Made by a program: the position numbers and the translations under genes
Source of the DNA: Halanaerobium kushneri
Lineage (GTDB): Bacteria; Bacillota; Halanaerobiia; Halanaerobiales; Halanaerobiaceae
Assembly (NCBI RefSeq): GCF_900156285.1
Contig: NZ_FTNC01000028.1
Location: forward strand, 1 to 33,047
Length of the DNA stretch: 33,047 bases
Reading direction: 5' to 3'
Notes under the pieces: model-generated
Told to the model about the DNA's origin: nothing
Databases searched by the model: none
The model's input: the letters and a program-made list of their open reading frames with translations, nothing else
In this document: one piece after another, positions 1 through 33,047 of the stretch
Layout: each line of letters begins with the position of its first letter
Numbering within the stretch: position 1 is the first letter of the stretch

Positions 1-81
1 ATTACCATCATTATTGCTGTCACCATTACCATTAACATTACCATCAATGTTACTGTCAATGGTACCATCAACATTGCCATC
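1..81. repeat. Degenerate RMYRKY hexamer array, left copy
   Basis: Read from base 1 on the plus strand, 27 consecutive triplets all have the form purine-N-pyrimidine. They alternate between an [A/G][A/C][C/T] triplet and an [A/G][T/G][C/T] triplet, with one exception (ATT at 10-12). The units are ACCATT, AACATT, ACCATC, AATGTT and similar. The consensus RMYRKY is its own reverse complement, so both strands show the same pattern. It belongs to the same family as the array at 1312-1611 and probably continues past the left edge. Confidence 0.85.
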
Positions 82-192
82 ATTTTTTTTATTTTCTTTA
101 TCTTTAGACTTGCTCTTTTCTTTTTTTTCTTTGATATCATTACTAATTTCTTTAAATCTTTTATCATTTTTCTCTTCTGCATTTTTAGACAA
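1..192 (-). CDS. Low-complexity protein encoded directly after parA, partial (runs off left edge)
   Basis: A minus-strand reading frame stays open from a TTG at 190-192 to the window edge (64 codons). The TTG overlaps the parA stop (TTGTCTAA) and follows a GGTGGAG ribosome binding site. Residues 2-36 are strongly charged (SKNAEEKNDKRFKEIS, then Lys/Glu-rich). The last 27 codons are Asp/Asn/Gly dipeptides (DGNVDGTIDSNIDGNV) and coincide exactly with a hexamer DNA array. The position after parA suggests a ParB- or adaptor-like partner, but no known fold is visible in what remains. An alternative is that only the charged part is a real gene and the array is a DNA site. The stop codon and any DNA-binding domain lie outside the window. 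Confidence 0.5.
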   Translation of the reverse strand, partial: MSKNAEEKNDKRFKEISNDIKEKKEKSKSKDKENKKNDGNVDGTIDSNIDGNVNGNGDSNNDGN

Positions 193-946
193 TTTTCTCC
201 ACCACCCGCTTTAAAACTTTAAAGAACTGGTCTGCTGCTTCTTCATCATATTCAAATACAGTCTTCCCCGCTCTACCAGCTTCAGTTATTTTAACCCTTC
301 TGTTAATCGGTTCTGTTAAAATATCTGGTTCATCGGAGAATATATCTTTTAGAAGCTCTAGATTAGCTTTTGATTCATTTGTCCTAGCATCAAACATATT
401 AGGAATAATCAAAGTAATGAGGTCGCTGCTTAATCTGAGTTCATCTAAGTACTCATATATGTTACCTACGGCTCTTACACTGGCTGACTCAACCTGAACC
501 GGCATAATAATATGGTCTATATAACATAAAACTGCATCATTAACTTTTGTTCTTTGCGGTCCACAATCAAACATAACAAAATCGTAATCCATATCTTCTA
601 GGTCCGATAATATTTCTTCCATAATTATATCTATTCTGGAGTTACGATGTAATTCTGAGTTAATTTTTTCAATGTTATCATTAGGCAAAAGATCTAAATT
701 TTCTCTAGCATTGATTATGCACTCACTTAATTTAGCTGGATAACGAGGATCCATTAAATCGAAAAAAGTATTTTCATAATCCTTTTCAGTAAATCCCAAA
801 AATAAACTGGAATCATTTTGCCCGTCTAAGTCAATCAATAAAACATTAAAGTCTAGTTTTGCTAGTCCATGAGCTAATTGAACTGAAGTAGTGCTTTTTC
901 CTACACCACCTTTATTATTGATCACTGCTATTTTTTTTGGTCCCAC
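185..946 (-). CDS. parA: ParA/Soj-family partition ATPase
   Basis: ParA-family ATPases bind DNA non-specifically as ATP dimers and, with a ParB-type partner and a centromere site, segregate plasmids or other DNA cargo. The protein has 253 residues, the size of short plasmid or chromosomal ParA proteins without an N-terminal HTH. The deviant Walker A motif KGGVGKST is at residues 12-19, the A' motif IDLDGQ at 38-43 and the Walker B strand FVMFDCGPQ at about 123-131. The start is GTG at 944-946, six bases after GGGGG. It is cotranscribed with the small HTH gene 38 bp upstream, and its stop overlaps the start of the low-complexity gene. Family assignment is firm. Its role in plasmid partition rather than another positioning task is inferred from neighbours. 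Confidence 0.92.
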   Translation of the reverse strand: MGPKKIAVINNKGGVGKSTTSVQLAHGLAKLDFNVLLIDLDGQNDSSLFLGFTEKDYENTFFDLMDPRYPAKLSECIINARENLDLLPNDNIEKINSELHRNSRIDIIMEEILSDLEDMDYDFVMFDCGPQRTKVNDAVLCYIDHIIMPVQVESASVRAVGNIYEYLDELRLSSDLITLIIPNMFDARTNESKANLELLKDIFSDEPDILTEPINRRVKITEAGRAGKTVFEYDEEAADQFFKVLKRVVEKIV

Positions 947-984
947 TTCAATCCCCCTTTTTGAGAGAAGAATTAACTACTCTT

Positions 985-1167
985 CTATTTTTCTTGATTA
1001 GATGATGATCTTTCTTCAATAAAATCTAAAAAACTCTTTTCTGTTATACGCCAGGTATTACCAAGCTTAAACCCTTCTAACTTTTTTTCCCTTAAATATC
1101 TGCGTATAGTTTGTTCACTCACTTTAAGCTTTTCTGCTATTTCATCAGGTGTATATATCTCAGGCAT
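985..1167 (-). CDS. Small MerR/excisionase-type helix-turn-helix protein
   Basis: This 60-residue protein is nearly all DNA-binding domain. The opening IYTPDEIAEKLKVSEQTIRRYL is the typical start of the HTH_17/excisionase (winged helix, MerR-like) family, and the wing follows (KLEGFKLGNTWRI). The ATG lies 6 bases after a strong AGGAGGAGG. It is the first gene of a two- or three-gene unit with parA and has its own promoter at 1233-1261. Proteins of this type are transcriptional regulators or recombination directionality factors. Beside parA, and beside a repeat array immediately upstream of its promoter, it could be an autoregulator or the centromere/array-binding factor; that role is inference. 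Confidence 0.85.
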   Translation of the reverse strand: MPEIYTPDEIAEKLKVSEQTIRRYLREKKLEGFKLGNTWRITEKSFLDFIEERSSSNQEK

Positions 1168-1232
1168 ACTGATCCTCCTCCTAAAAATATAGTTTTAAAA
1201 TCTCTTGATACTTATTCATGTTACAATCTAGT

Positions 1233-1261
1233 ATAATACATAATCTATTATATATCAACAA
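1233..1261 (-). promoter_or_regulatory. Sigma-A-type promoter for the HTH-parA unit
   Basis: On the minus strand there is a -35 TTGTTG (1256-1261) and a -10 TATTAT (1233-1238) separated by exactly 17 bases. Transcription would begin near 1226, about 60 bases before the HTH start codon. The -35 is only about 50 bp from the end of the large hexamer array, so proteins bound to the array could affect this promoter. Confidence 0.6.
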
Positions 1262-1311
1262 CTAAATCACTGATTGGAAATTGCTTTTCGTGCTTCTATG
1301 TAGTAATTACT

Positions 1312-1611
1312 GTCACCATTAACATTAACTCTACCATTAATGGTGACAGTAACATTAACATCAATGTTACCATCAATGGTAATGGTAACATCACCATCAA
1401 TTCTACCATTGACATTACCATTAATGTTAACAGTAAAATTAACAGCACCACCAATTCCAATTTCACGACCAATACTAAAGATAGTTTTAATGTTAATTCC
1501 AATATTGCTGTTAACATTGCCATCACCATTAACAGCAATTCTACCATTAATGTTGACATTAACATTAATGGTAATGGTAACATTGACAGTAATATTGATG
1601 GTAATAGCATT
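1312..1611. repeat. Large degenerate hexamer array (RMYRKY)n, about 50 units
   Basis: In the frame starting at 1312, 97 of 100 triplets end in a pyrimidine and 93 begin with a purine. Triplets alternate: 45 of 50 even triplets fit RMY (AAC, ACC, AAT, GAC) and 39 of 50 odd triplets fit RKY (ATT, GTT, GGT, AGT). This gives a strict 6-bp period. Most exceptions fall at 1450-1500, so two cleaner halves flank a degenerate centre. Palindromes such as ACCATTAATGGT recur. Read as protein, either strand gives Asn/Thr-Ile/Val/Gly dipeptides, but neither frame has an ATG/GTG/TTG start with a ribosome binding site. I treat it as DNA structure, not a gene. Confidence 0.85.
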
Positions 1612-1627
1612 TTTTATAATATTCCAA

Positions 1628-1707
1628 AATACATAATTATGCCGTTATGCCAATATGTAAATATGCCATTATGCTTTTACGTAAGTACGTAATTATGCTA
1701 TTACATA
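1628..1707. repeat. Tandem octamer array, ten units in exact 8-bp register
   Basis: Ten consecutive 8-bp units fit NNTAYRYN without exception: AATACATA, ATTATGCC, GTTATGCC, AATATGTA, AATATGCC, ATTATGCT, TTTACGTA, AGTACGTA, ATTATGCT, ATTACATA. The core TAYRY is an alternating pyrimidine-purine tract. The pattern stops abruptly at both ends (TATTCCAA before, TTTTATAA after). It lies 17 bp beyond the hexamer array. The regular spacing suggests a cooperative protein-binding array such as an iteron or partition site; the function is not known. Confidence 0.8.
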
Positions 1708-1764
1708 TTTTATAATATTCTGAATATTTATCAGAATTGTTGGCAGTTCATTTTTTTAATTAAT

Positions 1765-1800
1765 TCCGTATCTGTATCCGTATACGGTTACGTATACGTT
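1765..1800. repeat. Short hexamer array (TMYGKW), six units
   Basis: Six consecutive hexamers fit TMYGKW: TCCGTA, TCTGTA, TCCGTA, TACGGT, TACGTA, TACGTT. The run contains the palindrome CCGTATACGG and is again dominated by alternating pyrimidine-purine steps. It ends about 7 bp before a minus-strand terminator. It is the third short-period array in the 500 bp between the HTH-parA unit and the toxin-antitoxin operon. Confidence 0.65.
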
Positions 1801-1806
1801 ATAAAC

Positions 1807-1833
1807 AAAAAAACCACTCCGATAAAGGAGCGG
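1807..1833 (-). terminator. Rho-independent terminator of the mntA-hepT operon
   Basis: On the minus strand CCGCTCC and GGAGTGG form a 7-bp stem (one G-U pair) around a TTTATC loop, followed at once by seven T residues. It lies about 160 bp after the stop of the last gene of the minus-strand operon and protects the repeat arrays from read-through. The stretch 1834-1991 holds no gene I can support. On the plus strand it has an AGGAGGAGG with no ATG, GTG or TTG after it, and a 6-bp hairpin AGCTGC...GCAGCT. Confidence 0.8.
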
Positions 1834-1991
1834 ATAAAAAGGAGGAGGAAATTATCGAGTACAAAAATCTATATAATAGCTGCTTCTGGCGCAGCTTCAA
1901 AAAGGAGATCAAAGTCATTCGTTTATTCTGTTTATAATGATATCAGTGAGCTATTAAAAATCCTTTAAAGCCAAATTAGAAAATAATTAGA

Positions 1992-2204
1992 TTAATAATC
2001 ATCCATTGAGTCTTTATTTTCTTCAGTAACTTCAATAATTTTTCTGATATATACATTGCTTGAGTCAACAGTTCCTGGCTTCTCAAACTGCTCATAAAAC
2101 TTATCATAGGCTTCATCCTTATTTTCCGCCCAGATCATCTTTTTCAACTGATTACTCCCATGCTTAACAGCAGAATTATAAGCTTTAATGTAAAATTGTT
2201 TCAC
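1992..2204 (-). CDS. Small hypothetical protein downstream of hepT
   Basis: This 70-residue protein has mixed charge and no signal peptide or membrane segment. It starts MKQFYIKAYNSAVKHGSNQL and continues with an AENKDEAYDKFYEQF helix-like stretch, reminiscent of small single-domain phage or plasmid proteins, but I do not recognise a family. The ATG follows AAAAGGGGA with good spacing. It lies 48 bp after hepT and before the terminator at 1807-1833, so it is probably the last gene of that transcript. No function is assigned. Confidence 0.6.
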   Translation of the reverse strand: MKQFYIKAYNSAVKHGSNQLKKMIWAENKDEAYDKFYEQFEKPGTVDSSNVYIRKIIEVTEENKDSMDDY

Positions 2205-2252
2205 CTTAATTATCCCCTTTTTCTAATCCGTATTGTCAAAAAATCTTTTAAT

Positions 2253-2660
2253 TCATATATTCTCATTTATATGTTTAATATACGAAAGATAATATTTTAT
2301 TAATTTATCAAGATTTTGATAGACAACTTTATCATCTACTTCTTCATACTCATGGACAAGCCTGTTCCTTATTCCTGTGCTGGGAGCAATATCTTTTGCA
2401 AATTCTTTTGATAATATTTCAAGATCAATCAATTCTAGAAAAGAGGAATAATAGTCCTGAGCTGGGTACCTATCTGATTTTTTTATCAGCATATTATTAA
2501 TATCTAATGCTAAATCAATAATCAACTGAATAAGTCGCTCAATAGCATAGCGCTTAAGCTGATCATTTTGATATTCTTTAAAAGTATCAGGTTTGAACTT
2601 TTCCAGTTCACTAATATATTTTTCCATTTTTATGAGTTTATTTATGATTATTTCATTCAT
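2253..2660 (-). CDS. hepT: HepT-family RNase toxin (type VII toxin-antitoxin)
   Basis: HepT toxins are HEPN-domain RNases that are silenced when the MntA partner adds AMP to a tyrosine next to the active site. This 135-residue, all-helical protein carries the diagnostic RX4HXY motif as RNRLVHEY, with Arg98, His103 and Tyr105. The length fits the family. I chose the ATG at 2658-2660, which overlaps the mntA stop (TGATG), over the TTG one codon earlier. Overlap with mntA implies translational coupling and balanced dosage. All catalytic and AMPylation-site residues are present, so the toxin looks functional. Confidence 0.9.
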   Translation of the reverse strand: MNEIIINKLIKMEKYISELEKFKPDTFKEYQNDQLKRYAIERLIQLIIDLALDINNMLIKKSDRYPAQDYYSSFLELIDLEILSKEFAKDIAPSTGIRNRLVHEYEEVDDKVVYQNLDKLIKYYLSYIKHINENI

Positions 2661-3049
2661 CAATATCTTGCCTCAATTTTTTTCTCTAAAGTTTTTCTTC
2701 TATCATCATATAAAAACTTAGTATCAGCATAAATCCCTGCTGCATAGATACTGAACTTTTCAAATTTTTCTTCACTACCATATAATAGCTTTCCTTTTTT
2801 TGCGATTTCTACTTTTAAAATAGGTTCAGCTTTAGTTAGATTAACAAGATCAATATCAGCACGCTGATAAAATTGAGATAATTCATTTAAAAGCTCCATT
2901 TCTTCTGACTCCGTTAGAAACTCAGAACATTTATATCCAAGATCAAGGTCGCTTCCTTTTTTATTATTGTCATCGGCATAGGAACCAAACACAACAAATA
3001 ATTCGATATTATACTTATTAATAATATTGGTGGGTACTTCTAAATTCAT
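2660..3049 (-). CDS. mntA: MntA-type minimal nucleotidyltransferase antitoxin
   Basis: MntA proteins transfer AMP from ATP to the HepT toxin and so neutralise it. The 129-residue protein has the exact nucleotidyltransferase signature GSX10DXD: Gly22-Ser23, then Asp34 and Asp36 (GSYADDNNKKGSDLD). A third acidic strand follows around AEPILKVEI/ADIDLVNL. The ATG at 3049 follows GGGGTG. It is the upstream partner of hepT with a one-base stop/start overlap. The antitoxin-first order is common for this pair. On established family knowledge the product is cytoplasmic. Confidence 0.9.
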   Translation of the reverse strand: MNLEVPTNIINKYNIELFVVFGSYADDNNKKGSDLDLGYKCSEFLTESEEMELLNELSQFYQRADIDLVNLTKAEPILKVEIAKKGKLLYGSEEKFEKFSIYAAGIYADTKFLYDDRRKTLEKKIEARY

Positions 3050-3108
3050 TTTATCACCCCGTTTATTAAATTATACATTATTTTCAAAAACATAAAAAGA
3101 ACTAATCC

Positions 3109-3927
3109 TTATTTTTCTTCTGATTTATTCAGTAATCTCTGAACTTTCTCATTATATTCATCTCTAACTTCCTGAAGCTCTTTCTGGAACTCTTTTTCCT
3201 GTTCTAATAGCGCCCGCTCCTTTTCATTTGTTAGCTTTTCCTTCATATTTTCCATAGTATTATCTTTATCTTCAAGCTGTCTATTAAGTGATTCAATCTT
3301 GCTTTCCAGCTGCTCATTTTCTTTCTGCTGTTTTTCTAACTCTGATCCCAACTCTTTTAAACGGTCCTTCATCTTAGGTAGTTCTTCTAACTGATCATCT
3401 TTGCGATGAATTTCATATTTTAACTCCTGCTTTTGATCCTTAAGATTAAATATCAGATCATCTTTAGTTTCGACAGAATTTTTAAGCTGCTCATTGTCTT
3501 TTTCCAGTTCTTCGAGTTCATTCTCAAGAGAAGAGACCCTATCTGATAATAAATTCTTTTCTTCTTTAGAATCCTTCTTTAATTCTTTATGCTTTTCCGT
3601 GAGATCTTCAAATTTATTCTTAAATTCTTTTATGGTTTCATCTTTCTCGGCCAGCTGCTGCAGGTAATTATTATCTTTCTCTCTTAAAGCAACAGCCATT
3701 TTTTCTCCCATACCGGTAAATATATTGGTAATCTCTTTGGTAATAGTTTGAAGAGAGGCCAAATCCCCACTTAACTCAGGCACTTCATCCTTAACAGTAT
3801 TAATGTTATAAAGCCCCAACAAGTGCTCTACAAAGTCACCTCGGTTGTCAAAATTACTCATATCAGCCAGTTCATTAATCTTTTCTTTAGTTTCCTTACT
3901 TACTTTAGCACTCCAGGTTTCTGACAT
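3109..3927 (-). CDS. Ribbon-helix-helix/coiled-coil DNA-binding protein, plasmid-type
   Basis: The first 45 residues (WSAKVSKETKEKINELADM, then FDNRGDFVEHLLGLYN) look like a ribbon-helix-helix or similar small DNA-binding fold. Residues about 85-268 are an almost unbroken heptad-rich coiled coil of Lys, Glu, Leu and Gln. This layout resembles KfrA-type plasmid proteins and some phage or integrative-element repressors, which bind their own operator and may help partition. An AGGAGGT sits 7 bases before the ATG. Upstream, at 4013-4060, a cluster of GTTTACT elements is a ready candidate operator. The exact family is uncertain; the domain architecture is clear. It is transcribed toward mntA-hepT, 59 bp away. 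Confidence 0.75.
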   Translation of the reverse strand: MSETWSAKVSKETKEKINELADMSNFDNRGDFVEHLLGLYNINTVKDEVPELSGDLASLQTITKEITNIFTGMGEKMAVALREKDNNYLQQLAEKDETIKEFKNKFEDLTEKHKELKKDSKEEKNLLSDRVSSLENELEELEKDNEQLKNSVETKDDLIFNLKDQKQELKYEIHRKDDQLEELPKMKDRLKELGSELEKQQKENEQLESKIESLNRQLEDKDNTMENMKEKLTNEKERALLEQEKEFQKELQEVRDEYNEKVQRLLNKSEEK

Positions 3928-4012
3928 AATAATACCTCCTCAGGTTGTTTTAATGATATTCTACCTAAACTTAATTTATATAATCAAAACTTTAAATTTT
4001 GAAATATACTAT

Positions 4013-4060
4013 AGTTTACTTATGTTTACTTTGTAAACTAAGTGATAATATAAGTTTACT
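4013..4060. promoter_or_regulatory. GTTTACT operator cluster upstream of the coiled-coil gene
   Basis: Four copies of one 7-bp element occur in 48 bp. AGTTTACT is at 4013-4020, GTTTACT at 4024-4030, the inverted GTAAACT at 4033-4039 and AGTTTACT at 4053-4060. Copies two and three form a perfect inverted repeat GTTTAC-TTT-GTAAAC. The cluster lies about 90-130 bp before the coiled-coil gene and in the same intergenic region as the divergent YolD-like gene. Autorepression by the ribbon-helix-helix protein is the simplest reading. Confidence 0.5.
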
Positions 4061-4136
4061 AAATATTTTTACAATAGTCAATAAATATATGAAAAAAAGT
4101 AAAAACAGAGTGAAATGATATTACGGGATATATTTT

Positions 4137-4150
4137 CGAACAGATGTATG
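4137..4150 (+). promoter_or_regulatory. Possible degenerate LexA (SOS) box before the YolD-like gene
   Basis: CGAACAGATGTATG has one perfect Firmicute LexA half-site (CGAAC) and a poor second half (GTATG for GTTCG) at the right 4-bp spacing. It lies 34 bp before the start codon. YolD genes are often SOS-controlled, which makes the site plausible, but the mismatch keeps this tentative. Confidence 0.3.
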
Positions 4151-4183
4151 TTAAAATAAAGAAGAGAGAGGAGTTGATCTTAA

Positions 4184-4516
4184 ATGAACCTGAAGGATAG
4201 AGGCAACAAAAAATGGACTGCCATGATGCTGATTGAACACAGGAAGCGCCTAAAAGAACTAAAGAAAAGCGAAAAGGACAGAGAAAAGCCAATTTTAGAT
4301 GACCAGGAGAAAGCTGCTATTAACTTTAAGCTGCAGCAGGCTGTTCAAAAGAAACTGCCGGTAGAAATAAAATATTATGAAGATAAAAGATTTAAAATAA
4401 CTTCAGGGGTAATCAAAAAAGTGAATTTGAATCGAAAAGAAGTAATTATCTCTGAAAAAACAGACGAGCAGCAGAAGATATCTATTAATAATCTATTGGA
4501 TTTAAGACTGAAATAA
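4184..4516 (+). CDS. YolD-like family protein
   Basis: Residues 5-25 (DRGNKKWTAMMLIEHRKRL) match the conserved core of the YolD-like family: RGxxKWxxMMLxEH. In Bacillus relatives YolD proteins are encoded next to Y-family DNA polymerases (UvrX/YqjW) and are thought to be small partners in SOS mutagenesis. The C-terminal half carries a beta-rich YolD segment (GVIKKVNLNRKEVIIS). Length (110 residues) is normal. The start follows GAGAGGAG. No polymerase gene is adjacent here, so its usual partner is missing from the window. Family call is good, role inferred. Confidence 0.8.
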   Translation: MNLKDRGNKKWTAMMLIEHRKRLKELKKSEKDREKPILDDQEKAAINFKLQQAVQKKLPVEIKYYEDKRFKITSGVIKKVNLNRKEVIISEKTDEQQKISINNLLDLRLK

Positions 4517-4574
4517 AGAAATGAAATCCTATTACTCTTTAAAACCAAAGATATGGATGTTTAGCAAATATTTT

Positions 4575-4603
4575 TTTACTTTTAAACTAAAATAAGATAT
4601 AAT
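4575..4603 (+). promoter_or_regulatory. Sigma-A-type promoter for abiE
   Basis: A -35 TTTACT (4575-4580) and a perfect -10 TATAAT (4598-4603) are separated by 17 bp. Transcription would start near 4610, about 23 bases before the abiEi ATG. The -10 runs straight into the TATTAGTA tandem repeat. Confidence 0.65.
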
Positions 4604-4618
4604 ATTAGTATATTAGTA
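4603..4618 (+). promoter_or_regulatory. Tandem TATTAGTA operator candidate for AbiEi
   Basis: TATTAGTA occurs twice back to back (4603-4610 and 4611-4618), overlapping the last base of the -10 box and the likely transcription start. AbiEi antitoxins repress their own promoter, and a repeat at this position would block initiation. Known AbiEi operators are inverted repeats; these are direct, so the assignment is inference. Confidence 0.4.
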
Positions 4619-4632
4619 AAAGAGGTGGTCTG

Positions 4633-5226
4633 ATGAATTATCGTCAAGATTTAAACAATTTGATTAAAAAGAATGATGGCCTTATTTTAACTAAAGAATT
4701 GAAAGAAGAGGATATTCCTAGAGAATATTTATCTATTTTTTTAGAAGAAGATAAGTTGGAGAGAATCAAAAGAGGAGTTTATACAACTCCTGATACTTTT
4801 AGTGATGAAATGTATATTATCCAGCAAAAAAATACCAGATTGATTTACTCTCATGAAACAGCTCTTTATCTACATGATTTAACTGATAGAGATCCTCTAG
4901 AATATACAGCAACTGCTCCTTATGGTTATCATAACCCTTATTTAAAAGACGAAAATATTAAAGTTCATACAGTTAAAAAAGAACTTCATTTACTTGGTGT
5001 TATGGAAAAGGAAACTATCTACGGCAGAAAAATCAAAGTATATAATAAAGAAAGAACTATCTGTGATATTTTAAAAGATCGCAATAATATTGATATTTCA
5101 ACGGTTAATGGAGCTATTAGAAAATATTTAAATAGTAAAGATAAAGATATTCATTTACTTTTGAAGTATGGAGATAAATTAAAAATCGGCAGTGTCTTAA
5201 GAAAATATTTGGAGATGTTTGTATGA
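4633..5226 (+). CDS. abiEi: AbiEi-type antitoxin / transcriptional regulator (type IV toxin-antitoxin)
   Basis: AbiEi proteins have an N-terminal winged helix-turn-helix that represses the operon and a C-terminal antitoxin domain. Here residues 1-55 fit the winged helix (YRQDLNNLIKKNDGLILTKE ending in LERIKRGVYTTPD, the typical AbiEi_4 turn). The middle carries the conserved YSHETALYLHDLTDR and the C-terminal part YNKERTICDIL. Length of 197 residues is standard. The ATG follows GAGGTGG. Its last four bases overlap the abiEii start (ATGA), the normal layout for this bicistronic phage-defence/stability module. Confidence 0.9.
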   Translation: MNYRQDLNNLIKKNDGLILTKELKEEDIPREYLSIFLEEDKLERIKRGVYTTPDTFSDEMYIIQQKNTRLIYSHETALYLHDLTDRDPLEYTATAPYGYHNPYLKDENIKVHTVKKELHLLGVMEKETIYGRKIKVYNKERTICDILKDRNNIDISTVNGAIRKYLNSKDKDIHLLLKYGDKLKIGSVLRKYLEMFV

Positions 5227-6071
5227 AAAACTTAATGCAATTAAAAGACTTAATTAAAAATTTGGCCAAAGAAAAAAATGTTAACAGTCAGGTGCTTTTA
5301 AGAAATTATATGATGCAGCGATTATTATTAAAGATTGCTAATTCTGATTATAAAAATAATTTTATTCTTAAAGGTGGTATGCTGGTTGCTGATCTAGTAG
5401 GTATTGAATCAAGAAGTACAGTAGATATGGATCTAACTATAAAATCATTTAGACTAAGCAAAGAAAATATTACAGAAGTTTTTACGGAAATATTTTCAGC
5501 CAAAACCGAAGATGAAATTGAGTTCAAACTAAAACAGGTAGACAGTATAAGAGAAGAAGCTGACTATAATGGATTTAGACTAGCTATTCTAGCATCAATG
5601 GGCAAAGCAAGAATTCCTTTAAAAATAGATTTAACAACAGGAGATAAACTCACTCCATCTGAAATTAATTACAGATATCAGATATTATTTGAAGATGAAA
5701 AAATAGATATTTTATCTTATAATTTAGAAACTCTACTGGCGGAAAAATTAGAAACTATTGTTAGCAGATCAAAGACAAACACCAGAATGCGTGACTTTTA
5801 TGATGTATATATTTTAGCTTTGAAGTTTAAGAAAAAGATAAATACTGAATTGTTAGCAGTTGCTTTAATTGAAACTTCTAAAAATCGTAAGACTTATAAG
5901 GCTATAAAAAATGGTAAGGAGATTCTTATTGAAGTTTTCAAAAGTGAAATTATTTTAGAACATTGGAATAGGTATAGGAAAAAATTTAAATATGCAGAGG
6001 AAATTGAGTTTTCCAGTCTGGAAGAACAGATAATTAAGTTATGGAATGAAATCGAAGATAATGGTATTTAG
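5223..6071 (+). CDS. abiEii: AbiEii-type nucleotidyltransferase toxin
   Basis: AbiEii/AbiGii-family toxins are nucleotidyltransferases that shut down growth, classically giving abortive phage infection. The 282-residue protein has the motifs in order: FILKGGMLV (KGG at 50-52), RSTVDMDL (Arg64, Asp68, Asp70), the central LKIDLTTGD strand, and the C-terminal ETLLAEKLETIV...RMRDFYDVYIL block with the conserved Lys and Arg/Asp/Tyr. All expected active-site residues are visible, so it looks intact. Translational coupling to abiEi by a 4-bp overlap supports the pair. The stretch to the next gene (6072-6193) holds nothing I can name. Confidence 0.9.
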   Translation: MKNLMQLKDLIKNLAKEKNVNSQVLLRNYMMQRLLLKIANSDYKNNFILKGGMLVADLVGIESRSTVDMDLTIKSFRLSKENITEVFTEIFSAKTEDEIEFKLKQVDSIREEADYNGFRLAILASMGKARIPLKIDLTTGDKLTPSEINYRYQILFEDEKIDILSYNLETLLAEKLETIVSRSKTNTRMRDFYDVYILALKFKKKINTELLAVALIETSKNRKTYKAIKNGKEILIEVFKSEIILEHWNRYRKKFKYAEEIEFSSLEEQIIKLWNEIEDNGI

Positions 6072-6193
6072 AATTAAAATATCTTTTATTAGTCAAAATC
6101 CATAAAACAATAGGGTTAAATCGCAAAAAGTTTTATTTAGCCTGGGGATTACACCAACTTTTAATTTCTAGCAGCCGCTTATTCCTCATATTT

Positions 6194-6406
6194 CTAATAC
6201 TCATCAAATTTTACCCCAACATCAGGTTTATCTATGCTGCAGTTGGGGCAGAACCACTTTAGTTCTTTAATATCTGGAGCGTCAGGGTTATCAAAGATAG
6301 ACTGAATTGGAATAAATTCTCTATTTTCTGGTATATGTTTTCTTGTAGCTATATTCCACTCCATAGCAGAAAAAGATGAACCACATGCTTTGCATTGAAA
6401 TTTCAT
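6194..6406 (-). CDS. Small zinc-ribbon hypothetical protein
   Basis: This 70-residue protein has two CxxC pairs: CKAC near residue 5 and CPNC near residue 53. They probably bind one zinc ion in a zinc-ribbon or rubredoxin-like fold. The segment between them (IPENREFIPIQSIFDNPDAP) has no recognisable domain. An AGGAG lies 11 bases before the ATG. It is convergent with abiEii and stands in a row of three minus-strand hypothetical genes. Function unknown. Confidence 0.65.
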   Translation of the reverse strand: MKFQCKACGSSFSAMEWNIATRKHIPENREFIPIQSIFDNPDAPDIKELKWFCPNCSIDKPDVGVKFDEY

Positions 6407-6482
6407 ATTCTAAAAACTCCTGTCATTGTAGATTATTTTAATTATAAACTTATAATGATGACTGCTATTAGAATATCAATTT

Positions 6483-6827
6483 TCATTGTGCTTTACAATG
6501 ATTTCTTTTAATATCTTCAACTATAGATTCAGCCTTATCCCATCCTTTTTTGGTCAGGAGAAAAGAATTTTTGCACCATTCGTCGACAAACCCTTTTCTA
6601 ATTGTTTTAGCTAAGCCAGATATATAGTTAGCCTTAACCCTGGGATCAGAATTATAATACTGATTTCCAATTCTCACATAGGGTATTTCTAAATAATAGT
6701 TATTTTCAATTCTAATTTCACCATCAGAGTAAAAAGCAAAACCTAATATTTCTCCTTCACAATATCCTAGTTCCTCATCTGAAACCGTATCAAATTCTTC
6801 TACAGCTTTAACTATTTCATTCAACAT
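6483..6827 (-). CDS. Hypothetical protein
   Basis: A soluble 114-residue protein with no signal peptide, membrane segment or familiar motif. It is rich in acidic and aromatic residues (ILGFAFYSDGEIRIENNYYLEIP), and a C-terminal helix (KGWDKAESIVEDIKR) follows. I chose the ATG at 6827, seven bases after GGAGTG, because the in-frame GTG at 6836 overlaps the ribosome binding site itself. The gene stands alone with AT-rich spacers on both sides. No function can be assigned. Confidence 0.6.
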   Translation of the reverse strand: MLNEIVKAVEEFDTVSDEELGYCEGEILGFAFYSDGEIRIENNYYLEIPYVRIGNQYYNSDPRVKANYISGLAKTIRKGFVDEWCKNSFLLTKKGWDKAESIVEDIKRNHCKAQ

Positions 6828-6966
6828 TATAATCACTCCATTCTCATATTTAGCAATTTACTTAATTATATCATTCACAAAATATTGTTGTAAGAAAATT
6901 TTATATATATTTAATATGAGTTTATCATAAGAAGTAATTTCAACTTGCAAAAACAGAAGTACTAGT

Positions 6967-7506
6967 TCAGACCTTTTCTTCATTTTTATTATCATCTTCA
7001 CATTTATCTTGAATCTCCTTAATCCAGTTTCCTAAAATTCTATTTCTTTCCTGTAAATTCAGTATCATTCGATATAACCCTTCTAAACCTAACTGATTAG
7101 CTTTTTGATCTTTTTCTTCTTCTATTTGTTTTTGTTTATTTTCCCAATATCTAGTCATAAATCTTTTGTAATTTAATAATTCATCTTTAAACGGTTCAAA
7201 TCCTTCGGTATCTTCTATATCCCAAGCTGGATCTTCAGCCCATTCACATTTTAACTTTTCAATTTCTCTTTCTATTTCTGGCAAGAATCTTAAATGTCTT
7301 AGTTTTACTTTTCGATATACAATAATATCCATCACATCATTTTTGGGATAATACCTTAATCCATCATCCGCTAAATAATATGTCATTTCTTCAAATTTTG
7401 TCTGAAAGTGATCAATAAGCAGTGGGTTATATTTTTTAACCCATTCTCTGTTTTTAGTTATTTTTTCACCTTTATAATTTCTAATTAATTCTTTTTTATT
7501 AAACAT
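6967..7506 (-). CDS. Hypothetical protein, charged, helical C-terminus
   Basis: A 179-residue soluble protein rich in Lys, Glu, Tyr and Trp. The N-terminal half has a repeated Tyr/Arg pattern (YYLADDGLRYYPKNDVMD) and the C-terminal part (residues about 120-179) is helical and may coil. AAAGGAG lies 8 bases before the ATG. I do not recognise a family. It sits between the toxin-antitoxin genes and the recombinase, consistent with accessory cargo of the island. Confidence 0.6.
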   Translation of the reverse strand: MFNKKELIRNYKGEKITKNREWVKKYNPLLIDHFQTKFEEMTYYLADDGLRYYPKNDVMDIIVYRKVKLRHLRFLPEIEREIEKLKCEWAEDPAWDIEDTEGFEPFKDELLNYKRFMTRYWENKQKQIEEEKDQKANQLGLEGLYRMILNLQERNRILGNWIKEIQDKCEDDNKNEEKV

Positions 7507-7611
7507 TATTTATTCTCCTTTTATAAATGTCATATAATATATTTCTTTTGTTAAAGCAAAATCCCTTTATAAATAATTTAATTTAAAAACGATTTTTATT
7601 TTGATAAATTT

Positions 7612-7685
7612 TGTGAATATAACACGAATTTGTTGCCAAAGGCAATTAAAGGTGATAAACTAAAAACAAGGTGTGAATATAACAC
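7612..7685 (+). repeat. Two identical 14-bp direct repeats before the recombinase gene
   Basis: TGTGAATATAACAC occurs at 7612-7625 and again at 7672-7685, exactly 60 bp apart and in the same orientation. The second copy extends to GTGTGAATATAACAC, a GTGT...ACAC inverted repeat with a 7-base centre, the general shape of a tyrosine recombinase core site. Between the copies is a small hairpin TTGCC-AAA-GGCAA (7633-7645). They could be binding or crossover sites for the recombinase or operators controlling it. Confidence 0.6.
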
Positions 7686-7728
7686 TATTTTATACAAAAT
7701 AGAGTGAAAAGGGGTTGAAACTTTAAAA

Positions 7729-8394
7729 ATGCCAAAAAGAGGAAGAAGAATACCTGAAGTGCTGAGCGAGGAAGAACAGAAAAAATTATTAGAAGTTTTC
7801 AATGAAAGATATCCAACTGCATTGAGAAATAAAACTATGATCAGGTTAATGCTGAAAGCTGGATTAAGATTAGCAGAAACTTTAAATCTAAAATGGAGTG
7901 ATATTAATTTTCCTGCTGCTAAATTATCAGTTGTCGAGGGTAAAGGCAGAAAAGATAGAAATCTCTGGCTTGGAGAAAAAACTTTGAACCAATTGGGTAA
8001 GTGGCGAGAAAAGCAGCATGAAATTTTAACTGAAAAGAAGTTGAATAATGAAGGCAATTTAGTTTTTACTACTTTAACAGGAAATCAGCTAAATGAAGCT
8101 AATGTAAGAAAGATGGTTTATAGATATGCAGAAAAAGCAGGTATCCAGGAAGAAGTTGAAAAAAAGTATCGGGATAAGGAAGGAAATGAGTTAGAAGAGA
8201 CATACTTACAGAAGAAGGTAAGCCCCCATGTGTTAAGACATACCTTTGCTACTGAACTATATAGGATGACAAACGATTTAAGGAAGGTTCAGAAAACTTT
8301 AGGACACAGTAGTATTCAAACTACTATGATTTATACCCACCTGGTGGATGAGGAACTGGAGAATGACATGAAGAAGCTGGATGAAAAGTATTAA
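7729..8394 (+). CDS. Short tyrosine recombinase/integrase lacking the N-terminal core-binding domain
   Basis: The protein (221 residues) is essentially only the catalytic domain of the XerC/XerD/phage integrase family. The full catalytic set is visible: Arg47 (AGLRLAE), Lys72 (GKGRKDR), His167 and Arg170 (HVLRH), His193 (LGHSS) and the nucleophile Tyr202 (YTHL). Typical Xer or integrase proteins have about 300 residues with a SAM-like DNA-binding domain in front; here it is absent, as in FimB/FimE-type inversion recombinases. An AAGGGG precedes the start by 13 bases. It is convergent and overlaps by four bases with the truncated glycosylphosphotransferase, so it marks the edge of the accessory region. 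It appears catalytically intact. Confidence 0.9.
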   Translation: MPKRGRRIPEVLSEEEQKKLLEVFNERYPTALRNKTMIRLMLKAGLRLAETLNLKWSDINFPAAKLSVVEGKGRKDRNLWLGEKTLNQLGKWREKQHEILTEKKLNNEGNLVFTTLTGNQLNEANVRKMVYRYAEKAGIQEEVEKKYRDKEGNELEETYLQKKVSPHVLRHTFATELYRMTNDLRKVQKTLGHSSIQTTMIYTHLVDEELENDMKKLDEKY

Positions 8395-9140
8395 TGGGTT
8401 AAGTCTGGATCAAAAAAGTTAGGATCATAACTTGTAGGCAGTATGTATATCCTGGTGCCGGGAGAAGACTTAAGATTAAAAAGCCTGGCTTTTATTCTAT
8501 CATCTAAATTATTGTAAGCAATCAGTAAAATATCAATATTTTCTAGCCTATCGATTGTAGGTTCCAACCACTTGAAGCCAAAGTAAGTATCTACTTCATT
8601 TGATAGTTGCTGCTCTAAATGTTCATCATGCTTGTTTGTAATAACTGTCTTTAAATTATAATTATCTGGTTTGGACTGAATTTTAGTTATTAAATCTTTA
8701 ACTTCTTTAGTTCCACCAACAATAGCTACAGTTTTAGCTGCAGCAGATTTTTTTTCCAGTCTGAAGATCATTAATCTGGATGAAATTATAAAGATTGCTA
8801 TTAAAATATATAGGGAAGCTAATAGCGGCCAGCTATAATTATATGATGATGCAACTAGAGTAAAAGAACTAACTAAGAAGAAAATAAGTAAAGCTGTAGT
8901 TGTTCTAGATAGCAGATCCTTTTTTTCTAAAATTTCCATCTCATATAATTCAAATATACTCATGATCACAGATATTAATAGTGAAGAAAAAAGAATCACT
9001 TCATTAAAACTTTTAAAATACTCTCCTAAAGTAAAATCGTAAATGAATAGAGCTGCTAAAACCAAGGGGAAATTAACGCTAAAAAGATCAGAAAAGAATT
9101 TCAATCCCACATAAAATATCTTTTTATAGTTTTGCTGCAT
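8391..9140 (-). CDS. Truncated polyprenyl glycosylphosphotransferase: membrane and Rossmann half only
   Basis: The N-terminal part has four or five hydrophobic segments (residues about 10-135). A Rossmann-like domain follows (KTVAIVGGTKEVKDLI from about 136), the same order as the first half of the 455-residue glycosylphosphotransferase at 10477-11844. Translation stops after 249 residues (FFDPDLTH), where the full protein continues into its catalytic sugar-transferase domain. So it cannot transfer sugar phosphate on its own. Its 3' end overlaps the recombinase gene, which suggests truncation when the accessory DNA joined the polysaccharide locus. It may be a pseudogene or have kept a regulatory role. 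Confidence 0.75.
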   Translation of the reverse strand: MQQNYKKIFYVGLKFFSDLFSVNFPLVLAALFIYDFTLGEYFKSFNEVILFSSLLISVIMSIFELYEMEILEKKDLLSRTTTALLIFFLVSSFTLVASSYNYSWPLLASLYILIAIFIISSRLMIFRLEKKSAAAKTVAIVGGTKEVKDLITKIQSKPDNYNLKTVITNKHDEHLEQQLSNEVDTYFGFKWLEPTIDRLENIDILLIAYNNLDDRIKARLFNLKSSPGTRIYILPTSYDPNFFDPDLTH

Positions 9141-9160
9141 GTTAATACCTCACTCTAATT

Positions 9161-9460
9161 TTATAGTTCCCTATGACACTTCTCACATAACTGGCCTACC
9201 CCAGTCACATAATGCTCTCTGGTATCTACTTTTGCACTAACTTTAACCTCAGTTTTTCTTCCACAGATAACACACTTCTCATATTCACCTGAAGTCGATT
9301 TGACCTTACCCTTCGGCTTAATATCATAAATTTTTATTCCCAGATCAGATAATACTTTTTTAACTAAATCATAGCTGATTCCATTATTTTTAGCATATTT
9401 TTTTAATTGATCTCTAGTTAAATATCCCTGCTGCTGAAATTTATCTTTTAAATAGGACAT
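9161..9460 (-). CDS. Small HTH-like/zinc-ribbon hypothetical protein
   Basis: The N-terminal half (LTRDQLKKYAKNNGISYDLVKKVLSDLG) looks like a small helix-turn-helix. The C-terminal half has CVIC and CEKC pairs likely to bind zinc, with a His between them. At 99 residues it could be a small regulator, but I do not recognise the family. I chose the ATG at 9460 because the in-frame GTG at 9469 lies inside the AAGGGTG ribosome binding site. It lies between the epimerase gene and the truncated transferase gene, on the same strand. Confidence 0.6.
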   Translation of the reverse strand: MSYLKDKFQQQGYLTRDQLKKYAKNNGISYDLVKKVLSDLGIKIYDIKPKGKVKSTSGEYEKCVICGRKTEVKVSAKVDTREHYVTGVGQLCEKCHREL

Positions 9461-9472
9461 TATTTTCACCCT

Positions 9473-10390
9473 TTACTTTGAATAATACTCTACAGTTTGT
9501 TTTAACCCTGCTTTAAAATCATAATCAGGTTTCCAGCCTAATAGCTCTTTAGCTTGACCATTAGCCAGGGAAGAATGCAAAATATCTCCTTTGCGAGCTT
9601 CTTCATAAATAGCGTCTAAATTATATGGAAGAATCAAATTTAGATATTCTACAAGATCATTAACACTATCTCTGCTCTCAGTACTAATATTAACCAGGAT
9701 ATTATCTCCTGTTTCTAAAGCAAGAAGATTGGCTTTTACTATATCATATACATGAATAAAATCTCTAGTCTGCTTACCATCACCAAATATAACTGGTCTT
9801 TCTTCAGCTAACATTTTATCGACAAAAACAGAAACAACTCCACCTTCACCTTTAGGATCCTGACGAGGTCCATAGACATTAGCATAGCGGAATATAGTAT
9901 ATTTCAGATCATAAAGTTCATTGTACATTTTTATGTAATGTTCTGGTGTATGTTTACTTATTCCATATGGTGACATTGCTTTTATCGGGTGTTTTTCATC
10001 TATAGGTAAATAATCTGGTTCACCATAAACAGCAGCTGAAGAAGCGTAAATTATCTTTTCCACTTCATAGTCCTTAGCCACCTCTAAAACATTGATAGTT
10101 CCCAAAATATTATTTTGAGCATCGAAGAGAGGATCTTTAATTGAGTGCTGGACATCTATCTGAGCTGCATGATGAATTACATGTGCAATATTATTTTCTT
10201 TAAAAACTTTCTCTAATTCCTGATCACTAATATCCAAATGATAAAATTCAGCTTTCTCATTTAAATTCTCTTTTTTACCTGAACTTAGATTATCAACTAT
10301 TATTACTTTGTGGCCTTTTTCAATTAAGCCATCTACAATATTGGAACCAATAAACCCTGCTCCACCTGTTACCAATACTTCCATGAACAT
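9473..10390 (-). CDS. NAD-dependent sugar epimerase, UDP-glucose 4-epimerase type
   Basis: An extended short-chain dehydrogenase of 305 residues. It has the NAD-binding GGAGFIGS at the N-terminus, the catalytic YGISK (Tyr-x-x-x-Lys) and the SSAAVYG serine strand. Members interconvert UDP-glucose/UDP-galactose or their N-acetyl or uronic acid forms. The RYANVYGPRQDP segment is common in GalE-like enzymes of polysaccharide loci; substrate cannot be read from sequence. An AAGGGAG precedes the ATG at 10390, and an in-frame ATG two codons later is also possible. A second epimerase lies at 18517-19461. Confidence 0.85.
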   Translation of the reverse strand: MFMEVLVTGGAGFIGSNIVDGLIEKGHKVIIVDNLSSGKKENLNEKAEFYHLDISDQELEKVFKENNIAHVIHHAAQIDVQHSIKDPLFDAQNNILGTINVLEVAKDYEVEKIIYASSAAVYGEPDYLPIDEKHPIKAMSPYGISKHTPEHYIKMYNELYDLKYTIFRYANVYGPRQDPKGEGGVVSVFVDKMLAEERPVIFGDGKQTRDFIHVYDIVKANLLALETGDNILVNISTESRDSVNDLVEYLNLILPYNLDAIYEEARKGDILHSSLANGQAKELLGWKPDYDFKAGLKQTVEYYSK

Positions 10391-10411
10391 TCAACTCCCT
10401 TTATCCGAGTA

Positions 10412-10449
10412 ATAAAATACCCGCTGCTGCAAAGTAATAGCACCGGGTA
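10412..10449 (-). terminator. Possible terminator/attenuator between glycosylphosphotransferase and epimerase genes
   Basis: On the minus strand TACCCG...CGGGTA forms a 6-bp stem, extended after one mismatch by TGCT/AGCA, and is followed by TTTTATT. It lies in the 86-bp gap after the stop at 10477. The U tract is interrupted, so partial read-through to the downstream epimerase is likely. Confidence 0.5.
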
Positions 10450-10476
10450 ATTAATATCTGATTTAATTATATTTTA

Positions 10477-11844
10477 TTAATTTGCCTTATGCCCCATAAA
10501 AATAACTTTTAGAGTTTCCAATAATATCTTTAAATCAAAGACAAAAGACCGCTTATTGGCATATAAGAGATCCATTCTCAGCTTATCTTCAGCATCAGTA
10601 TCATAGAAACCATATACCTGAGCTAAACCAGTAATACCTGTTTTAATAAAGTGACGATATTTATAATGAGGTATTTCTTTTTCAAATTGACCTACAAAAT
10701 GAGGCCTTTCAGGTCTTGGTCCCACTATACTCATATCACCTTTTAAAACATTAATAAGCTGTGGAATTTCATCAATCCTTGTTTTCCTCAATATTTTTCC
10801 AATTTTAGTTACTCTGCTGTCATTTTTCTTAGCTAATACAGGGCCGGTATTTTCTTCTGCATTATTAACCATTGTCCTGAATTTATATACGTCGAATTCT
10901 TCTCCCATGCGACTTACCCGCTCCTGATTAAAGAAAAGTGGGCCTCTACTTTCTAACTTTATAGCAATAGCAGCTGGCAGAGTTAAAGGTAAACTTAAAA
11001 GGAGACCGATTGAAGCCAGTATAATATCTGTTAAGCGTTTAAAGAAAAAGCCAATAGAATTATGCGGTGGTACAATCTCAAAAACAGGCATTTCTCCAAT
11101 CTGTTCCAGCCGGGAACCAGAAAGCATAATCTCATAGAATTCAGGTACTAGAGAAACCTCCCAGTCCTTCTCTAAAGCTGCATAAAAAGCACCCTTTTTT
11201 TCTTCTTCATTTAAATTTGAAGCGATAAATACTATGTCTGCATCCATTCCCATTAATTTCTCTTCTAAGTTATTAAAATCATTATATAAATTAAATTCTA
11301 CATGATCTAGACCTTTAAGATAATCAGGGTTATCAATAATTACATCCTTAATATTATAGCTTTTATGCATGGTACTAACTATATTTTTTATTAACTTAGC
11401 TGTATTTTCTCCACGACCAACAATAATTATTTCTTCTTTTTTAGATATAAGGCGCTCCAAGGCTATTGTTAAATAACGCCAGGCAACCATCGTTAAAAAA
11501 AGAGTAGGGAAAGATATTAAATAAACCGAGCGTGGAAAGGCCAAAGAATGAGTTAAATATGTTACTGTACCTGTAAAGAGGACTATAATAAAGGTTGCTG
11601 GTATAAAGGTATAGAAAACCTCATCTATCCTTCTCTTTAATTGATTGCTGTAAAGGTCGTACATTTGGAATAGGAGAACAGAGAAGATTGAAACATACGG
11701 TATTATATTTAACAAAGCATTATAGTTTTGAGATGGTATTCTCCCGGTAAAACGCAACTTAAACGCTAGCAGAAAAGCTAGATTAACAAAAATGACATCT
11801 CCGATAATGCGGATGGTGTTTATAAATAACTCTTTGGCTTTCAT
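10477..11844 (-). CDS. Undecaprenyl-phosphate glycosylphosphotransferase (polysaccharide initiating enzyme)
   Basis: This enzyme class (WbaP/EpsL/CpsE type) moves a sugar-1-phosphate from a nucleotide sugar to undecaprenyl phosphate at the inner membrane and so starts repeat-unit assembly. The 455-residue protein has four N-terminal membrane segments, a Rossmann-like domain (EIIIVGRGENTAKLI at about 138) and a fifth membrane helix after FFFKRLTDII (about 268). The C-terminal catalytic domain follows, with YKFRTM, RKTRIDEIPQ and VGPRPERP. Length is normal and all motifs are present. AGGGGGA precedes the ATG. A strong promoter lies upstream at 11907-11935. Confidence 0.92.
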   Translation of the reverse strand: MKAKELFINTIRIIGDVIFVNLAFLLAFKLRFTGRIPSQNYNALLNIIPYVSIFSVLLFQMYDLYSNQLKRRIDEVFYTFIPATFIIVLFTGTVTYLTHSLAFPRSVYLISFPTLFLTMVAWRYLTIALERLISKKEEIIIVGRGENTAKLIKNIVSTMHKSYNIKDVIIDNPDYLKGLDHVEFNLYNDFNNLEEKLMGMDADIVFIASNLNEEEKKGAFYAALEKDWEVSLVPEFYEIMLSGSRLEQIGEMPVFEIVPPHNSIGFFFKRLTDIILASIGLLLSLPLTLPAAIAIKLESRGPLFFNQERVSRMGEEFDVYKFRTMVNNAEENTGPVLAKKNDSRVTKIGKILRKTRIDEIPQLINVLKGDMSIVGPRPERPHFVGQFEKEIPHYKYRHFIKTGITGLAQVYGFYDTDAEDKLRMDLLYANKRSFVFDLKILLETLKVIFMGHKAN

Positions 11845-11906
11845 AATGGTCCCCCTGTTTATAAATCAAATTGATTCAACTGTAAATTTTCAGTATACTC
11901 ATATAA

Positions 11907-11935
11907 ATTATACTCTACATATTAAGGCAATTCAA
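11907..11935 (-). promoter_or_regulatory. Sigma-A-type promoter for the glycosylphosphotransferase gene
   Basis: On the minus strand a -35 TTGAAT (11930-11935) and a perfect -10 TATAAT (11907-11912) are 17 bp apart, about 63 bp before the start codon. The rest of the 216-bp intergenic space (to 12060) is AT-rich with no gene or clear terminator. Confidence 0.65.
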
Positions 11936-12060
11936 CAAATTCGACAAAAATAGTGATTAAAGATGATGCCTAAACTAAATGATTTGAGCAAAAAATAGTT
12001 ACATATGTTTTGTATTTGTATATCATAATACTATAGTTTTGTTTACTATTATAATATCAT

Positions 12061-12534
12061 CTAGGTACTTTCCCCATCATAAAAGGTATCTATAGAAAGC
12101 TCAATTTGTTTTAACCAGCTTTTAAGCTCATCCTCTTTAACCTGATTGGAAACAAATTCGTTCTGAGAGAAATTAATAAAAATTTCATCCAGTTCAGATG
12201 TTTTGATTTCTTCTTCTAATTTTTCCAACTCTTGTTCTTCAATAAATTTTTTATCAAGCTCAAAGTTTTTGGCTGCTGCCATTTCTGCTATCTCATTTAA
12301 ATAATCTTTAGCATTTTCCTGATAGATATTTACAATAGAATCTTCCACATCTCTGACTACCTGCTCACCTAAAAAACCGACATCAGAAATTAAATGTTCA
12401 AAAAGTCTTGGAACTTCTTCGAGCATTAAAGCTCTGAGCAGCAGCTTATCATTAGGTTTCAGCTTTTTTTCTAGATGTTCATTGATTTTCTTTAAACCAC
12501 CATAACTGAATAAGACCAGCATATATTTTTTCAT
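12061..12534 (-). CDS. Hypothetical acidic protein beside the SLC13 transporter
   Basis: A cytoplasmic, acidic protein of 157 residues, mostly helical, with no Cys and no membrane segment. The opening MKKYMLVLFSYGGLKKINEHL followed by KPNDKLLLRALM recalls the first strand and helix of universal-stress-like proteins, but the ATP-binding Gly motif at the C-terminus is missing, so I do not assign that family. It begins 55 bp after the transporter stop and is likely cotranscribed, which suggests a transporter-linked regulatory or accessory role. GTGGGTG precedes the ATG. Confidence 0.6.
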   Translation of the reverse strand: MKKYMLVLFSYGGLKKINEHLEKKLKPNDKLLLRALMLEEVPRLFEHLISDVGFLGEQVVRDVEDSIVNIYQENAKDYLNEIAEMAAAKNFELDKKFIEEQELEKLEEEIKTSELDEIFINFSQNEFVSNQVKEDELKSWLKQIELSIDTFYDGEST

Positions 12535-12589
12535 TATTTATCACCCACAAGTTTTAATAACTTTATTTGAAGTCTATTAAGTAATTATT

Positions 12590-13981
12590 CTAAATAAAAA
12601 TCTCCAGTCCAATCAGCGGCCAGTAGAATCTGGCAACTAAAATATAGATCACCCAGCCGATAACTTTAAGCAACAGGCCCCATTTTAGAGCATCCTTGAT
12701 CTGATAATAGCCGGAGGAAAAAGCAATCGCATTTGGTGGAGTTCCCATCGGCAGCAAAAAGGCAAGCCCTCCAGATAAAGCAACAGATAAAGTTAAAAGT
12801 ATTGGGTTTAGACTGTAGGCTTCAGCTGCACTGTAAGCTACTGGCAGAATAACCGCCACAGAAGCTACATTACTGACTCCTTCAGTTAGAATGGAGGTGA
12901 AGACTGCAAGAAGAACTATAAATAGAAATGGTGCTAGCTCCAGCTGCGAAAAAAATCTAGCTGCCATCCAGTCAGTTACTCCGGTTTCTACTAAAGAAGA
13001 GGCGACCACAACTGCACCTCCATACATTAAAATTACTCCCCAGTTGACATAAGATTCTACTTTCTGCCAGTCCACAACATTGAAAGCAACAACTAAGACC
13101 CCCCCCAGTAGAGATGTGACAGCGATATTGATCAGATTTGATAAAAATAACCAGCTAAAAACTACTGCAGCTAATATTAGAATCAGTTTTTTTTCGGCTT
13201 TAGAGAAATTTCCCCTGGCCTCTGATTTGGACTTCAATTTTTCTAAGGAGCGAGAGGTATCATCAATATCAATCTCAGCAAATTTAGCAATAATCACTGC
13301 AAAAATAATTAAGAGCAAAAAAGGCAGAGGCCAGCTGTATTTAATCCATTCAAAAAAACCAATAGAGATCCCATAGTGCTTTTCTAATAATCCAACCGCC
13401 AACAAATTACGAGCACCACCAAGATAGGTTGTGATCCCACCAATTACTGTTCCCCAGGCCATTGTTAAAAATAGCAGCTTTCCATAATTGCTCTCAAGCC
13501 TTTTTAAGTCCAAACTGACTGCAATCTCTAAGACTATCGGAAACAACAGAGCAGCAACGGCATGTTCGGGCATGATTAAGGATAAAAAAGCAGCTGTAAA
13601 TAAAATTCCATATAATAATTTAAGTGGACTTTTGCCGCTGAAAGATATTATTTTAAAAGCTAATCTTGATCCTAAACCTGTCTGATATAAACCGGAGGCA
13701 AGGATTAGTGCTCCCAGAATAAAAAAGATTGCCTTGGAACCAAAAAGAGAAAAAGTATATTCAATGCTCATTACATTTAAAAGTGGTAATAAGGCAATTC
13801 CAAGCAGTGAAGTTACTGATAATGGAAGCACATGTGATACCCAGAGAGTTAAAACCAGAACAAAAACTGCCAGAGCCCTTTGTCCAGCTGGATTTAACCC
13901 TGCCATAGTTGGCATTACTAAAAGTATTAGAAAAAAAATAACACCTGTGTATTTAATTATTTCTTTAAAATATTTAAACAT
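12590..13981 (-). CDS. SLC13/DASS-family anion transporter (sulfate or dicarboxylate symporter)
   Basis: A polytopic membrane protein of 463 residues with about eleven hydrophobic segments. It shows the divalent anion:sodium symporter signatures: early LWVSHVLPLSVTSLLGIALLP, a central GGITTYLGGARNL hairpin and a late GVSNVASVAVILPVAY plus LLPMGTPPNAIAF hairpin. Family members carry sulfate, succinate or citrate with sodium. Position 124 bp beyond the sulfate-activation genes makes sulfate the likeliest substrate, but the family alone does not decide. I chose the ATG at 13981, nine bases after AGGAA, because the ATG at 13990 touches the ribosome binding site. Confidence 0.85.
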   Translation of the reverse strand: MFKYFKEIIKYTGVIFFLILLVMPTMAGLNPAGQRALAVFVLVLTLWVSHVLPLSVTSLLGIALLPLLNVMSIEYTFSLFGSKAIFFILGALILASGLYQTGLGSRLAFKIISFSGKSPLKLLYGILFTAAFLSLIMPEHAVAALLFPIVLEIAVSLDLKRLESNYGKLLFLTMAWGTVIGGITTYLGGARNLLAVGLLEKHYGISIGFFEWIKYSWPLPFLLLIIFAVIIAKFAEIDIDDTSRSLEKLKSKSEARGNFSKAEKKLILILAAVVFSWLFLSNLINIAVTSLLGGVLVVAFNVVDWQKVESYVNWGVILMYGGAVVVASSLVETGVTDWMAARFFSQLELAPFLFIVLLAVFTSILTEGVSNVASVAVILPVAYSAAEAYSLNPILLTLSVALSGGLAFLLPMGTPPNAIAFSSGYYQIKDALKWGLLLKVIGWVIYILVARFYWPLIGLEIFI

Positions 13982-14017
13982 CAAAATCATTTCCTTTCAC
14001 CAAAACTGGTTACTTAA

Positions 14018-14053
14018 CAAAAAACCTCTCCCTTTATTCGCTCTCAGGAGAGG
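14018..14053 (-). terminator. Rho-independent terminator after cysC
   Basis: On the minus strand CCTCTCC (14047-14053) pairs perfectly with GGAGAGG (14025-14031), followed by six T residues. It lies about 50 bp after the cysC stop and closes the long polysaccharide-sulfation transcript, separating it from the transporter gene that starts 37 bp further on. Confidence 0.8.
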
Positions 14054-14104
14054 ATGTTAAAATCTTTTTACCAGTTAATGATAAACTATATCTGTATATT
14101 TTAA

Positions 14105-14686
14105 CTATTTTAAAATAAGATCCAGCACCATTTTAACTGATTTTTCAAGACTTAAGATTTCAGTATCAACTATCAGTTCAGGGGCTTCTGGGTCTTCGTA
14201 AGGAGCTGAAATACCAGTGAAATTTTCAATCTCACCGTTTTTAGCCTTTTCGTAAAGCCCTTTAGGATCCCGCTCAGCACAGGTCTCTACACTAGCTTTA
14301 ACATAAATTTCTTTAAAGTTATCTGCTCCTGCAGCCTGGCGGGCAGCTTCTCTGCCAGCTTTATAGGGAGAAATAAAGGAAGCCAGGGTAATCAATCCGG
14401 CATCGGCAAAAAGAGCAGCTACCTGACCGATGCGGCGGATATTCTCTTTTCTTTCCTCAGCAGTAAAGCCGAGATCTTTATTTAAACCAAAGCGCAGGTT
14501 ATCACCATCAAGGCGGTAAGAGGCTTTACCGCGTCGGTAAAGTTCTTTTTCCACCTCAACGGCAATAGTAGATTTACCGGAGCCCGAAAGTCCGGTAAAC
14601 CATAAGACTATGCCCTGCTGTCCTAAAAGTTCCTCCCGAGCAGCCTTATCAATTTTACCTGAATGCCACTTTATATTATCTACCAT
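14105..14686 (-). CDS. cysC: Adenylylsulfate (APS) kinase
   Basis: CysC phosphorylates APS to PAPS, the universal sulfate donor. The 193-residue protein has the Walker A motif GLSGSGKST at about 33-41 and the [12 protein letters not shown] substrate loop. The [19 protein letters not shown] helix, [14 protein letters not shown] with the catalytic serine, and the [12 protein letters not shown] and [14 protein letters not shown] motifs follow. Every hallmark is present and length is standard. It overlaps the cysN end by 7 bp and is therefore translationally coupled. It supplies the intact kinase activity that the degenerate tail of the neighbouring CysN lacks. Confidence 0.95.
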
Positions 14687-16488
14687 GGTCTAAAAATAAT
14701 CCCCCTGTCCTGAAGTAAGCCCTTAATCTGGCCTGAAACTTCTTTCTCAGAGGTGAACTCAGGAATATGGAGATCAAATTCCAGATCAGTTGTTACCCGA
14801 TCACCCAGCCAGACAGTCTCTATCTGCTGTGGATTAACTGTAGTTTTAATCAGTTCTAAGTCAGACTGACTCAGTTCAACTGCTGTGACAACTAAAATCG
14901 CCCCTGCATCAAGCATTAAGTGGGAAACCTCTGCCAGACGGCGCAGGTGCTCTTCCTTATGTCCATTATCACCGTTTTTAATATCAGCATCAACACCGTA
15001 GAGCAGGTTACCGATACCGAGGAAATAAACTACCTTACCATCATTAAATAATCTCTTTTCTAAGGCTTTAGCTGTTGGTTTTTTACCAACATCCTCTTCT
15101 CCTGTAATTAAAATCAGAGTTGATTTCTGATTATATTTTTCGGCCCGATCTTCGCGGCTGATTAAAGACTGCTCCCAGTTGTAATTACGGCGCATAACCT
15201 TTTCTCGAACCCAGCTCTGTTCATCTTCCATAGCCTCAGAGATGATTCCACCACCGGCAATCTCAAAGTCATCAACAATCACAAAGCGGCTGGTCTCCTC
15301 AATCTCTCCTGCCAGGTCAAAGGCCATCGCCTTATCAAGTTTAAAGACCACCTCTGCTACATCATGGCGTTCAATTTTTTCTTTGCTTTCATCCTGATCT
15401 AAGTTAGAAGCATCAATCACCCGATTAATCTTTTCCAGCCGAGCTTTAACCTTAGCGGTTCCTACCTTAAGATAATATACCTTATCCTTAACTAGATCCT
15501 GACGGGCCAACCAGAATAAATTGGCCTTAATTCTTGCTGAAACCTTGGGCTCAGCCTCATCGGCTCTGGAGGCAAGTTCACCCCGGGTAATATAGATCTG
15601 TTCATCCAGAGTAAAGCCGGTTGCTTTTCCGACCTTAACCTTATGCTGTTGGTCTTCTTTAAAACCTTCAATTGTTTTAACAGTACTCTTTTTACCGGAA
15701 GGATAGAAAACAACCTCATCTCCGATATTTAATTCTCCAGCACCAACTGTACCGGCAACTATGCGGCGGTCATCTCCACCTTTGGTAAATTTATAGACAT
15801 CCTGAACCGGCATTCTAAAGGGTTTATTGTGGGGCAGAGCTTCATTTTCAAAGCTGTCCAGCTGCTCCAGCACAGTTTTGCCGTGATACCAGTCCATATT
15901 TTCTGAACTGTCGGCTACATTATCACCGAGCATCCCGCTGACCGGAATAAAGGTCTCTGCTTCCATTCCCAATTCCGCTAAAAATTCAGTGTATTCAGCT
16001 ACTATCTCATTATATGTATCCTCGTCATAGTCCACTAAATCCATCTTATTGACCACAACTGCAATCTGTTTGATACCGAGCATTGAAAGCATATAGCCGT
16101 GGCGGCGGGAGTTTTCTTTAACTCCTTCTGATGCATCGATTACTAAAAGTGCAGCTTCTGCTCTGGCAGCACCGGTTACCATATTCTTCAAAAACTCAAT
16201 ATGTCCCGGAGCATCTAGGATAATATACTGTCTAAAATCTGTCTGGAAAAAGACCCGGGCTGAATCAATTGTAATTCCCTGTGCCTGCTCATCTTTTAGA
16301 GCATCAAGTAAAAAAGCATATTCAAAGGGTTTGGAGTTCTTGCGGCAGGTTTCTTTAACCTGTTCTAATTTACCCTCAGGTAAAGAATCAGTATCTGCCA
16401 GCATTCTGCCGATAATTGTACTTTTCCCGTGATCAACATGACCTGCAATAACTAAATTTAAATCTTTATCTCCAGTTTTATTATTCAT
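14680..16488 (-). CDS. cysN: Sulfate adenylyltransferase GTPase subunit with degenerate APS-kinase tail
   Basis: CysN is an EF-Tu-like GTPase that drives ATP sulfurylase (CysD) to make APS. G1 is [10 protein letters not shown]3 DAPGH and G4 NKMD, followed by the two beta-barrel domains. Ordinary CysN has about 475 residues. This protein has 602, and the extra C-terminus from about residue 456 (STLILITG onward) aligns in order with APS kinase, as in CysNC fusions. But the Walker A reads GEEDVGKKP instead of GxxGxGKST, and the substrate and catalytic-serine motifs are gone. I chose the second of two adjacent ATGs (16488), five bases after AGGAGG. Ordered cysD-cysN-cysC. Confidence 0.92.
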
Positions 16489-16497
16489 CATTACCTC

Positions 16498-17379
16498 CTA
16501 CATATACCCGTCTTTGCGCAGTTCTTCTAAACCGCCACCATCTTCTTTATCCTGAGCCCTGCCGTCACGCTCAGCGATATTAGAAAATTTACCTGTTTTC
16601 AGCTCTTCTACTACCTCATCAACTGTAGAAGCTGTAGAATCAACTGTTTCCGTACAGGGACCACAGCCTAAAGAGCGGTAGCGTTTACCTTCTCCCTGAT
16701 CAAAATAGAGTGAGACCATCGGTATCTTTTCGCGCTGAATATATTCCCAGACATCTAATTCAGTCCAGTCAAGAAGTGGATGAATCCTCACATGAGTCCC
16801 TGGTGCAAAATCAGTCTTATACTGATCCCAAAATTCAGGTGGCTGATCACCTATATCCCAGTCATTGTTCCTGTCCCGGGGAGAGAAATATCTCTCTTTG
16901 GAGCGGGAACCTTCCTCATCTGCTCGAGCACCAACTATTACTCCGGTGTAGGGTTCTCGGTTATCATCAAGTTCATACTCGTCCTTATTATGATTATATC
17001 TGTAGCGTCTCCAGTTACCGTTTAAGGTGTTTTTCAGTGCATCTGTCTTTAAGCGGCCACAGCATTCTAAATGTGTTGCCTGACCATTTGGAAAGGTATT
17101 TCCTGCTTTAAGTGTTTCTTCGTCTTGACCGTAAATCATATCTAGATTCCACTTTTTAGCAAGTTTATCCCGGTGTTCAATCATTTCGGGAATCATGTAG
17201 CTGGTGTCAATATGTACTAATGGTATTGGCACATGACCAAAAAATGCCTTCCTGGCCAACCATAACATAACTGTTGAGTCCTTACCTACTGACCATAACA
17301 TACAGATATTATTAAATTCACTGTAGGCTTCTCGTAGAATATGAATACTTCTGCTTTCTAATTTGTCTAAATGATCCAA
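16498..17379 (-). CDS. cysD: Sulfate adenylyltransferase catalytic subunit
   Basis: CysD, with CysN, adenylates sulfate to APS. The PP-loop SVGKDST lies near residue 32, the [11 protein letters not shown] and [17 protein letters not shown] segments follow, and the C-terminal part has the family's LGCGPCT Cys pair and [11 protein letters not shown]-like end ([13 protein letters not shown]). Length (293 residues) is standard. I chose the TTG at 17379, six bases after AGGAGGG; a TTG six codons earlier lies before the ribosome binding site. The gene starts 20 bp after manC and ends 9 bp before cysN, so the three sulfate genes form one unit at the end of the polysaccharide cluster. Confidence 0.93.
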
Positions 17380-17398
17380 ATTTGACCCTCCTAACAAT

Positions 17399-18475
17399 TT
17401 ATAAGCAATCTTTTAAACCATCATTTGCTAAAATATTTCTAATCTCTTTTACTTCTTGTGCTCTTTTCTTATCACAGATTAATATAGCATCCTCTGTATC
17501 CACTATAACTACACCATCAAGGCCAATGGTAGTTACTACCTTATTAGGACTGTGAATAATAGAATTAGTGGTATCTATACCATAGTGTTTACCCACTACT
17601 ACATTACCATTATCATCTACCTTTTTCACTCTCTCCAGTGCCGGCCAGCTCCCTAAATCATCCCAGCCAAAAGACCCAGGAATAACAAATATATTTTCTG
17701 CTTTTTCCATGATTCCATAATCTATAGATACGCTTTCCATCTGCTCAAATTCGTTTTCTATAACTTTCTTTTCTGAATCTGTTCCTAAAGCGTTTTTTAT
17801 CTTTAATAAAGACTCATAAATCTCAGGCAGATGTTTTTCTATATTATATAAGATGCTGTCCAGCTGCCAGATAAACATGCCACTGTTCCAAAGATAATTA
17901 CCATCCTCTAAAAATTCTTTAGCTGTATCGAGATCAGGCTTTTCAGTAAAGTTTTGAACTTCAAATACCTGATCTTCATCTATTGTATGTAAGTGATTAC
18001 CATAATGAATATATCCATAACCTGTTTCGGGATGGTTTGGTTTTATACCTAGAGTAACAAGATTTTTACCAGTTGAAGCTGTCATTACTGCTTTAGATAA
18101 AATATCAATAAATTTATTTTTATCTTTGATTAAATGATCTGCAGGTAAAACAATCATTGTAGAACCGGGATATTTATTTTCTATAACTACTGAAGAAAGG
18201 CCTATACAAGCAGCAGTATTTCTCTTCATTGGTTCTACTATTATATTTTCTGAAGGTATTCCATCAATCTGTTTTTTAATAGCTTCCTGATAAGCTTCAT
18301 TAGTAGCTATAAAGACCTGTTCTATCGGTACAAGTTCTTTTATTCTTTCTACAGTTTCCTGCAGCATTGTTTTTTGATCATCATTTAATTTTAAAAATTG
18401 TTTAGGATTATCTTTTCGGCTTAAAGGCCAGAATCTAGTTCCCTCTCCTCCAGCCATTATTAGTGCTGTTATCAT
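17399..18475 (-). CDS. manC: Mannose-1-phosphate guanylyltransferase
   Basis: Makes GDP-mannose from mannose-1-phosphate and GTP, feeding Gmd and Fcl elsewhere in the cluster. The 358-residue protein has the signature [20 protein letters not shown], the FTEKP sugar-binding strand, the WNSGMFIW motif and [12 protein letters not shown]. It lacks the C-terminal phosphomannose isomerase domain of bifunctional AlgA-type enzymes, so it is the short form. GGAGTG precedes the ATG. A decayed paralogue lies at 27726-28619. It is cotranscribed with cysD (20 bp gap) and the epimerase upstream. Confidence 0.93.
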
Positions 18476-18516
18476 TTAAAATCACTCCAGATGGAAAAGT
18501 ATAAACTAAAATTTAT

Positions 18517-19461
18517 TTACTGATATAAATTTTTTAAAAATTCTACCTCACGCTCAAGTCCTTCTTCAAACTTAACCTCAGGCTCATATTCAAGCATTTC
18601 TTTAGCTTTAGATGTATCAGCAGAAGTATGTTTTACATCACCTTTAACAACCTTCTGGTATTCTCTATTTGCTTTCTTACCTATGATCTCTTCCATTAAA
18701 TCTATAGCTTCATTTAGAACTACTCTTTTACCATCTCCACCAATATTAAAAATTTCTCCAGAAAAGTCACTTTCTGCTGCTAGAATATTAGCTTTAACAA
18801 TATCCTGAACATGGGTAAAGTTTCTTGACTGTTTACCATCTCCGAAGATAGTTAGCTTTTTATCCTGCAAGATAGCTTTAATAAAAATATGAAAAGCCAT
18901 ATCCGGTCTCTGTCTTTCTCCAAAGACAGTAAAATATCTTAAGGAGACTGTTGGTACATTGAAGTTTTTATAATATAAATAACATAAGTTTTCTCCAGCA
19001 AGTTTAGAAACTCCATAAGGAGAAACTGGCTGTAATCTGTTTGTTTCCTTCATCGGCAACTGATCTGTATCACCATAGACTGATGATGAAGAAGCATAAA
19101 CAAACTTTTTAATATCACTTTCTTTAGAGGCTTCCAATAGTCTTTGAGTACCCATTATATTGTTGTGGGTATAAATTTCAAAGTCTTCTCCCCAACTTGA
19201 ACGAACTCCGGCCTGTGCTGCTTGATGAAATATGTAGTCTACATCTTTTAGCAATTCTTTTAAATCAAGATCATTTAAGTTTTCTTCTATTAAAGTAAAG
19301 TTCTCATGCTCTATAAAAGAGCTCATATTATTTTCTTTTAATGAGCGGGCATAATAATTTATAAAACAATCTACTCCTATTACCTGATGACCTTTTTTAA
19401 GTAATTTTTCTGTTAATGTTGAACCTATAAATCCTGCTGTACCTGTTACTAATGATTTCAT
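18517..19461 (-). CDS. NAD-dependent nucleotide-sugar epimerase
   Basis: An extended short-chain dehydrogenase of 314 residues with TGTAGFIGS at the N-terminus, the SSSSVYG serine strand and catalytic YGVSK. The segment SLRYFTVFGERQRPDMAF is typical of UDP-glucuronate 4-epimerase and related UDP-sugar epimerases of capsule loci. Exact substrate is not decided. GGGGGAT precedes the ATG. It is the second epimerase in the locus; its sequence clearly differs from the one at 9473-10390, so they probably act on different sugars. Confidence 0.85.
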   Translation of the reverse strand: MKSLVTGTAGFIGSTLTEKLLKKGHQVIGVDCFINYYARSLKENNMSSFIEHENFTLIEENLNDLDLKELLKDVDYIFHQAAQAGVRSSWGEDFEIYTHNNIMGTQRLLEASKESDIKKFVYASSSSVYGDTDQLPMKETNRLQPVSPYGVSKLAGENLCYLYYKNFNVPTVSLRYFTVFGERQRPDMAFHIFIKAILQDKKLTIFGDGKQSRNFTHVQDIVKANILAAESDFSGEIFNIGGDGKRVVLNEAIDLMEEIIGKKANREYQKVVKGDVKHTSADTSKAKEMLEYEPEVKFEEGLEREVEFLKNLYQ

Positions 19462-19474
19462 AGTTATCCCCCAA

Positions 19475-20596
19475 CTATTCTAAATTCATCTCTTGTATAA
19501 TTTTTTGATTTACCCTATGTACATTATACTTTTCTTCAGCAATTTTTCTGCTTTTTTTACCCATTCTTACAATTTCATTTTTGTTTTCGATAAAGTACCT
19601 CATTTTATCTGCTAGGATTTTATGATTTTTAATTGGTATTAAAAAACCGTTTTGTCCTTCGTTTACTGTCTCACGACATCCAGGGTTATCAGTTGTTATT
19701 ATAGGCTTCCCCATTGACATAGCTTCTAAAATAGATCTAGGAGTACCTTCTCGATAATACGAAGGTAAAACATAAATACTATTTTTAGCTATAAATGGTT
19801 TTACATCTTCTACTCGACCAGGATAATTTATTATATTATCCTGGTCAGCTTTTTTTACATAATCTAAAGAAACTGCATCCGGTCCAGAACCAGGTGAACC
19901 TAAAATGTTGAATTCTACATCAGGGTATTCTTTTTTAATAATCCTTGCAGCTTCAATATAATGTTTTATCCCTTTACTTTTAAGTAATCTAGCCATTATT
20001 AGAAATGATATTTTCTCTTTCTGCGGATCAGTATTATAAAATTTTTCTGTATCAACTCCTGAACCATTAACTAAAACTGTTTTATCTTTACTAATTAAAT
20101 TTAAACTTACAAAAAGATCTAAATCATCAGGATTTTGAAAAAACACTTTATCATTATTACTTAATGAAATTTTATATAAAAAAACTGCTACTTTATTTAC
20201 TATTTTATTTTTTAAACCACCATCATTAAAAGCATAACCAAGACCTGGAATTAAAGAATACATACCTTTTAAATCTATTTGTTTACTAATTAAGGAAGAA
20301 AACACCACTGGTTTAATTGTATAAGAAAAAATATAATCTGGATCTATTTCTTTAATCTTATTAGATAAATTAATCAATGATTTTAAATCTTTAAATGGAT
20401 TGAGACCGCTTCTATTTAGATTATATTCTACAGTCTTCGCTTTCCAACTCTCTAAAATTTCTTTGTGATTATCGTTATATCCTGGAGCTAATGTATAAAC
20501 TTCATAACCTAAATCAATCCATTTTTTTATTAATTCTCCTCTAAAGTTAATTAGAGAAGTAGATATATTCGATATTATTACTAGTCTATTATTCAT
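19475..20596 (-). CDS. Family 4 glycosyltransferase
   Basis: A retaining GT-B glycosyltransferase of 373 residues. The C-terminal nucleotide-sugar site shows the conserved E-x7-E as EGTPRSILE within the block ending MGKPIITTDNPGCRETV, and the acceptor-side domain opens LVIISNISTSLINFRGELI. PDYIFSYTIKPVVFSSLISK and IPGLGYAF resemble capsule/O-antigen transferases of the CapM/PglA type that add galactose- or GalNAc-like residues to lipid-linked intermediates. Donor and linkage cannot be read. AAGGTGG precedes the ATG. Upstream of it is a 450-bp gap that holds an IS256-family remnant. Confidence 0.87.
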   Translation of the reverse strand: MNNRLVIISNISTSLINFRGELIKKWIDLGYEVYTLAPGYNDNHKEILESWKAKTVEYNLNRSGLNPFKDLKSLINLSNKIKEIDPDYIFSYTIKPVVFSSLISKQIDLKGMYSLIPGLGYAFNDGGLKNKIVNKVAVFLYKISLSNNDKVFFQNPDDLDLFVSLNLISKDKTVLVNGSGVDTEKFYNTDPQKEKISFLIMARLLKSKGIKHYIEAARIIKKEYPDVEFNILGSPGSGPDAVSLDYVKKADQDNIINYPGRVEDVKPFIAKNSIYVLPSYYREGTPRSILEAMSMGKPIITTDNPGCRETVNEGQNGFLIPIKNHKILADKMRYFIENKNEIVRMGKKSRKIAEEKYNVHRVNQKIIQEMNLE

Positions 20597-20797
20597 AAAT
20601 AACCCACCTTCAGTAATTGACCTAGCACCTCTAATTTTTGGACAAACTTTAATATGATTTATCAGAAATATATCTTGGCATTACTTTACCAATGAAAAGT
20701 TATCATCATGAGTAAATCTTTACTGATAATATCTAATAATTCTATAAAAAAATAAAATCTTCTCTATTGTAATCCATTTAATTGAATAATTTACAAT

Positions 20798-20996
20798 GAG
20801 TTGTATAAATATCCAGACAGTATTCAGAAATCAGTTTATACAACAAACTGGATTAAAAGAGCCAATAAAGAAGCAGAAGAAAAAAATACTCTATCTTAAG
20901 ATTTTAAACTACAATTCTAAGTGGTAAGAACGAAGATTAAAAGGATTTTCAGCTGCAAGAGATACACTAATTCAACTACTTGAAGAAAGATATTAA
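20798..20996 (+). pseudogene. Remnant of an IS256-family transposase (C-terminal end)
   Basis: On the plus strand the 20597-21048 gap contains decayed C-terminal transposase sequence. ELYKYPDSIQKSVYTTNWIK with RANKEAEEK matches the IS256/Mutator YPxxIRxxIYTTNxIERxNKE block, then a stop. A second segment LNYNSKW-stop-ERRLKGFSAARDTLIQ ending LLEERY matches the end of the family. The DDE catalytic core is gone. Just after it, TTTACACAAAATACTTGACG (21001-21020) and GTTATC look like the right terminal repeat of such elements. A possible degenerate left end is near 20624-20650 (TTTTTGGACAAAC). The rest of the gap holds nothing I can name. Confidence 0.75.
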
Positions 20997-21048
20997 TTTA
21001 TTTACACAAAATACTTGACGTTATCTTTAATTGGAAGACCAATAATTA

Positions 21049-21954
21049 TTATTTCTTTTCATTAAAAAAATATTTATATTTTAAAGCAAAAGGCCAGGAA
21101 AAAAAAGTAAAAACTAAGCGATTATATAAATTTAATTTTTCTTTCCATTCATCGTCATTTCTAAGAATAATTTTTTTCTTATTTCGCAAACGATTACCGG
21201 CAAGTTGATGACCTAATGGAATTTCTTTTTGTTTCTTAAGCATATTTATTTGCTCTGATAAATCAACATCTAAATATTTAGAAATTCTACTTAATGATTT
21301 ATCAGGATTTTCAACAAAATCTTCATATTTTACTCTGATATAATTATTGCTATATTTGTATTGAAAAATTTGAGGAGATAAATTAGCAAGTGACCAACTG
21401 ATAGCAGTTCTTAAAGATGGAAACTTTAATTTAGGATCTAAACCTTTTTCTATTTTTCTATTAGAACCTTTAATATTAGACCACATGCAACCTCTGCCAT
21501 CTCTAACTAAGTGAATTACTTTCACATTTAAATTTTTTGATAATATAAAGGGTCTAAAAAAAGAATCTCTAGCCGTTTTAGAAGAGTCTATAACATATTT
21601 TGTTTCAGTCGGAGTGTATTCAATAAAGCTTTTATAAAGATCATTTAATATTTCAGTATATTCATTTTTGTTATTAAAAATTATAGTATGTAAATATTCA
21701 TTTTTTCTTCTAAGTCTTTCAAGTTCCTGTAAATAATTAATATCATTTAAATTAGTTTCTTTAATTACTTTACTCCAATAATCACATTTTAATATTTTCT
21801 CTCCACAAGAACAATATGAATCATTATCCATTAAAGAATTAAATAAAAATTTTACCTCTCCAAGTCCGAATAATTTTTTGTTACTGCCTAAAATTCTTTC
21901 TAATAAAGTAGATCCACTTCTTCCATATCCAGCTATATAAACAATGGTTTTCAA
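21049..21954 (-). CDS. PAPS-dependent sulfotransferase
   Basis: Transfers the sulfuryl group from PAPS to a hydroxyl or amino group, here most likely on a sugar of the lipid-linked or exported polysaccharide. The 5'-phosphosulfate loop GYGRSGSTLLE is at residues 9-19 and the 3'-phosphate motif HLVRDGRGCMWS at about 148-159, with Arg151 and Ser159. The CSCGEKILKCDYW Cys segment (48-60) is common in the Sulfotransfer_1/3 families. No signal peptide is seen, so it acts in the cytoplasm. The start is TTG at 21954 after GTGGGTG. PAPS would come from CysD-CysN-CysC 4 kb downstream in the same direction. Confidence 0.9.
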   Translation of the reverse strand: MKTIVYIAGYGRSGSTLLERILGSNKKLFGLGEVKFLFNSLMDNDSYCSCGEKILKCDYWSKVIKETNLNDINYLQELERLRRKNEYLHTIIFNNKNEYTEILNDLYKSFIEYTPTETKYVIDSSKTARDSFFRPFILSKNLNVKVIHLVRDGRGCMWSNIKGSNRKIEKGLDPKLKFPSLRTAISWSLANLSPQIFQYKYSNNYIRVKYEDFVENPDKSLSRISKYLDVDLSEQINMLKKQKEIPLGHQLAGNRLRNKKKIILRNDDEWKEKLNLYNRLVFTFFSWPFALKYKYFFNEKK

Positions 21955-21968
21955 TTATTTAACACCCA

Positions 21969-23081
21969 CTAACTCAATAATTCTTGATAAACTTTTTTAT
22001 ATTCATCAACACATTTCTCTAAAGAATAATTAGCAATAGCATATTCTTTAGCTTTTCTAGCTAAGTCTTTTCTTTTTTTAGAACTTTGATATAAATGAAA
22101 TATTTTATCTGCTAAGTCTTCAGCATTTCCCGGGTCAAAAAAGACTCCGTTATTTTTTCCTAAAACTTCGGGTAAAGGTTCAATATTTGAGGCAATAATA
22201 GCATTTTCAGCAACCATTGCTTCTACCATAGCGTTACAAAAACCTTCATATTTTGAAGTAATTGCAAAAAGATCTAATTCATTTATTACTTTATAAACAC
22301 TTTCTCTGGCTAATAACCCTGTAAAAATAACTTTGTCATTAATATCTAACTTATTAGATAACTTGATTAAATCTTTCAGTTGAGAACCTGAACCTACAAT
22401 AATTAATTTAGAGTCGGGATACTTTTTTATAAAAATACTAAAGGCTTTAATTAAGGTTCTATGATCTTTTACTTCTTCCAATCTTCCTACTGTTCCAATA
22501 ACAAAATCTTTTTCTTTCTCTATTTTATAAACTTTTCTAATAAAATTATTATTTTCTCCTTCTAAAATTTTATCTATATCAACTCCATTATAAATTATTT
22601 TTCTTTTTAAGTTTTTAGATAAAAATTTATCCCACTTAGTAAAAGCTTTTTTTGTATTGTTAGAATTAAAAACAATCTGATCTGCAAAATTTAATGTTGA
22701 TAATCTTAAAAACTTCTGATACCAAGAAATAAATCTTATATCGGTATGTATCGTTGTAACGACTTTAATATCACCAAGTATTTTAGAAATTATTCGAGCT
22801 AAAAACCCTGATAAAGTATGATGCGTATGAATAATATTAGGTTTGATAGATTTTAATATTTTAAATAATGAAATTACTTTTTTATAATCAAGCTTAGTTT
22901 TCATATTTATAGGTATAACCTCTAGATTTATGTTAATGATTTTTTTTATATTTTTAATATCTTGATTGCTATCATAGAGAGAAATAATAATCACATCGTC
23001 TGATTTGCTTAATGAATTTGCTAATTCAAATGGAATGCTTGTAATAGTTATTTTGTTTATTATATGTATTATTTTAGCCAA
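21969..23081 (-). CDS. Family 4 glycosyltransferase
   Basis: A 370-residue GT-B transferase. It shows IIHTHHTLSGFLARI in the N-terminal domain, the TVGRLEEVKDHRTLIKAF strand-loop, and the nucleotide-sugar E-x7-E site EGFCNAMVE with PLPEVLG after it. It builds the repeat unit on the cytoplasmic face of the membrane; donor unknown. The start is probably the TTG at 23081 with only a weak upstream AAGG. Its DNA and protein are noticeably richer in A/T, Lys, Ile and Asn than the cys genes. It ends 14 bp before the sulfotransferase start. Confidence 0.87.
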   Translation of the reverse strand: MAKIIHIINKITITSIPFELANSLSKSDDVIIISLYDSNQDIKNIKKIININLEVIPINMKTKLDYKKVISLFKILKSIKPNIIHTHHTLSGFLARIISKILGDIKVVTTIHTDIRFISWYQKFLRLSTLNFADQIVFNSNNTKKAFTKWDKFLSKNLKRKIIYNGVDIDKILEGENNNFIRKVYKIEKEKDFVIGTVGRLEEVKDHRTLIKAFSIFIKKYPDSKLIIVGSGSQLKDLIKLSNKLDINDKVIFTGLLARESVYKVINELDLFAITSKYEGFCNAMVEAMVAENAIIASNIEPLPEVLGKNNGVFFDPGNAEDLADKIFHLYQSSKKRKDLARKAKEYAIANYSLEKCVDEYKKVYQELLS

Positions 23082-23139
23082 ATCAATTCACAGCCTTTTT
23101 TATAAATAATATTTAGTTAATTACTAAAGTTAAATATAT

Positions 23140-23628
23140 TTACTTTCTATACAAAACTTGGTTCAAAACAACTGAATCATTTTCAACATCCTTATATACT
23201 ACTGCATTTGGCCCAACCACAACATTATCTCCCATTTTTGATGAAATAATTTTAGCTCCTGCAGAAATATAACAATTATTTCCAATGTATATCTCTTGGT
23301 TTTTCCCTTTTAAATTTTCATTAATCCCTATTGTTACCTGATGAAATATCGTAACATTATTACCAATAATAGATTTAGAAGAAATAACAACTCCTTGGCC
23401 CATATGTGGCATTCTGATGTTTGAACCAATTTTAGCTTTGTAAGAAATTTGAGAATTAATATTTAGTATAACTTTTAGTAATTTATAAAAATAATTTAAA
23501 ATTAATAACATGATTTTTTTATCTTTTAAAAATGTATAGTTTCTCAATCTATAAAAAAATAGAATTATTCCTGATTTAAAACTATTTATTTTAAAGTCTT
23601 TTTTTATTTTATCTAATAATGTATTCAT
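23140..23628 (-). CDS. Hexapeptide-repeat (left-handed beta-helix) acyltransferase, serine acetyltransferase-like
   Basis: A 162-residue protein with a short helical N-terminus (residues 1-60) and a left-handed beta-helix of hexapeptide repeats (AKIGSNIRM, SIIGNNVTI, IYIGNNCYI, KMGDNVVVGPNAVV). The HMGQGVVIS and IFHQVTIG segments place it with serine acetyltransferase-like and polysaccharide O-acetyltransferases. In this cluster, O-acetylation of a sugar is the likeliest role; cysteine synthesis is an alternative given the family. AAAGG precedes the ATG. It is shorter than biosynthetic CysE proteins, which supports the polysaccharide role. Confidence 0.8.
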   Translation of the reverse strand: MNTLLDKIKKDFKINSFKSGIILFFYRLRNYTFLKDKKIMLLILNYFYKLLKVILNINSQISYKAKIGSNIRMPHMGQGVVISSKSIIGNNVTIFHQVTIGINENLKGKNQEIYIGNNCYISAGAKIISSKMGDNVVVGPNAVVYKDVENDSVVLNQVLYRK

Positions 23629-23648
23629 GTTAAACCTTTCTCAAAAAT

Positions 23649-24887
23649 TTAATTTGACTCAATCTTATAAATAATCTCTTCATTGTAAACCGAAAAGATA
23701 ATAAGTAATAACCATAAAAAAGAATGTTGAAATGTAGATATCACAAGAAAATGCATTGTTCCACCAATAAACCCCGTTAAAAAAAATATCTTTCCTTTAA
23801 TATTAGATTTAAATATTCTAATAAATGATAGTAATAAAAATATGAAAATTGGAAATGAAGAAATAATCCCACCCTCAAGAGTTAAAAACATATACCAATT
23901 GGTAGTACTACCTCTTCCTTGAACAGAAGTATTACCTAAACCTGTACCAAATAATAAATTGTCTTTTATATTATTGAGTCCATAAACCCATCTTGACAAT
24001 CTATCCTGACCTGAACTAATATTTCTAAATGTAACTTTATCGTATATACCTCTGAAATAATAACTAATTACATCTATATTAAAATAAAACAAAATAAATA
24101 TAATGATGATTAATATCCAAATATACATTAGTCTATTTTTTGAAATTGTTATATTCTTCTTATTTAAAAATAAAATTATAAAAGTAGAAATAAAAAAACT
24201 TAGTGGTAAAAAAACAAGTCCCGCGGCCGAAAAGGTACTTAACCAACCACTTAACATAATTAAACTTAATAAGACCTTATTAATTTTTTTGATTCGACTA
24301 AATGACCATAAATACCAAACAGCAATAGGTGCTAATGTAGTAAAATAAAAAGCAACAACCCCTGGTTCAGGAGAAAACGCATAGGATCTAGAAATCCCCA
24401 TATAGACAGCTTTTGCCTCTTTATGACGAGGTAGTAAAGTTTGTATATTTATTTTGAAAAATAATTCTAAAAAAAACTCAATAACACTAAATATACTGAC
24501 AAATAAAACTCCAAGAAAATTAAACCTCAATAATGATTTGAAACTAATAGTTTGAAAAAAAATGATTTTTAAACTTAAATAACCTATTAAAAAAACATAT
24601 AAATAAGCCATAATATAATTTATAGACTTAATATTACTATTAAATAAAGATGAAGTTAACATCCCAAATATAGCAATTAATAAAAATAAATCGTCTACAT
24701 TAATTACATTAAAATTTATTTTTCCATTTCTTAAAAGTGTTTTTATAAAAAATATAAAAAATATAGCACTTCCAATTAAAACATGTAATGGAAACCAATC
24801 TCCTAAAGAAAAAGTATCTACCCAACTTATAGTAAAGACATATAAAAATATTAATATGTGGGTTAAAAATTTCTTTTTAATAATCAA
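23649..24887 (-). CDS. O-antigen polymerase/ligase-like integral membrane protein (Wzy-like)
   Basis: A polytopic protein of 412 residues with about ten to eleven hydrophobic segments. It has a large loop between late helices containing GQDRLSRWVYGLNNIKDN and GTGLGN, the pattern of the O-antigen ligase/Wzy polymerase superfamily. It would join undecaprenyl-linked repeat units on the outer face of the membrane. Sequence of such polymerases is poorly conserved, so the call rests on topology and context. The start is TTG at 24887, seven bases after GAGGG. It is the only polytopic protein in the glycosyltransferase block; no flippase is recognised. Confidence 0.75.
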   Translation of the reverse strand: MIIKKKFLTHILIFLYVFTISWVDTFSLGDWFPLHVLIGSAIFFIFFIKTLLRNGKINFNVINVDDLFLLIAIFGMLTSSLFNSNIKSINYIMAYLYVFLIGYLSLKIIFFQTISFKSLLRFNFLGVLFVSIFSVIEFFLELFFKINIQTLLPRHKEAKAVYMGISRSYAFSPEPGVVAFYFTTLAPIAVWYLWSFSRIKKINKVLLSLIMLSGWLSTFSAAGLVFLPLSFFISTFIILFLNKKNITISKNRLMYIWILIIIIFILFYFNIDVISYYFRGIYDKVTFRNISSGQDRLSRWVYGLNNIKDNLLFGTGLGNTSVQGRGSTTNWYMFLTLEGGIISSFPIFIFLLLSFIRIFKSNIKGKIFFLTGFIGGTMHFLVISTFQHSFLWLLLIIFSVYNEEIIYKIESN

Positions 24888-24916
24888 AATAATCCCTCAA
24901 ATAATTAAATAATTTA

Positions 24917-25693
24917 TCAATCTATTAAGTGTTTATATAAAAAAGTTAAAAAACTTCTGAATAGTCTATAGAATAAAGAAATATAGATAATTATAATATT
25001 ATAATTGTTTTCTTTTAAAATTTTATACCCCTGAACAACAGCAGGAAAAAAACTAGTAGACGTTACTCCCACCGTTCTAAAATTAGAAATTAATTTATTA
25101 ATATAGACAGTTTCAATATCTGAATTATAAACTTTCAACATAAAGTCATAATCAGAAGCAGTTTTAAACTCTAATTCAAATAAACCAATTTTTTCATAAA
25201 CCCACTTTTTAACAAAGCATGTTGGATGATTATAGGGAACTTTTTCAGAAAAATCAAACTTACTTTTCCTCTTTTTATGAATTTTATAAAGAACATCTTT
25301 ATCATTATATTTTGCCATATTACCATGTACTAAACCAACATTTCTATTTTTGGTAAAAATCTTGACAACAGCTTCAACAGCATCTATCTCATACCAATCA
25401 TCACTATTAACAATACCTATAATCTCTCCATTTGCCATACTAATGCCTTTATTCATAGCATCATAAATACCATCATCTGGCTTAGATATCCATTTTAATC
25501 TACCATTAAATTTTGCCTCATACTCTTTTATAATATCCAAAGTGTTATCTGTTGAATCACCATCAACTATAATATATTCAATATTATCATAAGTCTGATT
25601 TAATACTGATTCTATGGTATCTCTAATATGTTTTTCACTATTATAACAAACAGTAATTATTGAAACTAATGGTTTCGGATTATTTTCACTCAA
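24917..25693 (-). CDS. Family 2 glycosyltransferase
   Basis: An inverting GT-A transferase of 258 residues: PLVSIITVCYNSEKHIRDTI at the start, IIVDGDSTDNT (donor site), the metal-binding SDDWYE motif and NHPTCFVKKWVYEKIG. It belongs to the WcaA-like group common in exopolysaccharide loci. The last 30 residues are hydrophobic and may touch the membrane. The start is TTG at 25693 after GAGG. It follows fcl by 18 bp. Sugar donor is unknown; fucose or rhamnose donors are made by adjacent genes. Confidence 0.87.
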   Translation of the reverse strand: MSENNPKPLVSIITVCYNSEKHIRDTIESVLNQTYDNIEYIIVDGDSTDNTLDIIKEYEAKFNGRLKWISKPDDGIYDAMNKGISMANGEIIGIVNSDDWYEIDAVEAVVKIFTKNRNVGLVHGNMAKYNDKDVLYKIHKKRKSKFDFSEKVPYNHPTCFVKKWVYEKIGLFELEFKTASDYDFMLKVYNSDIETVYINKLISNFRTVGVTSTSFFPAVVQGYKILKENNYNIIIIYISLFYRLFRSFLTFLYKHLID

Positions 25694-25710
25694 TATTATA
25701 ACCTCACAAA

Positions 25711-26637
25711 CTAATAATTTTCTTTAAACCACTGATAAGTATCTTTAATTCCTTCTTCCAATGATATCTGAGCTTCCCAGCCTAAATCATTAAGTCTAGT
25801 AACATCTAATAATTTTCTTGGGGTACCATCAGGTTTAGATAAGTCATTAACTATCTCACCTTCAAAACCAACTATATTTTTAATTAGTTGAGCAAGTTCC
25901 AAAATGGAAATATCCTTCCCTACTCCAACATTAACAAACTGATTTCTATCATAATTATTCATTAAAAATAATAAAGAATCTGCCAGATCATCAACGTGTA
26001 AAAATTCTCTCTTAGGTTTACCTGTACCCCAGATAACAACTTCATCTTCATCATTAACCTTTGCCTCATGAAACTTTCTAATTAGAGCTGGTAAGACATG
26101 AGAAGTTTCTAAATCAAAATTATCATTAGGTCCATAAAGATTGGTAGGCATTGCAGAAATGAAATTAGTTCCATACTGTTTATTGTAATGTTCACAAAGT
26201 TTAATACCTGTTATTTTAGCTACTGCATAGCTTTCATTTGTAGATTCAAGTTTTCCAGAAAGAAGATATTCTTCTTTCATTGGCTGATCAGCATATTTAG
26301 GATAGATACAGGAACTACCTAAAAACAATAACTTCTTAACATCATTTTGATAGGCTGCTTCTATTACATTGCTTTCTATCATTAAGTTATCATATAAAAA
26401 TTCTGCTGAGTAATTATCGTTAGCCTGGATACCACCAACTTTAGCAGCTGCTAAAATTACATACTCAGGTCTTTCTTCTTTGAAAAATTCTTCTACTTTT
26501 TCCTGCCTTCTTAAATCAAGTTCAGAAGAAGTTCTATAGACTAAATTATTATATCCTTCTTTTTTTAGATTTCTCATTATAGCTGAGCCAACTAAACCTC
26601 TATGACCGGCTACATATATCTTTGCATCTTTTTCCAT
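25711..26637 (-). CDS. fcl: GDP-L-fucose synthase
   Basis: Fcl/WcaG does the epimerisation and NADPH reduction that turn GDP-4-keto-6-deoxymannose into GDP-L-fucose. The 308-residue protein has [14 protein letters not shown] at the N-terminus, [11 protein letters not shown], the [12 protein letters not shown] strand with the Ser/Cys and catalytic YAVAK, and GVGKDISI near the end. Length is standard and no key residue is missing. AAAGGTG precedes the ATG. It lies 25 bp after gmd and forms with it the fucose pair. Confidence 0.95.
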
Positions 26638-26662
26638 CTATAACACACCTTTCACTTTGATA

Positions 26663-27706
26663 TTAAATATCTCCGTGTTTTTCTATTGCTTCTAAGTCAG
26701 ATTGAACCATTAACTGTACTAATTCTTTAAATTTAACTTCTGGTTCCCAGCCCAGTTCTTCTTTAGCTTTGCTAGGATCTCCTATTAATAAATCAACTTC
26801 TGTTGGCCTAAAGTATTTAGGATCAACTTCTACTAATACTTTACCAGTATCTTTATCTATACCCTTTTCATCTACACCTTCACCCTGCCATTCTATCTCA
26901 ACATCAACATGGCTAAAGGCAGCTTCTACAAATTCTCTTACTGTATGAGTTTCTCCTGTTGCTATCACAAAATCTTCTGGAGTATCATGCTGTAACATCA
27001 TCCACATCATCTTAACATAGTCTTCGGCATACCCCCAGTCTCTTTTAGCATTCATATTACCTAAATATATTTTATCCTGTTTACCTTTTGTTATTCTGGC
27101 AACAGCTCTTGTTATCTTTCTGGTTACAAATCTTTTACCTCTTCTTGGTGATTCATGATTAAATAAAATACCATTCACAGCAAAAAGATCATAAGCCTCA
27201 CGATAGTTTTTAACTATCCAATAAGCATAAAGCTTAGCTGCAGCATAGGGACTTCTTGGATAAAAAGGTGTTTTCTCTGTCTGAGGAACTTCTTGAACTT
27301 CTCCATACAATTCACTGGTAGAAGCCTGATAGAATTTACAATCCACTTCAGATTCTTTAATTGCATCAAGTAATCTTAAAGTCCCCATTGCATCTACATC
27401 TGTTGTATATTCTGGTATTTCAAAAGAAGTACCTACATGACTCTGAGCTGCAAGGTTATATATTTCATCTGGATTTATTTTTTCTACTAAACGACTTAAA
27501 TTGCTGGAATCAGTCATATCACCATAATGAAGTTTTAATCTTATATTTTCTTCATGTGGATCCTGATAGATATGATCAATTCTTTGGGTGTTAAATGTAG
27601 AAGATCTTCTTATTATTCCGTGAACTTCGTATCCTTTTTCTAATAATAATTCAGCTAAGTATGAACCATCCTGCCCTGTTATTCCTGTAATTAATGCTTT
27701 TTTCAT
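26663..27706 (-). CDS. gmd: GDP-mannose 4,6-dehydratase
   Basis: First step from GDP-mannose to GDP-L-fucose. The 347-residue protein opens [20 protein letters not shown] and continues [17 protein letters not shown], the diagnostic Gmd N-terminus. The catalytic STSELYG and YAAAK motifs and [13 protein letters not shown] follow, and [10 protein letters not shown] confirms the subgroup. Length is normal. GGGGGAT precedes the ATG. GDP-mannose must come from the intact ManC at 17399-18475, since the manC copy directly upstream is a pseudogene. Confidence 0.96.
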
Positions 27707-27725
27707 TATTTAATTATCCCCCAAA

Positions 27726-28619
27726 TTATAATAACTTATTTAGCTCTTTTTCAACCAGTATTTCTTACAACTCTTTTACATGCTGGTCATTATCTTTATT
27801 ACAGACTAAAACTGCCTACATCATCCCATTTAAAACTGCCGGGTACAACATAGATATTATCTACTTTTTCTAGTATTCCATATTATATTGAAATACTATC
27901 TAATTTTTTGAATTCAATTTTAATTACTTTATCTGTTTCTGAACTTTCTAATACTTTTTTTATTTTTCTAAAGCCTGATCAAGTTCCGACATATATTTTC
28001 CGAACATTTCTCTAATTGTTTTTACTTTCCAGATAAATATACCGCTGTTCCAAAGATAATTATCTGATTTTAAAAAATGAACTACTCTTTTATAGCCCGG
28101 TTTTTCAGTGAAATTATTTGCTTTGACCTATTTTTTGATTTTTGCTAACCGTAGTTTATGTAGCCATAACATGTTTCTGGTTTTGAATTTTCAATCCCAA
28201 TTATAACTAGATTAGATTCAGTTTCTGTAATTTCTTCCGCTTTTTTTAGATTTTCTATAAACTCCTGATTATTAATTATTACATGATAAGCAGGAAGAAT
28301 GGTCATTACAGTCTCCGGTTATTTTTTCAATATATAAGAAATCCAGATCAATACAGGCAGATGTATTTTTGTGCATTGGTTCTATACTTATATTTGCTGA
28401 AGGTATTTCTAGCAGATATTTTTTAACATCTATTGCATAATCTTTACCAGTAGCAACAAATATCTGATCATAATCAGCAATCTTATTAATTATATCTAGA
28501 GTTAGCTGAATCATATTTATACTAACATCATAAGTTTAAAATTGTTTTAATTTCACTTTTAAAATTAATAACCAGAATCTACTTCCTATAACGCTTGCTA
28601 TGATTAGTGGTGTAATTAT
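27726..28619 (-). pseudogene. manC: Decayed mannose-1-phosphate guanylyltransferase
   Basis: The 0.9-kb gap between gmd and the next gene holds a broken manC. The start reads ATA-ITPLIIASVIGSRFW, matching [16 protein letters not shown] but with the start codon lost and the GGEGTR nucleotide site destroyed. Stops and frameshifts follow. A readable piece (28272-28514) contains IINKIADYDQIFVATGKDY and SANISIEPMHKNTSACI. Near the end KWDDVGSF and then VCNKDNDQHVKEL are joined after a deletion of roughly 55 residues. The order of blocks is the same as in the intact copy at 17399. No ribosome binding site-start pair remains, so it is not functional. Confidence 0.9.
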
Positions 28620-28650
28620 TTAAACACCTATTTTTTAAAAAGTCATTGAA

Positions 28651-29508
28651 TTAAAATTTTATATTACAAATTTTTTTAAAATAATTTAACCATTTTGAGT
28701 AATTAATATTAATACCTGAAATATCTTCTATATGTTTAAAAGTTGGAGTTAGTTTATTATATAAATAATTGAAAACATCCATATTTCTATTTGAATAAAT
28801 AAAAATATCCTTTCTAATAAGCAAATATTGTTTTATGAAATCTGGCTCATTCCAAGTATCGAATTCATGATTTTCATCGTTTAAAGTTCTAATTATTAAA
28901 GGGCTTTTAACTTTCACTATTGGAAAATTTTTCAGTATTCTTGGCCATAATTCTTCATCAGCAGAATAAGAGTAAGAATTAGAAAATAAATAATTATCTT
29001 TTAATAATTTAAGATTAAAAGCTACACTGCTACAGGGTAATGTAAAGTCATTTTGAATGAATTTTGAAATTTCACCTTTATCATAATAATTAATGCTATC
29101 TTTGAAATAAAATAAACTTTTAATAAAGTTTTTAATAGGATATCCTTTAATTTTTTGTTCTGATGATATTAAAGCAATTTCTGGATATTCATTGTCTATT
29201 TTCCTATATTTATCTAATATACCTGGTAACAAAATATCATCATCATGATTGATTATTAAATAATCAGAACTACAGTTTTGAATGCATTGATTCCAATTAT
29301 TAACCATCCCCTTTACCGAATCATTTAAAAAAATATTTATATTTAGTGAAGTATTATGAATTTTGCTTAGAATAAGTTCAACATCCTCAGTTGGTTCTAT
29401 ATAACAATTTATTTCTTGGATTAAATTTTGATCAAGTTTTTCTAAGGCTTTTAAAGTTTGAGGGAATACTTTTTTATATTTATAAATTGGTATAGAAATA
29501 GTAAACAA
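28651..29508 (-). CDS. Family 2 glycosyltransferase, divergent
   Basis: A 285-residue GT-A-like transferase: FTISIPIYKYKKVFPQTL at the start and the donor/metal motif NHDDDILLPG. The CSSVAFN and YSADEELWPRI segments follow; the late acidic cluster EELW is where many GT2 enzymes place the catalytic base. The usual VDNGS strand is weak, so it is a divergent member. The start is TTG at 29508, seven bases after AGGATG. It lies between rfbD and the manC pseudogene and is very AT-rich. Confidence 0.8.
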   Translation of the reverse strand: MFTISIPIYKYKKVFPQTLKALEKLDQNLIQEINCYIEPTEDVELILSKIHNTSLNINIFLNDSVKGMVNNWNQCIQNCSSDYLIINHDDDILLPGILDKYRKIDNEYPEIALISSEQKIKGYPIKNFIKSLFYFKDSINYYDKGEISKFIQNDFTLPCSSVAFNLKLLKDNYLFSNSYSYSADEELWPRILKNFPIVKVKSPLIIRTLNDENHEFDTWNEPDFIKQYLLIRKDIFIYSNRNMDVFNYLYNKLTPTFKHIEDISGININYSKWLNYFKKICNIKF

Positions 29509-29519
29509 AAAATCACATC

Positions 29520-30377
29520 CTAATTACTTTTCATTAAAAACAATCTATTTATAAAATGTCTAATAGTGCTTTTATAAGAAACTAGTAAACTAAAACCACT
29601 TATTTTTAATATTTTTTTTGATAAACGAGAATTTTTAGGTCTTTCAGCCTTGGTCTTAAACTCATCACTACTAACTGGTTTAACCTTAACTTCAATATTT
29701 GCAGCCTTAAATATCTCTTTTGCAAACTTATACCAGTTGCAAAATCCTTCATTGGTTGCATGATAAATTCCATACTTATCAGTTTTTATCATATCAATTA
29801 TTAATTCTGCTAAATCACCAGTATAAGTAGGTGATCCATATTGATCAGCAACAACTGATATTTCATCTCTTTCCTCACCTAATTTAAGCATAGTCTTTAC
29901 AAAATTTTCACCATGCTCACCAAAAACCCAGGAAGTTCTAACAATAAAATATTTATCTAATAATTTCTGTATCTTCTGCTCACCCTGATATTTAGTTTCA
30001 CCATAATAATTAATGGGGTTAGGAGGAGCTGTCACTTCAAAAGGTTTTTCACCTTGGCCATCAAAAACATAATCAGTACTAATATAAAGCATTTTAGCAT
30101 CTAATTCTTTAGCAGCTTCAGTTACATACCTTGTTCCTTCTACATTAACTTGATAACAGAGATTTCTTTCCACTTCAGCCTGATCAACATCAGTATAAGC
30201 AGCACAGTGGATAATTACATCAGGTGCATAATCTAAAATGAAGTCTTTAGTTTCTTGTTCATTAGTTAAATCAAAATCTTCTTTGTCTACACCTAAATAT
30301 TCAATGTTTTCTTCATTTAATTTCTCAACCACATCATAACCTAACTGACCATCAGCACCAGTTACTAAGACTTTCAT
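29520..30377 (-). CDS. rfbD: dTDP-4-dehydrorhamnose reductase
   Basis: Last step of dTDP-L-rhamnose synthesis, an NAD(P)H-dependent reduction. VTGADGQLGYDVV is the N-terminal dinucleotide site; CAAYTDVDQAE, the STDYVFDG strand and catalytic YGETK follow, with RTSWVFGEHG after them. ERPKNSRLSK near the C-terminus is the hallmark of RmlD. Length (285 residues) is normal. The start overlaps the rfbB stop by four bases (ATGA), so the two are translationally coupled. Confidence 0.96.
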   Translation of the reverse strand: MKVLVTGADGQLGYDVVEKLNEENIEYLGVDKEDFDLTNEQETKDFILDYAPDVIIHCAAYTDVDQAEVERNLCYQVNVEGTRYVTEAAKELDAKMLYISTDYVFDGQGEKPFEVTAPPNPINYYGETKYQGEQKIQKLLDKYFIVRTSWVFGEHGENFVKTMLKLGEERDEISVVADQYGSPTYTGDLAELIIDMIKTDKYGIYHATNEGFCNWYKFAKEIFKAANIEVKVKPVSSDEFKTKAERPKNSRLSKKILKISGFSLLVSYKSTIRHFINRLFLMKSN

Positions 30378-31408
30378 CTTTTATCACCCTGCTTATCTCC
30401 ATACATCTTTTGATAATAATCCTGATATTCGCCACTAAGAATATTCTGCCACCATTCTTCATTATCAAGATACCACTTAATTGTTTTTTTTATGCCTTGA
30501 TCAAATAAAATTGTCGGTTCCCAATCTAATTCTTCTGATATTTTAGTAGGATCAATGGCATATCTTAGATCATGCCCGGCCCTATCTTCAACAAAAGTAA
30601 TTAAAGATTCTGGTTTATCAAGTTCATTTAAAATAGTTTTTACAACTTCTAAATTACTTCTTTCATTATGACCACCTATATTATAGACTTCTCCTTGTTG
30701 ACCTTTATGTAAAATAAGATCTATAGCCTCACAATGATCTTTCACATATAACCAGTCTCTAACATTTTCTCCCTTTCCATAAACAGGTAGTTCTTCTTCT
30801 GCTAAAGCTTTTGAAATCATTAATGGTATTAATTTTTCTGGAAACTGATAAGGACCATAATTATTAGAGCAACGCGAAATAGTCACTGGCAAATTAAAAG
30901 TTCTATGATAGGCTTCAACTAATAAATCAGCAGAAGCTTTAGAAGCAGAATAAGGTGAAGAAGTAGTTATTGAAGTTTCTTCTGTAAACATTAAATCCGG
31001 TTTATCTAATGGTAAATCACCATATACCTCATCAGTAGATACCTGATGAAATCTTTTTATACCATATTCTCTACAGGCAGCCATTAAAACCTGAGTTCCC
31101 AGGATATTAGTCTCTAAAAATACTCCTGGATCTTTAATTGAACGATCAACATGAGATTCAGCAGCAAAGTTAACAACCATATCAAAATTTTCTTTTTTAA
31201 ATAAATCAAAAATAAAGTCTCTGTCTCTAATATCACCTTTGATAAATTTGAAATTATCATTATCCATTACATGTTCTAATGTTTCTAAGTTACCTGCATA
31301 AGTTAAAGCATCAAGACAAACAATATCATAATCAGGATGCTGATCAAGCATATAAAATATAAAATTACTGCCAATAAATCCGGCTCCTCCAGTCACTAAA
31401 ATCTTCAT
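30374..31408 (-). CDS. rfbB: dTDP-glucose 4,6-dehydratase
   Basis: Second enzyme of dTDP-rhamnose synthesis. The 344-residue protein opens KILVTGGAGFIGSNF, continues DALTYAGNLE, and carries the catalytic STDEVYGDL and YSASKASAD motifs, then SRCSNNYGPYQFPEKLIPLM and RDWLYVKDHC. Length is standard and all motifs are intact. GTGAGG precedes the ATG. It follows rfbC by 21 bp and overlaps rfbD. Confidence 0.97.
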   Translation of the reverse strand: MKILVTGGAGFIGSNFIFYMLDQHPDYDIVCLDALTYAGNLETLEHVMDNDNFKFIKGDIRDRDFIFDLFKKENFDMVVNFAAESHVDRSIKDPGVFLETNILGTQVLMAACREYGIKRFHQVSTDEVYGDLPLDKPDLMFTEETSITTSSPYSASKASADLLVEAYHRTFNLPVTISRCSNNYGPYQFPEKLIPLMISKALAEEELPVYGKGENVRDWLYVKDHCEAIDLILHKGQQGEVYNIGGHNERSNLEVVKTILNELDKPESLITFVEDRAGHDLRYAIDPTKISEELDWEPTILFDQGIKKTIKWYLDNEEWWQNILSGEYQDYYQKMYGDKQGDKR

Positions 31409-31429
31409 TTATTTAAAACCTCACTTATC

Positions 31430-31981
31430 TTAATATTTAAAGTTGCAGTCACTATTTTTTAATAAAGGTGCATTTTTATCTTTATCTGATAAAACAGGTT
31501 TATCAATATCCCAGTCAACACTAATTTCTGGGTCATCAAATCTAATACTTCTATCATATTCAGGAGCATAATATTCATCAACTTTATACTGAACCTCTGC
31601 ATTCTCACTTAAGGTTAAAAATCCATGAGCAAATCCTTTAGGTATTAAAAATTGTTTTTTATTCTCAGCGCTTAATTCTACTCCAACCCACTTTTTATAT
31701 GTAGGTGAACCTTCCCTTAAGTCAACTGTAACATCATAAATCTTTCCCTGAGTACAGCGAACTAATTTAATCTGTGCTTTGGGTTCTAGCTGAAAATGCA
31801 AACCTCTCAAAACTCCCTTTTCTTTTGATAGAGAATGATTATCCTGAATAAATTCTATATCTATACCTAATTCTTTAAATTTCTGAGCTGAATAACTTTC
31901 CATAAACCAGCCTCTATTATCTTCAAAAACCTGTGGTTCAATTATATATAAATCATCAATCTCAGTTTTGATTAGTTCCAT
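31430..31981 (-). CDS. rfbC: dTDP-4-dehydrorhamnose 3,5-epimerase
   Basis: A cupin-fold epimerase of 183 residues. The conserved QDNHSLSKEKGVLRGLHFQ contains the catalytic His, VRCTQGKIYDVTVDLR is the next strand, and FLIPKGFAHGFLTLSE plus YAPEYDRSIRFDDPEI complete the active site. I chose the ATG at 31981, four bases after GAGGTG, over an in-frame TTG at 31993 that lies before the ribosome binding site. It starts 14 bp after the rfbA stop. Confidence 0.96.
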   Translation of the reverse strand: MELIKTEIDDLYIIEPQVFEDNRGWFMESYSAQKFKELGIDIEFIQDNHSLSKEKGVLRGLHFQLEPKAQIKLVRCTQGKIYDVTVDLREGSPTYKKWVGVELSAENKKQFLIPKGFAHGFLTLSENAEVQYKVDEYYAPEYDRSIRFDDPEISVDWDIDKPVLSDKDKNAPLLKNSDCNFKY

Positions 31982-31994
31982 ACTACACCTCAAA

Positions 31995-32888
31995 TTAATA
32001 TCTTATTTTACCATCTGCTACCTTTTTTAAAAACTGTCCGTAAGGAGAATTACCATATTTTTCAGCTGAATCCAATAAAGTTTCTTTATCTATCCAATCA
32101 TTACGATAGGCAATTTCCTCTAAAGCAGAAATTTTAATTCCCTGACGATGTTCTATTGTTCTAACAAATTCTGCTGCTTCTAAAAGAGTATCCATTTTGC
32201 CGGTGTCTAACCAGGCAAATCCTCTTCCCAAGAGCTGAACATCAAGGTCTCCTTCTTCTAGATATATTTTATTTAGATCAGTTATCTCAAGTTCTCCCCG
32301 ATAACTTGGTTCTAAATTTTTAGCATAATCAACTACTCGATTATCATAAAAATATAATCCTGTTACAGCATAATTAGACTTAGGGTCATCAGGTTTTTCT
32401 TCAATAGAAGTAACCTGACCTTCTTTATCAAAATCAACTATTCCAAAGCGTTCGGGATCATCTACATAATAACCAAAAACTGTGGCTCTATCTTTATTAT
32501 TAACAGCTTCTTTAAGTAAAGAAGTTAAATGATTACCATAGAAAATATTATCTCCTAATATCATGGCTACATTATCATCACCTATAAATTCTTCTCCAAT
32601 TATAAATGCCTGAGCAAGTCCATCTGGTGAAGGCTGCACTTCATAATTTAATTCTATTCCAAATTGACTTCCGTCTCCTAAAAGTTCTTCAAATCGAGGA
32701 AGATCTTCTGGAGTTGAGATAATAAGTATCTCTTGAATACCAGCCAACATTAATATTGATAGTGGATAATAGATCATTGGTTTATCATAAACTGGTAAAA
32801 GTTGTTTGCTTGTGACTAATGTTAAAGGGTATAATCTTGTTCCAGAGCCACCAGCAAGTATTATTCCTTTTGTTTTTTTATTCGACAT
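31995..32888 (-). CDS. rfbA: Glucose-1-phosphate thymidylyltransferase
   Basis: First step to dTDP-L-rhamnose, joining dTTP and glucose-1-phosphate. The 297-residue protein has [39 protein letters not shown] and [20 protein letters not shown], all diagnostic of RmlA. Length is normal. GAGGTG precedes the ATG. It is the first gene of the minus-strand polysaccharide transcript in this window. The 159 bp to the right edge are AT-rich with no gene I can support. Confidence 0.97.
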
Positions 32889-33047
32889 TTGAACACCTCA
32901 CAATTTAAATATTATTTATCACCATTTATTTTTTTAAAAATATAACCTGGGATGCATTGTTTCTGAAAAGTCAAGTAAATTTTAAAAATACTTTTGTAGT
33001 CCGAGGTGTTTTATGCAGCAGTTGATTTTCTCTTTCGATTGAGTCGT

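Follow-up and report, generated by a model that had tools for sequence, protein, structure and literature searches.

Partition systems of type Ib are described as comprising a ParA, a small RHH protein with a flexible N-terminal tail and an upstream centromere of direct and inverted repeats (PMC5016525). In the parFGH system of TP228, RHH dimers (ParG) are portrayed as coating the centromere parH, which consists of arrayed degenerate boxes (PMC7308502). In the delta-omega system of pSM19035, contiguous short sites in direct and inverted orientation are bound by RHH dimers and overlap plasmid promoters, including those of parA and parB, and full activation of ParA is stated to need at least four contiguous 7-bp sites (PMC9499535). 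The archaeal SegAB cassette joins a ParA-like ATPase to an RHH protein whose palindromic binding sites lie upstream of the cassette (PMC12284271).

The stretch of DNA analysed here (33,047 bp; hereafter, the window) is an entire contig of the Halanaerobium kushneri assembly (G000; 3.2 Mb, 53 contigs). Upstream of an HTH gene and the parA operon it carries a degenerate hexamer array of consensus RMYRKY (approximately 1306-1611, on neither strand in particular), which we propose as the main centromere; judging from its sequence and setting, this array is probably parS, the centromere on which a type Ib-like plasmid partition system acts. The same flavour recurs in a second array, overlooked in the first-pass annotation, which is embedded in the linker region of the operon's second gene (minus strand; residues ..NDGNVDGTIDSNIDGNVNGNGDSNNDGN..), where it is cut by the contig end; it spans 1-84 as an RNY run of 28 triplets and 1-107 in a looser scan.

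Like TP228 parFGH, this locus brings together ParA, an RHH protein and an array of degenerate units. parH, however, is made of tetramer boxes with AT-rich spacers, whereas the window array is a contiguous 6/12-bp pattern of base classes, continuous and without evident spacers, and both in the window and in the Halanaerobium saccharolyticum WC1 locus a second array lies inside the parB gene. Contiguous short repeats, direct and inverted, are also found in the parS of pSM19035, which in contrast is built from 7-bp WATCACW heptads, 7-10 per site. Contiguous WATCACW sites are absent from the window array, which contains no heptad (one occurs in 1-2446, at 1265, against 2.2 expected) and shows no periodicity at lag 7 (z -1.3). 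SegAB is similar in its ParA-type ATPase gene accompanied by an RHH gene, with binding sites ahead of the cassette, and differs from the window array in that its sites are defined 13-bp palindromes spread over the chromosome (PMC12284271). The embedded arrays of the window and WC1, situated within the linker of an RHH gene, also differ from parS-359 of Bacillus subtilis. The latter is a single site, associated with a chromosomal HTH-type ParB. It has been described as a centromere site within a parB gene (PMC4442127). A single parS within parB is hence already known, and the open-access PMC literature, with subscription papers largely outside it, yielded no report of an RHH centromere array inside a parB linker, which is a weak indication that the latter arrangement is new.

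Base classes, periodicity and symmetry of the upstream array

Among the 100 triplets of positions 1312-1611, 93 have a purine in first position and 97 a pyrimidine in third position, and 279 of the 300 bases match RMYRKY in its best phase, compared with a mean of 165 and a maximum of 197 when the array itself was simulated 200 times with an order-2 Markov model. Among its 50 hexamers, 30 are distinct. These counts agree with the first-pass annotation, which had described a purine-N-pyrimidine pattern with 97 pyrimidine third positions and diverse individual hexamers. The same source had called the alternation of RMY and RKY triplets strict, but it holds in 80 of 99 steps, with the breaks concentrated in mid-array, and is better termed strong. 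Its claim that both strands carry the same pattern stands: inverted 6-mer pairs in the array (284) are nearly as numerous as direct ones (289) and exceed the mean of 137 in phase-preserving shuffles, none of 1000 shuffles being as high, so that the strand symmetry goes beyond what the class pattern gives.

The autocorrelation suggested alongside these claims peaks at lags 6, 12, 18 and 24 (z 9.0-9.8; 9.4 at lag 6 and 9.8 at lag 12), with a z of only 2.0 at lag 3. Runs of at least nine RNY triplets occur five times in the 33-kb window, all of them within the array at 1-84 and the upstream array, and a lag-12 scan of the window detected four stretches above z 4.5, namely both arrays, a different repeat block at 1681-1861, and positions 14221-14391.

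Immediately beyond the upstream array lies a second, different repeat block with a 24-bp period and TACGTA/ATATGCC motifs (TACGTAAATATGCC-type; 1614-1704, on neither strand in particular). Sequence similar to this block separates three arrays in the genome G003 (L062), and a further block of GTATACG-type repeats is present at 1765-1799, between the array and the next gene. A search of 1-2300 against Rfam returned nothing at gathering score, and an RNA element was rejected. Discrete palindromes were likewise discarded as candidates: at 10 of 12 matches with a core of 7 of 8, four are found in the window and none in the arrays.

The par operon and its relatives

Proceeding from the array along the minus strand, the window encodes a promoter-like site, a 60-aa HTH gene, ParA and an RHH gene. 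The promoter-like site (TTGATA-17-TATACT, sigma-70-like; 1230-1258, minus strand) lies between array and HTH gene, some 50 bp from the array end, and is unchanged in WC1; it is a consensus match only, and 1150-2000 contains seven such sites against 6.7 expected from shuffles. The HTH gene (985-1167, minus strand) encodes an excisionase-type protein (HTH_17) that is found, at E<=1e-10, in 3 of the 59 genomes of the class, these being the three same-genus genomes that harbor this parA at 75-100% identity. ParA (185-946, minus strand; 253 aa) is type Ib-like, with its Walker motif at residues 11-19 and no room for an N-terminal HTH. It scores above the Pfam cut-offs for AAA_31 and CbiA and obtains 87.9 bits with the NCBIfam ParA_partition model, below the 180-bit cut-off.

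Type Ib was defined by a small ParA devoid of an N-terminal HTH, an RHH protein behind parA with a flexible N-terminal tail bearing a conserved arginine, and an upstream repeat centromere. The window ParA is of this kind, the RHH gene is found behind parA in WC1, its window counterpart being cut by the contig end, and direct and inverted repeats precede the operon, as a feature of the sequence alone. Of the RHH (parB-like) gene, the window preserves the first 64 codons (1-192, minus strand), with a TTG start overlapping the end of ParA and the remainder beyond the contig end. The embedded array is the last part of this truncated gene, and the assembly may therefore have broken there; the remainder was absent from a search of G000, whereas the same query detected it in G009, a genome of the same genus with an identical ParA on a 37,335-bp contig.

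The complete operon is available in the WC1 locus (L036; NZ_QAXS01000030.1), with a ParA 100% identical to that of the window followed by a complete RHH gene (L036 5755-6246). Array, promoter-like site, HTH gene, ParA and RHH gene follow each other there, the array being upstream of the operon as in the window, and across the 37-kb WC1 contig the array pattern is confined to the upstream region and the RHH linker. Type Ib partition systems have this layout, and the array occupies the centromere position. The WC1 RHH gene encodes a lysine-rich head, a linker predicted to be disordered and an RHH tail, and the N-terminal tail and linker of the protein are lysine-rich with low predicted order. 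RHH_1 is recognized in it at 25.2 bits (Pfam cut-off 20.5), and a profile of the RHH family matches CopG in the PDB (E 3.5e-4). The AlphaFold2 model (mean pLDDT 62.6) is confident in the C-terminal part only, with the linker at about 50, and Foldseek returned weak matches for it, the best being CdbA (E 0.45), with CopG in fourth place.

Elsewhere in the window, toxin-antitoxin-like pairs are located at 2253-3049 and 4633-6071 (HepT with a Polbeta-type nucleotidyltransferase; AbiEi/AbiEii), and a XerC/D-like tyrosine recombinase (7729-8394) separates the par region from a polysaccharide gene cluster, identified by eye. Neither the window contig nor the WC1 contig has terminal repeats.

Relatives of ParA at E<=1e-60 occur in 7 of the 59 genomes of the class, at 10 places, and relatives at E<=1e-75 in 7 of 391 genomes sampled from the class to which L037 belongs, the genome of L037 itself included. 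Six ParA loci, among them WC1, came from a genome contig search. Viral contigs contributed relatives of 60% (L045/L046) and 52% identity (L076), L045 and L046 being one par locus present twice, in opposite orientation, in a single viral contig of 170,948 bp. Identity to the window ParA stays under 60% in every plasmid record among the best 5000 listed and in all 124 phage records, and the L037 ParA found nothing in the plasmid collection at E 1e-50. An RHH-like end was recognized, by alignment or by eye, in the next gene of L036, L008-L012, L037-L039, L041-L045, L076 and L163; that of L037 looks disrupted, and most of these genes begin with a lysine-rich stretch, L010 excepted. Of seven RHH genes submitted to Pfam, those of L036, L008 and L011 are above the RHH cut-off, those of L009, L045 and L041 are sub-threshold, and that of L163 has no match. 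L040 and L164-L168 were excluded, being ParA loci with a CheW-type neighbor, assigned by Pfam CheW in L040 and L164 and by eye in L165-L168. Their CheW-domain genes, behind the related ParA, begin with a lysine-rich stretch like that of the RHH genes, which may be a tail that contacts ParA and has been redeployed in a chemosensory setting.

The first-pass annotation had pointed to other parA genes as a place to look for the pattern, and repeat arrays do recur upstream in several relatives, with other sequences. By eye, they are TTGTAAACATAAATGTAAA-like in L009, TTTATTGTGATTATT-like in L042 and L043 and GTGCAAGTGCTGGTAATG-like in L045, with a short AACACAACACA-like block upstream of parA in L011, L012 and L044. 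G053, G057 and G058 have repeat blocks directly upstream of parA. G003 contains three arrays of AGTACTGAAGTTAAT flavour beside the same flanking genes; a parA of this kind was not found in that genome, where the contig starts at that point. In G010, a sister species (ParA 75% identical), eight discrete RNY sites of about 24 bp take the place of the array, 21-45 bases long and with starts 67-110 bp apart; within the first 9 kb of its contig, RNY runs of at least seven triplets number eight, all of them upstream of the HTH gene.

With stretches delimited by eye, lag 12 ranks among the strongest in the window, WC1, G003 (three of three blocks), L045, L042 and L043, L009 peaks at lag 6 and then 12, and L008 at lag 6; with its peak at lag 11 in L010 and at lag 7 in L044, the period is not universally 6/12. 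Upstream array boundaries were set by eye; a lag-12 measure free of that choice was taken over 900 bases upstream and 700 bases downstream. Of the 16 family loci, three (L036, L042, L045) reach a z of at least 4.5 upstream, compared with 0/23 and 2/55 in two sets of other ParA loci and 0/6 ParA-CheW loci, and five (L036, L037, L041, L163, L045) do so downstream, compared with 0/23, 4/52 and 0/6, respectively. Lag-12 values of the family loci differ from the first two control sets with Mann-Whitney probabilities of 6e-4 and 1e-4. One of the four viral controls with a downstream signal, L080, has a GTAAAC-type linker and upstream repeats and resembles the family. No array is present in L038 and L076, and L039 attains a lag-12 z of only 4.2.

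Linker codons and array sequence

Linkers were recoded 2000 times with the protein unchanged, following the codon use of stop-free window stretches of at least 120 codons for WC1 and of the own ParA for other loci, and 7-mers common to the linker and its own upstream array were counted. The WC1 linker shares 69 such 7-mers with its array, against a mean of 30 after recoding, and none of the 2000 recodings reaches 69. The same outcome (0/2000) was obtained for L045 (36 against 10), L009 (37 against 18), L012 (17 against 4) and the truncated window linker (64 against 17), and L011 gave 1/2000 (17 against 6). Results were weaker for L042 (19/2000), L010 (26/2000), L043 (98/2000) and L044 (118/2000). 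The loci tested are partly non-independent, with L011, L012 and L044 close kin, as are L042 and L043. The coupling fails in L008, which has no linker array (1140/2000), and in L080 the flavour is alike by eye, yet the codon test is weak (134-230 of 2000; 170/2000 in one run).

A stricter control, also with 2000 replicates and k=7, permuted each linker's own codons among synonymous positions. Permutations reaching the observed count numbered 12 for WC1, 11 for L045, 37 for L009, 85 for L010, 107 for L012, 109 for L043, 336 for L011, 551 for L008, 826 for L044 and 1445 for L042. This much weaker signal indicates that the coupling derives largely from which codons are used and less from their order.

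Each of ten linkers was also scored against every one of the ten arrays, with codon use taken from the ParA of its own locus. This matrix omits L037, L038, L039, L040, L041, L076 and L163, with no defined upstream array, as well as L046, which shares the contig of L045, and the truncated window, and retains L008 and L010 with broad upstream stretches (650 and 590 bases). The own array has the highest z for six linkers (L036 6.0, L009 3.5, L010 2.4, L012 4.8, L042 2.5, L045 5.2); L011 ranks its kin L012 and L044 above its own, L043 and L044 place their own third, and L008 places its own sixth. Linkers can also be repetitive at the DNA level: L037, L041 and L163, in which no upstream array was seen, contain 136, 184 and 109 direct 7-mer pairs, against means of 46-48 and with 0/1000 recodings as high. 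The L045 linker behaves similarly (38 against 6; 0/1000), L036 is weaker (26/1000), and the other 12 of 17 linkers tested do not exceed their recodings at 5%. At 1-84, the linker codons appear chosen to preserve the DNA pattern. Slippage and copying between arrays could add to the linker-array signal.

Substitutions between the window and WC1 arrays tend to follow the class pattern. R/Y phases differ by 30 transitions and 5 transversions; the M/K phases have 6 transitions, and 11 of their 16 transversions preserve the class. The flanks show 58 transitions and 43 transversions (Fisher, 1.3e-5 between phases and 0.017 for M/K against flanks). The well-aligned 137 bases have five changes, four of them class-preserving, the rest of the alignment being partly poor, and the longest gap spans 66 bases, a multiple of 6. 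Base class thus tends to survive substitution in the array, which argues against one of the competing explanations, namely that the arrays are neutral low-complexity DNA, grown by slippage in the linker and copied upstream as a decayed duplicate or by gene conversion, with no function. A 39-nt near copy (90% identity) common to both window arrays would suit such an origin, as would the capacity of slippage alone to make codons uniform and the drop from recoding to permutation control. Neutral growth, however, sits poorly with equal numbers of inverted and direct repeats, with repeat blocks at the equivalent position in several relatives and with the discrete, spaced sites that G010 retains without a linker array, and we regard it as unlikely.

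The centromere reading and its competitors

A type Ib-like ParA, the RHH protein of WC1, arrays recurring beside parA and, in some relatives, RHH-gene DNA that covaries with them together support a centromere, in keeping with the centromere-like element first suggested beside parA. We infer a putative degenerate centromere, bound by the RHH protein and active in segregation, lying both upstream of parA and inside the parB linker, in which the window array would supply contiguous, weak, symmetric 6/12-bp sites under an RHH coat. RHH dimers might dock side by side on 6-bp steps, in either orientation, with a repeat unit of 12 bp, and many weak degenerate sites could then allow cooperative coating of the array. 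The tails of the coated protein would contact ParA on the nucleoid, leading to segregation, and binding at the upstream array might also repress the operon. Because RNY-type hexamers are devoid of stop codons, such sites can occupy the reading frame of the linker, which would tolerate N/D/G/S/T/I/V residues, its codons following the DNA sites and not the protein alone.

More broadly, and with slightly more reason for doubt than for belief, the loci may represent partition systems of a family whose centromere and binding gene overlap, the parB linker being written in centromere DNA and array and linker codons drifting with the RHH specificity of each lineage; certain loci from Clostridia or related groups (L037, L041, L163) may have no centromere other than the linker array. 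If so, they would provide a natural series of diverged RHH centromeres, each with its matched protein, that might reveal a recognition code, and an instance in which a DNA array influences the codons, and perhaps the residues, of the very protein that binds it. Low-complexity DNA beside parA that may pass as odd ORFs or junk could be explained in this way, and such repeats may break assemblies, perhaps as at the window contig end.

The array could instead be an operator for the 60-aa HTH protein, or serve purely in autoregulation of the par operon, with no role as a centromere. Its end about 50 bp from the promoter-like site and the HTH gene interposed between array and parA in the window, WC1 and G010 are compatible with regulation, but G053, G057 and G058 have repeats upstream of parA and no such HTH protein (E<=1e-10), an extent of 300-390 bp, or eight dispersed sites, would make for a large operator, and a second array lies inside the RHH gene; an operator alone is accordingly improbable. 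We give similarly little credence to replication iterons bound by a plasmid Rep protein. A 504-aa rep-like gene (HTH_36, with sub-threshold similarity to Phage_rep_O) does follow the WC1 operon, but the pattern in WC1 is restricted to the region upstream of the operon and the RHH linker, with none in or behind that gene, and the RHH linker matches the array flavour in several relatives.

Where it is kept, the RMYRKY pattern by itself leaves no room for stop codons in the RNY and NYR frames of either strand, four of the six in all, and open frames there are therefore little evidence of coding. The ORFs listed over the upstream array (1296-1610, minus strand; 1340-1636, plus strand) use non-RNY frames, and in its RNY frames no ORF of at least 50 codons has a start codon, as expected from the earlier claim that no usable start is present. 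A peptide rich in N/I/T/V encoded by the upstream array on either strand, as its two open RNY frames might suggest, was rejected as highly improbable, since the pattern alone excludes stops, in-frame starts are lacking, and the period is 6/12 with little period 3 and inverted repeats as numerous as direct ones. The earlier judgement that a coding explanation is poor therefore holds for the upstream array and fails for its sister at 1-84, which is coding in the RHH gene linker.

Two other ParA loci also have repeats nearby. In L101 (4786-6057), for which Pfam gave nothing above cut-off, ParA is followed by a 423-aa gene composed in part of 12-bp ACGAAAGGACTA-type repeats (TKGLTKGL..). In the GC-rich viral contig L148 (4000-5300), GCCAGC-type repeats occur upstream of parA and again behind a small gene with sub-threshold RHH similarity.
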